NCBI RefSeq assembly: GCF_000422285.1
Contig: NZ_AULM01000012.1
Span: 1 to 64,000 of the forward strand
Reading direction: 5' to 3'
DNA from: Desulfatiglans anilini DSM 4660
GTDB taxonomy: Bacteria > Desulfobacterota > DSM-4660 > Desulfatiglandales > Desulfatiglandaceae
DNA: 64,000 nucleotides
The translations under genes were made by a program, and so were the position numbers. The notes beneath the pieces were generated by a model. That model made no database searches. It was not told where the DNA came from and was given only the letters and a program-made list of their open reading frames with translations. This document shows, piece by piece, positions 1 to 64,000 of this stretch. Positions within the stretch are counted from its first letter, which is position 1. Each line of letters begins with the position of its first letter.

Positions 1-86
1 GCGTTTGCGCGGAGGCGACTTGGTGGTCGCCGCACAAGTAAACGTGCAGATTGACGCCGAGATTGGCCAAAAAGACCATTTCCGGG
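1..86 (+). repeat. Dispersed palindromic repeat, copy 1 (cut by window edge)
   Basis: This is the right-hand two thirds of the 122-124 bp core repeat. It contains the central GGCGACT/GGTCGCC hairpin and ends in GACCATTTCCGG. The missing left arm would lie outside the window. It sits just beyond the stop codon of the minus-strand CoA transferase gene, so it could form a hairpin at the end of that transcript. Confidence 0.85.
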
Positions 87-91
87 TGGAT

Positions 92-1393
92 CTAGATAAG
101 ATACTGGTTTTCCGCTTCCCGCAGGAGATCGTCCCGGAATTTCGGGTGCGCGAGGCTGATGATCGCAAGGGCCCTGTCGCGGGTGGACTTTCCCTTCAGG
201 TTCACGATGCCGTATTCCGTGGCTAGGTAGTGGGTGGCTGTCCGCGGGACCGTCACGACGGCGCCGGCCCGCAATTGGGGCACGATCCGCGAGACCTTTC
301 CGTCGCGTGCCGTCGAATAGAAGGCGATGATGGATTTTCCCCCTTTCGAATCGAAGGCGCCGCGCACGAAATCGAGCTGCCCGCCTGTCCCGGAATACTG
401 CGCCCCATCGAGGCTCTCCGAGTTGCATTGCCCCAGCAGATCCACCTCGATAGTGGCATTGATGGAGATGAGTTGGTCCTGCCGTGCGATGTTGGCTGGA
501 TGGTTGATGTAGGAGACCGGATAGCTTTCGCAGCTCGGATTGTCATGGACGAAGTCATAAAGCTCCCGGTCCCCGAGGACGTTCGTGAAAAGATGCTTTC
601 GCGGATGAAAGGTCTTTTTCCGACCGGTGGCCACCCCCTTCTTGATGAGTTCGGCCAGCCCGGGGCAGAACAGTTCGCTGTGGATCCCCAGATCCTTTCG
701 ATCGAGCAGGTACTCGCAGACCGCGTTCGGGATCCCCCCGAAGCCCACCTGAATCGTCGCCCCGTCCGGCACCTCGGCAGCCACTAGCCGCCCGATGACA
801 GCGGCCTCCGGCTTCGCCTCGGCGGGCCGCGATTCCAGCATAGGGGCCTCGTGTTCGATCAGGGCGTCCACCTCCGAAATGTGCAGGAGCGAGTCGCCGA
901 AGACCCGCGGCATGAGCGGGTTCACCTCGACAATCAGCTTCCTGCAGGCGCGAGCGGCGGTGCTGATGTAGTCGTTCACGGCCCCGAAGGTGAAAAAGCC
1001 GTTCTTGTCCATCGGGGAAACGGTCGTCAGAGTCACGTCGACATCCATGAACTCCCGGATAAACCTTGGCACCTGGTGAAACTCGTTGGGAACGAAATAA
1101 TTCAACCCGACGCGCACGAGGTTCCGGTCAGCCGGCGATACGAACCAGGTGAAAGAATCGACGCAGTCGCTCAAATCCGGCGCCAGATACGTGGCCGAGG
1201 CGTGCTTTCCGGGAAGCAGGCTGAAGATCCGGACCTTTTTGAGATCGCCCGCCCGCAGGCGTGCGGCCAGCGCCCCGAGCAGGGCCGGCGGCTCCCCGCA
1301 GACCATGCCGTGGACGATGGTGCTCCCGTCGGCGATCTCCGCCACTGCTCGCTCCGGTGTAACCCGCTTTTTTTCATACCATTCACGAACCAT
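92..1393 (-). CDS. Acetyl-CoA hydrolase/transferase family CoA-transferase
   Basis: This 433-residue protein belongs to the acetyl-CoA hydrolase / 4-hydroxybutyrate CoA-transferase family, which moves CoA between acetyl-CoA and a short carboxylic acid in the cytoplasm. The sequence shows the glycine-rich VGFGGIPNA segment (about residues 216-224), LGIHSELF with a glutamate at residue 240 that matches the catalytic glutamate of characterised members, GQCNSESLDG, and the C-terminal TEYGIVNLKGKS signature. The length is normal for the family. No partner gene is adjacent on the same strand, so it appears monocistronic. The exact acid substrate cannot be read from the sequence. A repeat copy follows the stop codon. 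Confidence 0.9.
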   Translation of the reverse strand: MVREWYEKKRVTPERAVAEIADGSTIVHGMVCGEPPALLGALAARLRAGDLKKVRIFSLLPGKHASATYLAPDLSDCVDSFTWFVSPADRNLVRVGLNYFVPNEFHQVPRFIREFMDVDVTLTTVSPMDKNGFFTFGAVNDYISTAARACRKLIVEVNPLMPRVFGDSLLHISEVDALIEHEAPMLESRPAEAKPEAAVIGRLVAAEVPDGATIQVGFGGIPNAVCEYLLDRKDLGIHSELFCPGLAELIKKGVATGRKKTFHPRKHLFTNVLGDRELYDFVHDNPSCESYPVSYINHPANIARQDQLISINATIEVDLLGQCNSESLDGAQYSGTGGQLDFVRGAFDSKGGKSIIAFYSTARDGKVSRIVPQLRAGAVVTVPRTATHYLATEYGIVNLKGKSTRDRALAIISLAHPKFRDDLLREAENQYLI

Positions 1394-1774
1394 AAAATAC
1401 GGGTCCTTTCCCCGTTCTCTCCGCCAGGGCGGAGCGTTCCGCCGATCTTACGCCCGGGCGCTTGTCCCGTTGAATCATCCTGTTGACTCAGTTCCCGTGC
1501 AGACCAGGCCCGACATCACGCAGCCACTCACGGCTCCCTCAGAGGGGCACATGCACGCGGACTTTCGGCGCTGAGTATGAAAGAATGCGGCGGACCTGTC
1601 AAGCCGCCGCTTAAAGGGCTCTACACCCCGTGCGCATCCGCCTCGGGCGCTGCGGCACCCGGCCCCTCCGAACGACCCGGCGAGGCGATTTCTTTTGCCG
1701 CGGGAGTGCCCTCCGGTATATGATCTACCCCAGCCAGCCCGGCTGCAACCACCTGGCGCCAGGAGGAAAACATA
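1394..1774. other. Intergenic region, no gene recognised
   Basis: This divergent intergenic region lies between the CoA transferase gene and the plus-strand hypothetical gene at 1775. Reading frames that cross it show no family resemblance. It presumably holds the promoters of both genes, but I see no clear -35/-10 pair. Confidence 0.5.
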
Positions 1775-2221
1775 TTGACCACGGACAGTTACAAGCAAGC
1801 CGATCTGATCGAGCTGCACGATGCGGGCATCATCCTTCAACGCGACGGCTCCGACCCGCGCCTCGGCTGGAGAGAATTCAATCTGCACGGGGAGACCTAC
1901 CTCATCGACGACGAGGACATCGGCACCTTTCTGGGGGCATTCGGGATCGACTACGACCGGGGCGTCCAAATCCACAAAGCGCGGACCCGGATCGGGTCCG
2001 GTCAGTCGCTTGAAGGGACGGAGTTTCCCCAGCGGATCGCCACCCTCCTCGCGAGGCCCGAAGGCGCCAGGCTTCTCTGGATCAAGGCCGAGTTGTGCCT
2101 GGAAAACGAGGCCGGCGAAGAGGAGCGCCGCTGGCAGGAGATCACCTACTCGGGGGCCTGGTCGGTCTGGTGGGCGGCGCGCGGTCCACAGAGCGCCGTG
2201 GAGGAGAGCGGGCCGGCTTGA
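1775..2221 (+). CDS. Hypothetical protein, TTG start
   Basis: This 148-residue soluble protein was not recognised. The start is a TTG codon preceded by a strong AGGAGG at 1761-1766 with an 8-base gap, which is the main reason for calling it a gene. The product is acidic and has no signal peptide, membrane segment or cysteine pair. It contains a YLIDDEDIGTFLGAFGIDYD segment and a tryptophan-rich end (WSVWWAARG). It stands alone between genes on the other strand, so context gives no hint of function. Confidence 0.65.
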   Translation: MTTDSYKQADLIELHDAGIILQRDGSDPRLGWREFNLHGETYLIDDEDIGTFLGAFGIDYDRGVQIHKARTRIGSGQSLEGTEFPQRIATLLARPEGARLLWIKAELCLENEAGEEERRWQEITYSGAWSVWWAARGPQSAVEESGPA

Positions 2222-2296
2222 CCTTTTCGCCCATGCCGGCGCATCCACTCCCCCCGCGGCCTTCAGCATACCAGACGGCGTCCGCGCAGCCCGCTC

Positions 2297-3199
2297 TCAA
2301 GAGCGCTGAATCCGCTCCATCTCGAAGAACAGGTCTTGTTCCCGGACGACGCCCACCGCCTTTTTCCCGTCCATCACGAGGAGCCGCCGCTCGCCCATGC
2401 CCGCCATCGCGTAGGACGCCTCCATGAGGTTCGCCTCCGCATCGATGGTCGAGGGCCTCCGGGACATGACCTCCTGAACCCGCTTCTTGACGAGCTTTTT
2501 GACCTCGATCGTGAACATCCCCTTCCAAAACATCGGCGAGTACTGAATGCTGTCCGCCGTCGAAGGCTTCGGCGCACTCAGATAAGCCGGCATGATCGCC
2601 TCCAGAAGATCCTTGATCGTGAGGACCCCCTGAACCTCGCCCCCCCGGTCCAGGACCAGGACGGAACGGTGCCCCGTCTCCATGATGCGGCTTGTGGACA
2701 GGCTGGCGCCGTAGCTCTTTCGAAGGGCCTCGACGGCCTCCCCGACGCTCTGCTCGGTCGTCACCGTTGTGTAGTTCTCGAAGGGCACCATGATGTCTTT
2801 GACCGTCTTTTCCGCCGGCGGGCCGCCCTTTTCGACCGACCGGACGGCATCCCCGATCTTGGCCGCCAAGACGTCGATGTCGCAGGGCTTGGTCAGGTAG
2901 TCGAACGCGCCCTCCTTCCGGGCCTCCTTCGCCGAGGGGAGCGCCCCGTGCCCCGTCAGCATGATCACCGGCAGGTTGGGGGCGCGCTTCCGGATCTCCT
3001 TCAGGGCGGCATGACCGTCCATGCCGGGCATCTTGATATCGAGGACGACCACGTCCGGATTTTGCTGCAGCTGTTCGATCGCCTCCTCGCCGGATGCGGC
3101 CAGGATCGTTTCGAAGCCTTTGCGGGTCAGCAGTTTTTTCGTGGTGGCGCGGAACTGATCCTCGTCGTCCACCATCAGAACCTTGATTGCACGATTCAT
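2297..3199 (-). CDS. Response regulator with C-terminal CBS domain pair
   Basis: This 300-residue protein joins a CheY-like receiver domain (residues 4-120) to two CBS domains (about 130-210 and 235-298). The receiver keeps the acidic pair D11-D12, the phosphorylatable D54 in VVVLDIKMPG and K104 in YLTKPCD. CBS pairs usually bind adenine nucleotides, so the output is probably a nucleotide-sensitive interaction and not DNA binding; no helix-turn-helix is visible. It starts 16 bases after the stop of the DASS transporter gene and has its own AAGGAGG site, so the two genes are probably cotranscribed. No histidine kinase is nearby. A link to control of the transporter is inference. Confidence 0.88.
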   Translation of the reverse strand: MNRAIKVLMVDDEDQFRATTKKLLTRKGFETILAASGEEAIEQLQQNPDVVVLDIKMPGMDGHAALKEIRKRAPNLPVIMLTGHGALPSAKEARKEGAFDYLTKPCDIDVLAAKIGDAVRSVEKGGPPAEKTVKDIMVPFENYTTVTTEQSVGEAVEALRKSYGASLSTSRIMETGHRSVLVLDRGGEVQGVLTIKDLLEAIMPAYLSAPKPSTADSIQYSPMFWKGMFTIEVKKLVKKRVQEVMSRRPSTIDAEANLMEASYAMAGMGERRLLVMDGKKAVGVVREQDLFFEMERIQRS

Positions 3200-3215
3200 C
3201 GGATCCGCCTCCTTC

Positions 3216-5066
3216 TCAGAACGGTTTCAACCCCGGCCATCCCATCCACGCCCAATAGGTAACGCCCATCAGGGCCAGGCCGATCATGTTGGTGATCCAC
3301 AGGATGACGCCCACCCTCAAAAAGTCCTTGGCCTCCAGATACCCGCTGGCATAGACGATCGCGTTGGGCGGCGTGCCGATCACCAGACAATAGGCGAAGG
3401 ACGAGGCGATGGCGGTCCCCATCGCCATGAAGGGGATCATGGCGGTGCCCGGGTGCACGATGCCGGCCATGGCCAGGGTCACCGGACCTACGGCGGCGCA
3501 GGCCGGGCCATCGGCCATGATCTGGGTGATCAGGGCGGTGATGACATTCCCGGTCAGGAGCAGACCGATCCCGTGCGTGACCCCCAGCGGCTCGGTCACC
3601 TGCAGCAGTGTGCGGGCGATCCAGTAGGCGCCGCCGGTCTCCACGAGCACACGCCCGAAGATGATGGCGCCGGCATACAGCCAGACAACCCCCCAGTCGA
3701 CCTTGGTCTGAAAGTCGCGCCAGTTGACTACCCCCGACAGGATGTAGGCGATCGCGCCCATGACGGCCAGGACGCCGATCCCGAAGTCGATGCCGGTCCA
3801 CTGGAGCAGAAGGTTTTTCTCCGTGATCCAGGAGAAAAGCATGGCAAGAAAGATCACGAGGGCGATGATCTGCTCACGCGTCCATTTCCCGCCCCCCACC
3901 CTCGCCGTCTCCTCCTTGACGACCGCAAAGGCCGCGCCCAGGTTGGTCACGGCGGGCTTGAAGCGCCAGTTCAGCACCACCCAGCAGACGGGCATGAGAA
4001 AGACCAGAAACGGGACGCAGTAGATGCACCATTGCCCAAAACCGATGGAGAGGCCGAACATGTCCTCGGCATAGTTCATCATGATGATGTTGCGCGCGGC
4101 GCCCGAGGGGGCGAGGGAGCCTCCGAGGTTGCAGGCCATGGCAATGGTGATCATGAGCATTTTGGCAAGCTCCGGGTCGTCCTTCCCGGTCGCGGACGTC
4201 GAGGTCGTATAAAGCATGATGCCGATCGGGAGGAACATCGCCGCCAGGGCGTGGTCGGACATGAACATGGTCAGCGGCGCGATGATCACCACGATGATGA
4301 GCGTCACCCACTTGATGTCCGGGTTTTTGAGCTTGCCGAACATCATCATGGCGATGCGTTTGTCCACACCGGTCTTGACGAACGCGGCCGCGAACATGAG
4401 GCTCCCCATGATGAACCAGGTCGCGTCCGACCAGTAGAGCGAGGCGACGTTCTTGCGCGTGACGATGCCCGTCATGAGGGCGATCACACCGATCGAAAGC
4501 GACACCATGGGGAGCGGCATGGCCTCGGTCACGAAGCACAAGACCACGAAGAGGACGATCCCCACCGCGGCTTTCACGTGAAAGCCGGCCTTCAAGGCCT
4601 GCGCCTGGTCCTTCTCATCGAGCCGATCGAAGGTCAACTCCTCGGTCCTCAGCTTGTAGCCGCGATCCATAAGGGCGCGGAACGCCTCCGGGCTTATCTG
4701 GGAGGCGAATTGCATGACCTGATCGAAATGGGTCTTCGTGGTGGAGACCCCGTTCTCTCTGCACCACTTCTCTGTCCGACTGAGAAAGGACTTTTGGCTG
4801 AAGGACGACTTCTGCAGATTCGTCTCCATCATCCGGACCATCTGGATCTGCCACTGCTCGAGGTCGGCCGGCTTCTGGTTGAAAAGCTCCCCGGCGAACA
4901 GCTCCTCCACATACTTAGGCCCGAACGCGTACTCGACGCCGACGTCCAGCATGCTCTTCGGGGTTGGAATGATCAACATGATCAACAGCAGCCCCAAAGG
5001 CAAACTGAACAGTTTCCAATTGATGAATTTATCGTAGCCCGAAGGCTTCTTTTTATCTTCCGTCAT
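3216..5066 (-). CDS. DASS/SLC13-type sodium-coupled anion transporter
   Basis: This 616-residue inner-membrane protein has about a dozen hydrophobic segments and resembles the divalent anion:Na+ symporter family, whose substrates include di- and tricarboxylates and sulfate. Two signature loops are visible: NLGGSLAPSGAARN in the first half and IGTPPNAIVYASGY near residues 563-576, the usual sodium/substrate hairpins. The first membrane segment (about residues 17-36) is followed by about 120 polar residues before the second, an N-terminal insertion not typical of bacterial members. A strong AGGAGGAGG precedes the start. The CBS response regulator follows in the same orientation. The substrate cannot be assigned. 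Confidence 0.88.
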   Translation of the reverse strand: MTEDKKKPSGYDKFINWKLFSLPLGLLLIMLIIPTPKSMLDVGVEYAFGPKYVEELFAGELFNQKPADLEQWQIQMVRMMETNLQKSSFSQKSFLSRTEKWCRENGVSTTKTHFDQVMQFASQISPEAFRALMDRGYKLRTEELTFDRLDEKDQAQALKAGFHVKAAVGIVLFVVLCFVTEAMPLPMVSLSIGVIALMTGIVTRKNVASLYWSDATWFIMGSLMFAAAFVKTGVDKRIAMMMFGKLKNPDIKWVTLIIVVIIAPLTMFMSDHALAAMFLPIGIMLYTTSTSATGKDDPELAKMLMITIAMACNLGGSLAPSGAARNIIMMNYAEDMFGLSIGFGQWCIYCVPFLVFLMPVCWVVLNWRFKPAVTNLGAAFAVVKEETARVGGGKWTREQIIALVIFLAMLFSWITEKNLLLQWTGIDFGIGVLAVMGAIAYILSGVVNWRDFQTKVDWGVVWLYAGAIIFGRVLVETGGAYWIARTLLQVTEPLGVTHGIGLLLTGNVITALITQIMADGPACAAVGPVTLAMAGIVHPGTAMIPFMAMGTAIASSFAYCLVIGTPPNAIVYASGYLEAKDFLRVGVILWITNMIGLALMGVTYWAWMGWPGLKPF

Positions 5067-5167
5067 AGATTCCTCCTCCTGTCCGCAGGGGTTTCAGACC
5101 GCCCACGCGGAGAGCCCGAAGACCGCCTGCGGCGCGACCCCGGAAATGACCTTTGAGTGTCCATCTG

Positions 5168-5324
5168 CGGAAATGATTCCCCGGTACCAACCAATTTCCA
5201 ATCCGGAATTGAGGGTTTTTTGCCCATATCAAGGAAATCAGACCGTTGCGAGCAAGCGGCCTCCAGGTCGCCGAACAAGCAAACGGGCAGATTGACGCCG
5301 AGATGAGCAAAAATGCATTTCCGG
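5168..5324 (+). repeat. Dispersed palindromic repeat, copy 2 with left extension
   Basis: The core runs from 5203 to 5324 (122 bp), bounded by CCGGAATTG and CATTTCCGG, with a damaged central hairpin (AAGCGGCCTCCAGGTCGCC). Upstream, 5168-5202 is the associated left extension (GGAAATGATTCCCCGGTA followed by CCAATTTCCAAT). It lies upstream of the DASS transporter gene. Confidence 0.85.
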
Positions 5325-5971
5325 ATGGAAGCCTCTTAGGACTCGAAATGGCGAAAAGCTTCCGTACGATCCATGAATTCCCGTCAGCGCGATAGCGATA
5401 TACTCCGCATCCCTCCTGTATCGGCATTGAAGCAACCGGCGCACGGGTTTCCCGCCTGAAGAAAAACACCTCCGCATCCTTTGCAGCTCTCTTCGGATGT
5501 CCAGGGTTCCGGCCTGCGGTTCGTCTCCCCTGCAAACGCGGGGGAAAACGGCCCGTGCGAAACGACAGGGCATCCAGCGGGAGGCGCCTTCTCCACGGAT
5601 AGCGCCGCTCTGAGGACAAAGGTCTTCCGGCCCGGCAACGACCATCTGGAAGGCCCTACCCGGTCGATTCAATTAGCGTGCCAGGGGGTAAAGGCCGCCC
5701 CGCGCCGACTGAGCGGCGCGGCCAAGCCCGTCAGGACAGCCGTTTTCGCGGCGGGTGCGCTTCCTCGGGACGCGCGGCCGGGTTGGCCTGTCAGACCTTT
5801 TTTCAGGCTGTAAAAAAAAGCGATGACACTGCCGGTCGTAGAGAGTGCGGAGGAACGATCCTCGGGCCGGAAGGGGCGGAGAACCATATCCACGGTATCT
5901 GCAAAGGAATGGCCATCGGGCAGGGAAAGAGAAGGATAGTCTTTAACAACGGGTTGAAAAACCCAAGTGTA
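5325..5971. other. Long intergenic region, no gene recognised
   Basis: Several reading frames of 60-140 codons cross this stretch on both strands, but none shows a recognisable family, a good ribosome site or a convincing composition. I see no RNA gene here. Confidence 0.45.
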
Positions 5972-6092
5972 GGCCGTCAGAAAGCGGCGGGGTGCAAGGC
6001 TGGCGAAACTTCGTCGAAAGAGGCGCCCCTCCAGGTGCGCCGCAGCGCAACCGGATGGCCGCTACGCAGCAGAGGGGCGCTTTCTAACGGCC
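5972..6092. repeat. Long-loop inverted repeat
   Basis: The arms GGCCGTCAGAAAGCG (5972-5986) and CGCTTTCTAACGGCC (6078-6092) pair over 14 of 15 bases. A second partly overlapping pair (GAAAGAGGCGCCCCT and AGGGGCGCTTTC) lies inside. The element ends 11 bases from the stop codon of the minus-strand binding-protein gene, so it may be a structured 3' end or a small mobile palindrome. Confidence 0.6.
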
Positions 6093-6103
6093 GGTCAAGG
6101 CGC

Positions 6104-6931
6104 TCAGGGAAGGTCTTCCAGCCAGGACGACTCTCCGAACCAATGGTTCGTGAGTTCCTCCAATTCACCGCTCCCGTCCAGCAGCATCAGAAAATTTTCC
6201 ACCCAGTTCGCATAAAGCGGATCGCCGGCCGGAAGTCCGATCCCCAAAGGTTCGAAGGTCATCGGCGTGATCAGCGAGATGAGCCCTTCGTCGGGATAGC
6301 GGAAGACCGAGATGATGCAGATCGGATAATCGGCGATGAAGATGTCGGCTTCGTTCCTGATGAGCTGTTGGATCGCCTCGTCGTAATCCTGGGCGAGCGA
6401 GAGCTTCGCATCGGGGATCTCATCCTCGACGAGCGCCTGGCTCGTAGAGCCCCTCAAAGCAACGATTTTCAAATTCGGACGGTTCATTTCGGACGGATTC
6501 CTGATGTCGGCCAAGGTCTGCTCCCGGGTGAGGATCGCCTTTCCCGAAAGGAAGTAAGGCCCGACGAACATGCTCTTCATGTTGCGCGCCGGAGTGATGG
6601 TCATACCGGAGAGCACCAGATCCACCCTGCCGGATTCGAGCGCAGGGAGCAGATCCGCAAACGCCATGCTCTGGGTGCGCAGATTGACACCCATGGCGTC
6701 CGCCATCTGCTTCGCAAGATCCACTTCGAGCCCCATCAACTCACCGCTCTTGCTGATGAAATTCAACGGGGGCTGGTTCCCGGACATCCCCACCACCAGT
6801 TCCCCGCGTGCGGCGATCCGGTCCAGATGCGACGCCACCACCGGAACAGCGGCCGTTCCCTGATTGAACTGCGCGCAGGCACCCGACACCATAACGCACA
6901 ACATCACCACGACAACTTTGAATCCCCTCAT
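6104..6931 (-). CDS. Periplasmic amino-acid-type solute-binding lipoprotein
   Basis: This 275-residue protein fits the family 3 extracellular solute-binding proteins that serve polar amino acid ABC transporters. A hydrophobic leader ends in a lipobox (VSGAC, cysteine 19), so it is probably a lipoprotein. The mature part begins with the typical GELVVGMSGNQPPLNF segment and contains GLEVDLAKQMADAMGV and VDLVLSGMTITPAR, which form the ligand cleft in this family. No permease or ATPase gene is next to it, so it is an orphan here; it could feed a remote transporter or act as a sensor. The ligand is unknown. Confidence 0.88.
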   Translation of the reverse strand: MRGFKVVVVMLCVMVSGACAQFNQGTAAVPVVASHLDRIAARGELVVGMSGNQPPLNFISKSGELMGLEVDLAKQMADAMGVNLRTQSMAFADLLPALESGRVDLVLSGMTITPARNMKSMFVGPYFLSGKAILTREQTLADIRNPSEMNRPNLKIVALRGSTSQALVEDEIPDAKLSLAQDYDEAIQQLIRNEADIFIADYPICIISVFRYPDEGLISLITPMTFEPLGIGLPAGDPLYANWVENFLMLLDGSGELEELTNHWFGESSWLEDLP

Positions 6932-7287
6932 CGCCTCTCTCCTTTCAATCCGTCCAGTCGTTCAAGAAAAACTTAGATCCTCTTCAAATCGAGCCCTTCG
7001 CCCGTGCCCTCCCGCCATCGGAAAACCGGTCCGGGCTTGGACGTTATAACGCTGCCAGGTTGCAGACGACCGTCAACATCGATCGATTTCTTCGGGCGCA
7101 CACCGTTCGACTCTTTCCTCTGCATACGCCCAGGCCGACAGAGCCCCTGCCGGCGGCGCCTCCGGCTTCGATCCTGCCGTTCCACGATCGTAGCAAAGGG
7201 CGCCGAGGAAAAGCGGCCATTCTCGATGGATCGGGGCGCAGAGGCCTGGATAAACCCTGGAGCAGGGAACCGAAGCATCTGATGCGC
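6932..7287. other. Intergenic region, no gene recognised
   Basis: This region lies between the binding-protein gene and the end of the Nudix gene, both on the minus strand. No recognisable protein, RNA or repeat was found. Confidence 0.45.
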
Positions 7288-8133
7288 CTACCCCTGCGAA
7301 GGCAGGGCCGTAAAGTACGAACCTTTCAATACACCGTGGATGACCGGGAGAACCCGCTCTGGGGGCGGAGAATAATCGAACACCACCTTGAGAAAAAGCA
7401 TGACGATGCGATAGGTTGCACCCCAGAGAAGCTCCCTTTGCCCGCCGTCCTGATGAACGAAGCAGGGAAAATCCTCCACGAGCTTTCCGGGCCGGGCGGC
7501 CTCGAGCCCCTGCATCTCGACACGGTAAGAAGCGTAGCGGCTGCTTTGGAGCAGGTGTCGAAGGGGAATGCACACCACCTTTTCCACCTCCCAATTGGGC
7601 TGGAAGCGCTTCTGCCAACCGACCCACGCGACCATCGGGTATATGACCCGCTGAAAGATCTCGAGCGAGTGCGAAGGCAGCGGGCCCAAAAATGACACCC
7701 CAAACGGGTTCAGGCGCATTTCTTCGAAGCTTTCCCTCAGGCCCGTGGCCAAAAGCAGTGCGAGGCGGCGCGCCTCGCGCGGCCGCTCCCGGCGCCAGAC
7801 CGGCCAGCCAGGCCAGCGCGTGAGGGGTGAGAACGGCAGCTGCAGCACCTTCGAAAGCCAGCAGTCCAGGCGCGGAGCAGTCCTTCCGCCGGGGAAGCAA
7901 AGGTCCCCGGGCTGTCTGACCCGCTGTGACCGTTTGTTCAGGATGAGGCTGGGATCGCCTCGGAAGGCCCCGGACGGGGCCGGCCCCAATGTGAACAGCA
8001 CAGCGGACGTGGTGAGGTCTTTGGTGAGCCCTCCAGGAAAAAGCCGCCCCCTTCGATTCGCCGCCTCGAGCCGCTCTTCGATGCACCGCCGCGTGACCAA
8101 CCCCTTTCCGGACGCCCTCATCATAGGCAACAT
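7288..8133 (-). CDS. Nudix hydrolase, CoA pyrophosphatase-like
   Basis: The product (about 281 residues from the ATG chosen) resembles the Nudix subfamily that cleaves CoA or related nucleotide diphosphates. The segment LNKRSQRVRQPGDLCFPGGR matches the upstream signature of that subfamily. The Nudix box is split: FPGGR is followed by about 45 extra residues before LRESFEEMRL, which carries the metal-binding glutamates. The start is uncertain; no candidate has a good ribosome site, and TTG at 8169 or ATG at 8124 are alternatives. It follows the zinc-ribbon regulator gene on the same strand. Confidence 0.72.
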   Translation of the reverse strand: MLPMMRASGKGLVTRRCIEERLEAANRRGRLFPGGLTKDLTTSAVLFTLGPAPSGAFRGDPSLILNKRSQRVRQPGDLCFPGGRTAPRLDCWLSKVLQLPFSPLTRWPGWPVWRRERPREARRLALLLATGLRESFEEMRLNPFGVSFLGPLPSHSLEIFQRVIYPMVAWVGWQKRFQPNWEVEKVVCIPLRHLLQSSRYASYRVEMQGLEAARPGKLVEDFPCFVHQDGGQRELLWGATYRIVMLFLKVVFDYSPPPERVLPVIHGVLKGSYFTALPSQG

Positions 8134-8208
8134 GCCGCGCTGCGTGGGGGGCGGAGCCGCGCGCAGCAAACCTTGTTCGATCCCGCCCCTTCCCGGGCCT
8201 CGGCGTAT

Positions 8209-8541
8209 TCACTCGACAACATAGAGGGGTCTTTCGAGATGCGTCCCCTTGCAGCGGGGGCAGCGGCCGGGGCGTGTAAAACGCTGTCTGTCCTTGAACA
8301 CATACCCGCACTTGAGGCACCGGAACGCCCGAATGACGAGTCTCTTTCCCAGGCGTCCCACGCTTCTGGCGACATGCGGCAGGTGGGCGTAGACCTCCTT
8401 TTCGGCGATGTGAAGCTCCTGCGAAATCTCGATCGCAGTCATTTCGCCCGCGCAGAGAAGGTCGATCATCCTCTGCCGGATAGTCTCCGGAACCTCTTCT
8501 GCACCGCGCCCTGCGTCTTCATCCCGTTGCATCGAAGGCAT
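8209..8541 (-). CDS. Predicted regulator: HTH domain fused to zinc ribbon
   Basis: This protein of about 110 residues has an N-terminal winged-helix-like part (TIRQRMIDLLCAGEMTAIEI) and a C-terminal zinc ribbon with two knuckles, CLKCGYVF and CPRCKG. This arrangement matches the COG3357 group of predicted regulators. The ATG at 8541 is preferred because GGGAGG lies 3-8 bases upstream; an ATG at 8568 is the alternative. It is a small cytoplasmic protein, probably DNA-binding, with unknown targets. Confidence 0.75.
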   Translation of the reverse strand: MPSMQRDEDAGRGAEEVPETIRQRMIDLLCAGEMTAIEISQELHIAEKEVYAHLPHVARSVGRLGKRLVIRAFRCLKCGYVFKDRQRFTRPGRCPRCKGTHLERPLYVVE

Positions 8542-8685
8542 CCCCCTCCCTGCCCGGCAGAGGCTCAAAGGCGCGCGCGTTCAGGGCGCCGGCCGGTCGC
8601 TCCGGTGGACCAGGCCAAGGTAAGGTTTTCAGCTCCGGAGAACCGGCGCTTCAATAAGGACGGGACCCAGCCGCAAAAGCCGTTC

Positions 8686-8970
8686 TCACCCTCGAACAAT
8701 CCGCAAGGTCACGGCGTTTTCCCTGTCGGGGCATTCCACCACCATTTCATCCCCCGATGCCCAGGGATAACGACCCCCGAACTGCATGACACTCAAGGTA
8801 GGGAAGATATCGTGGTAGAAAAAGCCGCACAAGCCGCCGCTGTCATAGCAGCCTATCGAAAAACGGTCTCCCTGCCTGTGCCCCGCACTGCAATGCCCCT
8901 TGACGGAGAGGACCTCCGCCTGGAGAGGCTGGATCGAAGCCGGACTTTCCGCCATGCTGTCTGCCTCCAA
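8686..8970 (-). CDS. TIGR04076 family small protein
   Basis: This 94-residue protein matches what I know of the TIGR04076 family: a VLSVKGHCSAGHRQGDRF segment, GGLCGFFYHDIFP, a GGRYPWASGD stretch and the ending CPDRENAVTLRI. The family is common in anaerobes, has conserved cysteines, and has no established function. It is cytoplasmic by sequence. The neighbouring genes on this strand are regulatory or small and give no clear functional hint. Confidence 0.78.
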   Translation of the reverse strand: MEADSMAESPASIQPLQAEVLSVKGHCSAGHRQGDRFSIGCYDSGGLCGFFYHDIFPTLSVMQFGGRYPWASGDEMVVECPDRENAVTLRIVRG

Positions 8971-9067
8971 ATCGAATAGACCAAACGGGTTTCAGAAAAC
9001 CGGATCCCGAGGGCCCCTCCGAATCCGATCAAAACCAGCCCGAGCCGCCCTCCCCTGCTGGGCAGGG

Positions 9068-9454
9068 TCAGCGCTCCTTTCGGCAGATGCAGTGCCGCTC
9101 TCCGCAGACATCGCATACATAGACGACCTCTGGAACGATCTGTTCAGCGGCCTGCCGTCCACCGCCCTTTCCGCCGTCGCCATTGATCTTTTCCCTGAGA
9201 CGCGGCGAAGATCTGAAGACCACGACCCGCCGGGCCTCCAGCTCGATTCCATTTCCGGTCGCCGGATTCCGGCCCTTGCGCGGCCCCTTGTCTCTCACCT
9301 CGAACTTGCCGAAGCCGGAGATCAGGAGGTCTTCACCTTTAGCCAGGGTAGACTTGACGATCTCAAGCACACGGTCAACGAAAACGGCCGCCTTTTTCCG
9401 GGTAAATCCCCGCTCCGCCAGCTTCCCTGTCAAATCGGATTTGGTGAGTGTCAC
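9068..9454 (-). CDS. HU/IHF-family DNA-binding protein with cysteine-rich tail
   Basis: This 128-residue protein is an integration host factor/HU-type nucleoid protein. The first 93 residues contain the usual LTKSDLTGKLAERGF start, the ISGFGKFEVRDK core and the GRNPATGNGIELEARRVVVF DNA-binding arm. A GTG start at 9454 follows AGGAGGAAGG, which decides it. After residue 94 there is a glycine-rich linker and a tail with C114, C117, H121, C122 and C124 (VCDVCGERHCIC), which could bind zinc or sense redox state. Such a tail is not part of standard IHF or HU. The gene lies 60 bases downstream of mqnA. Confidence 0.88.
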   Translation of the reverse strand: MTLTKSDLTGKLAERGFTRKKAAVFVDRVLEIVKSTLAKGEDLLISGFGKFEVRDKGPRKGRNPATGNGIELEARRVVVFRSSPRLREKINGDGGKGGGRQAAEQIVPEVVYVCDVCGERHCICRKER

Positions 9455-9514
9455 GACCTTCCTCCTCGAGCTTCTTCGAATGCATGGCTGCCTGCGGCTG
9501 CATGGCAAACGCGG

Positions 9515-10360
9515 TCAATCAACCTCGAAATACTTCACGGGAAGGGCCTCGGGCCGCCCCTCGCCGCGTTCGATCAGATAATGGAAGAATAAATCGAGCG
9601 CCCGCCGCTTCTCCTCTTCCAGATCGTATTCGATCTTCTGGAGGTAGCGGCGGCAAGCTGCCGAGGACATGGGGATGCGCGGGGCGACCCTCCGGCTGAT
9701 CTCCTCCAGTTCCTCCCTGCCCTTCGCCGCGCAGCGCATCAGTTCCGAGCGGATCTCCGACACGCACTCCGGGTGCTCCGCACTGAAGGACTCACGAACC
9801 ACCCAGAGGGCGAATACGAAAGGCAGGCCCGTTCTCCGGTACCATTCCTCACCCAGGTCGATCCGCACCCCCGACGTACCGCCCTCGGCCAGCTGCAAGG
9901 CCTCGTCACCAATCGCCATCACGCCCGCCACCGGTTCCCGTTCACCCCTCAGATCCAGAATGTCACCGGTCCGGTAGCGCGGATGAACCCCATGGAACTC
10001 CTCCAGGATCACCTTGACGAGGGCCGCAGAGGTCTGGCTTTTGGAACTCAGGTAGACCAACCGCCCGTCCAGTTCCCCGGGCAGAACGTCCGCAAAGAGG
10101 AACACGCTGCCGACGGGCCCCGTCGAACTGATGGAAAGGCCCGGCAGGACCTTGTAGAACTCTGGACGAACGGCGTATTCGTGGGAGGAAACGAAAGCGA
10201 CGTCCAATTGCCCACCACTCAGCAGACGATTGAGCGTCGCAGGCGCCGCCTCCGTGATGAGCCACTCGGGCCGGTGGACGGTCCGCTGCCAGACATCGTA
10301 GATGGGAGCCGTATTGATGAAGTTGACCATCCCGATCCTGGCTTCCACTCTTTCAGTCAT
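9515..10360 (-). CDS. mqnA: Chorismate dehydratase of the futalosine menaquinone pathway
   Basis: This 281-residue protein matches MqnA, which dehydrates chorismate to 3-[(1-carboxyvinyl)oxy]benzoate, the first step of the futalosine route to menaquinone. Visible signatures are the N-terminal IGMVNFINTAPIYDV, LDVAFVSSHEYAV, the SKSQTSAALVKVILEEF region and VMAIGDEALQL. The length is right for the family. The other mqn genes are not in the window. It implies an anaerobic respiratory chain that uses menaquinone made without the MenFDH route. Confidence 0.88.
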   Translation of the reverse strand: MTERVEARIGMVNFINTAPIYDVWQRTVHRPEWLITEAAPATLNRLLSGGQLDVAFVSSHEYAVRPEFYKVLPGLSISSTGPVGSVFLFADVLPGELDGRLVYLSSKSQTSAALVKVILEEFHGVHPRYRTGDILDLRGEREPVAGVMAIGDEALQLAEGGTSGVRIDLGEEWYRRTGLPFVFALWVVRESFSAEHPECVSEIRSELMRCAAKGREELEEISRRVAPRIPMSSAACRRYLQKIEYDLEEEKRRALDLFFHYLIERGEGRPEALPVKYFEVD

Positions 10361-10450
10361 GGTACTCGCACCCGTTGATGATCCTCCCGCAGCCGGGGCT
10401 CGGCAAGCTGTTGAAGAACAGCCGGCTGCGCCTGTCCGATGTCGCGTAGT

Positions 10451-11158
10451 TCAGGGAGCGCCTGCAGCGGCCGCTGCACCGCCCGCAGCCGGCAAGGCCC
10501 CCATCCTCCGGAGGGCGCGGTCGTGCGCGCCGGAAAGCCCTGCCAGGGCCGCCAGAGCACCCAGCAAGGCCAGAAACATATCCCACTGGGTATCCCACAC
10601 GTCTCCCTGCGTTCCCAAAAACGCCTCTGCACCCTGACCGAACGCCAACGCGGCCCACCACTCCAGAAGCTCATAGAAGGCGCTGAACGCGAGGCAGACA
10701 CACCATGTCAAAAAAAACAGCCATTTCCCGGGCCTCAATGGCGAGCGGCGAAGGAGGACCTCCCGCGTCAGGATGGCCGGGATGAATCCCTGGGCAAAGT
10801 GCCCCAGCCGATCGTAATGATTGCGGCTCAATTCCAAAAGGTCCTGGACCCAGAACCCCAATGGAACCCTCGCATACGTATAATGGCCGCCGAGAATCAG
10901 TATCAGCGCATGCAGCGTCAACAGGCGGTAGACAAACGTACTCAACCTGAACGAATCATAGGTGGCGATCAGAATCGCCCCGCCGAGAAGGACCGGGAGC
11001 ACCTCGAGGATCCAGGTCCCCCAGTCAAATGGGCGAATACCCGAAACGATCAGCGCCCCGAGCGTGACCGCTGCGAGCACGAGCGGTTCACGGTTCGGCT
11101 GGCCCGCCCGCTCGTTCCGGGAGGCCGTTTTTCTTCTGCCGCGCGGATCCAAACCCAT
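10451..11158 (-). CDS. DUF2238 (YjdF-like) integral membrane protein
   Basis: This 235-residue membrane protein matches the DUF2238 family. The ATG at 11158 has a GGAGG 6 bases upstream. About six hydrophobic segments are visible, with the family motifs GGHYTYARVP, NHYDRLGHFAQGFIPAI, FSAFYELLEWW and GDVWDTQWDMFLALLGA. The histidine- and acid-rich loops suggest metal or cation handling, but the function of the family is unknown to me. The C-terminal end is an alanine- and glycine-rich tail. Confidence 0.82.
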   Translation of the reverse strand: MGLDPRGRRKTASRNERAGQPNREPLVLAAVTLGALIVSGIRPFDWGTWILEVLPVLLGGAILIATYDSFRLSTFVYRLLTLHALILILGGHYTYARVPLGFWVQDLLELSRNHYDRLGHFAQGFIPAILTREVLLRRSPLRPGKWLFFLTWCVCLAFSAFYELLEWWAALAFGQGAEAFLGTQGDVWDTQWDMFLALLGALAALAGLSGAHDRALRRMGALPAAGGAAAAAGAP

Positions 11159-11396
11159 CGAAAGCCTCCAGCCACAAAACGCCCGGGGCTCCGAAGCCCG
11201 GCGCACATCACGCTCCATCCTAAAAAATCGGCCGCAAAAGAGCCCTCTGCCGCCGGCCGGTCCAATCACCCGCCCATCCCGCATCGGTTCGTCCGACCCG
11301 CTTTATAGCACAAGATCCTGAAAAGCGCTATCACCCAGAAAAGAATAAAAGCCCCCGCGGCCCGGATCGTTTCGACGGTTCCGCCGGCGTTTTCCC

Positions 11397-11424
11397 TTCA
11401 CATTTCACGCAATCGTGCTATAAA
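11397..11424 (+). promoter_or_regulatory. Possible sigma-70 promoter
   Basis: TTCACA (11397-11402) and TATAAA (11419-11424) are separated by 16 bases, in a locally less GC-rich stretch upstream of the cyclic-nucleotide-binding protein gene. The transcript leader would be about 280 bases. Confidence 0.4.
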
Positions 11425-11707
11425 TAAGCCAGGTTTTGCCCGTAAACGACCCATGGGCGCACCCGCCGGAGCGGGCAGCAGGCCGGCGTGTGCAGTCGTG
11501 GCCTGTCTGTCCCGCGCACCCTCAGCCGGCTTCCTGCTGCCCGCGGCCACCTTCGGTCCGCGGGGACGAAGCGGCACCAGGCGGTGAAGCGGCTTTTCCG
11601 TTTCCGGTCCGGAAACTCTCCGGGATGCGTCATCTTTTGTTTCAGCGGGCCCCTCTCGGCGGGGTGCCCGCCCTGCAACGCCCACAGGATTTCAAAGGAG
11701 GGCGACC

Positions 11708-12175
11708 ATGAACCGTCAGGAAATCGAAGAAGCCCTGTCCAACTGCGAGTTGTTCTGTGATCTCGCCGCGGAGGACATCCGTCAACTGGCGACCCTGTGC
11801 GAAGTCAAACCGTTCCGGGCAGGCGAGCCCGTCTTCCGGCAGGGCGACCTGGGTCAACACCTGTATATCGTGCTCGATGGCCATGTTCTGCTGCAGCGGT
11901 CGGTGGACCTCGGGCACCAGAAGGGCCATGTCGCCATCGGTCTTCTCGGCTCGGGCCGGGTCTTCGGCTGCTGGTCGACGCTGCTCGACCAGCCCCACAA
12001 CCTCATGGCCAGCGCCGTCTGCCAGAAGCCGACCCGGGTCCTGGTTATGAACGGCAAAGACCTGCGCCGGATGATGGTCGACAAACGCGAACTCGGCTTC
12101 GACCTGCTCGAAAAGCTCTGCGTCATCCTCCGGGACAGGATCCGCTCGGCCTATGGCGCAATGGAAAAGATCTAA
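11708..12175 (+). CDS. Cyclic-nucleotide-binding domain protein without DNA-binding domain
   Basis: This 155-residue protein is a single cNMP-binding (CAP_ED) domain: FRAGEPVFRQGDLGQHLYIVLDG matches the start of the beta barrel and GLLGSGRVFGCWSTL occupies the place of the phosphate-binding cassette. There is no C-terminal helix-turn-helix, so it cannot act as a Crp/Fnr regulator alone; it probably senses a small ligand and acts through a partner. AAGGAGG lies just upstream of the ATG. A composite repeat of about 320 bp separates it from the diaphorase genes, so cotranscription is uncertain. Confidence 0.85.
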   Translation: MNRQEIEEALSNCELFCDLAAEDIRQLATLCEVKPFRAGEPVFRQGDLGQHLYIVLDGHVLLQRSVDLGHQKGHVAIGLLGSGRVFGCWSTLLDQPHNLMASAVCQKPTRVLVMNGKDLRRMMVDKRELGFDLLEKLCVILRDRIRSAYGAMEKI

Positions 12176-12186
12176 GGAGTCTCCAC

Positions 12187-12508
12187 CCGGAAACGGTCTT
12201 TTGTGCCAATCCCGGTGTCGATCTGCCCGTTTGCTTTTGCGGGGAGATGCACTACAGGTTGCCTCCCCGCAAAAGCTTGCTTTCCTCGATGCTGGAAAAA
12301 CCGGGACCTGCCGCGAAGCGCCCGGACTTGGCACTCCCATGGTGTGAAGAGACCGCGAACCGGCCCGCAGGAGCGGGACTGGGCACGCGAAGCGTGTGAA
12401 GATACCGGGACCCGCCCCGCAGAGATGGGACTGAGCACGCGAAGCGTGTGAAGAGAAATTCCTCATTCCCCGATTGGAGACGGCTTTATACCGGAAAATC
12501 CATTCCGA
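12187..12508 (-). repeat. Composite dispersed repeat, copy 3, with three tandem REP-like units
   Basis: A diverged core (12187-12304) is followed by three tandem units of about 50 bp (12301-12350, 12351-12402, 12403-12454). Each unit ends in a short palindrome such as CACGCGAAGCGTGTGAAGA. The element closes with the extension motif (CCGATTGGAGACGGC to CCGGAAAATCCATTCC). It fills almost the whole gap between the cNMP-binding protein gene and the first diaphorase gene. Confidence 0.8.
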
Positions 12509-12556
12509 AGGACACGCAATCCCAGGCGCCCTTCGCCGCACTCAAGAGGCAGATCC

Positions 12557-13105
12557 ATGGCTGATACGATCGAGGCCGAGGAAAGGGAGATGGTCGAGGA
12601 CATCACCTCCTTCCTCGCTGGGTATTCCAAAGAACGCCGGCATCTCATTCCACTGCTCCAAACGATCCAGCAGCGCCACAAGTACCTCTCAGAGGACGCG
12701 ATCCGGCTCGTGGCCGGGCACCTGGAGCTTTCCCCCTGCGAGGTTTACGGGGTGGCGACCTTCTACAACCAGTTCCGGTTCAATCCGCCGGGCCGGAACC
12801 AGATCAAAGTGTGCCTTGGAACCGCCTGCCACGTGAAGGGCGGGGATATCATCCTCGAGAACTTCGAACGTAAACTGGGCATCAAGGACGGTGAAACAAC
12901 CCTCGACCGGGAGTTCAGCATCGAGCGGGTCGCCTGCGTCGGGTGCTGTGCACTGGCCCCGGTGGCGCTCGTCAACGAGACCGTCCACGGTCATGTGGCC
13001 CCGAGCAAGGTGGAGGGGTTGGTCCTGGGATTCCAGTTGGCCAAGGAAAAGGCAGAACGCGAGCGACGAAAGGAAGCATCGGGTGAGCGACAGGGAACAG
13101 ATTGA
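12557..13105 (+). CDS. NuoE/HoxE-like [2Fe-2S] subunit of NADH oxidoreductase
   Basis: This 182-residue protein matches the 24-kDa type subunit of NADH dehydrogenases and bifurcating hydrogenases. It has the four cluster ligands C86, C91, C127 and C131 in VCLGTACHVKGG and ACVGCCALAP, plus the LSPCEVYGVATFYNQF helix region. It carries electrons between the flavin subunit and downstream clusters. GAGG precedes the ATG. It overlaps the next gene by 23 bases, so the two are translationally coupled. The partner redox enzyme is not in the window. Confidence 0.9.
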   Translation: MADTIEAEEREMVEDITSFLAGYSKERRHLIPLLQTIQQRHKYLSEDAIRLVAGHLELSPCEVYGVATFYNQFRFNPPGRNQIKVCLGTACHVKGGDIILENFERKLGIKDGETTLDREFSIERVACVGCCALAPVALVNETVHGHVAPSKVEGLVLGFQLAKEKAERERRKEASGERQGTD

Positions 13106-15014
13106 TACGCTTTTCACGGCCATGCGGGAAAAAGCCGAGGCGCAGATCGCAGCGGAGTCCGAAACCGCCCTTCCCACGATCGTGATCGGCATGGCGACCT
13201 GCGGTCTGGCGGCCGGCGCCCTCGAAACCAAAAAGGGATTCGAAGAGACGCTCCAGGAACGGGGCATCGAGGCCCGCATCAAGAGCGTCGGCTGCATCGG
13301 CCACTGCTATGCCGAACCGGTCGTCATCGTGCACAACCCGGGCTTTCCCCCGATCCTCTACCACCAGGTCACGCCGGGCAAGGCCCGGATGCTCGTGAGA
13401 TCCTTCCTCGAGGACGGCGACCCGCTCTTCGAGTACATGCTCGGGGCCATGGAAGCCAATGACATGATCCCGGCGGTGGGCGACTTCCCGCGCTTCAACC
13501 GGGAGGAGCGCGTCGTCCTGGATCTGTGCGGCGACATCGACCCGGAGCGCATCGAGGCCTACATCGCACGGGGCGGTTATGCAGCGCTTGCCAAGGCGCT
13601 GCAGGGCCAGCCGCAGGGGGTCGTCGCCGAAGTGAGCGATGCCGGCCTGCGGGGCCGCGGCGGCGCGGGCTTCCCCACGGGGCGGAAATGGGCCCTGGCC
13701 GCCGGGGCCGAAAGCGCGGGCAAAACGGTCATCTGCAACGCCGATGAGGGCGATCCCGGCGCCTACATGGACCGGACGATCCTCGAGAGCAACCCCCACC
13801 AGGTGCTCGAGGGGCTCGCCCTCTGCGCCTATGCGGTGGGGGCGAAGGAAGCGGTCGTCTACGTGCGCGCGGAATACCCGCTCGCGGTCAAGACCGTCAC
13901 ACGGGCGATCGAGCAGGCCGTCAGATGGCGCCTGCTCGGGAAGGACATCCTGGGGTCCGGCGTCGACCTGGACGTCTCGGTCTTTCAGGGCTCGGGGGCC
14001 TTCGTCTGCGGCGAGGAGACCGCCCTGATCCAATCGATCGAAGGCCGCCGCGGGATGCCGCAGCACCGTCCGCCCTACCCGGTCGAAAAGGGCCTGTGGG
14101 GGCTGCCGACCGTCATCAACAACGTGAAGACCCTCGCCTCCATTCCCCGGATCCTGCAGGGCGGTGCGGAGTGGTACCGCACCATCGGCACCGGGAAGAG
14201 CCCGGGCACGGCGATCTTCTCCGTCGTGGGGAACGTCACCCACCCGGGGCTCGTCGAGATCCCGATGGGGGTCACGCTCCGCTCCCTCATCTTCGAGGTC
14301 TGCGGGGGGATCCCGAAGAAAAAGCGCTTCAAGGCCGTGCAGATCGGCGGCCCGTCGGGCGGCTGCCTCCCGGCGGAGTTTCTGGACACGCCCATCGACT
14401 TCGATTCGCTCTCGCAGGCGGGGGCCATGATGGGCTCCGGGGGCATGGTGGTCATGGACGAAGACACCTGCATGGTCGACGTCGCCCGCTACTTCCTGGA
14501 CTTCACCCAGAAGGAGTCCTGCGGCAAGTGCACCTTCTGCCGCATCGGGACACGCCATCTCCTGGACATCCTGGAGCGCATCACCAAAGGGGAGGCCCGC
14601 GAGGGCGACCTGGACCTGCTCGACGAGCTCAGCCGCGACATCCAGGGCGGCTCGCTCTGCGCCCTCGGCCGGACGGCCCCGAACCCGATCCTCACCTCCC
14701 TGCGGTATTTCAGGGAGGAGTACGAGGCGCACGTCTATGAAAAGCGCTGCCCGGCCATGGTCTGCCGGGCGTTGACCGCGTTCTACATCGATCTGGACAA
14801 ATGCGCGCGCGGCTGCGACGCCTGCGTGGGCAGCTGCCCGGTGGAGGCGATCTTCACCACGCTGAACCGGAAAAAAGGCATCGATCAGAGCCTCTGCGTC
14901 AAATGCGGGGAATGCATGGTGGCCTGCCCGCCCGAGTACAGCGCGGTCTGCAAGGTCTCGCCGCCCGAAAAGGCCCCGATCATCGAGCGGCCGGCGAAGG
15001 CGGCGGAGGGCTGA
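13083..15014 (+). CDS. NuoF/HydB-like NADH-binding flavoprotein with extra ferredoxin domains
   Basis: This 643-residue protein (GTG start, AAGGAAG upstream) oxidises NADH through FMN. It has an N-terminal thioredoxin-like domain with C40, C71 and C75, a central FMN/NADH domain (RGRGGAGFPTGRKW, NADEGDPGAYMDR), the ESCGKCTFCRIGT [4Fe-4S] site, and a C-terminal two-cluster ferredoxin (CARGCDACVGSCP and CVKCGECMVACP). This layout is typical of electron-bifurcating [FeFe] hydrogenases and NAD-linked formate dehydrogenases, and not of respiratory complex I. Only one cysteine is seen in the first half of the N-terminal domain, so its cluster may be absent or altered. Confidence 0.92.
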   Translation: MSDREQIDTLFTAMREKAEAQIAAESETALPTIVIGMATCGLAAGALETKKGFEETLQERGIEARIKSVGCIGHCYAEPVVIVHNPGFPPILYHQVTPGKARMLVRSFLEDGDPLFEYMLGAMEANDMIPAVGDFPRFNREERVVLDLCGDIDPERIEAYIARGGYAALAKALQGQPQGVVAEVSDAGLRGRGGAGFPTGRKWALAAGAESAGKTVICNADEGDPGAYMDRTILESNPHQVLEGLALCAYAVGAKEAVVYVRAEYPLAVKTVTRAIEQAVRWRLLGKDILGSGVDLDVSVFQGSGAFVCGEETALIQSIEGRRGMPQHRPPYPVEKGLWGLPTVINNVKTLASIPRILQGGAEWYRTIGTGKSPGTAIFSVVGNVTHPGLVEIPMGVTLRSLIFEVCGGIPKKKRFKAVQIGGPSGGCLPAEFLDTPIDFDSLSQAGAMMGSGGMVVMDEDTCMVDVARYFLDFTQKESCGKCTFCRIGTRHLLDILERITKGEAREGDLDLLDELSRDIQGGSLCALGRTAPNPILTSLRYFREEYEAHVYEKRCPAMVCRALTAFYIDLDKCARGCDACVGSCPVEAIFTTLNRKKGIDQSLCVKCGECMVACPPEYSAVCKVSPPEKAPIIERPAKAAEG

Positions 15015-15352
15015 TTGTTCTACAGTTGACGCAGTCAGCACATCGAAAAGCGGCCGCTCCCAGACCGGCCGGGGCAGCACAAAGCCGAACTCCGGCATCG
15101 TTTCCGGGGCCCCGAGCTGCGGAGCGCCGCGCCTGCAGCGCCTGAACGGGCCCGCCGTTTTTTTTGCCGGGCTTCTTTACGAGCCCGTTCTCCAATCGGC
15201 CGGCCGCCCGCTCCGCCGCGCCGACACAGCGCAGGAAGCATGACGCAAAGCAGGATATTTACCGCTTTGGAGCCGACTCCGAGGCGCCTCGCCAGGAAAA
15301 CGGACCGCACCCGTTCAGGCGGTCTCCGAAAGGACTAAAACAGGCTGCAACC
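15015..15352. other. Intergenic gap inside the diaphorase cluster
   Basis: This 338-base gap separates the NuoF-like and HoxU-like genes. It holds no recognisable gene. The arms AACGGGC (about 15147) and GCCCGTT (about 15182) flank a run of eight T, so a hairpin or weak terminator is possible. The third gene may therefore have its own promoter. Confidence 0.45.
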
Positions 15353-16012
15353 ATGGTGACGATCATTGTAGACGATACGGAAATCCAGGCTGAAGAGGGC
15401 GCCAACCTTCTCGAGGCCTGCCTCGACAACGGGGTCTTCATCCCGAACCTCTGCCACATCCCGGGGCATAGCCGGCCCCGGGCCTCGTGCCGGATGTGCT
15501 TCGTGGAGATCGAGGGCATGGGGCGCCCGGTCACATCCTGCACAGAAACCGTGCGCGACGGCATGCGGGTCCGGACCGGCACCGAGCGCGTCCGTCGTCT
15601 GCAGCGGGCCGGGCTGCAGTTCCTGCTCTCGGTCCACGACGTGGACTGCGGACACTGCCCCTCCAACAAGCACTGCCCGCTTCAGGACATCGCCCGCTTC
15701 CTGAAGGTAAGTCTCAAGTCCAAGAAGCTCGACAAGATCCTCAGCTCCCCCCCGGTCATTCGCGAGCATCCTCTGCTCGATTACTACCCGAACCGCTGCA
15801 TCCTCTGCGGCAAATGCCTCGATGCCTGCAGGCGCAAGACGGGGCAGCCGCTTCTGACCTTTGCCAAGCGCGGGTTCGAGACCGTCATCAGCTTTTTTGG
15901 AGATCTGGAGAGAACGGCGCTTGCATGCGGGGAGGAGCCGGCCTGCGCCGCGGCCTGCCCCGTAAGCGCCATCCGCCTGCACAGCGCAGGGGAAAATGCT
16001 CCGGAGCCCTGA
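15353..16012 (+). CDS. HoxU/NuoG N-terminal-like iron-sulfur subunit
   Basis: This 219-residue protein corresponds to the N-terminal cluster-binding part of NuoG, or HoxU of NAD-linked hydrogenases. The [2Fe-2S] ligands are C34, C46, C49 and C63. The His-Cys site is H95, C99, C102, C108 (CGHCPSNKHC). A [4Fe-4S] site follows (CILCGKCLDAC, C149-C159), with a last set at C192, C198 and C202. It lacks the large molybdopterin-like part of NuoG. With the two preceding genes it makes a complete diaphorase module whose terminal enzyme (hydrogenase, formate dehydrogenase or heterodisulfide reductase) must be elsewhere. Confidence 0.88.
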   Translation: MVTIIVDDTEIQAEEGANLLEACLDNGVFIPNLCHIPGHSRPRASCRMCFVEIEGMGRPVTSCTETVRDGMRVRTGTERVRRLQRAGLQFLLSVHDVDCGHCPSNKHCPLQDIARFLKVSLKSKKLDKILSSPPVIREHPLLDYYPNRCILCGKCLDACRRKTGQPLLTFAKRGFETVISFFGDLERTALACGEEPACAAACPVSAIRLHSAGENAPEP

Positions 16013-16239
16013 AAGGCGCGTATTGAAGACAGAACCCGGCCGGGGCGCGAGGCCTCAGACCAGGCCTCGAAAGCCTCTCCGGCCGGGGCGTTGAAATTCG
16101 TCTCCTGCGGCAAGCCTTGACAGGCGTGAAAGACCCTGCCCCACAGTCTCCGGCGGGCGGAAAACCGCAGCGGATCGAAGCCTATCGTCCAGGTCACCGC
16201 AAATCCCGCTGCAGCTCGTGTACGGGTGGCCTGCGGACC

Positions 16240-16677
16240 TCAGCCGAGGCGCTTCAGCTCCGCTTCGCTGAGGGCGATGCGGGCCTCGGCAAGCCTTTTG
16301 TAGTACTTTTGCACCTTTTCCAGATTCCCGGCAGCCACGGCCTTCACCAGGTCGCCCTCGAGCTCGGCCACTTCGAGCAGCTTGTAGTAGTCGAGGGACT
16401 CCTTCAGGTGCGCCAGGACGATCAAACCGGTCAACACGGGGTGGTTGTTCGTCACGTTCGCATCGGCAAACTGCATGCCGTGCTCCAGCTCCACCTGCAG
16501 ACCGTCCCGGAACTCCCCGAGGTCGATCGGCATATTTTCCACATTGACCCCTTGCAGAATGACTTTCGCCTCGTCCAGAGACACCTCCGGCACCTTCTTG
16601 GCCGTCCAGTCGCTCAACTTCAATTCCCTGCAGACCTTCTGCACCTCGTCAACCGTCACGTATTGCGGAACCTGCAT
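16240..16677 (-). CDS. DUF5661 family protein
   Basis: This 145-residue soluble protein matches the DUF5661 family: FRDGLQVELEHGMQFADANV followed by NNHPVLTGLIVLAHLKESLDYYKLL. The ATG at 16677 is preceded by GAGGAGGAG, which fixes the start; a longer reading frame upstream is ignored. The family is known from bacteria and phages and has no established function. The conserved histidines and acids (ELEHG, AHLKE, DYY) could bind metal. No operon partner is nearby. Confidence 0.8.
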   Translation of the reverse strand: MQVPQYVTVDEVQKVCRELKLSDWTAKKVPEVSLDEAKVILQGVNVENMPIDLGEFRDGLQVELEHGMQFADANVTNNHPVLTGLIVLAHLKESLDYYKLLEVAELEGDLVKAVAAGNLEKVQKYYKRLAEARIALSEAELKRLG

Positions 16678-16917
16678 CGTGTTTCTCCTCCTCGAAAGAA
16701 TGGTTAGTTCTCTGTCAAAACCTGTAGCTCTGCACTCAAAACACATAGAAACGGCATTTTATATAAAACCATTCATAACGGCACAAAAATGCAAACGACT
16801 CCTTATTGATTTGACGCAAGAAATGAATGGCTCATCCATACGCTGCAACAAAAGAACGCGTCGTTTCTTCTTCAACCCTATCGAGTGTCCATCCGACAGG
16901 GATTTCCCGTTAAGCCT

Positions 16918-17049
16918 CAGGTTTCCATCCGGAAATGAGGATATTTCTTCACACGCTACGCGTGCTCAGTCCCACCCCTGCGGGATGGGTCCCAGTTTCT
17001 TCACACGCTGCGCGTGCTCAGTCATGCCCTTGCGGACTGGCTCCCGCAC
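16918..17049 (+). repeat. Dispersed repeat, copy 4: left end plus two REP-like units
   Basis: The left end (GTTTCCATCCGGAAATGAGG) leads straight into two REP-like units, each with a CACGC-N3-GCGTG hairpin and a CCCACCCCTGCGGGATGGG-type hairpin. The second unit overlaps the 3' end of recD and supplies its last codons. Confidence 0.85.
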
Positions 17050-18892
17050 CCCAGAGGGCGTCCCTGAGCCCGCTCGAGCGTTCGATCCTGCGGCCGGCGG
17101 CGGCCGCAAACAGGGCCTCGTCCCCCAACACCGCCACCCTGCGCCTCGCCCGGGTGAGGGCGGTGTAGATCAACTCTCGCGTCATCAGGGGATTGTCCCG
17201 GTCGGGCAGGACGAGCAGCACCTCGTCGAATTCGGATCCCTGGGCCTTGTGGACCGTCATGGCGTAAACCGTCTCGTGCGCCGGGAGGCGCAGCGGGTGA
17301 AAGCGCCTGACCGCACCTTGCGCCCCCGGGAAGATCACGCGGAGGCCGCCTTCCGCCTCCGCGTCCGGAACCGTAATCCCCACGTCCCCGTTGAACAGCC
17401 TGAGGCGGTAGTCGTTGCGGGTCACCATCACCGGCCGCCCGGGGTACCAGACCCCGCCCGGCGCCGCCCACCCCGCCCGCTCCAGGATCGAACGAACGAC
17501 CCGGTTCAGATGGACGACCCCGTAAGGACCCTCGCGCACCGGACTCAGGATGCGGAACCGGTCGAAGCGCTCGAAGAGGCCCCCCTCGGAGAGGTCTTCG
17601 AGGCAGGGGCCGTAGCCGCTCAACACCGCCTCCTTCAAGGCCTCCATCAGCCGGGCAGCCGGGGGCGCAGGCCGCCGGACAAGCTCCGGAGAACGGTTGA
17701 AGCAGGCCAGGGCCCGTCCACCCGCACCCTCCTTCACCGCCGTACTTACGGCCCCGATGCCGCTGCGCTCGTCGAAGCGGTAGTTCTTCTGGAGTTCGAT
17801 GATGCAATCGCACAGAGGCCCGTTATTTTCGCCCGCGGCCGGTGGAAAGTCCAGCGTCTTTTCGAACAGCGCCCCGAAGGCGGGGGAAAACGCCTTCCCG
17901 CGGCCCTGATCGCAGATGTCGCCGAGGACCGCACCGGCCTCGACCGAGGCGAGTTGGTCCTTGTCGCCGAGGAGGATCAAACGGGCCTCTTCGGGCAGGG
18001 CAGCCGTCAGCTTGCTCATGAGGGCCAGGTCGAGCATGGAGGCCTCGTCCACCACCACCACGTCGGCGGCCAGCGGATGGGCCGCGTTGTGCCTGAAGTA
18101 GGGCGACCCGGCAATGCTCCCGAGCAGGCGGTGCACCGTGAAGACATCTCCCGGGATCCGCTCGCGGACGGCGGGGTCGAGCCCGAGCCCGGCGCAGACC
18201 GCACCGATCGACTCCTGGAGGCGCGCCGCGGCCTTGCCCGTCGGGGCCGCCAGGCGGATCCGCAGCCCCTCCGGGGGTCCGAGTTCGAGCAGGAGGGCCA
18301 GGATGCGGGCAACGGTCGTGGTCTTCCCGGTCCCGGGCCCCCCGGAGATGATGCAGAACGGCTTCAGGAGGGCGGTCAGGGCCGCGGCCTGCTGCCAGTC
18401 GGGGGCGCAGCCCTCACCCGGGAAAAGCCGTTTCAGGATTGTGCGGACCGCACCCGTATCGGCGGGTTCTATCAGCCTCTCCGAGCGTTTGCGGATCCAC
18501 TGAACGAGATCGTTTTCATAGGCCCAGTAGCGGTACAGGTAAAGCCGGCCGGCCTCGTCCAGGATCATGGGGCGCCGGTCGCCGGCCCGCCCGACTACCG
18601 CAGCGGCGAGCAGACGCTCCGGCCGCTCCCCGACCTCCGCCAGGGAGCCAAAACCAGGAATCCGTCCCGCTTCGGAGAAGGGGTCCGGCCCCGCCGCCCG
18701 CAGCCGCTGCAGGTCCAGGCAGACATGCCCTTCGCGCGTGGCGCGGCTTGCCAGCGCCGCGGCGGCGGCGAGTGTGGGGTTGGGCGCACCCGCCAGCCGC
18801 TCCATCAACCGAGCGAAGTGGAGGTCGAGGCGGCTCAAGCCGCGGTCGTCGATCCGGTCCGAAATCAAGAAAGAGCTTTCTCGCGCCGTCAT
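17018..18892 (-). CDS. recD: Exodeoxyribonuclease V subunit alpha (RecD helicase)
   Basis: This 624-residue protein is the fast 5'-3' helicase of the RecBCD complex, which processes double-strand breaks in the cytoplasm. The Walker A motif SGGPGTGKTT is at about residues 183-192, Walker B is VVVVDEASMLDLALM, and the C-terminal helicase motif TVHKAQGSEFDEVLLVLP is present. The length is close to the E. coli protein. It overlaps recB by 4 bases (ATGA). The last ten or so residues (GAGASPQGHD) are encoded by a REP-like repeat unit, so the natural C-terminus has probably been replaced or extended by repeat DNA. Confidence 0.93.
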   Translation of the reverse strand: MTARESSFLISDRIDDRGLSRLDLHFARLMERLAGAPNPTLAAAAALASRATREGHVCLDLQRLRAAGPDPFSEAGRIPGFGSLAEVGERPERLLAAAVVGRAGDRRPMILDEAGRLYLYRYWAYENDLVQWIRKRSERLIEPADTGAVRTILKRLFPGEGCAPDWQQAAALTALLKPFCIISGGPGTGKTTTVARILALLLELGPPEGLRIRLAAPTGKAAARLQESIGAVCAGLGLDPAVRERIPGDVFTVHRLLGSIAGSPYFRHNAAHPLAADVVVVDEASMLDLALMSKLTAALPEEARLILLGDKDQLASVEAGAVLGDICDQGRGKAFSPAFGALFEKTLDFPPAAGENNGPLCDCIIELQKNYRFDERSGIGAVSTAVKEGAGGRALACFNRSPELVRRPAPPAARLMEALKEAVLSGYGPCLEDLSEGGLFERFDRFRILSPVREGPYGVVHLNRVVRSILERAGWAAPGGVWYPGRPVMVTRNDYRLRLFNGDVGITVPDAEAEGGLRVIFPGAQGAVRRFHPLRLPAHETVYAMTVHKAQGSEFDEVLLVLPDRDNPLMTRELIYTALTRARRRVAVLGDEALFAAAAGRRIERSSGLRDALWGAGASPQGHD

Positions 18893-21800
18893 GGTTCACC
18901 TGCCAACAGGTTCACGGTCAGGTCTTCGATCAGTTCAAAAGACAGTTTGTCCCGAAAGACCCCGTAGCGGCCGCCGCGGGAAGGATCCACACCACGCATG
19001 AAGACGTAATAGACCCCGCCGAAATGGGCCTCGTAGCGGTAGCCGGGCAGGCGCAGCGCGAGATAGCGGTTCAGCGCCACCGCGTAGAGGTGATACTGGA
19101 GGATGTAGAAGGACGACTCCATCTCCCGCAGCATCCGGTCGGGGCCGTAGTCTTCCACCCGGGCGCCCAGGAAGTTCGACTTCCAGTCGACGAGGTAGTA
19201 GCGGCCGGCGCGCTTGAAGACGAGGTCGATGAACCCCCGCATGAAGCCCTGCACCGGGGCGAAAGTCAGGCGGCCGAGGGCCTCCGGAAAGCGGCTCGAC
19301 GGCATCCGCGCCCCGTGGCGGGCAAAGACGGTGCGGAGGAGCTGGGGGCTCACCGGTTTGAGCGGAAAATAGAAACCCAGTTCGTTCAGCCGCTCCGCCC
19401 GCCCGACCTCCGAAAGGGTAAAGGGCGCTTCCCCGTCTTCCAACGGCACCTCGAGGACGCGCTGGATCATCGCCGCAACCGGCTCTTCCCATACGGGTTC
19501 GAAGCCATGGAGGGCGAGCTGTTCCCGGACGAGCGGACCGAGCGTATCCCTCGCCGCCGGCGAAAAATCCAGGTGCTCCATCACGGCGTGCAGGCAGGTG
19601 CCGGCCCTCGCCCCCCGCGGGAAGGCGAAACCGCCCTCGGGCGGGCCCGCCTCTTCGGGCTCTGCAGGAATATCATCGGGCCCGCCCTCCGCGGATGAAT
19701 CGACGTCGCGGGCACCCCCTTCCCCTTCATCGAACATCGCCGTGAGGGAGGAAAAGCTCGTGAGCGCCCACGCGCGCTCCACCCGCCTGCTGACCCGGCG
19801 TGCAGCAGCCTCCGCGGGAGCGGCCCCGGCCGGCGGCGGCAACTCGCCCGCCTGTGCGGGTGGATGGTCATCCAGATGGATCGCGCCGCCGGCCCTGCCC
19901 GTGAGCGCCTCGAGCGCCTCCCGGAAGCTGTCGGCCTCGCCGTCTTCGGGCGGCGGGTCCGCCTTCGCCTTTGCGTCCTTTCGGTCCTCACCGGGCAGGC
20001 CCGCGTTGTGAAGAATGTAGGCCGGCGCAGATCTGTCCCCGTCTTTGAACCGCCCCCAGACAAAGGTGCAGCGGTTGCGCGCGCGCGTAAGCGCCACGTA
20101 GAGCAGCCGGCATCCCTCCGCGAGATCCTCCCGTTCGGCCAGCAGGCGGTTCTCCTTCCAGGCATCGCTGCCGAGGTCCAGGGTCAGGCCCCCGCCGCGC
20201 CCCGTGTCATGGAAGAGGATCGGCTCCTTCTCCTTCGGGGAACGGGTGCCGTCCCACATGAACGGACAGAAGACCACGGGCCACTCGAGCCCCTTCGCGC
20301 GGTGCACCGTAATCAGGGTGACCGCATCCCGGTCGCTTTCGAGGCGCAGCTGGTGCTCTTCCAGCCGGGGGGTCGAGGAGTCGCGCCGATCGCGAAGCCA
20401 CTTGAGGGTCCCCTCCATGCTGCGCCGCCTTTCGACGGCCGCTGTGTGCAGCACCTCGGCCAGGTGCAGAAAGTTGGTGCAGCGCCGCTCGCCGTCCGGC
20501 AACGCCGCAAGCCGCTCCAGCCCCCTGCCCTCCAAAAGGAGATGCCTGAACATGGTCAGAAGACCGCGGCCACGCCAGATCTCGTGCAAGGTCCGGAAGC
20601 GCCCGAGCACCGCCTCCCACCAGACCTCGTCCTCGCGGCGGGCATAGAGCTCGTCGCCGCGCACTCCCAGCGCCCGGGTGACGAGGGCGGCCTTCAGCAG
20701 CCGTTCGTTTTCAGGCTCGAGGCAGGCCGCGAGGATCCGCTCCATCTCGAGGGCCTCCGGGGCGTCGAAGAGGTTACCGGTGCTGTAGAGTACGCTCTGG
20801 ACCCCGGCCTCGCGCAGCCGCTCCTGCAGCCGCCGCGCCTCGATATTGCGGCGCACCAGCACGGCGATGTCCTTTTCCTGCAACGACCGGCTGCCGATCG
20901 CGGCCCGGCCTTCCCTTCCAAGCTGCAGCAGCCGGACGATCCCGGCCGTCACCGCCTCCTGAACGGCCTCCCTCCCCTCCCCCTTGGGCCACTGCCACCC
21001 GCCGCCGGGAGGCTCCATGAACCAGAGCTGAAAAGGCGCCCGCTCCCCTTCCGGGGCCTCCAGCCTGAGCCCTTCGTGCACCTTCGCCGCCGCCGGCGCA
21101 ACCGGCTGAAACGGAATCTCCTCAAAGAGAAAGGGCTCCGGCGAGGCCTCGAAGAAGGTATTCACGGCCCTGACGAGATCGGGCTCGCTCCGCCAGTTCT
21201 CGCCGAGGGTGTAGCGCCTCCCGGCCTCCCTGGCGGCCTGCATGTAGGCGAAGACATCCGCACCCCGGAAGCCGTAAATGGCCTGCTTCGGGTCCCCGAT
21301 GAGGAAGAGGACGGCGTTCCCTCCCCCGAAGACGGCGTCGAAGATCCCGTACTGGATCGGATCGGTGTCCTGGAACTCGTCGATCAGGGCGGCTTTGAAG
21401 CGGGCCCGCACACCTGTGGTGAGCGCCGGGCCGGCGCTCGAATGGAGTGCGTGGTAAACCCTGAGGAGAAGATCGTCGAACGACTGGATGTTCAGCTCCC
21501 GTTTGAACGCCGCGATCGTCTGCGGGACCTCGTCGAACAGGCGCCGCTTGAAGCCGAGCAGCATCTGTTCGCAGGTCTCCCTCAGTTCCAGGCGCGCCGT
21601 TTCCGCCTCCGCGCACAGATCGAAGAAGGGGTGATCGGGCGCGGTCTTCCCCTTTTTGAGGGCCGTCTGGATGGTCTCGGCGCTGAAGCGCCGGAGCTCC
21701 TCCGAGCGCAGCAAACCGTTCACGCCTTTGGCCAGGCTTCGGCCGAACGCCGCGCACCAGCCGGGGACCTTCTCCGGGTTGTACCGGTTGCGCATCAGGC

Positions 21801-22530
21801 GGTCGCCCGTCTGGAGGATCTCGCGAACATCCCCTTCGGCCCGCCTCCAGAGCTCCTCGAGCTGCGCCCTCAGCGCTTCGGCGCGCCCCAGTGCCGCCGC
21901 GAAGCGGGCCTCCACCTCCGGTGCGTCGGGAAGGATGCGGAGGCCCGGATGCACCATGCGCTTTTGAAGCAGTTCCAGGAAGGTCTTTACCTCCACTCCC
22001 TCCTCGATGAGGTACTGCACGAAGAAGGGGTGGGCCGCGTAGAAATGGCGCCGCCAGAAATCCTCGACCCCCTCGCGGTTGAGGGTCGTCAGGTCGGGTC
22101 TCAATTCCGTGTCGAAAAGGACGCCGCTTTCGAAGGCCTTTTCATACAGCATCCGCTGGCAGAATCCGTGGATGGTAAAGATCGCCGCCTCGTCGAAGCC
22201 TGTCACCGCGAGGCGCAGGCGCCGGCGCAGATCCTCTGGGCGGGCGGCGTCTGCAAAGAGCGCCTCGAGGAACGGGTCGTCTCCCCCCTCCCCGGCAAGC
22301 CACGCCTCAGCCTCACGGAGCCGCCGCCGGATGCGGTCTTTGAGCTCCGCCGTGGCCGCCTCGGTAAAGGTCACGACCAGGATATCGCTCACCGGGAGCC
22401 CCTTTTCGAGCAGCAGGCGGAGAAAGAGGCCCGTGATCGCGTAAGTCTTCCCCGTGCCGGCGCTCGCCTCGATCAGGTTGACGCCGTCGAGGGGGCTGTG
22501 CGCGAGATCGAACAGGGGTGCAGCGCTCAT
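18889..22530 (-). CDS. recB: Exodeoxyribonuclease V subunit beta (RecB helicase-nuclease)
   Basis: This 1213-residue protein is the 3'-5' helicase and the only nuclease of RecBCD. The UvrD-type Walker A EASAGTGKTYAIT is at residues 21-33, DEFQDTDPIQYGIF is the Walker B region, and GDPKQAIYGFRGADVF and VTLITVHRAKGLEWPVVF are further helicase motifs. The nuclease domain near the C-terminus keeps GFIDLVFKRAGRYYLVDWKS, with the catalytic aspartates and lysine. The length agrees with the family. It overlaps recC upstream and recD downstream by 4 bases each, so the three subunits are translationally coupled. Confidence 0.95.
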   Translation of the reverse strand: MSAAPLFDLAHSPLDGVNLIEASAGTGKTYAITGLFLRLLLEKGLPVSDILVVTFTEAATAELKDRIRRRLREAEAWLAGEGGDDPFLEALFADAARPEDLRRRLRLAVTGFDEAAIFTIHGFCQRMLYEKAFESGVLFDTELRPDLTTLNREGVEDFWRRHFYAAHPFFVQYLIEEGVEVKTFLELLQKRMVHPGLRILPDAPEVEARFAAALGRAEALRAQLEELWRRAEGDVREILQTGDRLMRNRYNPEKVPGWCAAFGRSLAKGVNGLLRSEELRRFSAETIQTALKKGKTAPDHPFFDLCAEAETARLELRETCEQMLLGFKRRLFDEVPQTIAAFKRELNIQSFDDLLLRVYHALHSSAGPALTTGVRARFKAALIDEFQDTDPIQYGIFDAVFGGGNAVLFLIGDPKQAIYGFRGADVFAYMQAAREAGRRYTLGENWRSEPDLVRAVNTFFEASPEPFLFEEIPFQPVAPAAAKVHEGLRLEAPEGERAPFQLWFMEPPGGGWQWPKGEGREAVQEAVTAGIVRLLQLGREGRAAIGSRSLQEKDIAVLVRRNIEARRLQERLREAGVQSVLYSTGNLFDAPEALEMERILAACLEPENERLLKAALVTRALGVRGDELYARREDEVWWEAVLGRFRTLHEIWRGRGLLTMFRHLLLEGRGLERLAALPDGERRCTNFLHLAEVLHTAAVERRRSMEGTLKWLRDRRDSSTPRLEEHQLRLESDRDAVTLITVHRAKGLEWPVVFCPFMWDGTRSPKEKEPILFHDTGRGGGLTLDLGSDAWKENRLLAEREDLAEGCRLLYVALTRARNRCTFVWGRFKDGDRSAPAYILHNAGLPGEDRKDAKAKADPPPEDGEADSFREALEALTGRAGGAIHLDDHPPAQAGELPPPAGAAPAEAAARRVSRRVERAWALTSFSSLTAMFDEGEGGARDVDSSAEGGPDDIPAEPEEAGPPEGGFAFPRGARAGTCLHAVMEHLDFSPAARDTLGPLVREQLALHGFEPVWEEPVAAMIQRVLEVPLEDGEAPFTLSEVGRAERLNELGFYFPLKPVSPQLLRTVFARHGARMPSSRFPEALGRLTFAPVQGFMRGFIDLVFKRAGRYYLVDWKSNFLGARVEDYGPDRMLREMESSFYILQYHLYAVALNRYLALRLPGYRYEAHFGGVYYVFMRGVDPSRGGRYGVFRDKLSFELIEDLTVNLLAGEP

Positions 22531-25500
22531 GAAAGCTTCTCCTCATGCTCGAGCAGCGGCCCGCAGAGGTCCAGGGCCAGATCCTGAAAGGCCTTGTCCA
22601 GGGGGTCGCCTCCGCCGAAGCACAGGTCGAAATAGGGGTCGGTGCACTCCCCCTTCGAAAAGGCGTCCTCCTCCCACTGCCGCCGGGCGCGTTTGAGGGC
22701 CGCCTCGCGCCGCTCGCCCTTTTTCAAGACCCCCTCGGCAAAGGCCATGGACGATTCCGGGAAAAACGGCAGAGGGTGCTCCAGGCCGCGCCGGTGACAG
22801 ACCAAAAGCCTCGCCAGCAGACCCGCCGCATCCTTGGGTGGGGTGTAGGCCCGGCCGGCCCATGCCAGGGCCTTGCCGCTCTTTTCGAGCGCGGCCAGGA
22901 CGCTCCGCCCGGGCAGGCCCGCTTCACCGAGGCTGAACGCCGCCAGGTGTTCGATCCACAGCCGGAGACGGTCGCGGGCCTTCAGTCGGGCGGGCCGGTA
23001 ATGCACGAGCCCCCCGGAGTAAACGGCTGTAAGCCGCCCCGTGAGCCTGAGGCCGCCGAGGGAAAGATCCACTTCCAGTGGGGAGGAAGGGCCGTCAGCC
23101 AGATAGGGGGCGGTCTTTTCCCAGAAGACCTCCGCCTCCATGTCGACCGCGTCGAAGAAGGCCCTTCCCATCGGCCCGTGCGGAAGCCGGCCGGCCGCGC
23201 GGGCGGCCGCATAGACGCGTCCCGCATCCCTGCCGGCCTCACGGGCCGAAAGAAGTTCCACCCGCAGGTTGTAGCGCTCGAGCCCTTCCAGTTCGAAAAG
23301 CTCCCGGTCCTCCAGCCGGCCCTCCGCCTCCTCCAGCACCAGTTGGAGCCTGCTCTGCAGAAGGAACCGGGCCGGATTCACGACGAAGGATTTCAGGTCC
23401 TCGATGGTCAGCTCCCGCGCCTCCTCGCCGGCCTCCTCGGGGAGCGGTCCGGCGATGAAGGGGCCAGGCGGGCGACGCTCCCCCTGAAGCCTCCGGGCGG
23501 CCGCGGCCTGAACCACTCCGTAGCTGAAAAGTCTGGCGCCGCCCGTGAAGTACTCGGGGTGAAAGGCCTGCAGATGGTGGACATTGAGACAGGTTTCAGT
23601 CATGCCGGCCGCCCCCGCCCCTTCCTTCTTTCCGGGCTGGGCCGGCTCGCGGCCGCGCGGCGGCTGCCCCGGCGATGCTTCGAAATGCGTCTCCAGGTAG
23701 TCCAGCAGTTCCATGACCAGTACCGACGGCGGGATGGGGCTGTTGTCCTGCGCGCTCCGCCCCACGTAGGTCAGGATCAGGTTCCGCCGGGCGGAGATCA
23801 GGGTCTCGAGGAAAAGGTAGCGGTCGTCGTTGCGGCGGGAGCGGTCCCCCCGCCGCGGCCGGGCGGCCATGAGGTCGAAGCCCGGCGGACGCACCGACCT
23901 GGGAAAGGCGTCGTGGTTCAGGCCCGCCATGCAGATCACCTTGAAGGGAACGCTCCGCATAGGGAGCATGGCGCAGAAGGTCACCCCGCCGTTCATGAAC
24001 CCGTAGCCGAAGCCCTGACGGCCGAAGCTGCGCGCCAGAACCCAGCGGATGGTGCGGACATCGACCGCATCCCCGTAACCGGCACACTCCGCCTCCGCCA
24101 AGAAGCGCTGGAGCGCCCCCCGGATAACGAGCATCTCCGCCTCGTCGTCCGGGCCCGGACTGAAAAGGTCGTCCAGGAGCAGCCCGAGGTCCCGCGACCA
24201 GTCTTCGAGCGAGCGGGGGCGGACGAGTTCCCTCACGTGCCGGAAAAGGCGGTCGACAAACTCGGCCAGGCTGCCGAGGACCGCCGCCTCGGCCCCCTCC
24301 AGTTCATCGTAGGGGAGAATCCCCTCGAAGAGGAGTTCGCCGTGCCCCGGCATGGCGTATCCCAGGAGGAGCCTGTCCAGCCCGGATTGCCAGGTGTTTT
24401 CCGGGAAGGGCGGCAGCCCCTTTTCGCGGCGGTTCTCCCCGTCGATCCCCCAGCGGATGCCGCTCTCCCGGACCCAGCGGCGGATCGGACCGAGGTCGCC
24501 TTCTTCGAGATCGAAAGCCGCCAGGACCGCGGGACACTCGATGACCTCCAGGACCTCGCTGGCCGGGAATCGCCCGCCCGCAAGCGCCAGGATCGCGAGG
24601 AAGGGCTCCACCAGCCTCCCCTCCCGCCGCAGGCCCTGATCCGCGATGCTGAAGGGGATCTTCGGCGACGCCCCCTCGCCCGGCTGCTCGAAGACGGCGC
24701 GGATGTAAGGCGCGTAGGACTCGATATCCGGCGCCATGACGAGGACGTCGGAGGGTTCGAGCCCAGGGTCGCGCTCGAAGAGATCCAGAAGGACATCGTG
24801 CAGCACCTCCATCTCCCGGAGCGGCCCGTGGCAGGCATGGATCCGGATGGAGTCATCCTCTGCGGCCACCTGCCGCTTGACGGGCCGGCCGGCGGCATCC
24901 ACCTCTCCGGAACCTTCCCGGAGAGCGAGGATATCGCCCTGAACCCTGCCGAGAAGCGTCGCCGGGTCCTCCGGCCCGAAGCAGGCTGTCTCCTTTAGGT
25001 CCTGCTCCTGGAGGAGGTCCAGGAAGTCGCGCCCCAGGGTGCCCATAGAGGCGAGGAGGCTGTTGCCGCCCTCCAGGTGCAGGTCTTCCACCGGCCGGGC
25101 CGAGCGTCGTGAGAGCCGCCCGGCCTCGCGCTCGCTCACGATATCCCCCCAGTATTCGCGGCACGGGTTGAGGAGGAAGACGTTCAGTTCGGCCCAGCGC
25201 GCGGCCGCCCGCAAAACGTGCAGGTGGAAGGGGGGCAGGGCCGAGATCCCGAAGACCGCGATCCGCTCGGGAAACCCCGGCGGCCGTTCCGGGAGGGCAT
25301 CGATCGCTTCAAAAAACCGTTTCGCGAGAGCGGCCCGATGCACGGCCGGCGCATCCGCACGGATCCGGCGCCAAAGCTCGGCCTGCCACTGCGCATCCTC
25401 TCCCGTCTCCCACGCAAGCATCATCTCCGGGCGGAAGAGCAGATACTGATCGAAGGTGTCCGCGATGCGGTCCGCCAGCTGCAGCGCCTTGAGCGGATCG

Positions 25501-25934
25501 TCGCCCCGCCCGAGGTACGCCTTCAGCGAATCGGCGCCGGGGGCGTTGACGAATCCGCCTAAAACCTTCATAATCCTCCAGGTCATGACACCCGGTTCGA
25601 AGGGGGAGGATTCCGGGATCGCAGGCATCACCTTTCGGAAAAGCTCCTCCACCAAGGCGTTCGGGAACGGAAAGCGCACGTTGGCGCAGACCCCGAGCCG
25701 CCGGGCAAGCTGCATAGACAACCAGTGCGCCATGCCCTGGCTCTGGACGACGATCGTCTCTGCGGCCATGGGCGATGACAGCGGGGCTTCGAGGGCGGCG
25801 GCAAGCTGCTCCACGAGCGCCTCGAGGCGGTTGCTGACGATAAGCCTGGGGCGTGGCTGGTTTGAGGTCTGCAAGGTTTCTTTCCCAGATGGTGATCGCA
25901 CTGCGGTGATGCCGCGGTCGTCTTTATCCTTCAA
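22527..25934 (-). CDS. recC: Exodeoxyribonuclease V subunit gamma (RecC)
   Basis: This protein of up to 1135 residues is the RecC subunit, which in E. coli splits the strands and recognises Chi. The start of the conserved part is visible (LIVSNRLEALVEQLAAAL, VVQSQGMAHWLSMQLARRLG), followed by VRFPFPNALVEELF and MSVPF-like helicase relics such as PMRSVPFKVICMAGLNHDAF. The start is uncertain: the longest frame uses TTG at 25934 without a ribosome site, and an internal TTG near residue 21 has GGGAAAG upstream. It is first in the recC-recB-recD operon and is divergent from the acetoacetyl-CoA synthetase gene only about 25 bases away. Confidence 0.92.
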   Translation of the reverse strand: MKDKDDRGITAVRSPSGKETLQTSNQPRPRLIVSNRLEALVEQLAAALEAPLSSPMAAETIVVQSQGMAHWLSMQLARRLGVCANVRFPFPNALVEELFRKVMPAIPESSPFEPGVMTWRIMKVLGGFVNAPGADSLKAYLGRGDDPLKALQLADRIADTFDQYLLFRPEMMLAWETGEDAQWQAELWRRIRADAPAVHRAALAKRFFEAIDALPERPPGFPERIAVFGISALPPFHLHVLRAAARWAELNVFLLNPCREYWGDIVSEREAGRLSRRSARPVEDLHLEGGNSLLASMGTLGRDFLDLLQEQDLKETACFGPEDPATLLGRVQGDILALREGSGEVDAAGRPVKRQVAAEDDSIRIHACHGPLREMEVLHDVLLDLFERDPGLEPSDVLVMAPDIESYAPYIRAVFEQPGEGASPKIPFSIADQGLRREGRLVEPFLAILALAGGRFPASEVLEVIECPAVLAAFDLEEGDLGPIRRWVRESGIRWGIDGENRREKGLPPFPENTWQSGLDRLLLGYAMPGHGELLFEGILPYDELEGAEAAVLGSLAEFVDRLFRHVRELVRPRSLEDWSRDLGLLLDDLFSPGPDDEAEMLVIRGALQRFLAEAECAGYGDAVDVRTIRWVLARSFGRQGFGYGFMNGGVTFCAMLPMRSVPFKVICMAGLNHDAFPRSVRPPGFDLMAARPRRGDRSRRNDDRYLFLETLISARRNLILTYVGRSAQDNSPIPPSVLVMELLDYLETHFEASPGQPPRGREPAQPGKKEGAGAAGMTETCLNVHHLQAFHPEYFTGGARLFSYGVVQAAAARRLQGERRPPGPFIAGPLPEEAGEEARELTIEDLKSFVVNPARFLLQSRLQLVLEEAEGRLEDRELFELEGLERYNLRVELLSAREAGRDAGRVYAAARAAGRLPHGPMGRAFFDAVDMEAEVFWEKTAPYLADGPSSPLEVDLSLGGLRLTGRLTAVYSGGLVHYRPARLKARDRLRLWIEHLAAFSLGEAGLPGRSVLAALEKSGKALAWAGRAYTPPKDAAGLLARLLVCHRRGLEHPLPFFPESSMAFAEGVLKKGERREAALKRARRQWEEDAFSKGECTDPYFDLCFGGGDPLDKAFQDLALDLCGPLLEHEEKLS

Positions 25935-25959
25935 CCATTTGAGCAGAGAGGATCATATC

Positions 25960-27915
25960 ATGGCGAAGCTTCTGTGGGAACCGTCTGAGCAGCGCATCCA
26001 GTCCAGCAATATGTACCGTTTTATGCAGCACGTCAACCGCCGCTTCGGGAAGACCTTCGACGAATACCCTAGCCTCTATGCCTGGTCCGTCCAGAACATC
26101 CCCGACTTCTGGGCCGCCTTCTGGGAGTTCAGCGGCGTGATCGCCTCCGAACCCTACCGCGAGGTGATCGACGACCTGTCCAAAATGCCGGGCGCCAAAT
26201 GGTTCTCCGGGGCGCGGCTGAACTTTGCCGAAAATCTCCTGCGCTACCGCGACGACCGCACGGCGCTGATTTTCAAGAGCGAAGGCCGCGAGACCATCCG
26301 CTGGACCTACCGGAGGCTGTACGAAGAGACCGCCGCCCTTGCCGCCGCCCTGAAGCGGGTCGGCGTCGCGCCGGGCGACCGCGTGGTCGGGTTCATGCCC
26401 AATATGCCCCAGACCACGGCCGCCATGCTGGCCGCCGTCAGCCTCGGGGCCGTCTGGTCCTCCTGCTCACCCGATTTCGGGATCAAAGGCGTCCTCGACC
26501 GCTTCGGCCAGATCAAACCCACGGTCCTCTTCACCGCCGACGGCTATCCCTTCAAGGGCAAGACCTTCGACTCGCTCGCCCGCGTGGCGGAGATCCTCGA
26601 GGACCTCCCCTCGACCCGGCAGGTCGTGGTGGTCCCCTACACCCAGGACCGCCCGGACATCGGCGCCGTCCCCAGGGCCGTCCTCTATGACGATTTCAAG
26701 GAGGCCTCCCCGCCCCCGGAGATGGAGTTCGCCCAGTTGCCGTTCGATCACCCGCTCTACATCATGTACTCCTCGGGGACGACCGGGCTCCCCAAGTGCA
26801 TGGTGCAGAGCACCGGCGGCATCCTGGTGCACCACCTGAAGGAGCTGATGCTCCACACGGACCTCAAGCGCGAGGACACCATCTTCTACTTCACTACCTG
26901 CGGCTGGATGATGTGGAACTGGCTGACGAGCTCGCTCGCCCTGGGGGCCACGCTGGTGCTCTTCGACGGCAACCCGTTCCACCCGGCGGCGGACGCCTTG
27001 TGGGAGCTCGCGCAGGACGAGAAGATCACCGTCTTCGGAACCAGCGCCGGGTACCTCGCGGCGCTCGAAAACGCCGGCGTCAAGCCCGGGCACGCCTTCG
27101 ACCTCGGCCCCCTGCGGGCCCTGCTTTCCACCGGCTCTCCGCTGCCGGTCGAGGGCTTCGAGTTCGTCTACCGCGACATCAAACAGGACCTCCAACTGGC
27201 CTCCATCGCCGGGGGCACCGACCTGAACGGCTGCTTCGCCCTCGGGAACCCCATGGGGCCGGTCTACGCCGGGGAGCTCCAATGCCGCGGCCTCGCCATG
27301 AAGGTGGAGGCCTTCGACGACAACGGCCGGAGCGTCATCGACCAAAAGGGCGAACTCGTCTGCACCGCCCCCTGGCCGTCCATGCCGATCTACTTCTGGG
27401 ACGATCCCGACGGCTCCAAGTACCACGCGGCCTACTTCGACGTCTACCCGAACGTCTGGCGACACGGGGACTTCATCGAAATCAACGACCGCGGCGGGGT
27501 CGTCATCTACGGGCGCTCGGACGCCACCCTGAACCCCGGAGGCGTGCGCATCGGCACGGCGGAGATCTACCGGCAGGTTGAGCAGTTCAAGGAGGTGGAA
27601 GACAGTCTCGTGGTGGGGCAGGACTGGAAGAACGACGTGCGGGTGATCCTTTTCGTGAAGACCGCGCCGGGTTGCATGCTCGACGACGATCTGAAGGCGC
27701 GGCTGCGCAGCACCATCCGCACCAACGCCTCCCCGCGGCACGTCCCGGCCAAGATCCTGGCGGTCCCGGACATCCCGTACACCCTCAACATGAAAAAGGT
27801 CGAACTGGCGGTCAAGAAGACGATCCAGGGCCAGCCCGTCCTCAACAAGGACGCGCTCAGGAACCCCGAATCCCTCGATTTCTTCGCCGGCCTGGGGGAG
27901 CTGCAGAGCGATTAG
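25960..27915 (+). CDS. Acetoacetate--CoA ligase
   Basis: This 651-residue protein matches acetoacetyl-CoA synthetase, which activates acetoacetate with ATP and CoA. The adenylate-forming motif IMYSSGTTGLPKCMVQSTGG is clear, and HGDFIEINDRGGVVIYGRSD and LNPGGVRIGTAEIYRQVE match the later motifs. The N-terminal part (LWEPSEQRIQSSNMYRFM) is characteristic of this enzyme among acyl-CoA synthetases. It is a stand-alone gene that shares a very short divergent region with recC, so their promoters must overlap or lie inside coding sequence. It would allow use of acetoacetate or ketone-body-like intermediates. Confidence 0.9.
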   Translation: MAKLLWEPSEQRIQSSNMYRFMQHVNRRFGKTFDEYPSLYAWSVQNIPDFWAAFWEFSGVIASEPYREVIDDLSKMPGAKWFSGARLNFAENLLRYRDDRTALIFKSEGRETIRWTYRRLYEETAALAAALKRVGVAPGDRVVGFMPNMPQTTAAMLAAVSLGAVWSSCSPDFGIKGVLDRFGQIKPTVLFTADGYPFKGKTFDSLARVAEILEDLPSTRQVVVVPYTQDRPDIGAVPRAVLYDDFKEASPPPEMEFAQLPFDHPLYIMYSSGTTGLPKCMVQSTGGILVHHLKELMLHTDLKREDTIFYFTTCGWMMWNWLTSSLALGATLVLFDGNPFHPAADALWELAQDEKITVFGTSAGYLAALENAGVKPGHAFDLGPLRALLSTGSPLPVEGFEFVYRDIKQDLQLASIAGGTDLNGCFALGNPMGPVYAGELQCRGLAMKVEAFDDNGRSVIDQKGELVCTAPWPSMPIYFWDDPDGSKYHAAYFDVYPNVWRHGDFIEINDRGGVVIYGRSDATLNPGGVRIGTAEIYRQVEQFKEVEDSLVVGQDWKNDVRVILFVKTAPGCMLDDDLKARLRSTIRTNASPRHVPAKILAVPDIPYTLNMKKVELAVKKTIQGQPVLNKDALRNPESLDFFAGLGELQSD

Positions 27916-27942
27916 GCAGAGGGAGAGCGGAAAGAAAGGAGT

Positions 27943-28725
27943 CTACGCTTTGTGCCGGTGGGTGATGTCGCGGTAAAGGAGCGGCCGCCGGTTGGCGTAG
28001 ATATCCTCCTCCCGCCGCCACTCGATCACCCGGGCGGGGTCGATCTCCACCTCGAACACCTCCTCGTCCGCACCGGCGTTCGCCAACCTCTCCCCGCGCG
28101 GTCCGAACACGGCGCTGTAGCCGCCGAAGTAGCCGCCCGGGCGGTTGGCGTAAACGACGAAGATCTGGTTGAAGACCGCCGCACCCGTAAAGCGCCGCCA
28201 CATGTTCTCCACGGGAAAGGTCCCTGGAACCGCTGCGATATTGACCACGATCCATGCCCCCTTCAGCGCCAGCACCCGCCATACCTCCGAAAAGGCGGCA
28301 TCGAAGCAGATATTGACCCCGATGCCGCCAAACGGCGAATCGAAAACCTTCAAGCGCGTCCCGGGGACGAAATGTTCCGTCCAATGGACATGGCTCTTGA
28401 CATAGCTTTCGATCCGCCCTCCGTCGATGTAGGTGGCGACGTTGAAGTAGTCATCCCCTTTTCGTTTCAACTCCCCGATGATGACACGGGCGCCCGCGCG
28501 CTCGACGAACCGGTAGAGGTCTCTCGAAATCGTGCTGTAAACGACCTTCATCTTACGGTAGAGAAACCCCTCCGGACGCTCGAAGGACGGGTGCCCGTGC
28601 AGGATCAGCTCCGGAAAGACGATCAGATCGCACGAACGGTGGGCTTCGATGATCCCGGTGATGCGCTCGTAGTGGCGATGGATGTTCTCCGAGCTGTAAT
28701 TGATCTGGGCGATGCAGATTCTCAT
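27943..28725 (-). CDS. Carbon-nitrogen hydrolase (nitrilase superfamily)
   Basis: This 260-residue protein has the nitrilase-superfamily catalytic triad: E39 in VFPEL, K110 in YVKSHVH and C140 in GVNICFDAAF. Members cleave amides, carbamoyl groups or nitriles, or act as amidotransferases. The gene overlaps the upstream asparagine-synthase-like gene by 4 bases, so the two products are coupled. This makes a joint step likely, such as forming and then hydrolysing or transferring an amide, but the substrate cannot be identified from sequence. Confidence 0.85.
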   Translation of the reverse strand: MRICIAQINYSSENIHRHYERITGIIEAHRSCDLIVFPELILHGHPSFERPEGFLYRKMKVVYSTISRDLYRFVERAGARVIIGELKRKGDDYFNVATYIDGGRIESYVKSHVHWTEHFVPGTRLKVFDSPFGGIGVNICFDAAFSEVWRVLALKGAWIVVNIAAVPGTFPVENMWRRFTGAAVFNQIFVVYANRPGGYFGGYSAVFGPRGERLANAGADEEVFEVEIDPARVIEWRREEDIYANRRPLLYRDITHRHKA

Positions 28726-30368
28726 TGCCCGGCGCTTCCTGCAGCGGCCGAAAGGAAACTGCAGGTGTAGGAATCCTGGATGGTCTGCTCGATCTCCTGA
28801 AGGTAGGACCGGGTGAGATCCCGCCCGTAGAGGCTGTCGCCGTAACGGTAAAGGCTCCCCTTGTCCCTGCGCACATTTTCGTCGACGAGGTCGGCGTCGA
28901 TCGTCTGCCCCGAGCCCGAGGCGATCCGTTCGATGATCCCGTGGATCCCGGAGCCGGATTGCGCCGGGTCTTTCCCCCGGAAAGCGAGATAGGGCGGCAC
29001 CCCCAACTCGACGGCGGCTTGGCGGTGCACCCGTTTGCGGAGGGCGTCGCCCGGTCCATCCAGCTTGAGGCGGGGCGAGATGCGCATGGCGGTCTGGATG
29101 ACATCCCGATCCAGATACGGCGCCCGGAGTTCGATCGCATGGGCCATCGTCAGTTTGTCTTCGCGCTCGAGGGTATCCGTGTAAAGCATCCCGAGATCCT
29201 CGAGGAGCTTCTCGTGGAGCCTCAGATACCCGTCCTCCTCGAGCACATCGTTGTACCAGGGGTATCCGGCAAAGAGTTCGTCAGCGGCCTGACCGGTGAA
29301 CATGACACGGATATCGTCCTGTGCCGCGAGCTTGGCGGCCATATACATGGGGATGGCGACCTCCACCTGGAGCAGTCCGCTCTCCTCCACGTTCCGAATG
29401 ACCTCCGGCAGGATCTTTCTGACGGTCCCCTCGTCGATCACCGTGGTCTTCAATTCGAGCCCCAGATCCTCCGCAACAGCCCTGGCGGCGATCATATCCC
29501 CAGAATCCGCCGTACCGGTGCAGTAACAGATGATGGATTTCCCCTCACTTTGGAGCAGCTTCGCGATCAGAACCGAATCGATCCCCCCGGAAAAGATGAC
29601 GCCCAACCGGGATTGGGTGAGGCCTGTCAGCCGTTTTTTCAACGCCTTGACCAAAACGTCCTTATAGGCCTCCACCGCCTCGCGAAAATCGACGATATCG
29701 ATCGGGGGGGCCTGCAGGTGATATCCCTCGTGCAGCTGAGGACCCGCCTCCTCGAGGCAGAGAATTTCCCCCGGATTGAGCCGCGTGGGAGCGGTCCTGC
29801 CGTTCCAGATCGCCTTCTTCTCGGAAGAAAAGTAGGTCGTACCCTCGTTGCGGGTGTAATAGACCGGCTTTTTCCCGATGGGGTCACGCGCCACCACGAC
29901 CGTTTTCCCGTCCGTCACCGCGATCGCATACATCCCGTCGAGCAGCGGCACCACCTTCTTTACCGCATCGAGCAGATCCCCCTGGTAGGTCTCCTCGAGC
30001 AGATGCACCACCACCTCGCTGTCGCTGGTGGTCTTGATGTCATGGGGTCGCACCAGAAGGGTGCGAAGCTTCCGGTAGTTGTAGATCTCCCCGTTGTGGA
30101 TCATGGTCAGCTTTCCGTCGCACGAACAGTAGGGCTGTCCCAGTCTCCCCCTTCCGACGATCTTCAGGGTCGAGTGGCCCAGGGCGATCCGGCTTGGAGC
30201 ATGCAGACTCTCCTTCAAAGCGTCGATCTCCCCGGCCCGCTCGACGGCCCCGTCTATGAAGATGCCGTGCGTATCGGGCCCCCGGTGGGCCATTTTCTTG
30301 AGCATATCGTATATATCGACTGATGGAATGCTTCCGTTCTCCACATAATGTCCACAAATGGTACACAT
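28722..30368 (-). CDS. Asparagine synthase (glutamine-hydrolysing) family protein
   Basis: This 548-residue protein is an AsnB-type enzyme. The N-terminal class II amidotransferase domain starts with the nucleophile C2 (MCTICGHYV), chosen because the mature enzyme needs cysteine after methionine, and contains AHRGPDTHG and TMIHNGEIYNYR. The synthetase domain has the PP-loop VIFSGGIDSVLIAKLL and the downstream FTGQAADELFAGYPWY. The ATG lies behind an AG-rich ribosome site. It heads a two-gene unit with the nitrilase gene. It may make asparagine, or amidate another acid as AsnB homologues in biosynthetic clusters do. Confidence 0.88.
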   Translation of the reverse strand: MCTICGHYVENGSIPSVDIYDMLKKMAHRGPDTHGIFIDGAVERAGEIDALKESLHAPSRIALGHSTLKIVGRGRLGQPYCSCDGKLTMIHNGEIYNYRKLRTLLVRPHDIKTTSDSEVVVHLLEETYQGDLLDAVKKVVPLLDGMYAIAVTDGKTVVVARDPIGKKPVYYTRNEGTTYFSSEKKAIWNGRTAPTRLNPGEILCLEEAGPQLHEGYHLQAPPIDIVDFREAVEAYKDVLVKALKKRLTGLTQSRLGVIFSGGIDSVLIAKLLQSEGKSIICYCTGTADSGDMIAARAVAEDLGLELKTTVIDEGTVRKILPEVIRNVEESGLLQVEVAIPMYMAAKLAAQDDIRVMFTGQAADELFAGYPWYNDVLEEDGYLRLHEKLLEDLGMLYTDTLEREDKLTMAHAIELRAPYLDRDVIQTAMRISPRLKLDGPGDALRKRVHRQAAVELGVPPYLAFRGKDPAQSGSGIHGIIERIASGSGQTIDADLVDENVRRDKGSLYRYGDSLYGRDLTRSYLQEIEQTIQDSYTCSFLSAAAGSAGQ

Positions 30369-30536
30369 CCTCTTTCTTCTCCTCGCTGATTTTGTCCGCG
30401 CTTCACCGGCCGGCAAGGCGCCTGCGTGCCGGAGGCCGTTCATGAAGAGACGGGCTTGTGCGGCCGACCCGGCAGGCGCCTGGCGCTTGGCCGGCATGAC
30501 GCGCGGGTTTCATGGATAATATTTTGACGTGAAATT

Positions 30537-30565
30537 ATTTTAATAGAAATTACACAGAAAGTCAA
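30537..30565 (-). promoter_or_regulatory. Sigma-70 promoter for the asparagine synthase operon
   Basis: Read on the minus strand, TTGACT (30565-30560) and TAAAAT (30542-30537) are separated by exactly 17 bases in an AT-rich island. The start codon of the asparagine synthase gene lies about 170 bases downstream, and nothing else intervenes. Confidence 0.65.
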
Positions 30566-30571
30566 ATCCAA

Positions 30572-30628
30572 CCAAAAAGGGACGGTGCATTTTCGGTCGT
30601 GCCAAAAAATACACCGTCCCCCTTTTGG
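30572..30628. repeat. Inverted repeat (REP-like hairpin)
   Basis: The arms CCAAAAAGGGACGGTG (30572-30587) and CACCGTCCCCCTTTTGG (30612-30628) pair almost perfectly around a 24-base loop, in which TTTT and AAAAAA can extend the stem. It lies just upstream of the promoter of the asparagine synthase operon. Confidence 0.75.
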
Positions 30629-30649
30629 GCTCACCCTCTTGGAGTTGCC

Positions 30650-30757
30650 GAGTTTCTATCCGGAAAGGCTCTTTTTAACCAATCTCGGCGTCCATCTGCA
30701 CGTTGGCTTGCGCGGCGACCTGCACAGGTCGCCTACGTGCAATAAATTGATTTCCTT
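30650..30757 (-). repeat. Dispersed palindromic repeat, copy 5
   Basis: This copy starts with GTTTCTATCCGG, has the central GGCGACCTGCACAGGTCGCC hairpin (30714-30733), and decays in its far arm after about 30750. It lies between the lytic transglycosylase stop codon and the inverted repeat at 30572. Confidence 0.8.
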
Positions 30758-30790
30758 TTATATCCTGCAGGCCTCTTTCGGAGGTTGCTC

Positions 30791-31966
30791 CTATTCAGCC
30801 TCCGAGGCGTTGGAGGAATTCTGCCGGCCGGGCTGATAAATCACCAGGCGCTGACCAGGCTGGATGGGGTGGTTCATGTCGAGGCGGTTCCAGATGAGCA
30901 GCGCCTTCAAGGGCACATTGAAGCGTTCGGCGATGATGGACAGGTTGTCACCGCTCCTGACGGTGTAGACCTGTTCGGCGCGCCCCTTGTTCCATGTGGT
31001 CAGATGCTCCTCGAAACGGCGCTGGAAATCTTCGCCAGCCCCTTCGGGCACGGCGATCTCATGGGTCCCGGTCTGCAGATAATACCCCCTCAGCTCCGGG
31101 TTGAGGTCCTTGATCAGCTTGAATGTCGCCCCCGCTGCCTGCGCCACGATCCGGATCGGCACAGCCTGTGAGCAGACGACCTGCACCCTGTCCGACGCCA
31201 CCGGCGGATAGAAATCTTCTTCTTCGAGACGGAACCCGTACTTGAGGGGATCGGAGAAGATCATCTTGGCTGACAGGATGCGGAAGAGAAACCGCTGGGT
31301 CTCGAGCGGCAGGTAGAGCAGGTAGTAATCATCGGTCCCCTGCTCCAAGACCTCCGTCTGAAGGCCGGCCTCCCCCATGTTGTAGGCCGCCGCGGCCATG
31401 GTCCAGGACTGGAACTGCGCATACAGGGCGGACAGGTAGCGGATCGCGGCATCGGTCGAATTGCGCAGGTTCCGCCGTTCGTCCAGGTGCGAATCGATCC
31501 TGAGCCCCATCCGGCGCCCCGTGGCCGGCATGAACTGCCAGAAGCCGATCGCCCCTTTCGGCGACCCCGCATGCGCCCGCAGAGCGCTTTCGGCGATCGC
31601 CACGTACTTGATGTCCTCCGGGAGACCCGCATCCCTTAGCATCTGCTCGATGGCGGGAAAGTAGCGCGTCGACCGCTTCAACCAGAGCATCACCTGCGGC
31701 CGGTCCCAAATCGTCAGCAGCAGCTCTTTCTCGAGCCGCTCCCGCACCTCCCGGTTGTCGAGAGGCACCGGTTCCCCGCAAAAGGAGAGCGGTCCGCCGA
31801 CCCTGACCAACGCCGCCAGGTCGGGCCACCCATGGCCTGGTGCGGGCTCCGGTCCCTCGGCACAGGCCGCACCGCCGACCGCTGAAGCGCAAAGCACCGC
31901 CATCCCGACCCATAAAGTTGTCCGCAACCATTTCGCAAACCGCCTCGAACCACCGCTGTAAGCCAT
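30791..31966 (-). CDS. Lytic transglycosylase with LysM domain
   Basis: This 391-residue exported protein has a hydrophobic signal sequence (residues 15-35), a soluble lytic transglycosylase domain with the catalytic glutamate in VAIAESALRAHAGSPKGAIG followed by FWQFMPATGRRMGL and AAAYNMGEAGL, and one C-terminal LysM domain (VYTVRSGDNLSIIAERFNVP). It cleaves peptidoglycan strands in the periplasm. An ATG at 31975 is an alternative start, but it is too close to AGGAGG. The layout resembles MltD with fewer LysM repeats. It is one of two such enzymes in this window (see 49580). Confidence 0.88.
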   Translation of the reverse strand: MAYSGGSRRFAKWLRTTLWVGMAVLCASAVGGAACAEGPEPAPGHGWPDLAALVRVGGPLSFCGEPVPLDNREVRERLEKELLLTIWDRPQVMLWLKRSTRYFPAIEQMLRDAGLPEDIKYVAIAESALRAHAGSPKGAIGFWQFMPATGRRMGLRIDSHLDERRNLRNSTDAAIRYLSALYAQFQSWTMAAAAYNMGEAGLQTEVLEQGTDDYYLLYLPLETQRFLFRILSAKMIFSDPLKYGFRLEEEDFYPPVASDRVQVVCSQAVPIRIVAQAAGATFKLIKDLNPELRGYYLQTGTHEIAVPEGAGEDFQRRFEEHLTTWNKGRAEQVYTVRSGDNLSIIAERFNVPLKALLIWNRLDMNHPIQPGQRLVIYQPGRQNSSNASEAE

Positions 31967-32246
31967 ACCGCTCATCTCCTCCTTCACTCCATCACTGAAA
32001 GGTTTGGGTCGGCCCGCAGGAAAGACTCCGCTCATCGTCCATCCATCCGACCGGCCGACGCGCTGCCTCAAGCCTTTAAAACCACCGGGAAGAACCCATC
32101 CACTGCACAGAGGCAGGGCGCTCCATCGCCCCTGAAACCTGAAAGCAGCGAGGTCCACCAAGGTGCAGACGGGCAGGGCAGCCTGCCGGCATTATACAAC
32201 GTGGTTCGGTCCCCTGCCCCAAAAAAGGAAACGAATGAAGGGTACA

Positions 32247-32303
32247 AACAAAGAGGACCGCTGTATCCCTGGCCATGCCAAGAATAAAGCGGTCCTCTTT
32301 GTT
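32247..32303. repeat. Perfect 16-bp inverted repeat
   Basis: AACAAAGAGGACCGCT (32247-32262) is the exact inverse of 32288-32303. The 25-base loop itself contains a small TGGC-CAT-GCCA hairpin. It lies in the gap upstream of the lytic transglycosylase gene. Confidence 0.8.
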
Positions 32304-32310
32304 GGGATAA

Positions 32311-32339
32311 GGTGCCGGGATCGCCAAGATCCCGGCACC
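32311..32339. repeat. Perfect 12-bp hairpin
   Basis: GGTGCCGGGATC and GATCCCGGCACC form a perfect 12-bp stem with a 5-base loop (GCCAA), only 7 bases after the preceding inverted repeat. There is no T-run on either strand, so a simple intrinsic terminator is unlikely. Confidence 0.75.
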
Positions 32340-32521
32340 CAGGAAAAAGGCTGCCGGCCTGCTTGAATACACCTGACAGCAGAGAGCCCCCCGGATCTTG
32401 CTGCCTCCCCCACAGGATCGGGACGGAGTTCAAGCCGACATGGCAACCTGTTCCTGACCTTGGCGGCCGTCGGAGCGGACTCCTAGGCCTTCGAAACCAC
32501 GAACATCACCCTTTCACCGGT

Positions 32522-32929
32522 TCATAAAATCGATGCATCGGAATCGGGGCGGCTGCCTCCGGTCCTGCCCCGCAACCCCTCGTCGAATTCCTTTGTGATC
32601 CGCTCGAACTCGCCCCGCTTCCGGATGAGGTCTGCGTATCTCTGTTTGACGGACCACACCTGGCAGGCAAGAAATGCGGACCAGAAGAGGGACAGGGCCG
32701 CAAGGATATAAAAGGCCTGTCTGAAAATAAATTCCATCCCCAGCCGGACGGGGCCGGGGCTTTGGGTGTCGATGGCATAGAGGTCCGGCGCCCGGTGCAT
32801 CCCCGCAGATGAGGCGATGTACGTCAGCGTCAGGACGAGAAAGATGAGCAGCGCAGGCAGGCACGCTCCCACTGGGAGAAGGTTTTTCTTCAAGGAGGCA
32901 ACCCTTTCATTGAACATGAACGACGGCAT
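32522..32929 (-). CDS. Small membrane protein, unknown
   Basis: This protein of about 135 residues was not recognised. Two hydrophobic segments are visible (LPALLIFLVLTLTYIASSAG and FYILAALSLFWSAFLACQVW), followed by a charged, probably helical tail (YADLIRKRGEFERITKEFDE). The start is uncertain: no candidate has a good ribosome site, and the frame stays open far upstream. It would sit in the inner membrane with a cytoplasmic tail. Confidence 0.5.
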   Translation of the reverse strand: MPSFMFNERVASLKKNLLPVGACLPALLIFLVLTLTYIASSAGMHRAPDLYAIDTQSPGPVRLGMEFIFRQAFYILAALSLFWSAFLACQVWSVKQRYADLIRKRGEFERITKEFDEGLRGRTGGSRPDSDASIL

Positions 32930-33508
32930 CTTCGCGGAGGCTTCGCTTTGCACCCCCCGCAGCGGATCACTGACGGCACCCCGCAGTATTTGCAAGCCAT
33001 GTGCCAGGCTGCGCGAACACCGCTTTCTCTCTTCCCACCAAGCGGGGACAACCTTCTGGCCGCGTTCAGCGGCAGGGGAGAAGGCCGCCGTACCGGGGTG
33101 GGAGACGCCGACCAAGGCAAAAATAACTCCTGAAATCGGATGCATCGGCAAACGACACGGAGTCCGCCGACGGAGCCCCCTCCTGTGATCTTTTTGCAGC
33201 CTCCGGGAAATATTCGTCCCACTGCTTCTCCAAAGAGAAGGAGCCCGATCATCCGAAAAGGCCTGGCCTTGAGAATCGCACAGAACAGTGTGCATCATTG
33301 CTTGGGGACGGATGCTGGAAGCGTGCGCTTGACCCCTGCCTTGCGATTGTGCTATGGGCCGAAGGAGCGCATCCTGCTCTGAAGGGCCATGCTTTCGGAT
33401 CGATCGCGGTGCGCTGTGACGAGACCTTCAAGACCAGGCTTTCATCCGGAGGAAAGCCTGGTGAAACCCCTGACCTTTCCCGTTGGAAAAAACAGAAAGG
33501 ATTCCCTT
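32930..33508. other. Intergenic region, no gene recognised
   Basis: This divergent gap lies between the small membrane protein gene and the acyl-CoA ligase gene. Overlapping open frames occur on both strands, but none looks like a protein family. No repeat copy was found here. Confidence 0.4.
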
Positions 33509-35056
<1,548 letters not shown>

Positions 35057-35157
35057 GAGGCGGCGTTTCCGCACCCGGACAAGGCCCTCTTGCGGCCCCA
35101 TCCGTTCGTTTGCCGGAGCATCCCGCGGCAAAGCGGGGAGCGTCAAGGAGTGACAGC

Positions 35158-35592
35158 ATGCAGCCCGTCGTCAAACAGCTCGATCTCTCTGCGGAATTCT
35201 ACACGGAGGAGGGGTGTTTCATCATCGAAGTGTCCAACTCGGCCGATGACCCGGGGCTGTCGGTCGCCCGCGCGAGGGTCCCGGCCGGCCGGACCACCCG
35301 ATGGCACCGCCTGCGGGGAACCGTCGAACGCTATGTCATCCTCGAGGGGACCGGACTGGTCGAGGTCGAAGGGATGCCCGGCGCCCGAGTCCTTCCGGGC
35401 GACGTCATCCTCATCCCACCCGCCGCCTCACAGCGCATCACCAGCACGGGGAGCTCGGACCTCGTATTCCTGGCGCTGTGCACCCCGCGCTTCGATCCCG
35501 AGGTCTACGAAGACACCGAGGAAGGCCTCCAGGCCCCTGTCAGGCGACCCGCTGAAGGACCTCCCGCAGACGGTCCCGCAGGCGGCGGATGA
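35158..35592 (+). CDS. Cupin domain protein
   Basis: This 144-residue protein is a single small cupin barrel (RARVPAGRTTRWHRLRGTVE, YVILEGTGLVEVEG, LPGDVILIPPAASQRI). The first cupin motif has one clear histidine, and the second motif lacks the usual histidine, so metal binding is doubtful. A good AAGGAG precedes the ATG. Its 3' end overlaps the convergent kinase gene by 53 bases. The function is unknown; similar proteins are binding or isomerase-like accessory proteins. Confidence 0.8.
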   Translation: MQPVVKQLDLSAEFYTEEGCFIIEVSNSADDPGLSVARARVPAGRTTRWHRLRGTVERYVILEGTGLVEVEGMPGARVLPGDVILIPPAASQRITSTGSSDLVFLALCTPRFDPEVYEDTEEGLQAPVRRPAEGPPADGPAGGG

Positions 35593-36214
35593 GGCGCTCC
35601 GGGGCGCTCCTCCGATACAGCCGGGCCTTTTCCTCCGCGCTCACCTGGTCCGGGCAGTGGCGCAGCTTCACCTTGATCACCGCCAGGAGGTCGTCCTCTT
35701 CGAAGCGCTCGAAGATCCGCCTCAACCCGAAGAACCGGAACTCGCTCGCCGAGATGGAAGCCCCCCAGTCGATGATATAAGGCCGGCCGTCGTCTCCGAA
35801 TAGGATGTTCGCGGCGCGCTTCAGGTCGCAGTGAGCGACCCCCCTCGCATGGCACTGCAGAACCGCCTCCTGCAGTCGATCGAAGAAATTTGGGTCGAGC
35901 GTGCGCTCCTGCTCCAGGTTTTCGAGCGTCCGGCCCGGCAGCCGCTCCATGACGATCGCGACCCCATCGACCACTCCGATCAACCGCGGGACGCCCGGGA
36001 CGCCGGCAAGGCGCCGCAGGGCCTTCTGCTCACGCCAGACGAGGAAGCGTCCAGCCGTGTGGCGGTACCACGCATGGTTGACGCTGAAATCCTTGACGAC
36101 GGCCCCTGCCCCTTCTTCCTCGAGGAGCCAGATCGCCGGCCGGGTGCTCGAGGGCGCCCTCAGCACACGCACGGCCCGTTCGGGCAGGTCGGCAAGACGG
36201 ATGTTCTCGAACAT
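35540..36214 (-). CDS. Small RIO/Kdo-kinase-like protein kinase after hypD
   Basis: This 224-residue protein has a compact protein-kinase-like fold. The catalytic loop VAHCDLKRAANIL has the HxD-like aspartate and the metal-binding asparagine, and YIIDWGAS is the counterpart of DFG. An N-terminal AVVKDFS segment could provide the ATP-binding lysine. It resembles RIO or lipopolysaccharide kinases more than eukaryote-type Ser/Thr kinases. It starts 8 bases after hypD on the same strand, so it belongs to the hydrogenase maturation operon. Its target is unknown. Confidence 0.78.
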   Translation of the reverse strand: MFENIRLADLPERAVRVLRAPSSTRPAIWLLEEEGAGAVVKDFSVNHAWYRHTAGRFLVWREQKALRRLAGVPGVPRLIGVVDGVAIVMERLPGRTLENLEQERTLDPNFFDRLQEAVLQCHARGVAHCDLKRAANILFGDDGRPYIIDWGASISASEFRFFGLRRIFERFEEDDLLAVIKVKLRHCPDQVSAEEKARLYRRSAPERLIRRLRDRLREVLQRVA

Positions 36215-36222
36215 GAAAAACC

Positions 36223-37314
36223 TCAGCAGCGGTAGCGGTAATAGGCCGCACACGTCCCCTCCCCCGAGACCATACAGGGGCCTACGGGATCCTGGGGCGT
36301 GCAGCGCCGGCCGAAAAGCGGACACTCAGGGGGACGCATCCGCCCCCTCAACACCTCGGCACAGCGGCACCCGGCCGGCTCCACCGCCGGCGGGACGGCG
36401 AGGTCGAAGCGCAGCCGGGCATCCCGGCCGCCATGTTGGTCCCGGATCTTCAAGCCGCTCCCGGCGATCGTCCCAAGGCCGCGCCAGAGCGCATCGGCCG
36501 GCTCGAAAACCTCCCACATGCAGCCCAGGGCCCCGGGGTTGCCTTCAGCGTTCACTGCCCGGCGGTACTGGATCTCGACCTCGGCGCGCCCCTGCGCGAT
36601 CTGTCCGGCCAGCATGAGAATCCCCTCGAGGATGTCGACCGGCTCGAAACCCGTCACCACGCAAGGTTTGCGATGACGTTCGGCCACATCCCGGTAGGCC
36701 GACGTGCCGATGATCGTCGTGACATGCCCCGGACAGATGAACCCGTCCACATGGATATCCGGATCCGCCAGGAGCGCCTGCATCGCAGGCGGCAGCAGCT
36801 TGTGCATGGCAAGGACCGAGAAGTTCTCGACCCCCAGCCGCCCGGCCGTCTGCAGGGCGGCTGCGACGGTCGGGGCGGTCGTCTCGAAACCGATCCCCAG
36901 GAAGACCACATCGGAGCGCCTGTTTTCCTTCGCCAGGTCGAGCGCGTCCATGGTCGAGTAGACCATGCGCACATCCGCGCCCGCGGCCTGCTCCAGCCGG
37001 AGGGACGAACCGCTGCCTGGAACGCGCAGGAGGTCCCCGAAGGTCGCCACGATCACGCCCGGCTCGCGGGCGAGCCGAAGGCATCGATCGATGTCCTCGG
37101 CGGCCGTGACGCACACCGGGCACCCCGGACCCGAGACCAGTTCGATCTCCTCCGGGAGAAGGCTTCGGATGCCGTGGCGGAAGATCGCCATGGTGTGCGT
37201 CCCGCAGATCTCCATCAGGCGGATCGGCCGCCCGACCTGTTCGACCATCCGTCCGATCCGCGCGGCCAGGGCCTGTGCAACGGATCGGTCGCGGTATTCA
37301 TCGATATGCTTCAT
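36223..37314 (-). CDS. hypD: Hydrogenase maturation protein HypD
   Basis: This 363-residue iron-sulfur protein works with HypC to assemble the Fe(CN)2CO unit of [NiFe] hydrogenases. Signatures are EICGTHTMAIFRHGI, SGPGCPVCVT, GFETTAPT and the cysteine-rich C-terminus (CRCAEVLRGRMRPPECPLFG, CTPQDPVGPCMVSGEGTC) that holds the [4Fe-4S] cluster. The ATG at 37314 overlaps the hypF stop codon (ATGA), which fixes the start. Usually hypC lies between hypF and hypD; here there is no space for it. Confidence 0.93.
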   Translation of the reverse strand: MKHIDEYRDRSVAQALAARIGRMVEQVGRPIRLMEICGTHTMAIFRHGIRSLLPEEIELVSGPGCPVCVTAAEDIDRCLRLAREPGVIVATFGDLLRVPGSGSSLRLEQAAGADVRMVYSTMDALDLAKENRRSDVVFLGIGFETTAPTVAAALQTAGRLGVENFSVLAMHKLLPPAMQALLADPDIHVDGFICPGHVTTIIGTSAYRDVAERHRKPCVVTGFEPVDILEGILMLAGQIAQGRAEVEIQYRRAVNAEGNPGALGCMWEVFEPADALWRGLGTIAGSGLKIRDQHGGRDARLRFDLAVPPAVEPAGCRCAEVLRGRMRPPECPLFGRRCTPQDPVGPCMVSGEGTCAAYYRYRC

Positions 37315-39677
37315 GTCGTCCGCCCCCATCGACCGCCGCATGCCACGGCGCCCGAACCGGCCTGATGATCACCCCCGGCGAAGCGTCCGCTCCAACCGGT
37401 GGTCTGCAGAGCGACGCAGACCGCCTGCCCGAGGCTCAACCCACCGTCGTTGCATGGCACGAGCCGATGGCTCAATACCGTAAAGCCCCCGCGCTCGAGG
37501 AGCCCCGTCAGGCCTTCGAGGAGGGTCGCGTTCTGGAAGACCCCGCCGCTCAGCGCGACGACGGAAAGGCCGGTCTGTTCCCGAATGCCCCTGCACACTT
37601 CCGACAGCATCTCGATGAGCGCCAGGTGAAACCTCCGGCTCATGATTCCCGCAGGCTTTCCGGCTGCGAGGTCCTCCACGAGCGCCGTGATGATCGGCCC
37701 CGCCTCGAGGAGCCATGACCCGTCGTCAAGGGGGCTGACCCTCCAGGGGTAACCCTTCGTCTTCGTCCGGGACTGGCACATCTCGAGCTCGAAGGCCGCC
37801 TGCCCCTCGTAGGTGACGCTCCGCCGCAGCCCGATCAAGGCCGCCGCAGCATCGAAGAACCGGCCGCAGCTCGACGTCGGAGGCGCGTTCAAGCCGGTCC
37901 GGCACATCTGCAGAACGAGCTCGACCTGGCCCGGGTCGAGCTCGTCCAGGAGCGGGATCTTCAAACCGAAAAGGCCGTCGCCGAAGACTTGGTCCAGATA
38001 GGCCAGCGCCATACGCCAGGGGTGCCGGACCGCTGCGTCCCCTCCGGGAAGGGGAACGCCTTCGAGGTGGCCGGCGCGCTCGAATGACACCCAGTCGGCC
38101 AGCAGGATCTCCCCGCCCCAGATCGTCCCGTCCGGACCGTAGCCCGTCCCGTCCATGGCCAGCCCGATCACCGGCCCCTCGAAGCCGTGCTCGGCGAGGC
38201 AGCTGACGATGTGGGCATGGTGATGCTGCACGGGCACCACCGGACAGCCGGTTCGGGCGCGCGCGAAAACCGATGAGAGATAATCGGGGTGCAGATCGCG
38301 GGCCAGCACCTGCGGCTGCACGCCGAGAAGGCCCTCGAGGTGCGAGATCGTCCGTTCGAAGACGCGCAGGGTCTCGAGGTTGTGCAGATCGCCGATGTGC
38401 TGGCTCAGGAAAGCACGGCCGCCTTTCGTCAGGCAGACGGTGCTCTTCTGTTCGGCGCCCACCGCCAGCACCGGGGGCAGGTCCTTCAGGGCCTCCGGCA
38501 GATGGACCGGTCCAGGGACGAAGCCGCGCGAGCGCCTCATGGGACTCGGGGACCCTGCGACCACGCGCAGGATGCTGTCATCGCAGTGGATGTGAATGTC
38601 GCGGTTGTGCAGCAGGAAGCCATCGGCGACGTCGGCAAGATCCCTGAGGGCCTCCCCGTTGTCGATCTGGATCGGCTCGCCGGAGCGGTTGCCGCTCGTC
38701 ATCACCAGGGCGGGGAAGCGCCCTTCCATCAACAGGGCGTGCAGGGGCGTATACGGGAGCATCACCCCGAAAAGACGGCTCCGCGGCGCCACCTCATCGG
38801 ACAACCCGTGTCCGCGCCTCTTGCGCAGGAGCACGATCGGACGCTCCAGGGAAGAGAGGCACCGCGCCTCGGCCTGGTTGAAAACAGCGATCCGGCGCGC
38901 CGCCGCGAGATCCTTCACCATCAGGGCGAACGGCTTCCCGTCCCGGCGCTTCCGGCTCCTCAGGCGCTTCAGCGCCTCGTCCTGGGCGGCATCGGCCGCC
39001 AAGTGGAAACCCCCGAGCCCTTTGACGGCCAGGATGTGTCCGGATTCGATCAGGCTGCACGCGGCGGACAAGGGGTCCTCCCCCTCGAGGGGCCGCCCGG
39101 CCGCGTCGCAGAGCGAAACGCGCGGACCGCATTCCGGGCATGCGATCGGCTCTGCATGAAAGCGCCTGTCGAGCGGGTCCTCGTATTCCAAACGGCAGGC
39201 CTCGCAGAGGGGGAAGCCGGCCATGGTCGTTCCGGGCCGGTCGTAGGGCACCTCCTTCACGATCGTGTAACGGGGCCCGCAGAACGTGCAATTGATGAAC
39301 GGATAGCGGTGCCGACGGTCGGCCGGGTCGCGCATCTCAGCCAGGCACGTGCTGCAGACGCACACATCCGGCGGAATGAGGGCGTCCTTTTCCCCGCGGG
39401 GCAGGCTCTCGCGGATGACGAACCGCTTGTCGCCCCAGGAAGGCATCGGCCGCCGGATCACCGTCTCGATGCGCGCGAGCGGCGGCGGCTGGGCTTCGAC
39501 CTCTTCGAAGAACCGCTCGATCCCGACCAGAGGGCCTTCGACCTCCACCTCGACCCCGTCCGGGCTGTTCCGGACATAGCCGGACAGCCCGTGGCGCCTG
39601 GCAAGCGTATAGATGAAAGGTCGGAATCCGACACCCTGAACGGTGCCCCTGATCGACCCTTTGACGCGCTCGATCAT
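37311..39677 (-). CDS. hypF: Carbamoyltransferase HypF
   Basis: This 788-residue protein makes the thiocarbamate on HypE that becomes the cyanide ligands of [NiFe] hydrogenase. In order it shows an acylphosphatase domain (GTVQGVGFRPFIYTLARRHG), two zinc-finger pairs (CVCSTCLAEM, CTFCGPRYTI, CEACRLEY, CPECGPRVSL), a YrdC-like domain (LAVKGLGGFHLAADA, MTSGNRSGEPI) and a Kae1-like domain (VQHHHAHIVSCLAEHG, VVALSGGVFQNATL). The ATG at 39677 is one base after the hypB stop; an ATG at 39704 is the alternative. Confidence 0.93.
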   Translation of the reverse strand: MIERVKGSIRGTVQGVGFRPFIYTLARRHGLSGYVRNSPDGVEVEVEGPLVGIERFFEEVEAQPPPLARIETVIRRPMPSWGDKRFVIRESLPRGEKDALIPPDVCVCSTCLAEMRDPADRRHRYPFINCTFCGPRYTIVKEVPYDRPGTTMAGFPLCEACRLEYEDPLDRRFHAEPIACPECGPRVSLCDAAGRPLEGEDPLSAACSLIESGHILAVKGLGGFHLAADAAQDEALKRLRSRKRRDGKPFALMVKDLAAARRIAVFNQAEARCLSSLERPIVLLRKRRGHGLSDEVAPRSRLFGVMLPYTPLHALLMEGRFPALVMTSGNRSGEPIQIDNGEALRDLADVADGFLLHNRDIHIHCDDSILRVVAGSPSPMRRSRGFVPGPVHLPEALKDLPPVLAVGAEQKSTVCLTKGGRAFLSQHIGDLHNLETLRVFERTISHLEGLLGVQPQVLARDLHPDYLSSVFARARTGCPVVPVQHHHAHIVSCLAEHGFEGPVIGLAMDGTGYGPDGTIWGGEILLADWVSFERAGHLEGVPLPGGDAAVRHPWRMALAYLDQVFGDGLFGLKIPLLDELDPGQVELVLQMCRTGLNAPPTSSCGRFFDAAAALIGLRRSVTYEGQAAFELEMCQSRTKTKGYPWRVSPLDDGSWLLEAGPIITALVEDLAAGKPAGIMSRRFHLALIEMLSEVCRGIREQTGLSVVALSGGVFQNATLLEGLTGLLERGGFTVLSHRLVPCNDGGLSLGQAVCVALQTTGWSGRFAGGDHQAGSGAVACGGRWGRTT

Positions 39678-39678
39678 T

Positions 39679-40344
39679 TCATTCCAGCGGGGGCCGGCGG
39701 GCACGGGCCGCCTCTTTGAGCCAGTCCACCCACCGGTCGAGCCCCTCGCCGGTTTTGCAGGAGACCTCGAACAGCACCAGTTCGGGATTGACCTTCAGCG
39801 CCTCCTCGCGGATCTGCTCCACACTGCAGTCGAGATAAGGGAGGAGATCGATCTTGTTGATGACCAGAACCTTCGACTCACGGAACATGAGGGGATATTT
39901 CGCGGGCTTGTCCTCTCCCTCGGTGACGCTCAGGATCATGGCCTTGAAGTCCTCGCCCACATGGAACTCCGCGGGGCAGACGAGATTCCCGACATTCTCG
40001 ACGACCAAAAGATCCATTCGGTCCAGGTCGAGCGCGTCCAGGGCGTCGCGGATCATGTTGCCGTCCAGGTGGCAGGCCCCGCCCGTGTTGATCTGGACGA
40101 CCTGCACCCCCCGGCGGGCGATCCGTTCGGCATCCTTCGAGGACTGGATGTCCCCCTCGATGACCCCCAGCCTGAGATCGCCGCCGAGGGCCTCGATCGT
40201 CTGTTCGAGGAGGCTCGTCTTCCCCGCCCCCGGCGAACTCATGAGATTCATCACCAACAGGCCTTTCCGGTCGAAAAGCCGTCGATTTTCCCGGGCGATG
40301 CGCTCGTTGGCATCGAGAATGTCCCTGACCACTGCGATCTTCAT
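39679..40344 (-). CDS. hypB: Hydrogenase nickel incorporation GTPase HypB
   Basis: This 221-residue GTPase inserts nickel into [NiFe] hydrogenases together with HypA. The P-loop SSPGAGKTSLLEQTI, the metal-site region INTGGACHLDGNMI and the GTPase motif VINKIDLLPYL are visible. It lacks the N-terminal histidine-rich stretch and the CxxCGC motif found in some HypB proteins, so it is the short form. It overlaps hypA by 4 bases and is followed directly by hypF. Confidence 0.95.
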   Translation of the reverse strand: MKIAVVRDILDANERIARENRRLFDRKGLLVMNLMSSPGAGKTSLLEQTIEALGGDLRLGVIEGDIQSSKDAERIARRGVQVVQINTGGACHLDGNMIRDALDALDLDRMDLLVVENVGNLVCPAEFHVGEDFKAMILSVTEGEDKPAKYPLMFRESKVLVINKIDLLPYLDCSVEQIREEALKVNPELVLFEVSCKTGEGLDRWVDWLKEAARARRPPLE

Positions 40345-40700
40345 CCATTTCCCCCTTCTTCGTCCACCTCCATTTCGACGATGGACAACTCCCTGCCGGA
40401 GACGATTTCAATGGATCCGTCCCCGCACTCCGGGCATTGAAAAGCGTAGTTCCGGATCCGGAAACACGCCCCGCACGCGCGGCAGCGCCCCTCCAGCGGG
40501 ACCTGCTCCAGCTCCAGCAAGGCTCCGTCCAGCTCCGTCCCTTCGATGATTACGCCGAAACAGAACGAGAGGGCGTCCGGAACCACACCGGAAAGCTCTC
40601 CGATCCGGACCTTGACGCGGCGCAGGCGCTCGGCCCGGTGGTTGGACATCTCTTCACGAAGGATGTCGATCAAACCCTGAGCGATAGACATTTCGTGCAT
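40341..40700 (-). CDS. hypA: Hydrogenase nickel metallochaperone HypA
   Basis: This 119-residue protein begins with MHEMSIAQ, where the N-terminal histidine and glutamate bind nickel, and has the zinc site CRACG...CPECG near residues 73-93. It delivers nickel with HypB. It is the first hyp gene; the DUF2333 gene lies 77 bases upstream on the same strand. The operon reads hypA-hypB-hypF-hypD-kinase. Confidence 0.95.
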   Translation of the reverse strand: MHEMSIAQGLIDILREEMSNHRAERLRRVKVRIGELSGVVPDALSFCFGVIIEGTELDGALLELEQVPLEGRCRACGACFRIRNYAFQCPECGDGSIEIVSGRELSIVEMEVDEEGGNG

Positions 40701-40777
40701 GTCGGTGGGCTTTCGGCGGCGGCGAGGCAGCGCCCGGACCGCCGCGAATAGATCATGACAGGCTTGGGAGCGGGGGG

Positions 40778-41734
40778 CTATCCCTGGTTCAAGGCTACGA
40801 TCAGCGAACTGATCTTCTGGCGGGCATCATTGAAGACCCCGGAAAGATTCAAGGAATGGTTGGCGAAAACACTCTCCGGATCCCCGTTGAAGATGATCAG
40901 AGGCTCGAAGTCGCATCGCTGCAAGGATTCCATGACCTTGTCCAGCAGCTTGAGGGCGTTCTTCTTCACGAGGATGTCATGGAAATCGACCCGGATCGCC
41001 TTGAAAGAGGCCAGGAGGGCGTAAGCCGCTCCCTGCGCGTAGTAGAAGTTGTCGTCGATCTCGCTCCAGGGGATGTCGACCTGCACGATTTCAATCCCGC
41101 CCCCGGACCCTCCGGCGTCCTCCTCGTCGATCAGCACCGCCCGGATGTCCCCGGGCGCATTCATGAGGCGGGTATTGATCCCGCCCATGAGGGAGGCGTA
41201 CTCCGTCATCAGGGTGGCGAGGTTGTCCGCCCGGGCATAGAAGGTCGATTTCCCGGTCAGAAGATTGCCATAGAAGGTGTCGAGCTTGGCGTGGGCGAGC
41301 TTCCACTTGCTTTCTGCAGACGGGAACCACCACCTGCGGGGATCGTTCGATATCGCGGTAAACGCTTCTTCCGCCAGCCGGTCGATCTTGTCCGTCGTAC
41401 GCAGCCGGGTCAGTTCGTCCCTCAGAACGCGCAGGTTGTAGCGGACCAGCTCGAGCTGCCCGAGCTGGAAGTTGGGCATGTTGTCCAGAAAGATCGTCGG
41501 CCAGAAAAGATCGTTCGGCAGCCAGTTGTCGATCATCTGCTCGAGGAGGACCAGATTGGCGCGGACGAAAGCGGCCCCTCTCACATTCCGGTCGTAATCG
41601 GACAGTTCGAGGGGCTCCGGTTTTCTGGAATTGACGACCATGACCACCAGAGAGAAGCAGACCAGGACCGCGACGACCAAGGCCACGACCCACTTGGTCT
41701 TGCCCGCCTCACGACTCTTTCCGGATTCTTTCAT
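40778..41734 (-). CDS. DUF2333 family membrane-anchored protein
   Basis: This 318-residue protein matches the DUF2333 family. One membrane helix (about residues 14-35, VVALVVAVLVCFSLVVMVVN) anchors a large, mostly helical periplasmic domain containing NWLPNDLFWPTIFLDNMPNF, WWFPSAESKWKLAH and DDNFYYAQGAAYALLASFKA. The start at 41734 follows AAGGATG. The function of the family is unknown. It lies upstream of hypA, but a link to hydrogenase maturation is not supported by anything in the protein. Confidence 0.78.
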   Translation of the reverse strand: MKESGKSREAGKTKWVVALVVAVLVCFSLVVMVVNSRKPEPLELSDYDRNVRGAAFVRANLVLLEQMIDNWLPNDLFWPTIFLDNMPNFQLGQLELVRYNLRVLRDELTRLRTTDKIDRLAEEAFTAISNDPRRWWFPSAESKWKLAHAKLDTFYGNLLTGKSTFYARADNLATLMTEYASLMGGINTRLMNAPGDIRAVLIDEEDAGGSGGGIEIVQVDIPWSEIDDNFYYAQGAAYALLASFKAIRVDFHDILVKKNALKLLDKVMESLQRCDFEPLIIFNGDPESVFANHSLNLSGVFNDARQKISSLIVALNQG

Positions 41735-41942
41735 TGGGCAGCATCCTTCGCTTTGAAAAGAGACCGCGCCCGGCCTCCTGGTTGATGTTGCGGCCTTGCT
41801 GCGCTGATCGGGGCCGTCAAGAACCATCCCGACATCAGGGAATGGTTCTGCATTATCTCCGAACAGACGTATTCTAAAAAGCGCCCGTCTCGCTTGTCAA
41901 CAGATAATCGGAGAGTCTTGCAGGCACCGCCGGGCGGCAGGC

Positions 41943-42263
41943 TCAGCCGTCCTTTCCTCCGGTGCCGGGGCGCGCGGCGGACGGCCCATCCCCCCCGGCT
42001 GCACGCGCGCCGTCTTTCCCGGCCCCCTTCGCGGGGCCCGGCGCGCCCTTCCGGGTCCTCAAGCGGCCCGCCAGCCAGAAGAGAACGGTAAAACCTGCTG
42101 ACAGACCCGCCACCCAAAGAATTCGTGCCAACCAGACGATAAAGGCATCATCCGCCATGCCGCCGACGAACTTCGACGACGGGAGGATGAAAGACAGGAC
42201 GAAGGCCAGGATGGCAAAACGCCAGAAAAGCCCGGAAAAGCGGCTCAGAGGCCGTTGGTTCAT
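41943..42263 (-). CDS. Small membrane protein, unknown
   Basis: This protein of 106 residues was not recognised. The ATG at 42263 has AAGGAG 9 bases upstream. Two hydrophobic segments are visible (FWRFAILAFVLSFILPSSKF and FIVWLARILWVAGLSAGFTV), followed by a low-complexity, alanine- and glycine-rich basic tail. It is likely an inner-membrane protein. No partner is evident. Confidence 0.6.
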   Translation of the reverse strand: MNQRPLSRFSGLFWRFAILAFVLSFILPSSKFVGGMADDAFIVWLARILWVAGLSAGFTVLFWLAGRLRTRKGAPGPAKGAGKDGARAAGGDGPSAARPGTGGKDG

Positions 42264-42419
42264 GTCGGTTGTCTCCTTGAATACCGGCCCCGTTCTCCCG
42301 CCCGCGGCACGGCGCTCCGGGACAGGCGGACAGCGCCCAACCCGCCGGAACATCCCCCCTCGAAATCACGCAGGGCCGTCTTCCCTTCCCGAATGAATCC
42401 TGATACCAAACGCGCGGTC

Positions 42420-42515
42420 TTGGAGCAACGGAAAATTCCGGCTGCTCGGAAACCCGCTATTTAGACGAAAACCGCCTTTCCGGCCGATACCGGCCTCTGA
42501 CTGCATGTTTCCGCC
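42420..42515 (-). repeat. Decayed copy of the dispersed repeat
   Basis: The stretch around CGCCTTTCCGGCCGATACC and the following ACTGCATGTTTCCGC aligns with the right arm of the core repeat, but has many changes. It lies 130 bases from the well-preserved copy at 42638. Confidence 0.5.
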
Positions 42516-42637
42516 TGTCCGCACCAACGGATCTGGCCCGAAGACGCTTTCGGTGCGAAGAAAAAAGGTTGCAGCGATCGAACATCGCCCATTTGGCATA
42601 TTTCGCTTGCGCCCTTCATCTATGATGCCGATAATTA

Positions 42638-42849
42638 GAGTTTCCATCCGGAAATGGTCTTTTTGGCCAATCTCGGCGTCAATCTGCACGTTTGCTTGTG
42701 CGGCGACCTACAGGTCGCCTCCGCGCAAACGCTTGATCTCCTTGATATTGGCCAAAAATCCTCATTTCCGGATTGGAAACTCGTTTGTAATGGAAATGGT
42801 CTTGTACCGGAAATGAGGATTTTTCCTTTACGCGCTTCGCGCGCTCAGC
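42638..42849 (-). repeat. Dispersed palindromic repeat, copy 6, complete with extension
   Basis: The core (42648-42771, 124 bp) is one of the best preserved. CCGGAAATGG starts it, GGCGACCTACAGGTCGCC is the centre and CTCATTTCCGG ends it. After it come the extension (GATTGGAAACTCG to TACCGGAAATGAGGATTTTT) and the start of a REP-like unit (CGCGCTTCGCGCGCTCAGC). It ends 20 bases before the CcsB gene, so it lies in that gene's leader. Confidence 0.9.
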
Positions 42850-42869
42850 TCACTTATCCTTATGAATGA

Positions 42870-44321
42870 ATGGGGGATTGGAATTTGGCCCAGACGACAT
42901 CCCGGACCCCGCCAGACACAAAGGTCCATTTTTTGTGGCGTTTTTTCAGTTCAGTCAAACTGACCATCGCGCTTCTGATCATCCTGGCGATCACGTCCAT
43001 CGCCGGCACGCTCATCCCCCAGCAGCAGGAGGCCCTGAAATTCGCCCGCGAGCTGAGCCCCTGGGTATTCCGTCTCTTCGCGGCCCTCGACCTTTTCGAT
43101 ATGTACCATGCCTTTTGGTTCCGAATTTTCCTGGGCGCGCTGACGGTCAACCTCCTGGTCTGCTCGATCGACCGGTTCCCCACGGCCTGGGGGCGCTTCC
43201 GCGCTCAACCGAGCCCGGAGCGTGAACAGCCTTTCGAAAACCTGCCCGAGGAGCAGGCCTTCCTGGTCGAAGGAAACCCCGGTGATCTCCCGGGCCGTAT
43301 CGAAGCGCTCCTTCGTTCGCGCTACAAGCGCGTTCATGCCGCCAAAGACGAGACGCGTTCGTCCTGGCATGCCGAAAAGGGCCGCTACGCCCACTTCGGG
43401 GTCTACCTGGTCCATCTGAGCGTATTCCTCATCCTGGTGGGGGGATTGATCGGCTCCTTTCTCGGCTTTCAAGGCTTCGTCAACATTGTCGAGGGCGAGA
43501 CGATCGATGAGATCGCGGTCAGAAACCGTATGGAAACCATGCCGCTCGGCTTCGAGGTCCGCTGCGACCGGTTCGTGGTGGAATTCTATGAAAGCGGGGC
43601 ACCCAAAGAATACCGCTCCGACCTCACCTTTCTCGTCGACGGGGAGGTGGCCGCCGAGCGGGCCATCCGGGTGAACCACCCCACCGAATTCGAAGGCGTG
43701 ACCTTCTACCAGTCGAGCTACGGCTCGACTCCCGGCAGGCGGGTGCACCTCCACCTCATGCGCGCCGGCGACCCGCCTGCGACGACGCCTGTCGATGCCG
43801 AGATCCAGGGCCCCGCAGTTGAACTGCCCGGCAAGGAAGGGGTCTTCAGGGTCCTCGATGCCAACCCCAACATGATGGGCGTCATGGGCCCCGCCGTCCT
43901 GATCGGCGTCAAACCGCACGATGGGGATGAGATGCAATTCTGGGTCTTTCAGAACGTCGGGGCCGTTCAGGAGCGGTTCCCTGGGATTTTCGGGCACAAC
44001 CCGCGCCTGAACCCGGCCGCCTTCGAACCTTACACCTTCGTGCTGACTCAACTGGAAAGCCGCTATTACACGGGACTGCAGGTCAACCGCGACCCCGGCG
44101 TACCGCTTGTCTGGGCGGGCTGCTTCATGATGGTCGCGGGTTTCATCGTCACCTTCTTTATGTCCCATCGGCATATCTGGGTGCGCCTGGACCGGATCGA
44201 AAACGGCGCGAACCGTGTGCGCATCGCGGGGAGATCCAGCAAAAACCCCGTCGGCCTCGAACGGGAGCTCGAGCGTCTGACGGGCGATTTAAACCGCCTT
44301 CTGAACGATCGCAACGACTGA
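42870..44321 (+). CDS. Cytochrome c biogenesis protein ResB/CcsB
   Basis: This 483-residue membrane protein is the CcsB half of the system II cytochrome c heme lyase. Hydrophobic segments near residues 29-47, 79-100, 174-196 and 425-445 and a large periplasmic domain between them match the family, as does the N-terminal FFSSVKLTIALLIILAITSI and the VNHPTEFEGVTFYQSSYG segment. It carries heme across the membrane together with CcsA, whose gene follows. The start is uncertain, as a TTG 15 bases downstream has GGGGGA in front of it. Confidence 0.9.
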   Translation: MGDWNLAQTTSRTPPDTKVHFLWRFFSSVKLTIALLIILAITSIAGTLIPQQQEALKFARELSPWVFRLFAALDLFDMYHAFWFRIFLGALTVNLLVCSIDRFPTAWGRFRAQPSPEREQPFENLPEEQAFLVEGNPGDLPGRIEALLRSRYKRVHAAKDETRSSWHAEKGRYAHFGVYLVHLSVFLILVGGLIGSFLGFQGFVNIVEGETIDEIAVRNRMETMPLGFEVRCDRFVVEFYESGAPKEYRSDLTFLVDGEVAAERAIRVNHPTEFEGVTFYQSSYGSTPGRRVHLHLMRAGDPPATTPVDAEIQGPAVELPGKEGVFRVLDANPNMMGVMGPAVLIGVKPHDGDEMQFWVFQNVGAVQERFPGIFGHNPRLNPAAFEPYTFVLTQLESRYYTGLQVNRDPGVPLVWAGCFMMVAGFIVTFFMSHRHIWVRLDRIENGANRVRIAGRSSKNPVGLERELERLTGDLNRLLNDRND

Positions 44322-44442
44322 CCGAGCGTACGAAACGGGGGCAGCGCATGCGTGCGCCTGGAAGTCCGTTCCCGGGACAACCCCCCCGGCAAGGCGGGAT
44401 GCTCCCCTGTAAATGGACACGAGATAGAAAGGCCTGAATACG

Positions 44443-45285
44443 ATGCTGAATGCGACTATATTGAGCTACATTACGTTCTTTTACTTCGCTGCGTTTCTGT
44501 TCTATCTGCTCATGCTGATCATGCACCGCAAGGCCCCGGGGCTGATCGCCACAGGGATCTCGGCGGCGGGCCTGATCGGGCACACGTTCGCCATCGCGCT
44601 GCGATGGTTCGAATCTTACAGGATGGGGATCGGCCACGCCCCCTTTTCCAACCTCTATGAGTCCCTCATCTTCTTCTCCTGGATGATCATGTTTCTCTAC
44701 CTGCTGGTGGAGTGGCGCACCCGGAACCGCACCCTCGGGGCCTTTGCCACTCCCCTGGCCTTCCTCGCAATGGCTTACGCTTCGTTTTCACCTGGGATCA
44801 ACAGCCAGATCCAGCCGCTGATCCCCGCCCTCAAGAGCAACTGGCTCATCTCCCATGTGATCACGTGCTTCGTGGGTTATGCCGCCTTCGGCCTCTCTTT
44901 CGGGCTGAGCCTGATGTACCTCATGAAGAAGAGAAGCGAGGCGGGCTCCCCTAGGAGGATTACGCGGCTTCTGCCCTCGACCGGCATGCTGGACGAACTG
45001 AATTATCAGATGGTCGTAATCGGGTTCCTCATGCTGACCCTCGGCATCATCACCGGTTCGGTGTGGGCCCATTCGGCCTGGGGCAGCTACTGGAGCTGGG
45101 ACCCGAAGGAGACATGGTCGCTCATCACGTGGCTTGTTTATGCCGCGGTGCTCCATTCCCGCCTCGTCAGGGGATGGCGCGGAAAGAAAATCGCGGTCTT
45201 GTGCCTGGTGGGATTCGCCTGTGTGCTTTTCACCTATTTTGGAGTGAATTACCTGGCAGGCCTTCACAGCTACGCCAAATCCTAG
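44443..45285 (+). CDS. ccsA: Cytochrome c biogenesis protein CcsA
   Basis: This 280-residue protein has about eight membrane helices and the heme-handling WWD motif WGSYWSWDPKETWSLITWLV. Periplasmic histidines such as those in SNWLISHV and YAAVLHSRL are in the expected places for heme coordination. It works with CcsB to export heme and attach it to c-type cytochromes. It follows the ccsB gene after 120 bases, on the same strand. The presence of system II fits an anaerobe rich in multiheme cytochromes. Confidence 0.92.
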   Translation: MLNATILSYITFFYFAAFLFYLLMLIMHRKAPGLIATGISAAGLIGHTFAIALRWFESYRMGIGHAPFSNLYESLIFFSWMIMFLYLLVEWRTRNRTLGAFATPLAFLAMAYASFSPGINSQIQPLIPALKSNWLISHVITCFVGYAAFGLSFGLSLMYLMKKRSEAGSPRRITRLLPSTGMLDELNYQMVVIGFLMLTLGIITGSVWAHSAWGSYWSWDPKETWSLITWLVYAAVLHSRLVRGWRGKKIAVLCLVGFACVLFTYFGVNYLAGLHSYAKS

Positions 45286-45310
45286 GAGGCTGGTACTCCC
45301 CGTTTACGGT

Positions 45311-45475
45311 TCGGAAATGATACTTCCCCGCAAAGCCCGATTTCCGATTCGGAAATGAGGATTTTTTGCCCGTATCAAGGAAACCAAGCGTTTGCGCGGA
45401 GGCGACCTCTAGGTCGCCGCACAAGCAAACGTGCAGGTTGACGCGGAGATGGGCAAAAAAGACCGTTTCCGACAG
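45311..45475 (+). repeat. Dispersed palindromic repeat, copy 7
   Basis: The core (45349-45472, 124 bp) has the perfect centre GGCGACCTCTAGGTCGCC, and the left extension starts at 45311 (CGGAAATGATACTTCCCCG). It lies between the convergent ccsA and smsB genes and touches the smsB stop codon region, so it could serve as a bidirectional 3' hairpin. Confidence 0.9.
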
Positions 45476-45479
45476 GGAA

Positions 45480-46400
45480 CTATTTTAGGAAGCTCTGGAT
45501 GATCTTATTCACAGCCTCGTCGTAAGTCAGGCCGAGGCTCATCAGCTTCATGAGCTGGTCGTTGGCGATCTTGCCGATGGAAGCCTCGTGGGTCATTTCG
45601 GCTTCCGGATGCCTCGCCTTCAAGGACGGGATGGTCTCGTTGGTCCCGTTGTCCATGATGATCGCATCGCACTCGATATGCCCGAAGCATTTGGCCTGCG
45701 CATCCAGCGTCGCGTAGAAATCCTGCCGCGAATCCCCTTTGATGACGGATCTGGAGATCATGTTGGCCTTGCTGTCTTCTCCGGCGAGCACGATCTCGTT
45801 CCGGGAGACGGCTGACTGCCGCCCGTCCGTCAGAACCCGTTCAGTGATGAGAAGCGAACTCCCCGGCCCGAGCTGCGCCTCGTTCCGCCTGACCGCCTCG
45901 TCGACGCCGCCGATCTGGCTCAATTCCATCTCGGCATAGGCGCCTTCCTCCATAAAAACGCGGGTCGTCGGGTTGAGGCTGCGCTTGCCCTTTCCTTCGC
46001 CGAGAGCCACGTGCTTTTCGACGTATTTCATGCGCGCATGCTTGCCGATCCGGAATTCGTGGATCCCTTCGTGCCCCTCTGGCGAGGATCCGCCGCAGTG
46101 GATCCCGCAGCCGGCGACGATGGTGACATCGGAGTCTTCTCCGACGATGAACGTATTGTACACCACGTCGTGGAGACCGGCCTGGCTGACGATGACGGGG
46201 ATATGAACCGACTCGTCCCGGGTTCCCGGCGCGATGGTGATGACGATACCGTTTCCGGCCTCGTTCGTCTCGATCAAGATGTTGGCGGACACCTCGCGGC
46301 CCAGCAGTTCCCCGTTCTTGCGGATGTTGTAGGCGCCTTTAGGAATGCCCTCGAGATCGGCCACCTCCTTCAACAGTTCTTTATCGATAGCACTTAGCAT
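45480..46400 (-). CDS. SufBD-type Fe-S assembly scaffold (SmsB-like)
   Basis: This 306-residue protein belongs to the SufB/SufD family and is shorter than SufB or SufD of the full SUF system. It contains VAGCGIHCGGSSPEGHEGIH (C98, C102), MKYVEKHVALG and the C-terminal PEAEMTHEASIGKIANDQLM, which is the most conserved stretch of the family. AAGGAGAG precedes the ATG at 46400, and the gene overlaps the ATPase gene by 20 bases. A lone SufC-SufBD pair matches the minimal SMS-type system described in anaerobes. No cysteine desulfurase or SufU gene is adjacent. Confidence 0.88.
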   Translation of the reverse strand: MLSAIDKELLKEVADLEGIPKGAYNIRKNGELLGREVSANILIETNEAGNGIVITIAPGTRDESVHIPVIVSQAGLHDVVYNTFIVGEDSDVTIVAGCGIHCGGSSPEGHEGIHEFRIGKHARMKYVEKHVALGEGKGKRSLNPTTRVFMEEGAYAEMELSQIGGVDEAVRRNEAQLGPGSSLLITERVLTDGRQSAVSRNEIVLAGEDSKANMISRSVIKGDSRQDFYATLDAQAKCFGHIECDAIIMDNGTNETIPSLKARHPEAEMTHEASIGKIANDQLMKLMSLGLTYDEAVNKIIQSFLK

Positions 46401-47142
46401 CGCTCTCTCCTTCGCAGACATCGCCGTAGCTGCAGATACTGAGATCCTCCAACAGTGGTATCGCTTCCTCCAGGCCCCCGGTGAAAACGATCCGGCCTTT
46501 CTTGATCAGCAGAAGCATGTCGGCCGCTTCGAGGAAGGCCCGGTTGTGGCTCACCACCAGAGTGGTTGTGCCATACTCCTTTTGCTCTCGTTTCAGGAGC
46601 TCGACCATCGGGCCGATGGTCCAGAGATCGATGCCGGTGTCCGGCTCGTCGTAGATGGCTATTTTGGGGTTGCGCGCGATCGTTGTCGCAAGTTCGACCT
46701 TCTTGATCTCTCCCCCCGACAGTTTGGAATCGACGGGCTTGTCGAGGAAATCGAGCGAACAGATGCCGACCCTCGCGATGATCTTCACCAGCTTATCCTC
46801 GTCATCCGTACCCATGGCAATCGAGAGGAGATCACGGAACGTCGTGCCTTTGAACCGGGCGGGATGCTGAAAGCTGTATGCGATCCCCGCCTTCGCCCTC
46901 TCGGTGATCGACCATCCCGAAATATCCTTGCCGTCGAAAAGGATCTCCCCGGACGTAACGGGATTGATCCCCATGATCAGCTTGGCCAGCGTGGTTTTCC
47001 CGCTTCCGTTCGGCCCCGTGATCGCATAAAATTTCCCCTTTTCGAAGGTGAAATCAACGCTATCGATGATGCTCTTCATACCCTTGCCGTCCCCGGATGA
47101 ATCATCCTGGACCGCAAAGCGGACGTTTTTCAACTGTAGCAT
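46381..47142 (-). CDS. SufC-type ABC ATPase (SmsC-like)
   Basis: This 253-residue soluble ATPase partners the SufBD-like scaffold. Walker A is GPNGSGKTTLAKLIMG, the Q-loop is YSFQHPARFKG, the signature is KLSGGEIKKVELA, Walker B is KIAIYDEPDTGIDLWTI and the switch histidine is in VVSHNRAF. AAGGAGAG lies 8 bases before the ATG. It is the first gene of the two-gene Fe-S assembly unit. A DEPDTGID in place of the usual DEPDSGLD is within family variation. Confidence 0.9.
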   Translation of the reverse strand: MLQLKNVRFAVQDDSSGDGKGMKSIIDSVDFTFEKGKFYAITGPNGSGKTTLAKLIMGINPVTSGEILFDGKDISGWSITERAKAGIAYSFQHPARFKGTTFRDLLSIAMGTDDEDKLVKIIARVGICSLDFLDKPVDSKLSGGEIKKVELATTIARNPKIAIYDEPDTGIDLWTIGPMVELLKREQKEYGTTTLVVSHNRAFLEAADMLLLIKKGRIVFTGGLEEAIPLLEDLSICSYGDVCEGESDAKCYR

Positions 47143-47389
47143 GTCGCAACTCTCCTTTTCGTTTTCGCGCGGAATCCTGCCGGATGCCAACGCATCGACT
47201 CCCCTGGCCGGACACAGCTAAAAGCCCGAGAATTTATCTTTCTAACCTGGGAGTGAATAAATTTCAAGCCTCAAATCCAACTTTCCTCCCACCCAGCCGG
47301 AACCCTTCCCTCGTTCACAGCCTTCTAATTTCCGGGCCGGGGCTCATTTTCTTTGGCTAAGAGCCGCATGGAGTATAAGATGGTGTCCC

Positions 47390-47555
47390 GCTGGAAATGC
47401 GGAATTTTCTTCACACCCTTCGGGTGCTCAGTCCCACCCCCTGCGGGGGCGGGTCCCGGTTTCTTCACACCCTGCGCGGAGACAGCCCCCGGGCCGCCGC
47501 ACCGGCGAACGTCAGATGGACGCCGAGACGGGCAGGCAAAAGCATTTCCAGATGG
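47390..47555 (+). repeat. Dispersed repeat, copy 8, with REP-like unit in the left arm
   Basis: The left end (CTGGAAATGCGGAATTTTC) runs into a REP-like unit (CACACCCTTCGGGTGCTCAG, then CCCACCCCCTGCGGGGGCGGG) and a second partial one. The right arm follows (GACGCCGAGACGGGC to GCATTTCCAGATGGAA). It lies upstream of the tRNA nucleotidyltransferase gene, and an open frame through it falsely lengthens that gene. Confidence 0.8.
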
Positions 47556-47683
47556 AATCAAGATGGTTTTCGACAGGACCGATCATGCCGCCGACAGATC
47601 ATCCATACCCCTTCTGCTGCGCTTCGCCCGGACGTTCTTCCGATGGTTCGAAAAACCGAGCAGCGAACCCAGGCTCCGCAGCC

Positions 47684-48988
47684 ATGCCGCCACCCGCCCT
47701 GCCCGAGGCCGTCCTCTGGGCCTGCCGCCGCCTCCGGGCCGCCGGACATGAGGTGGCCGTCGTCGGCGGCGCGGTTCGGGATGCGCAGCTGAAGCGCACC
47801 CTGGTCGATTGGGATCTGGCGACGAGCGCCCCGCACGAGGCCCTCCTAGAGCTCTTTTACGACACCCCGCATTTCGTCATCCAGGCCAATACCGTCACGC
47901 TGCTCCTCGCCGGGACCCGCCTCGAGATCACTCCGTTCAAGGGTAAAACACGCTCTCTTGAAAGCGACCTCGCCCACCGCGATTTCACCGTCAACGCCAT
48001 GGCCGTGGATCCATTCTCCGGCCGGTTCACGGATCCGTTCGGCGGGGCGGTCGACCTCGGCAAACGCCTGCTCCGTGCGGTACCCCCGGCCGAAGACCGC
48101 TTCCGCGAGGATCCTGTCCGCCTCCTGCGCGCCATCCGTCTCGCAGGGGAGCTCCGCTTTTCGATCGCCTCCGGGACCTTGCCCTCCCTCGTGAGCGAGG
48201 CCTGGCGCATCGATAGCGCCGCCAAAGAAAGAATCCGGGAGGAGCTCTTGAAGATCCTGCTCCTCAGACGTCCTTCATCCAGCCTGATCCTGCTCCGGAA
48301 AACGGGCCTGCTGGGGAGGATCATTCCGGAGCTGCTCGAGGCGTACCGGATGCCTCAGCGTCCCCCACACCTCTACACGGTCCTCAAGCATGTCTTCGAG
48401 TCCGTGGACCGGGTTCCTCCCAGCCCGCTCCTGCGGGTCGCGGCCCTGTTTCACGACATCGGGAAGCCAGCCACCCACCGAAAGGTCGAAGGGATCTGGC
48501 GTTTCCACGGTCACGCGGCCCTCGGCGCCCGGATGACGCGCGAGATCCTCCGCAGGCTGCGCTTCTCGTCGGCCTTTGCCGAACGCGCCGCCCATCTCGT
48601 CGAGCACCACATGCTCGATTGCGAGACGCCCTGGAGCGATCCTGCCATCCGCCGCCTCATTCGGCGGATAGGCCCGGAAGCCGTCCCCGACCTCCTTTCT
48701 CTGCGGCGCGCGGATCTCCTGGCGCACGGCGGAGGCTCCGAACAGAGGGTCGCAGCGCTCGACCGGCTGGAACAGCGGATCCACGAACTGATGCGGCAGC
48801 CTCTGCCTCTGCGGCCCAAAGACCTGGCCGTTGATGGACACACCGTCATGCGGCTCCTCGGAATCGGTCCCGGGCCCGCTGTCGGCAGAGTCCTGAACCA
48901 TCTGCTCACGGCCGTCTCAGAAGACCCTTCCTTGAACCGCGAAGACATCCTGCAAAACATCATCCGGGGCCTCCCTGAGAAAGAATGA
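47684..48988 (+). CDS. CCA-adding tRNA nucleotidyltransferase / poly(A) polymerase family with HD domain
   Basis: This 434-residue protein adds CCA or A residues to RNA 3' ends. The nucleotidyltransferase motif VVGGAVRDAQLKRTLVDWDL has the two catalytic aspartates, RDFTVNAMAVDP is the next motif, and an HD domain follows (VAALFHDIGKPATH, HLVEHHMLD). The ATG at 47684 is chosen because the longer frame upstream is repeat DNA; the ribosome site is weak, so an ATG at 47585 cannot be excluded. Whether it adds full CCA or only A cannot be told by eye. Confidence 0.85.
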   Translation: MPPPALPEAVLWACRRLRAAGHEVAVVGGAVRDAQLKRTLVDWDLATSAPHEALLELFYDTPHFVIQANTVTLLLAGTRLEITPFKGKTRSLESDLAHRDFTVNAMAVDPFSGRFTDPFGGAVDLGKRLLRAVPPAEDRFREDPVRLLRAIRLAGELRFSIASGTLPSLVSEAWRIDSAAKERIREELLKILLLRRPSSSLILLRKTGLLGRIIPELLEAYRMPQRPPHLYTVLKHVFESVDRVPPSPLLRVAALFHDIGKPATHRKVEGIWRFHGHAALGARMTREILRRLRFSSAFAERAAHLVEHHMLDCETPWSDPAIRRLIRRIGPEAVPDLLSLRRADLLAHGGGSEQRVAALDRLEQRIHELMRQPLPLRPKDLAVDGHTVMRLLGIGPGPAVGRVLNHLLTAVSEDPSLNREDILQNIIRGLPEKE

Positions 48989-49075
48989 GCCTCCGCGGGC
49001 CCCTCATCCGCATCGGGCCGTTCACCCCCAGCTGAAAATCACCTAGAAAACCCGCTCCGCTGCGCCATTTCAGGC

Positions 49076-49104
49076 TTGACCAATCGAAAGGCTTCTCCTA
49101 TACT
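49076..49104 (+). promoter_or_regulatory. Sigma-70 promoter
   Basis: TTGACC (49076-49081) and TATACT (49099-49104) are separated by exactly 17 bases, close to the consensus. The next gene on this strand is the MltD-like lipoprotein at 49580, so the transcript would have a leader of about 470 bases. Confidence 0.7.
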
Positions 49105-49579
49105 TCCCGGCAAAACATGTACGGGAGGCGCGGCAAGGCGGATACAGGCGCACGCATTCAGCGGCCCCTGACCTTCACGCAGAAATCCTTGAAGCCCCGG
49201 AGATTCCAATCCTCAGATATGGCCGCCTCCCATCGCACAGCCTTCACCGTGCGGATCCCGTACGGTCGGGCGATTTCGTTTACAGACAAGAAGTTTCGTT
49301 GCGTACACCTGCGTCCCAAAAAAATGCCTTTCCATCAACCTAACTTCCTCACCGGCGGATTTTCCGCCCAGAGGCCGGGGGACCATGCCCCCGGGTGCAG
49401 CCGATGGGTGCACCTCCAAGCGGCATTGGGGTCGAGCAGTTGCCGGAAGGCTTCGGAGATCATCGCAGGAGCGGTTGGCCGGAGTGCCCGGCCCCGCGCT
49501 TCCGCATCTTTCCGGTTTGACGCAGCGACGGGGTAAACAACCTGATTTCCTGACAAAAGAACAGGAACAAAGGAGGATC
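49105..49579 (+). other. Long untranslated leader or small RNA region
   Basis: This stretch between a good promoter and the lipoprotein start holds no convincing protein-coding frame. It contains several GC-rich pairings (for example GGCCGGAGTGCCCGGCC near 49470) but no riboswitch class I recognise. It could be a structured leader or a small RNA. Confidence 0.35.
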
Positions 49580-51433
49580 ATGCAAAAGAATCTCGTCTCG
49601 AGACTGGCGCGGGCCATTTGGCCGATGCTCTGTGGAGGGATGCTGCTGACGGGGTGCGCAGGCAGCGGTTTGCCCATCGATAACAGCGCGTTACCGCCGC
49701 AATCCATCGAAGGGGATCTGCGGCCGGGCGGCTACCAGGCCGCAGATTCAGGCGGCACATTCACCCGGGCCTCCAGCCCTGCGAAAATCCGGGGCGCTGC
49801 CCTTGAGCGCGTCGATACTACCTGTTTCTCCGATCAACAACTTCTCGATACCGCCCTCGATTTCTGCCAGGCATCGAGCGAGTATTGGGAACGGGGCGAA
49901 CTCGACAAGGCGCTTTCAGGCTTGGACGAGGCCTTCCGGCTGATCCTGCGCGTCGAAGACGACGCCGGGGAAGAGATCCTTCAGCAGCGCGACGATATCC
50001 GCATCACGATCTCGAAGCGCATCGTGGAGATCTATTCGTCGCGGTACACCGCTGCCAACGGACTTCACACCGCCATCCCCATGGTCATGAACGCGCACGT
50101 CGAAAAAGAAATCGCCTACCTGACCGCCCCCAACAACCCTTTCTTCATCAATGCCTACCGCCGCTCCGGCAAATACCGGCCGTTCATCCTGGACAAGCTC
50201 AAAGAGGCCGGACTGCCCGAAGAACTCTCCTGGCTGCCTCTGATCGAAAGCGGCTTCAAGGTCAGGGCCTTTTCACGCGCCCGGGCCCTCGGCCTCTGGC
50301 AGTTCATCGCCTCGACCGGCTATAAGTTCGGCCTCGAGAGGGACGAGTGGATCGACGAGCGGATGGACCCCGAGAAGGCCACCGATGCCGCCATCGCCTA
50401 CCTGACGGAACTGCATCGGATCTTCGGGGACTGGACCACGGCCCTGGCCGCTTACAACTGCGGTGAAGGCGCCGTCCTGCGCCACATCAACAGTCAGCAG
50501 ATCAACTATCTGGACAACTTCTGGGACCTTTACGAAAAGCTCCCAAGGGAAACAGCGGCCTACGTCCCGCGCTTTCTGGCCGTACTCCACATCCTGCAAA
50601 AGCCCAGCGCGTATGGAATCACCCTGCCCGAGGTCGATCCTGTCGTCCCGATGGAGACCGTGACCATCGGCAAACAGATCCACCTCAAAGCGGTCGCTGA
50701 AGCGATTTCCACGCCCTATGACTCCCTCCTGAGCATGAACCCGGAATTGAGGCAGAACACGACGCCCGAAAGACCCTACGAGCTCAAGGTGCCCATGGGG
50801 AAAGGGGAGGAACTGCTCGCCAAATTGGAAACGCTCCCCGCGTGGTGCCCGCCTGTAACGGTGGCCAAAGCCCGCACCTCCTCCTCAGCAAGCTCCAGCT
50901 ATGTGAGGCACCGTGTGCGCAAGGGCGAAACCCTCTCTTCCATCGCGGCACGGTACGGCACATCGGCTGACAGCATCAAATCCGCCAATCGGCTGAAGAG
51001 CAAAAACCGTATTCTCGTTGGATCCACCCTCAAGATCCCGACATCCAGCAGCTATGCGTCCCGGGCCAACACCACCGCCAAAGCGGCAACGCCCGCCAAA
51101 GTTCAACGAAAGAATTACTTGCAATATACCGTGAAGAGGGGGGATTCGCTTTTCGGGCTCGCCCGGCAATACGGTACAACCACCAAAGTGATCCAGTCCA
51201 TGAATGGCCTGAAGAGCTCCAACCTTCAAATCGGCCAGGTGCTGACCCTGCCCAGGGGAGGCGGTGCGTTCTCGGGCAGTCAGACCACAAAATACACGGT
51301 TATGAGGGGTGACAGCCCCGCGGTGATTGCCCGCAAATACGGCATGAATCTGTCGGAGTTTCTGACGCTGAACAAATTGTCGCCGCGGAGCACGATCTTC
51401 CCGGGGCAAAAGGTGCTCGTAACCATTCAATAA
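49580..51433 (+). CDS. MltD-like membrane-bound lytic transglycosylase with three LysM domains
   Basis: This 617-residue protein is a lipoprotein (lipobox LLTGC, cysteine 26). It has a lytic transglycosylase domain with the catalytic glutamate in LPLIESGFKVRAFSRARALG, then GLWQFIASTGYKFGL and LAAYNCGEGAVLRHI. Three C-terminal LysM repeats follow (HRVRKGETLSSIAARYGTS, YTVKRGDSLFGLARQYGTT, YTVMRGDSPAVIARKYGMN). It cleaves peptidoglycan from the outer membrane side of the periplasm. AAGGAGG lies directly before the ATG. Confidence 0.93.
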   Translation: MQKNLVSRLARAIWPMLCGGMLLTGCAGSGLPIDNSALPPQSIEGDLRPGGYQAADSGGTFTRASSPAKIRGAALERVDTTCFSDQQLLDTALDFCQASSEYWERGELDKALSGLDEAFRLILRVEDDAGEEILQQRDDIRITISKRIVEIYSSRYTAANGLHTAIPMVMNAHVEKEIAYLTAPNNPFFINAYRRSGKYRPFILDKLKEAGLPEELSWLPLIESGFKVRAFSRARALGLWQFIASTGYKFGLERDEWIDERMDPEKATDAAIAYLTELHRIFGDWTTALAAYNCGEGAVLRHINSQQINYLDNFWDLYEKLPRETAAYVPRFLAVLHILQKPSAYGITLPEVDPVVPMETVTIGKQIHLKAVAEAISTPYDSLLSMNPELRQNTTPERPYELKVPMGKGEELLAKLETLPAWCPPVTVAKARTSSSASSSYVRHRVRKGETLSSIAARYGTSADSIKSANRLKSKNRILVGSTLKIPTSSSYASRANTTAKAATPAKVQRKNYLQYTVKRGDSLFGLARQYGTTTKVIQSMNGLKSSNLQIGQVLTLPRGGGAFSGSQTTKYTVMRGDSPAVIARKYGMNLSEFLTLNKLSPRSTIFPGQKVLVTIQ

Positions 51434-51503
51434 AACGCAGGCGTGGCGGCCCCCGGCCCTTCTGCGCGGGTCGCCGGCGTCCGGTTTCGACGCCTTGACC
51501 TTT

Positions 51504-52190
51504 TCAGGCCGGAGAATGGAAAGGGGGCGAACCGGTGATGGCAGACACCTCACGGGACGAAACCCGGCGCCGCAGGGAAGCGGCGTCGTCTTGCACAATG
51601 TTCAGAAGCTCCCTCAGTTCACCGATCACGTAGTCGGGCTCCGGATCTCCCGGCTGCATCACTTCTGAAGGTTGGGCGCTCAGGAGGACGGAGAGAGCGC
51701 CCGCCCGAGCCCCTGCCATGACATCGAAGCGGAAGTCCCCGACCATCACCATTTGATGGGGTGGAAACCCCATCGCCTCGGCCGCCTTCAGGACCCCTTC
51801 AGGGTGAGGCTTCGGCCGCGCGTCATCCCTCGTAATCACCACTGAAAAGTCCTCCAAGGAAATCGGCCTGAGGTTTCCGAAGGCGAGCCGGAGCGATCGG
51901 GCGCTGTTGCGCGTGAGAATCCCCAATGACAGCGCCTTCGCCTTGAGCTGCAAGAGGCACTCCTGCGCCCCCGCGTTGGGCAGCGACCGCAGCGCCGCCT
52001 CTTGCTCCCACCGTTCCAGGACGTCTGAAAAGATCCGCCGTTCCCCGTCCGGTAATCCTTCGAGATATTCGAGGATCGGCACGTCAACCGGACAACGGAT
52101 CTCCTCCTTGATCGCCCGGAAGTCGAGTGCTCCCGGTCGCGTCAATGTCCCGTCGAAATCGAAAAGTACGCCCCTGATGGCCATGCTCAT
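51504..52190 (-). CDS. HAD-superfamily phosphatase
   Basis: This protein of about 228 residues is a HAD hydrolase of the phosphoglycolate-phosphatase type: motif I VLFDFDGTLTRP, motif II GILTRN, the lysine in RPKPHPEGVLKAAEAMG and motif IV MVGDFRFDVMAGARAGA. The alpha-helical cap is between residues 18 and 80. The start could be 52184, 52190 or 52202; the last would overlap the NRDE gene by 8 bases. The substrate is unknown. Confidence 0.85.
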   Translation of the reverse strand: MSMAIRGVLFDFDGTLTRPGALDFRAIKEEIRCPVDVPILEYLEGLPDGERRIFSDVLERWEQEAALRSLPNAGAQECLLQLKAKALSLGILTRNSARSLRLAFGNLRPISLEDFSVVITRDDARPKPHPEGVLKAAEAMGFPPHQMVMVGDFRFDVMAGARAGALSVLLSAQPSEVMQPGDPEPDYVIGELRELLNIVQDDAASLRRRVSSREVSAITGSPPFHSPA

Positions 52191-52194
52191 CGCT

Positions 52195-53007
52195 TCACCC
52201 ATGGAGCCCGTCCTCCGCCGCAGCGGCCGCCCGGTCCATCCTGAATACGTGCCGGACCATATGCCCGTTCAACGCCTGGTCCGGAGCGTACGTCTTCTCG
52301 GCAAAATGGGCCTCGCCGTCGGCTCTCACGAGCAGGACCATGGACGAACGGGTCCCGTAATCCGGGCTCTCGATAAAAATAGAGGAAAGGATCCGCTCCC
52401 ACTCACGGCCGACCCCGGTCTCCGGCAGGTCCTCGTCCCGGGCTGTCTGCCGGTCAGACAAAATTTCGAGAAGCCCCTCGATCAGATCCTCCTGCCGCCG
52501 GCAGCGTGCCATCGCATCCGCCAGGCGTTCTTTGCCCAGCACCACCTTCCGCCACGGGGTATCCAGCAGCCGGTTGGAGACCCCGTAGACACCCGGGCCG
52601 AGCGCCACAGGGTCGCTCCCCCGGTTGGAATACCAGTAGAGCTTTTCCAAATCGCCCAGCACCAGGTTGAACCCGTTGTATTCTGGAGCCCTGGCCCCAA
52701 GTCTTTCGAGAAAAGCGTCAACGGGGGCGTCCTTCCGCAGAAAGTCCGTGATGAGACATCCTCTTGACGGGGCATGTTCGTTGTGGGAAGCCGGATCCCG
52801 GTAATTGGTGATCCCGGCGATCCGCCCCCGGCGCGTGACGCCGAACCACGTCCCGCCGGCCCGCAGATCCCTCCCCGCCAGAAGGTCCGGCTCATCCTCC
52901 CAGAAGGAGGCCGGGGCGGTCGGCCGTTCGTAATATTCATCCCGGTTGGCGGCGAGCACCAGCCGATAGACCGGATGCACGCGCCAGGCGAAAAGGATCA
53001 GACACAT
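52195..53007 (-). CDS. NRDE (TANGO2-like) family protein
   Basis: This 270-residue protein begins MCLILFAW and carries the name-giving NRDE motif at residues 20-23 (LAANRDEYYERP), with the following GGTWFGVTRRGRIAGITNYR typical of the TANGO2/NRDE family. The N-terminal cysteine and fold suggest an Ntn-hydrolase-like protein. Proposed roles for the family include heme and lipid handling; none can be assigned here. It is followed by the HAD gene in a two-gene unit. Confidence 0.88.
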   Translation of the reverse strand: MCLILFAWRVHPVYRLVLAANRDEYYERPTAPASFWEDEPDLLAGRDLRAGGTWFGVTRRGRIAGITNYRDPASHNEHAPSRGCLITDFLRKDAPVDAFLERLGARAPEYNGFNLVLGDLEKLYWYSNRGSDPVALGPGVYGVSNRLLDTPWRKVVLGKERLADAMARCRRQEDLIEGLLEILSDRQTARDEDLPETGVGREWERILSSIFIESPDYGTRSSMVLLVRADGEAHFAEKTYAPDQALNGHMVRHVFRMDRAAAAAEDGLHG

Positions 53008-53251
53008 CGGTTCGAATTCACCCTGAGAAGAGCCGGTCGGGAAAGACCGGGCAGTTGACGGGAAGGCGCAGGGTTCGCGGGCTCCCGCGCCCGCCGCAGG
53101 AGGCCCCGGACTGCACCGACGGTGAGTTTAACAGAGATCGATCTGAATCATGAACATTTTTATTCCGGCAGGAAGCCTGGCAGCGGATCACGCAGGAAAA
53201 CCGCGCTGCAGCGCGGAGCCGCCGCCGAAGCGCCAACCGGAGAAAACAGCG

Positions 53252-53306
53252 GAGGCCGAGGGGCCCCGGGATCCGTAAGGACCCAGCGCCCCTCGACCTC
53301 TTTTTT
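53252..53306 (+). terminator. Terminator-like hairpin beyond cooS
   Basis: GAGGCCGAGGGGC (from 53252) pairs with GCCCCTCGACCTC (to 53300) around a 20-odd-base loop, followed by a run of seven T (53300-53306). The T-run makes it a good intrinsic terminator for plus-strand transcripts. On the minus strand it is the first structure after the cooS stop codon, but lacks the T-run there. Confidence 0.6.
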
Positions 53307-53330
53307 CAACCCATCACAGGGCAGCAGTGA

Positions 53331-55304
53331 TTACGCCGCTTCCAGATCACGCCGTGAAGCCATATCCATGAGCACACGCTCGCGCGATTTGTCGATGCCA
53401 AGCGCCTTGCGCTTCGCATCGATGTGAGCGACCATCATGCGCGCCATCTCGTAGGGATCCGGTGTGAAGCCCCATGTCCCGAAGCCCATGTCCGCCAGGC
53501 CCTCGAAGAGGAGCTTGTGGAACTTGGTCCCTTCGACGATCGGGAAGGTCACACCGAAGACCGTGTAGACCCCGGAGGCCACAAAGTAGTGCCCGATCGA
53601 GATGGCCTTTTCGCTCATCCACTCGGGAGCGGCGCCGGCCACCGGCAGATCGGCGATGGATTCCCCCAGTCCGCCGACCCGGACCATTTCCGCGCACGCA
53701 ATCAGGATCCGGCTGTTGTCGACACAGGACCCCAGTCCGAGGACCGGCGGCATCCCCACGGTCTCGCAGACCTCGCGCAGACCCGCACCGGCCAGATGGG
53801 CCGCCTCGGGGGTGTACAGACCCGCTTTGGCGAGGGCGATCTGGGAACAGCCCGTCTGCACCACCAAAACGTCCCGTTTGATCAACTCCTTGACGAGTTC
53901 GACGTGGACCCAGTCCTGCTTGACCCGCGGGTTCGTGCAGCCGACGACGCCGGCCACACCGCGGATCCGCCCGTTGATGATGTTGTCGTTCAGCGGGGTG
54001 TAGGAAGACCGGAAGCTCCCGCCAAGCATATAGTTGATGTATTCGTGCGAGAACCCGTGGACCCCGAGGTTCCGGATCTGCGGGATCTCGATCGGGAGTT
54101 TGCGGTTCTTGAAGCGCACGATCGCGCGTTCGACGATGGCATCGGTGCACTCACGCGGCGCATGCTCTTCGAACTGAATGTGCTCCACCCCCTCGATGTG
54201 GCAGCGCGGATTGGTGGTAAACAAGTTCGTCCCATAGCACTCCGCCACCTTCGCCAACCCCTGCTTGATGCACTGGACATCGACGCCCATCGCATCGACG
54301 GCCCCGGTGATCAGGATCGCCTCCGTCGACATGAAGTTGCCGGCATGCGGAATACCGTGCCGCGAGAGCATCTCGGCCCCGGAGCAGCACATACCGACCA
54401 GGTTGATCCCCTTGGCTCCGGCATCCTTGGCCGCCTGGATCAGAGAGGGATCGTTGACCGAATCCAGCATGGACTCGAACAGGTTCGGCTCATGGCCATG
54501 GATAATGACGTTGACCTCGTCCTCTTTGAGGCAGCCCATGTTGACCTCGGCGCGGACGGGGACCGGCGTTCCGAACAGGATGTCGGAGATCTCGGTGGCC
54601 ACCATGGACCCGCCCCACCCATCCGAAAGGGCCGTACGGCTGCACTGCTTGGTGATGTTTTCATAATGCTGATCCACGCCCATGTGGGTCCGGTGCATCA
54701 ACTCCATGATCTCGCGCATCGCACCGCGCGGAACCACGCCGTGCTTGCGCCAGGTCTCCAGGGTCTTCTCGGGGACGCGTTTCGCAAACGGGATTTCGCC
54801 TTCCACCTGGGTATAGGTGCGCTCGAGTTCATGATACAGGTCCATGGCCATCTCCTCGGGCGTGCGCCCCTCGACCTCGATCCCGATCTCGCGGCAGACC
54901 TCCTCGAGCTTGATGGTGTCCTTGATCCGGTATTCTTTGATGTGGCCGTTCACCACCTCGCGAAAAAGGTCCAGCATGCTCATTCCGTGGTCGGTGTGGG
55001 CCGCTGCGCCGCTCGCCACCATGCGGGCGAAGTTACGGGCCTGGATCGTGTCGATCGTCGCACCGCATACGCCGACCTTGCCATAGGGATCCTTGGCGTT
55101 GAGCCGGCAGGGCCCCATGGAGCAGTGCTTGCAGCAGGCGGAATCCGCCCCGATCGGGCATGCCTTCATCGTCGCCGCGCGGTGGAAAGCCGTCTCCACG
55201 CCGTCTTTTTCCGCCTTCCTGAGCATCTGCGCGGTCGCATCACACATCGTCGTCTCTTTGATGTTCAACTGCACGAGTTCATCCTTCTTCTTTTCCTTTT
55301 CCAT
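53331..55304 (-). CDS. cooS: Anaerobic Ni-Fe carbon monoxide dehydrogenase catalytic subunit
   Basis: This 657-residue enzyme interconverts CO and CO2. C49 and C57 fit the inter-subunit D-cluster; C58, C61, C66 and C80 (SACCKHCSMGPC, KVGVCGA) fit the B-cluster, all ten positions beyond the numbering of CODH-II of Carboxydothermus. C-cluster ligand regions are visible: VIIHGHEPNLFESML, VGMCCSGAEML, GVVGCTNPRV, VVQTGCSQIALAKAG and LGLGSCVDNSRI. AAGGAGG precedes the ATG. No CooC, CooF or acetyl-CoA synthase gene is adjacent, so it is an orphan CODH, and its electron partner is unknown. Confidence 0.95.
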   Translation of the reverse strand: MEKEKKKDELVQLNIKETTMCDATAQMLRKAEKDGVETAFHRAATMKACPIGADSACCKHCSMGPCRLNAKDPYGKVGVCGATIDTIQARNFARMVASGAAAHTDHGMSMLDLFREVVNGHIKEYRIKDTIKLEEVCREIGIEVEGRTPEEMAMDLYHELERTYTQVEGEIPFAKRVPEKTLETWRKHGVVPRGAMREIMELMHRTHMGVDQHYENITKQCSRTALSDGWGGSMVATEISDILFGTPVPVRAEVNMGCLKEDEVNVIIHGHEPNLFESMLDSVNDPSLIQAAKDAGAKGINLVGMCCSGAEMLSRHGIPHAGNFMSTEAILITGAVDAMGVDVQCIKQGLAKVAECYGTNLFTTNPRCHIEGVEHIQFEEHAPRECTDAIVERAIVRFKNRKLPIEIPQIRNLGVHGFSHEYINYMLGGSFRSSYTPLNDNIINGRIRGVAGVVGCTNPRVKQDWVHVELVKELIKRDVLVVQTGCSQIALAKAGLYTPEAAHLAGAGLREVCETVGMPPVLGLGSCVDNSRILIACAEMVRVGGLGESIADLPVAGAAPEWMSEKAISIGHYFVASGVYTVFGVTFPIVEGTKFHKLLFEGLADMGFGTWGFTPDPYEMARMMVAHIDAKRKALGIDKSRERVLMDMASRRDLEAA

Positions 55305-55370
55305 CAGAGATCCTCCTTCTTGGATTATGTTAGCCTTCATGACTAGTAACTATTACTATTAGCTAAACAT

Positions 55371-55589
55371 TTATAAAGCACGTTTCCAAACCGCCAGCAA
55401 TCCTCCCTTGCCAAACAGAAGCTGGACCAATTCCCAGCCGTCAGCGCCTTTCTCATTCAACATGGCGGACAAAGCTGTCGTCTGGGAGTCCGAAACATCT
55501 TCCAAACGGCATTCTCCCTTCTCAGAACAAAAATAGATCACACGGTTGAAATCGGATTCCGCATGACGGGTGATACGGTATTCAAACAT
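55371..55589 (-). CDS. DUF4177-like small protein
   Basis: This protein of 72 residues starts at MFEYRITRH, with AAAGGGAAC before the ATG at 55589; the longer open frame upstream is repeat-derived. The ending KGADGWELVQLLFGKGGLLA followed by VWKR resembles the small DUF4177 family, whose members end in a GWEL...KR pattern. Function is unknown. It lies upstream of cooS on the same strand, about 66 bases away, so cotranscription is possible. Confidence 0.65.
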   Translation of the reverse strand: MFEYRITRHAESDFNRVIYFCSEKGECRLEDVSDSQTTALSAMLNEKGADGWELVQLLFGKGGLLAVWKRAL

Positions 55590-55621
55590 CAGTTCCCTTT
55601 CCTTGTCTATCGGTGACACAT

Positions 55622-55677
55622 GAGATTTCATCAGAGCATGATCTGCTTGGCCAATCTCTGCGCCAACATACAATCGA
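55622..55677 (-). repeat. Decayed fragment of the dispersed repeat
   Basis: GAGATTTCATCAGAGCATG and CTTGGCCAATCTCTGCGCC align with the outer part of the core in reverse orientation, with many changes and without the central hairpin. Confidence 0.5.
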
Positions 55678-55870
55678 CTCTCGCGTGGACGTCCCCTAAA
55701 AAAACACGGCCGGAACAGCGGATCTCCTTCCTCGAAGAAGATCCGCGCTCTGATCTCATTCCTTTTCGGTCTGCAAAAAGCATTTCGCGAAATCTTTTTC
55801 CCCGCCACACCCGGGCGCTTAACGTATGTCGATCCAACTCATCCGACAAGGATTTCTTCTCCTGCCTCGT

Positions 55871-55935
55871 TCCCATCCGGAAATGATTTTCCGGTAGAAC
55901 CCAGTTTCCAATCCGGAGATGAGGATTTCGGGCCC
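55871..55935 (+). repeat. Dispersed repeat, left extension only
   Basis: CCATCCGGAAATGATTTTCC, CGGTAGAACCCAGTTTCC and AATCCGGAGATGAGGATTTC form the left extension and the first bases of the core. The rest is absent, and the element ends 10 bases before the flavodoxin stop codon. Confidence 0.75.
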
Positions 55936-55945
55936 ATTTCTTCGA

Positions 55946-56386
55946 TCAGCCCGCCGAGAGCTTCTGCCCGACCTCGCGGCCGTAGTCCTGAGCCATCTTG
56001 GTCCCGCCGCCAAGGCTTGCGGACTTGAGGCGCAGCGCTGCGCCAACCATGTTCATTTTGAAGATATTCTTCATGGTGTCGAAGATGCGGTCCGGGGCCT
56101 CACCGCTCCAACCGAAGGCGCCGAACGACGCTCCGGCCTTGCCCGCCAGCCCGGCCTTTTCAGCAAGGAAGAGCAGCGTTTTCATGCCCTGCATCATCTC
56201 CCCATGGTAGGTGGCCGAACCGAATACGTAGGCATCATACCCCCCCAGATCGCCTTCCTTCTTGATCTGGGTCACATTGACCACATTCGCCTCGTGCCCG
56301 GAAAAACGAATTCCTTCTGCGATCAGTTCCGCGATGTTTTTGGTCTCGTTGGTTCTGGTGGCATAAACGACCAAGGCCTTTCCCAT
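55946..56386 (-). CDS. Flavodoxin-like protein
   Basis: This 146-residue protein is a flavodoxin-fold FMN carrier: the N-terminal phosphate loop is VVYATRTNETKNIAELIAEG, in place of the common GSTTGNT, and YDAYVFGSATYHGEMMQGM and ASFGAFGWSGEAPD are the other FMN loops. GGAGG lies 9 bases before the ATG. It opens the oxygen-defence island and could deliver electrons to rubrerythrin- or flavodiiron-type acceptors. The YHGEMM loop resembles the flavodoxin-like domain of flavodiiron proteins. Confidence 0.85.
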   Translation of the reverse strand: MGKALVVYATRTNETKNIAELIAEGIRFSGHEANVVNVTQIKKEGDLGGYDAYVFGSATYHGEMMQGMKTLLFLAEKAGLAGKAGASFGAFGWSGEAPDRIFDTMKNIFKMNMVGAALRLKSASLGGGTKMAQDYGREVGQKLSAG

Positions 56387-56435
56387 GCGTGCAACCTCCA
56401 GGCGGCACGGTTGAGACCGCCCGCTTCCCACAGGT

Positions 56436-56618
56436 TCATTCGACTTCTTCGATCTCGACCTTGCCTTTCAGCTTCGCTCCGCAATGCGGGCAGAGGATCT
56501 CGACCTCCTCCTCATTGCCGATAAACTTCTCCCGCAGTTTTTCAGGGCCGAGAAAGGTAACATCCCCGCAGGCACAAGCAGGGCACTCCGCCCGCACCCG
56601 GTACTTTTTCTCCGACAT
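56436..56618 (-). CDS. Small zinc-ribbon protein
   Basis: This protein of 60 residues has two cysteine knuckles (CPACACGD and CPHCGAKL) separated by a charged stretch (EKLREKFIGNEEEVEI), so it probably binds zinc or iron like a ribbon or rubredoxin-like fold. AGGAGG precedes the ATG at 56618. It lies 49 bases upstream of the flavodoxin gene on the same strand and is probably cotranscribed with it. Its function is unknown. Confidence 0.7.
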   Translation of the reverse strand: MSEKKYRVRAECPACACGDVTFLGPEKLREKFIGNEEEVEILCPHCGAKLKGKVEIEEVE

Positions 56619-56752
56619 GTCCCGCTCCTCCTCTTCCGTAAAGGGTAAACCGAAATGATGCCCCGCCATCCAGCGGTGAATTCTCTTGCCCGCGCAGCCC
56701 TCCGGTCCGAAAACAAAGCTCTTTCATCCGCCGCTTCGCGATCTGAATTCTA

Positions 56753-56885
56753 CCATTTCCCGGAAGGGCCCGGTTTCTTCGCGTGTTGCGGGTGCTCACT
56801 CCCGCCCCCGCGAGGCGGCGGGTCCCGACAGGGCCGCTGCCAAAGAAACCAGGCGCTTACGCGCTGCGCATCTGCAGGAGGCCCT
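56753..56885 (+). repeat. Decayed composite repeat with REP-like unit
   Basis: CATTTCCCGGAAGGGCCCGG leads into a REP-like unit (CGTGTTGCGGGTGCTCAC, then CCCGCCCCCGCGAGGCGGCG). A weak trace of the core arm follows (CAGGCGCTTACGCGCTGCGC). It separates the zinc-ribbon gene from the rubredoxin-like gene. Confidence 0.6.
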
Positions 56886-56947
56886 TGCCTAGTCGAACAC
56901 GCCGCCAAACGCAGCGGTGCGCCCCAGGAGCCGCTGGCGCATGGAGG

Positions 56948-57103
56948 CTATTTCAACCTGGGATCGCTGCCCGTCTGCCCGCAGTCAGGGATATAGCAGG
57001 AGACGTCCACGAACTCGCACTTCTTCTTGCACATAGGACACGTCTCGGGCGGCGTCTCCGCCTTCACCGTATAACCGCATTCCTTGCATTTCCAATCGCC
57101 CAT
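56948..57103 (-). CDS. Small rubredoxin-like iron protein
   Basis: This 51-residue protein begins [20 protein letters not shown] and has cysteine pairs CKEC and CPMC, plus C33 and further cysteines in [13 protein letters not shown]. The first two pairs match the rubredoxin-like iron site found at the end of rubrerythrins. GGGAGG lies just before the ATG. The gene is downstream of the desulfoferrodoxin gene, so it may be an electron donor in the superoxide/peroxide pathway. The extra cysteines near the C-terminus are unusual and could hold a second metal. Confidence 0.72.
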
Positions 57104-57226
57104 ATCCGCCTCCCTTCTCATCATCCGCCGCAGATCGCCGCGCTCCTCGCAGCGCTCGGCTGGATCCTTCCAAAACCCGGTTGGACCCTGGCAACCATTC
57201 GGACGGGGGCACCATTCCCCGCCTGC

Positions 57227-57604
57227 TTAGGCCTTCCAAAGACCGTGAAGATTGCAGTACTCCCTGGCTACAATGGATGCCGCATCGATCTTGAAGACAG
57301 CCTCCGGTGCGGCTCCGGGCTCCAGGAACTGCCGATAGGCCTTGCCGTCCGCGATGACCTCTACCCACTGGATGTAATGCTTCTCCTCCATCGGATGCGG
57401 CACGCTGCCGACCTTGACCTTGAAGCCGCCGTCAGGGAGCTTCTCGATGACCGGAACATGCTTTTCCTTCGCCGCATCGACCGTGTTTTCCTTGAAGAGC
57501 TTCATCGGCTGTCCACAGCAGACCAGTTCCCCCGCTCCGCCAAAAAGAACTTCGACAATATTGCCGCACACATCACATTTATAGATTTCAAGCTTCTGAG
57601 CCAT
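57227..57604 (-). CDS. dfx: Desulfoferrodoxin (superoxide reductase)
   Basis: This 125-residue protein reduces superoxide to peroxide without making oxygen. The N-terminal desulforedoxin centre uses C10, C13, C29 and C30. The catalytic iron ligands are H49, H70, H76, C117 and H120 ([25 protein letters not shown]), all present, as is the conserved lysine K48 next to the site. It is the two-iron class typical of sulfate reducers. AAGGAGG precedes the ATG. Electrons probably come from the rubredoxins encoded on either side. Confidence 0.95.
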
Positions 57605-57764
57605 CGGTATTCCTCCTTTTCAATGGATGGTTGTCGTTTACCGTTCTACAACGGCTATTCCAGACTTGCGTATGGTTCGATCTTTGAAGATTGCACGAGG
57701 TGGCTCCCAGGCCGATTCGAGCGCGTCGGGGATTCCCAGAAGCCCCCGATCTTCCGGTTCGGAT

Positions 57765-58283
57765 TCAATTTGCGAGGGCGCGCACCGCCGCAAGAACCGC
57801 CTCGTAATCCGGCTCATGCGTCAATTCTTTTACGGTTTGCACGTAACGGACCACCCCGCTCTGGTCCACCACGAAGACCATCCTGGCCAGGAGCCGCAGC
57901 TCTTTGATCAAAGCCCCGTAAGCCTTGCCGAACTCCGCGTCTCGGTAATCGGAAAGCGTAACGACCCGATCCACGCCCGCCGCTCCACACCATCTCTTCT
58001 GGGCGAAAGGAAGATCCATGCTGATCGTCAGAATCACCACGTCATCCGAGAGCCGGCCCGCCTCGTCATTGAAGCGCCTGGTCTCCATATCGCACACCGG
58101 CGTATCCAACGACGGCACAGCCGATATAACGACGATCTTTCCGGAATAGGACGAAAAACGCACCGGTTGGAGATCGTTGTCCATAACGACAAAGTCGGGC
58201 GCCTGGTCACCGGCTTTGACCTCCCCGCCGAGCAAAGTCAGCGGGTTTCCCTTCATGGTAACAACTCCGCTACGCTCTTCCAT
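57765..58283 (-). CDS. tpx: Thiol peroxidase (Tpx-type peroxiredoxin)
   Basis: This 172-residue peroxiredoxin reduces hydroperoxides in the cytoplasm. The peroxidatic cysteine is C64 in SLDTPVCDMETRRF and the resolving cysteine is C99 in QKRWCGAAG, the spacing typical of Tpx. The start MEERSGVVTMKGNPLTLLG matches the family (VTFKGNPVTL in many members). It lies in the oxygen-defence island between dfx and perR on the same strand, about 220 bases downstream of perR, and is likely within the PerR regulon. Confidence 0.93.
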   Translation of the reverse strand: MEERSGVVTMKGNPLTLLGGEVKAGDQAPDFVVMDNDLQPVRFSSYSGKIVVISAVPSLDTPVCDMETRRFNDEAGRLSDDVVILTISMDLPFAQKRWCGAAGVDRVVTLSDYRDAEFGKAYGALIKELRLLARMVFVVDQSGVVRYVQTVKELTHEPDYEAVLAAVRALAN

Positions 58284-58501
58284 ATCTCCTCCTTTCTCAT
58301 TCCTGTTCTATCATCCTGCAAGAGGCCTTCGGTCTTTCGCGCTCAGCCATCCACCCCGTTCACGAGGCCGGCGACCGGCAACGGCCTTTCACAGGGCCGC
58401 TGACCAGCAGCAGCCACCGCAAGAGTGCAGGGATCCATCCCTGGAACACCTCTCTCCGATCCGATTGAGCCGTACGCCGTTTCAGGCCGGAGAGCGCCTG
58501 C

Positions 58502-58981
58502 TCAGGCCTCTGCTTCCTTCTCGTTTTCGAGGTTTTCGGCGCCGGGAACAGCATCCTCCACCGGAAGCGTCTCCCCTTTTGCACGGCATTCAGCGCAAAT
58601 GCCCAAAAATTCAAGGCGGTGCCCGAAGATGCCGTACTTGGTCAACTTCCCCATCGCCGATTCAAGATTCCCAACGGAGTCTTTCACCATGTCGACGGGC
58701 GCATCTTCAATTTTGCCGCATTTTATACACGTGACGTGATAATGCTCCTTCGTATTGCAGTCGAAGTGCATCTGAGGAAAATCCGGCTCGAGTTTCCGGA
58801 TCATTCCGCATGAGGCCAGAATATCCAGATTGCGATAGACCGTTCCCATACTGATCCTGGGCAGGCGCTTCCTCACCGCCTCGTAAATGGAGTCGGCCGT
58901 CGGGTGGCAATCCATCTTGCGGATCTCTTCGAGGATCACCTCCCTTTGCCGTGTCATTCGATGTGAAGTCCCTGCCGTCAT
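58502..58981 (-). CDS. perR: Fur-family peroxide regulator PerR
   Basis: This 159-residue protein is a Fur-family repressor. The regulatory metal ligands of PerR are all in register: H26 (HPTAD), D74, H80, H82 and D93 (FDCNTKEHYH, GKIED). The aspartate at the last position, where Fur has glutamate, identifies it as PerR-like. The structural zinc site has C85 and C88 plus CAEC near the C-terminus. The DNA-binding part is ISMGTVYRNLDIL. A near-perfect operator lies 14 bases upstream of the start, so it is probably autoregulated. The C-terminus has an extra acidic tail of about 25 residues. Confidence 0.92.
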   Translation of the reverse strand: MTAGTSHRMTRQREVILEEIRKMDCHPTADSIYEAVRKRLPRISMGTVYRNLDILASCGMIRKLEPDFPQMHFDCNTKEHYHVTCIKCGKIEDAPVDMVKDSVGNLESAMGKLTKYGIFGHRLEFLGICAECRAKGETLPVEDAVPGAENLENEKEAEA

Positions 58982-58994
58982 AGTTTTGCCGCCT

Positions 58995-59015
58995 AATTAG
59001 GAATCATTCCTAATT
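58995..59015 (-). promoter_or_regulatory. PerR box (palindromic operator)
   Basis: TTAGGAATCATTCCTAA, centred on 59005 and flanked by AAT/ATT, is a perfect palindrome with a one-base centre. It has the 7-1-7 form of the PerR box. It lies directly upstream of perR. Confidence 0.8.
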
Positions 59016-59073
59016 TTTAAAGCCTGCCTCCCATGATGTCAAGGTAATTTTCGTCTGCGCACCGCCCCCCGCC

Positions 59074-59283
59074 TCAGATTCCCTCCTTCGCGACGGACCC
59101 TGGACCCGCCAAAGGTCTGAACATCTTTTTGCCCGCGCCGCAGACGGGGCATTTCCAATCATCCGGAAGATCCTGGAAACGGGTTCCCTTGGGAACCTTC
59201 CCTTTGCGATCCCCCCGGTCGGGGTCGTATATGTACCCACAGTTTACCGTTTGGCATTGATACATGTCCTCTGGCGCCGCCAT
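59074..59283 (-). CDS. Rubredoxin with CX4C first knuckle
   Basis: This 69-residue protein is a rubredoxin: [38 protein letters not shown] and a single iron site. The first cysteine pair is C10 and C15 (CQTVNCGY), four residues apart rather than the usual two, as in the type 2 rubredoxins reported from Desulfovibrio. It is an electron carrier, likely for superoxide reductase and rubrerythrin. It lies upstream of perR on the same strand. The PerR box lies between this gene and perR. Confidence 0.92.
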
Positions 59284-59455
59284 ATCATCCTCCTGGCCGG
59301 CGTGTCATCACCGCCGGCGTATTGTGAGCTTCGGGTTCACTTCAATTCCGCCTCGATTCGAAGCGTCGATTCGAAGCTGCGCGCCTTCTCCCAGCCGGCG
59401 CAGCGAAAGGCCTCGTTCCTTGCGGGGGTCCTCAGTTTGCGCCGGCGCAGAACGA

Positions 59456-59953
59456 CTAATCAACCCTCACAAAAGCCTTCGACTTGGCGCCGCACACGGG
59501 GCAGGTGTCGGGCGCTTCGTTTTCAATGGTATACCCGCAGACCGAGCAGACGTAATAACAGTCGACGTCGGGCGGATTGCCAAGGCTCTGCAGGGCGTTC
59601 TGATAGAGATTCGCATGCACCTGCTCCACCGCGTTGGCATAGGAGAAGGACCTCTCGGCGGCCTTGTTCCCCTCGGCCCTAGCCGTTTCGATCATCTCCG
59701 GGTACATCTCTTTGAATTCGTGGGTCTCTCCGTTGATGGCGGCCTTCAAATTCTCGGCGGTGCCCTTGATTTCACCGAGCACCCTCAGATGCGCGTGCGC
59801 ATGCACCGTCTCGGCCTCAGCCGCAGCGCGGAACAGCTTGGCCGCCTGCGGGTATCCTTCCTTGTCGGCCTGCTTCGCAAATGCCAGATACTTCCGGTTG
59901 GCCTGTGATTCACCGGCAAAAGCCTCTCTCAGATTTTGCTCTGTCTTGCTCAT
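59456..59953 (-). CDS. Rubrerythrin
   Basis: This 165-residue protein reduces hydrogen peroxide with a di-iron site in an N-terminal four-helix bundle and a C-terminal rubredoxin domain. Helix ligands are in AFAGESQANRKYLAFA, AAEAETVHAHAHLRVLG and SYANAVEQVHANLYQNAL. The rubredoxin part has CSVCGY and CPVCGAKS. The length is slightly shorter than that of classical Desulfovibrio rubrerythrin. It stands first in the direction of transcription of the rubredoxin-perR-tpx-dfx series. Confidence 0.93.
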   Translation of the reverse strand: MSKTEQNLREAFAGESQANRKYLAFAKQADKEGYPQAAKLFRAAAEAETVHAHAHLRVLGEIKGTAENLKAAINGETHEFKEMYPEMIETARAEGNKAAERSFSYANAVEQVHANLYQNALQSLGNPPDVDCYYVCSVCGYTIENEAPDTCPVCGAKSKAFVRVD

Positions 59954-60049
59954 TTCTTTTTTCCTCCGTTTCTGACAGATTTCAAATCCTGTTCATCCGG
60001 TTAGACGTCGACCCCGTCTTCTTCTGCGAAAAAAACGGGAACCTCACCG

Positions 60050-60259
60050 TTATTCCTTCCACCAGCCTTTGCGGATGTGCGCCTCACGCTCCTTTTCCGC
60101 GAGCTGTCTTATCCGGAATGCGCTGTCCCTCAACACCCCGTAAAGGATGCCGCAGCTCGAATCCTCCCTCACCTCGTCACCCTCGTCCGCCAGAGCAATC
60201 ATGCGCTCGGTCAATTCCAGCGTCTTTTTGATGGTGCGGTCGCATGGCTTCATCGGCAT
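60050..60259 (-). CDS. Small conserved-looking protein, unknown
   Basis: This 69-residue soluble protein was not assigned to a named family. The segment EDSSCGILYGVLRDSAFRIR, followed by QLAEKEREAHIRKGWW, reminds me of small proteins seen in other sulfate reducers, but this is from memory only. An ATG at 60253 is an alternative start. It precedes rubrerythrin on the same strand by about 100 bases and may be part of the same unit. Confidence 0.6.
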   Translation of the reverse strand: MPMKPCDRTIKKTLELTERMIALADEGDEVREDSSCGILYGVLRDSAFRIRQLAEKEREAHIRKGWWKE

Positions 60260-60768
60260 CCACCCGTCCCAGGGCCTTCCGTTTCATTTCTTGAGAAAAT
60301 CATTACAAAATACGTGCCAAGAATATCCTTCGGAGCGCTCCTCCCCGAAGGGCCGGCATGCGGAACTCCACAGCCCGGCAGCTTCCGCCCCCCTCGGCCC
60401 TTCAGGCGCGCGAAACCCTTGTAAACAAAGGCGCACCGCTCGAGCGTGCTTTGGATCGAGGCAAAGACCGGCAGGGCGCAATCATCACGGCCTTGCCCTG
60501 CGCCGCAAGGGGCGTCCGTTCCGAGGCGTACCACAGCCCTGCAGTTGAGACATAGGCGAGACACTTCTCGCCGAGACACTTCTCGCCCTTCTCCAGTTCC
60601 CGGACGGCGCAGGATTCAGCGAGCCCGTCGCTGCGACGGCTGACCATGCCGGCCTTCCGCTGCAGACCTGCGAGGCGCGGCCACGGTCGCCGTTTCATTC
60701 GTTTGAAGGCTCGGTTCTGGGAAAACTCGGGAAGGACTCGGGAAGATCATCGATGAGACAAAAGTGTA
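60260..60768. other. Intergenic region, no gene recognised
   Basis: Overlapping frames exist on both strands, but none shows a recognisable motif. The only structure seen is the short tandem repeat at 60555-60587. Confidence 0.4.
60555..60587. repeat. Short tandem repeat with hairpin
   Basis: GGCGAGACACTTCTCGCC (7-bp stem, 4-base loop) is followed at once by a second GAGACACTTCTCGCC. The period is 15 bases. It is too short to assign a role. Confidence 0.55.
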
Positions 60769-62106
60769 TCATGAGACACCACCGTTCTCCGCAAGAAAAC
60801 GGTACAAGGTCGCACGCCCCACCCCAAGCAGACGCGCCGCCTTGGCCTTGTTGCCGCCGCTCCGCTCCAAAGCTGAACGAACCCCTTCGCCTGTGAGTTT
60901 TTTAGGCCGGCGCTTCGGCCCGGCCTGGCTGCCCGTGTGCCTCAGTTCGAAAGGGAGGTCCTTGGTTTGTATCAAACGCCCGGTGGCGTGGACCAGAGCG
61001 AAGCGAATGGCGCTCTGCAGCTCGCGCACATTACCGGGCCATTCGTAATCCATCATGGCCGCCATGGCCTCTTGCGAGACAACGGCCTGTCTGCCGGCGT
61101 CCGACGCGGCCTTTTCGAGAAAATGCCGCACGAGCAGGGGGATGTCTCCGCGCCTTTCGCGCAGCGGCGGGAGGTGGATCGGAACCACGTAAATCCTGTA
61201 GTAGAGGTCTTCCCGGAACCGCCGCGCCTCGACAAACGCTTTCAGGTCCTGGTTCGTCGCGCTGATGATGCGGACATCCGCTGCAACGGACCCCTCGGCG
61301 CCGACGCGCTCGAAGCGGCCTTCCTGCAAAACCCGCAAAAGCCTCGCCTGAACGCTCTGCGGCATATCCGCCACCTCATCGAGAAACAGGGTCCCGCCGG
61401 CTGCCAGTTCGAAGCGGCCCTTTCTGCTCCGCACCGCTCCGGTAAAAGCCCCTTTGACGTGTCCGAAGAGTTCGCTCTCGAGGACCCCCTCCGGCAGCGC
61501 CGCGCAGTTCACCGGTACGAAGGGCCCTCCTCCGCGGCGGCTTTCGTTGTGGATCGCCACGGCCACCAACTCCTTTCCCGTGCCTGTTTCACCGCTGATG
61601 TGCACGGGATAGTCGACAATCGCAAGATCTCGAATGCGGCGGTAGACATGAATCATCTTCTGATCCCGCCCGACGATCCCGGCAAAGCTCTCGATCTCCC
61701 CCAGCTGCAGCTTCAAATCCACGAGGTCGGTGATGTCCCGGAACGCGGCGATGACCCCCACGAAGCGCTGCCGGTCATCCCGCATCGGCGTCACGCGCAT
61801 CTCCAGCTGGCGCTGCCCGCCTCCCAGGTGGGTGATATGAAGCGGGTATTCCACGTCTTGCATATCGCGGGGCGTCTCCTCCGCAAAAGCGCAACGCTCG
61901 CCGCAGAAGGGCCGTCCGAATGCCTCGTGGCAGTCCCGGCCGACCACCTGCTCCCGCTTGTATCCTGTGATTTCCTCGGCCGCCCGGTTGAAAAAAAGAA
62001 TGCGCCTGGAGGTGTCGTGCGCTATGATGCCCTCCGCAAGATTGTCGAGGATGCGCTCCAGGTTTTTCTGGTGGGTGATGAGCATTTCGAGGGGGTAGTC
62101 TTTCAT
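60769..62106 (-). CDS. Sigma-54-dependent transcriptional activator with PAS domain
   Basis: This 445-residue activator has an N-terminal PAS domain (residues 12-130), an AAA+ domain (Walker A ISGETGTGKELVAVAI, sigma-54 contact loop GHVKGAFTGAVRSRKG, Walker B GGTLFLDEVADMP) and a C-terminal Fis-type helix-turn-helix (GGNKAKAARLLGVGRATLYR). The PAS domain contains a cysteine cluster (GRDCHEAFGRPFCGERCAFA), which may sense redox or bind a metal. AAGGA lies before the ATG at 62106; the longer frame upstream is repeat DNA. It is divergent from the crotonase gene and could control it, though no -24/-12 promoter was seen. Confidence 0.92.
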   Translation of the reverse strand: MKDYPLEMLITHQKNLERILDNLAEGIIAHDTSRRILFFNRAAEEITGYKREQVVGRDCHEAFGRPFCGERCAFAEETPRDMQDVEYPLHITHLGGGQRQLEMRVTPMRDDRQRFVGVIAAFRDITDLVDLKLQLGEIESFAGIVGRDQKMIHVYRRIRDLAIVDYPVHISGETGTGKELVAVAIHNESRRGGGPFVPVNCAALPEGVLESELFGHVKGAFTGAVRSRKGRFELAAGGTLFLDEVADMPQSVQARLLRVLQEGRFERVGAEGSVAADVRIISATNQDLKAFVEARRFREDLYYRIYVVPIHLPPLRERRGDIPLLVRHFLEKAASDAGRQAVVSQEAMAAMMDYEWPGNVRELQSAIRFALVHATGRLIQTKDLPFELRHTGSQAGPKRRPKKLTGEGVRSALERSGGNKAKAARLLGVGRATLYRFLAENGGVS

Positions 62107-62244
62107 CGGGGTCCTTCTTGCTTTGGGGGTGGCCCGGCCTGCCCGTTTCGAGATGCCGGGTTCACACCGGAAATATACTGAAATTGTTCCGCACCGGCAA
62201 GGACAAAGACCTTGCGGGAAACCGCCCTGCGCCTGGCGGCACCC

Positions 62245-62283
62245 GCAGATTGACGCCGAGATTGGCCAAAAAGACCATTTCCG
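62245..62283 (+). repeat. Dispersed repeat, right-arm fragment
   Basis: This is the last 39 bases of the core (GCAGATTGACGCCGAG to CATTTCCG), identical to the same part of the complete copy at 62392-62515. Its left part is missing. Confidence 0.85.
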
Positions 62284-62337
62284 TGGGAACCTTGCGTTCG
62301 GACCTGGCCTGTCCGAGACGACCGAACGGAATCTTCT

Positions 62338-62391
62338 ATGAACGGGAAAAACCCGATGGGCCTCAGATTCACCGAAGAGGCCCTCAACATC
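62338..62391 (+). pseudogene. Relic of a second crotonase-family gene
   Basis: These 54 bases match 63140-63193 inside the crotonase gene at about 48 of 54 positions, in the same orientation. They encode MNGKNPMGLRFTEEALNI, compared with MNGKNPMGLRLTKEAINV in the intact gene. The frame then runs into the repeat copy. It is best read as a leftover of a duplicated crotonase gene trapped between two repeat copies. Confidence 0.75.
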
Positions 62392-62515
62392 CCGGAAATG
62401 AGGATTTTTGGCCAAGATCAAGGAAATCAAGCGCTTGCGCGGAGGCGACCTCCAGGTCGCCGCACAAGCAAACGCGCAGATTGACGCCGAGATTGGCCAA
62501 AAAGACCATTTCCGG
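62392..62515 (+). repeat. Dispersed palindromic repeat, complete reference copy
   Basis: This is a complete 124-bp core: CCGGAAATGAGGATTTTTGG at the left end, GGCGACCTCCAGGTCGCC in the centre (62446-62463) and AAAAAGACCATTTCCGG at the right end. The two arms are inverted versions of each other with mismatches. It lies 18 bases before the crotonase start codon. Confidence 0.92.
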
Positions 62516-62533
62516 AGGAAGGTGGAAGGAGCC

Positions 62534-63307
62534 ATGGACACGATCGAGTACCAACTGCTCGAACCGGGGATCGGGCTGCTGTCGCTGAACCGCCCCCGAA
62601 AGTACAACGCCGTCAATTTCCGGATGATGGAGGAGCTCGAGGCGTTCTGGAAGGAGCGTCTCTATGACCTGGACATCCACGTCATCATCCTCCGTGGGAA
62701 CGGAGAGAGGGGATTCTGCGCGGGCCTCGACATGAAGGAGATCAGGAATGAGGCCCCCGGCATGAACACGGACCAGTTCTACCGTTTTCAGGCCCGTCTG
62801 GCGCGCCTCAACCTGGCGATGCGCCAGGCGCCCCAACCTATCGTCGCCATGGTGCATGGGGCCGCAGTCGGGTTGGGGTTCAGCTTCGCGCTGGCATCGG
62901 ATATCCGGCTGATCAGCCCCGATGCCCGGTTTTCAGCGGCCTACATCAATATCGGACTCGGCGGCGCCGACATGGCTTGCAGCTACCTCCTCCCGCGGCT
63001 GATCGGCGGGGGGCGCGCCTACGAATACATGCTGACAGGCAATTTTATGACGGCGGATGAGGCGATGGCGCTCGGGCTGATCAGTCGCATCGTCGAAAAA
63101 GAGGCCCTGATGGACACGGCCCTCGAACTCGCCCGAACCATGAACGGGAAGAACCCGATGGGCCTCAGACTCACCAAGGAGGCCATCAACGTCAATATGG
63201 ACACTGGAGGACTGGAGCAGGCGTTGCACATGGAGGATCGCAACCAAACCCTGCTCCTCGCGAGGAGCCTCCTTGACAAAAAAGGCAAATCCAGCCGCTA
63301 CTTCTGA
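62534..63307 (+). CDS. Enoyl-CoA hydratase/isomerase (crotonase) family protein
   Basis: This 257-residue protein is a crotonase-fold enzyme acting on acyl-CoA. The oxyanion-hole segments are FCAGLDMKEI and HGAAVGLGFSFALASDIRLI, and the active-site loop is INIGLGGADMACSYLLPRLIG. The first catalytic glutamate position of enoyl-CoA hydratase appears replaced in the GLGFSFALASD segment, so the reaction may be an isomerisation or another crotonase reaction. The ATG at 62534 follows GGAAGGA; the frame upstream is the repeat. A relic of a related gene lies 200 bases upstream. Confidence 0.87.
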   Translation: MDTIEYQLLEPGIGLLSLNRPRKYNAVNFRMMEELEAFWKERLYDLDIHVIILRGNGERGFCAGLDMKEIRNEAPGMNTDQFYRFQARLARLNLAMRQAPQPIVAMVHGAAVGLGFSFALASDIRLISPDARFSAAYINIGLGGADMACSYLLPRLIGGGRAYEYMLTGNFMTADEAMALGLISRIVEKEALMDTALELARTMNGKNPMGLRLTKEAINVNMDTGGLEQALHMEDRNQTLLLARSLLDKKGKSSRYF

Positions 63308-63646
63308 AACCGAGGGGTTAAAAAACGGCAACACGCCCCCGTCGCAGGCGGCCTGAAAACCGGCCGGTGTGATCGAGCTCCCGGCATGTTCCTGCAACGC
63401 CGAAAACCGGCAAGGGTGTTTTGTCATTGCCAAACACCGGCAGCTGTCCCTATAATATTTATAAAGCGGCAACCAAGCTGCCGCACATTTTTCCTGGAAA
63501 AGAGCCTCTGTAAAAACCTTTGTCCGTCCGTCCCCGACCCTGCCGCAGCGGCAGGCAGTCGCGGCGGTTGCTGGATCGAAAACGTGCCATCCGGACCTGA
63601 AAACCGCCTGAGCACTTTAACCATCTTGCCCATTGAGGGTTTAACC
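63308..63646. other. Intergenic region, no gene recognised
   Basis: This gap lies between the crotonase gene and the MarR gene. No repeat copy or RNA gene was found. The first part is followed by a GC-poor stretch near 63450 that may hold the promoter of the MarR gene. Confidence 0.4.
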
Positions 63647-64000
63647 ATGCCATCGCAATCGAGCGCTGCAAAGAATCCAAAACCAATACAGGAGGAACGA
63701 GATGTTCTTATCGGCGAAATCCTTTACCAGATACGCCGTTTGGGACAGGCAGGAACACTTTACTCGAAAGAGTTGATGAAATACCATCAGATCAGCACTC
63801 CGCAGTTGAACTGCATCCTCGCCCTGCATGCCAACGGGCCCATTCCCGCCTCTCAGATCGCGCGCCTGATCCTCGTGAAATCCAGCACGGTCACCGGCAT
63901 CATCGACCGGCTGGAACAAAAGGGCCTTGTCCGGCGCGTCCGCAACTCGCCCGACCGCCGGGTCATCATGATCGAACTGACCGAGGCAGGTGAATCCCTG
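63647..64000 (+). CDS. MarR-family transcriptional regulator, cut by window edge
   Basis: The frame stays open from ATG 63647 (GAGGG upstream) to the end of the window, giving 118 residues. The winged helix-turn-helix is clear: ISTPQLNCILALHANGPIPA, SQIARLILVKSSTVTGIIDR and LEQKGLVRRVRNSPDRRVIM. MarR proteins usually have about 140-170 residues, so the C-terminal dimer helices are probably outside the window. It may regulate the neighbouring acyl-CoA metabolism gene. The ligand is unknown. Confidence 0.85.
   Translation, partial: MPSQSSAAKNPKPIQEERDVLIGEILYQIRRLGQAGTLYSKELMKYHQISTPQLNCILALHANGPIPASQIARLILVKSSTVTGIIDRLEQKGLVRRVRNSPDRRVIMIELTEAGESL

Follow-up and report, generated by a model that had tools for sequence, protein, structure and literature searches.

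The window analysed here, a whole stretch of 64,000 nucleotides from Desulfatiglans anilini DSM 4660 (contig NZ_AULM01000012.1), carries a palindromic repeat between its genes, and the copy at positions 62392 to 62515 raises the question of what this repeat is and by what means it was dispersed. The original prediction, made from the letters of the window, described a family of 122-124 bp palindromes and left open whether it is a non-autonomous mobile palindrome or a conserved RNA hairpin with a use at the ends of genes.

Copies in the window and the extent of the repeat

The copies identified in the window were as follows, with bit scores from the covariance model.

62392-62515, + strand: palindrome copy; covariance-model match 62356-62523; transposon left end lost; no terminal inverted repeat (TIR) outside the palindrome
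42640-42814, - strand: near-complete transposon copy, 171.7 bits; left end decayed
45303-45480, + strand: complete-length, diverged transposon copy, 148.5 bits
5157-5332, + strand: complete-length, decayed copy, 110.4 bits; TIRs GTGTCCATC and GGATGGAAGC readable
1-93, + strand: copy interrupted by the window edge, 3' half present, 84.5 bits
30652-30821, - strand: partial decayed copy, 37.3 bits
12196-12302, - strand: partial decayed copy, 36.7 bits
62245-62283, + strand: fragment of the 3' end of the core
55869-55947, + strand: left-end fragment (CATCCGGAAATGATTTTCCGGTAGAACCCAGTTTCCAATCCGG), weak, 19.9 bits
16920-17030, + strand: module-bearing copy, the left end followed by inner modules of about 52 nt
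47382-47560, + strand: module-bearing copy, decayed, its 3' end readable

All four full copies that had been predicted, starting at 62392, 5203, 42648 and 45349, were present and occurred in both orientations. Three of them folded with z scores of -6.6 to -8.8 relative to shuffled sequences, and the decayed copy at 5203 gave -3.0. The predicted partial copies at 1-86, 12187, 30650 and 62245 were recovered, as was, weakly, that at 55871, while those at 42420-42515 and 55622-55677 were not supported by the model. Two further stretches that had been listed as partial copies, 47390-47555 and 56753-56885, were found to consist mainly of a different inner module of about 52 nt (CTTCACACGC..GCGGGTCCCGG) that belongs to longer copies. 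In the genus of D. anilini one or two such modules may be inserted beside the core; the same modules as at 16920-17030 lie between the left end and the core in L062-L076, and the copy at 12196-12302 also bears them, its inner modules and left end following up to 12507.

Comparison of flanks showed that 122-124 bp is not the unit, as the true repeat extends about 45 bp further left and about 8 bp further right. The palindrome forms the 3' three quarters of a non-autonomous transposon (MITE) of about 176 bp, in which a 6-bp repeat is followed by the left end GTrTCCATCC, about 20 bp, the palindrome, the right end GGATGGAAAC and the same 6-bp repeat. The right TIR of the copy at 42640-42814 (GTTTCCATCC) starts at 42640. 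For the copy at 62392-62515, the flanks match those of an orthologous copy (L045) in G001, a complete genome from the genus of D. anilini, and in both genomes the surroundings are the remains of a duplicated 3' end of an enoyl-CoA hydratase gene. This 3' end is found at 62338-62391 and again at 63140-63193, the first being a remnant ahead of the intact gene.

A genome-wide search for further copies found many, the D. anilini genome containing about 190 cores (198 matches to the core pattern versus 12 for a reversed-pattern control). About 41 near-full copies share 91-100% identity, with 40 candidate places scored. The covariance model matched 103 times in 0.8 Mb sampled from G001; about 24 of these matches read the same palindrome from the opposite strand, and the density was about 79 places in 0.8 Mb, or about 100 per Mb. 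Several contigs of the D. anilini assembly (C22, C24, C36, C48, C8, C11, C7 and C21) start or end within repeat copies, and the assembly is therefore probably fragmented at them.

The core reading frame is open in some copies. A coding role was considered and rejected, since copies from other genera contain in-frame stops (e.g., in the GTACTATAGTAC centre) and substitutions, judged by eye, track the pairing.

Target-site duplications and the ISNCY-family partner

Of 103 MITE copies drawn from many genera, most measured 176-177 bp, and lengths lay mostly within 174-178 bp. Its constant ends are short, imperfect TIRs, and in many lineages the left end belongs to a small hairpin (GTGTCCATCCGGAAACTCCGGATGGACAC). 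The flanking 6-bp direct repeats were identical in 37 of the 103 copies and differed by at most one mismatch in 53, compared to a mean of 1.5 and a maximum of 6 identical pairs in 1000 shuffles. The signal was seen at length 6 only, with the consensus TARYTA, as befits a target-site duplication of fixed length; a clean duplication is gone in about half of the copies.

To find the mover, 0.8 Mb of G001 were scanned for both ends at a spacing of 0.5-4 kb, bounded by a direct repeat. One good candidate insertion sequence (IS) was obtained, 1693 bp long, with TIRs GTTTCCATCCGGAAA and TAAATA at both sides. Its 455-aa ORF is assigned to the ISNCY-family transposases (NCBIfam NF033593, E=1.7e-131), scoring 438.9 bits against a curated cut-off of 325, and contains the Pfam domains DDE_Tnp_1 and DUF772. 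Two more copies of the IS are present in G001. A 66%-identical IS was observed in another genus (G016), with TAATTA at both sides and the GTGTCCATCC-type end of that lineage, and an autonomous element with the ends of the MITE and the same kind of duplication is thus found in two genera. At the left end, the similarity between MITE and IS stops after about 16 bp. ISs of the ISDol1 subgroup of ISNCY have their own type of ends and a 6-7 bp duplication. This subgroup is named in the digIS paper. The partner carries a transposase that passes the family cut-off, whereas the 176-bp element has no transposase gene. Because the ends and the duplications are shared, the ISNCY transposase is probably the enzyme that moves the 176-bp element in trans.

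Within the D. anilini genome only a 24-residue relic of the transposase was found, and the gene may be absent through an assembly gap. A scan for TIR pairs around transposase loci, confined to the best hits of a PF01609 search, returned nothing, and no ISNCY relatives were detected in viral contigs.

The terminal repeats, the 6-bp duplications and the IS that shares the ends of the MITE support the first of the two predicted alternatives, the non-autonomous mobile palindrome. On the strength of these comparisons, the window repeats are very probably copies, many of them truncated, of a MITE of about 176 bp that carries the core inside it and would be moved in trans by an ISNCY transposase.

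Bare cores at stop codons and the conserved fold

The repeat was detected by DNA search in 17 of 41 relatives and by the covariance model in 59 of a sample of 297 genomes of the phylum; one Geobacter-like family was positive in 27 of 48. The titles of the matching records were mainly Desulfobacterales, Desulfuromonadales and Syntrophobacterales, plus others. Two outlier matches came from bins, one labelled Chloroflexi and the other Alphaproteobacteria, which may be misassigned.

In several Geobacter-like genomes the core of about 120 nt (118-124 nt) also occurs without the transposon ends, and the position of these bare cores was compared to that of stop codons. A stop was scored where it lay on the opposite strand, closed at least 100 open codons and was -4 to +3 nt from the right end of the core. 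In two genomes (G327 and G152) such a stop was present at the right end of 38/42 bare copies versus 5/42 at the other end, and four further genomes, three from genera outside the first test, gave 21/30 versus 2/30. The pooled counts were 59/72 and 7/72, and 5% of random intergenic positions in the same loci satisfied the definition. No such effect was seen for the transposon-borne copies (22 versus 14 of 103), which have no consistent orientation or gene-end bias. The predicted use of a hairpin at gene ends therefore does not apply to the transposon-borne copies and applies to the bare form at stop codons, with the better-folding strand antisense.

The bare cores keep to a fixed side of the upstream gene and lie mostly between tandem genes. 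Nine of 10 adjoining open frames tested matched Pfam families, including ornithine carbamoyltransferase, argininosuccinate synthase, glutamate dehydrogenase and DNA polymerase III alpha, and in G327 bare cores adjoin argF, argB and argG. In an arginine/lysine biosynthesis region of this genome (G327:C1:1056369-1067411), six bare cores follow successive genes on one strand.

No consistent target duplication was found at the bare copies. At six loci (L331, L335, L351, L365, L369 and L370), joining the flanks minus the core restores a stop codon, the junction being T|RR. The argB end, for example, reads AAG TGA AAGGTGC in G347; in G346 the core separates the T of this stop codon from its GA. Among the species of the G327 genus, orthologous gene ends hold a core in some cases and in others are empty or contain unrelated sequence, and the bare copies therefore turn over.

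Ordinary bifunctional transcription terminators, or palindromes arising by chance, would also place hairpins close to gene ends. The listed copies have no T-tract behind the hairpin, and chance is ruled out by the high identity and number of the dispersed copies and by the target duplications, as judged on the window copies; this explanation is hardly credible.

Conservation of the fold was assessed on two sets. Compensatory changes were observed in 22 of 47 pairs when the MITE palindrome was aligned across genera, an alignment in which part of the 5' arm is fixed by the search pattern, and in 19 of 31 pairs of the bare cores. The latter is the cleaner covariation test, since the bare cores were found by the model. 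Internal-loop bases beyond the search pattern (GATTGACGCnGAGATTG and GCCGCACAAG) are nearly invariant. The consensus of the + strand folds at -55.6 kcal/mol versus -27.6 kcal/mol for the opposite strand, and paired cells contained G-T rather than A-C in 71 versus 20 cases in one set and 32 versus 6 in the other. The model strand folds better in 42/42 bare copies with RNA energies and in 41/42 with DNA energies. From the G-T excess and the strand-biased energies it was deduced that the fold of one strand is conserved, and this strand may be either RNA or single-stranded DNA. In all 42 bare copies the better-folding strand (RNA energies) is antisense to the adjoining gene.

No family among the curated covariance models of Rfam matched the element, and the TPP hit in that search was due to a riboswitch surrounding one copy. 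Bare cores lie within a variable arm of a TPP riboswitch at L304 (G327:C1:1791518-1791637) and L311 (G119), and the riboswitch with its core insert still scores 34.5 bits. At L036:1767-1866, beside an element in G011, there is a sub-threshold match to the mraW RNA motif (29.1 bits, cut-off 50). The orthologous bare cores L303 and L312, from two species of one genus, have unlike stems at the centre (GTACTGGAAGTAC against GTAGCAGCGCTAC), which looks like a swap of the loop stem as a unit. Some cores contain smaller hairpins (L078, L081, L142, L085, L135, L383, L356, L359, L366 and L367), and these recur at a small number of insertion points, in an internal or the terminal loop, which suggests repeats nested in repeats.

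Origin of the core and earlier records

The original prediction had named a REP-associated tyrosine (Y1) transposase as a possible mover, in which case the repeats would be REP-type palindromes. Many intergenic hairpins with a strand-specific fold are consistent with this, Y1 transposases are present in G000, G001 and G249, and some bare cores supply TAG stops as the termini of GTAG REPs often do for flanking ORFs (PMC3733652). The TIR-bearing form, however, has 6-bp duplications and an ISNCY-family partner of the DDE type, and the REP route is disfavoured in G327, where there are 77 core hits and no Y1 match. GTAG REPs with their RAYT (Y1) transposases are 20-40 nt long and bear the GTAG tag, whereas the element is 120-176 nt long and its core has no constant tag, neither a GTAG nor a GTGG head. 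A Y1 mover was thus deemed very improbable.

Alternatively, the core could be an RNA element of benefit to the host, a 3'-UTR or intra-operon hairpin, with its placement at stops due to selection and its capture by the transposon incidental. This would account for the compensatory evolution, the invariant internal-loop bases and the constant side with respect to the upstream gene, and Geobacter copies were earlier termed predicted short RNA elements (PMC2700814). It is more difficult to reconcile with the antisense polarity of the best-folding strand and with the gain and loss of copies among species of one genus, where unrelated sequence may occupy the same place; we consider it rather doubtful.

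The placement could also result from movement. Integron attC sites are imperfect palindromes that lie directly after a stop codon and recombine as the folded bottom strand. The bare core might similarly move as a folded single DNA strand aimed at stop codons, by attC- or IS200-like chemistry and a putative enzyme. The strand-specific fold with DNA energies, the one-sided placement within -4 to +3 nt of the stop, the six loci with restored stops and the lack of a consistent duplication all agree with such movement. The bare cores nevertheless differ from attC in that the RYYYAAC/GTTRRRY boxes are not conserved, the ends vary (GAAACG, GGAACG, GGAATG and GGAGCG) and the copies are dispersed. Single-strand movement is put forward as a tentative possibility.

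The two forms behave differently, in that transposon-borne copies are flanked by duplications and show no gene-end preference whereas bare copies lack a consistent duplication and lie with a fixed side at a stop codon. This difference is most simply read as a core that spreads by its own route and was then captured. Most likely, the core was a mobile hairpin first and was captured by an ISNCY transposon later, although we infer both the direction of capture and any function of the hairpin. Under this mechanism the core, mobile in its own right, would have been enclosed between ISNCY ends and then amplified by the ISNCY transposase. The full proposal, in which a core of about 120 nt is an autonomous mobile hairpin with stop codons as its specific insertion sites (at several loci at T|RR) and a single orientation, moves as a folded single strand, leaves no duplication, and was captured and spread by the ISNCY transposons of the phylum, is offered with reserve.

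Some earlier described repeats are comparable. One Geobacter-like genome, which we take to be that of Geobacter uraniireducens Rf4, carries 176-bp copies with TAGCTA duplications, and the Chunjie MITE of that species is on this account probably related to the 176-bp element. According to a review, Chunjie (Chen et al. 2008) is non-coding, 178-235 bp long, with TIRs and direct repeats, and occurs in about 38 full and 57 partial copies at intergenic and operon positions (PMC10969869). Compared by description only, the two share the phylum and are both non-coding MITEs with TIRs and direct repeats; a transposase family, a phylum-wide core and a stop-anchored bare form are not among the features reported for Chunjie in that review (PMC10969869).

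For Geobacter metallireducens, "24 predicted short RNA elements" were listed near Arg/Lys genes (Aklujkar et al. 2009, PMC2700814). Their central palindrome GRCGTAGCGCTGCTACGCC is the commonest bare-core centre (GGCGTAGCGCTGCTACGCC), and both they and the bare cores of G327 are intergenic and beside Arg/Lys genes; the main text and figure titles of that paper contain neither stop-codon anchoring nor a transposon-borne form (PMC2700814). The ERIC repeat of enterobacteria differs from the present element in sequence. Its target duplication is TA, unlike the 6 bp here, and we know of no stop-codon anchoring for it. It is likewise described as an imperfect palindromic, MITE-like intergenic repeat of about 127 bp that occurs in many genera (PMC10969869).

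The open-access literature yielded no earlier account that ties the repeat to ISNCY, traces its core across the phylum or places it at stop codons, and these three points are considered new; the hairpin centre was already on record in the 2009 Geobacter list (PMC2700814). An unexplained intergenic repeat becomes a transposon with a named probable mover, the mobility of which is directly testable, and a hairpin hitherto recorded only in old Geobacter supplementary lists is among the commonest structured repeats of the whole phylum. Targeting, if that is what the anchoring reflects, would give a small mobile element a new means of settling in dense operons without harm. Should selection be responsible instead, electricity-producing and sulfate-reducing bacteria would possess in the bare cores a large class of 3'-end elements that has gone unrecognised.
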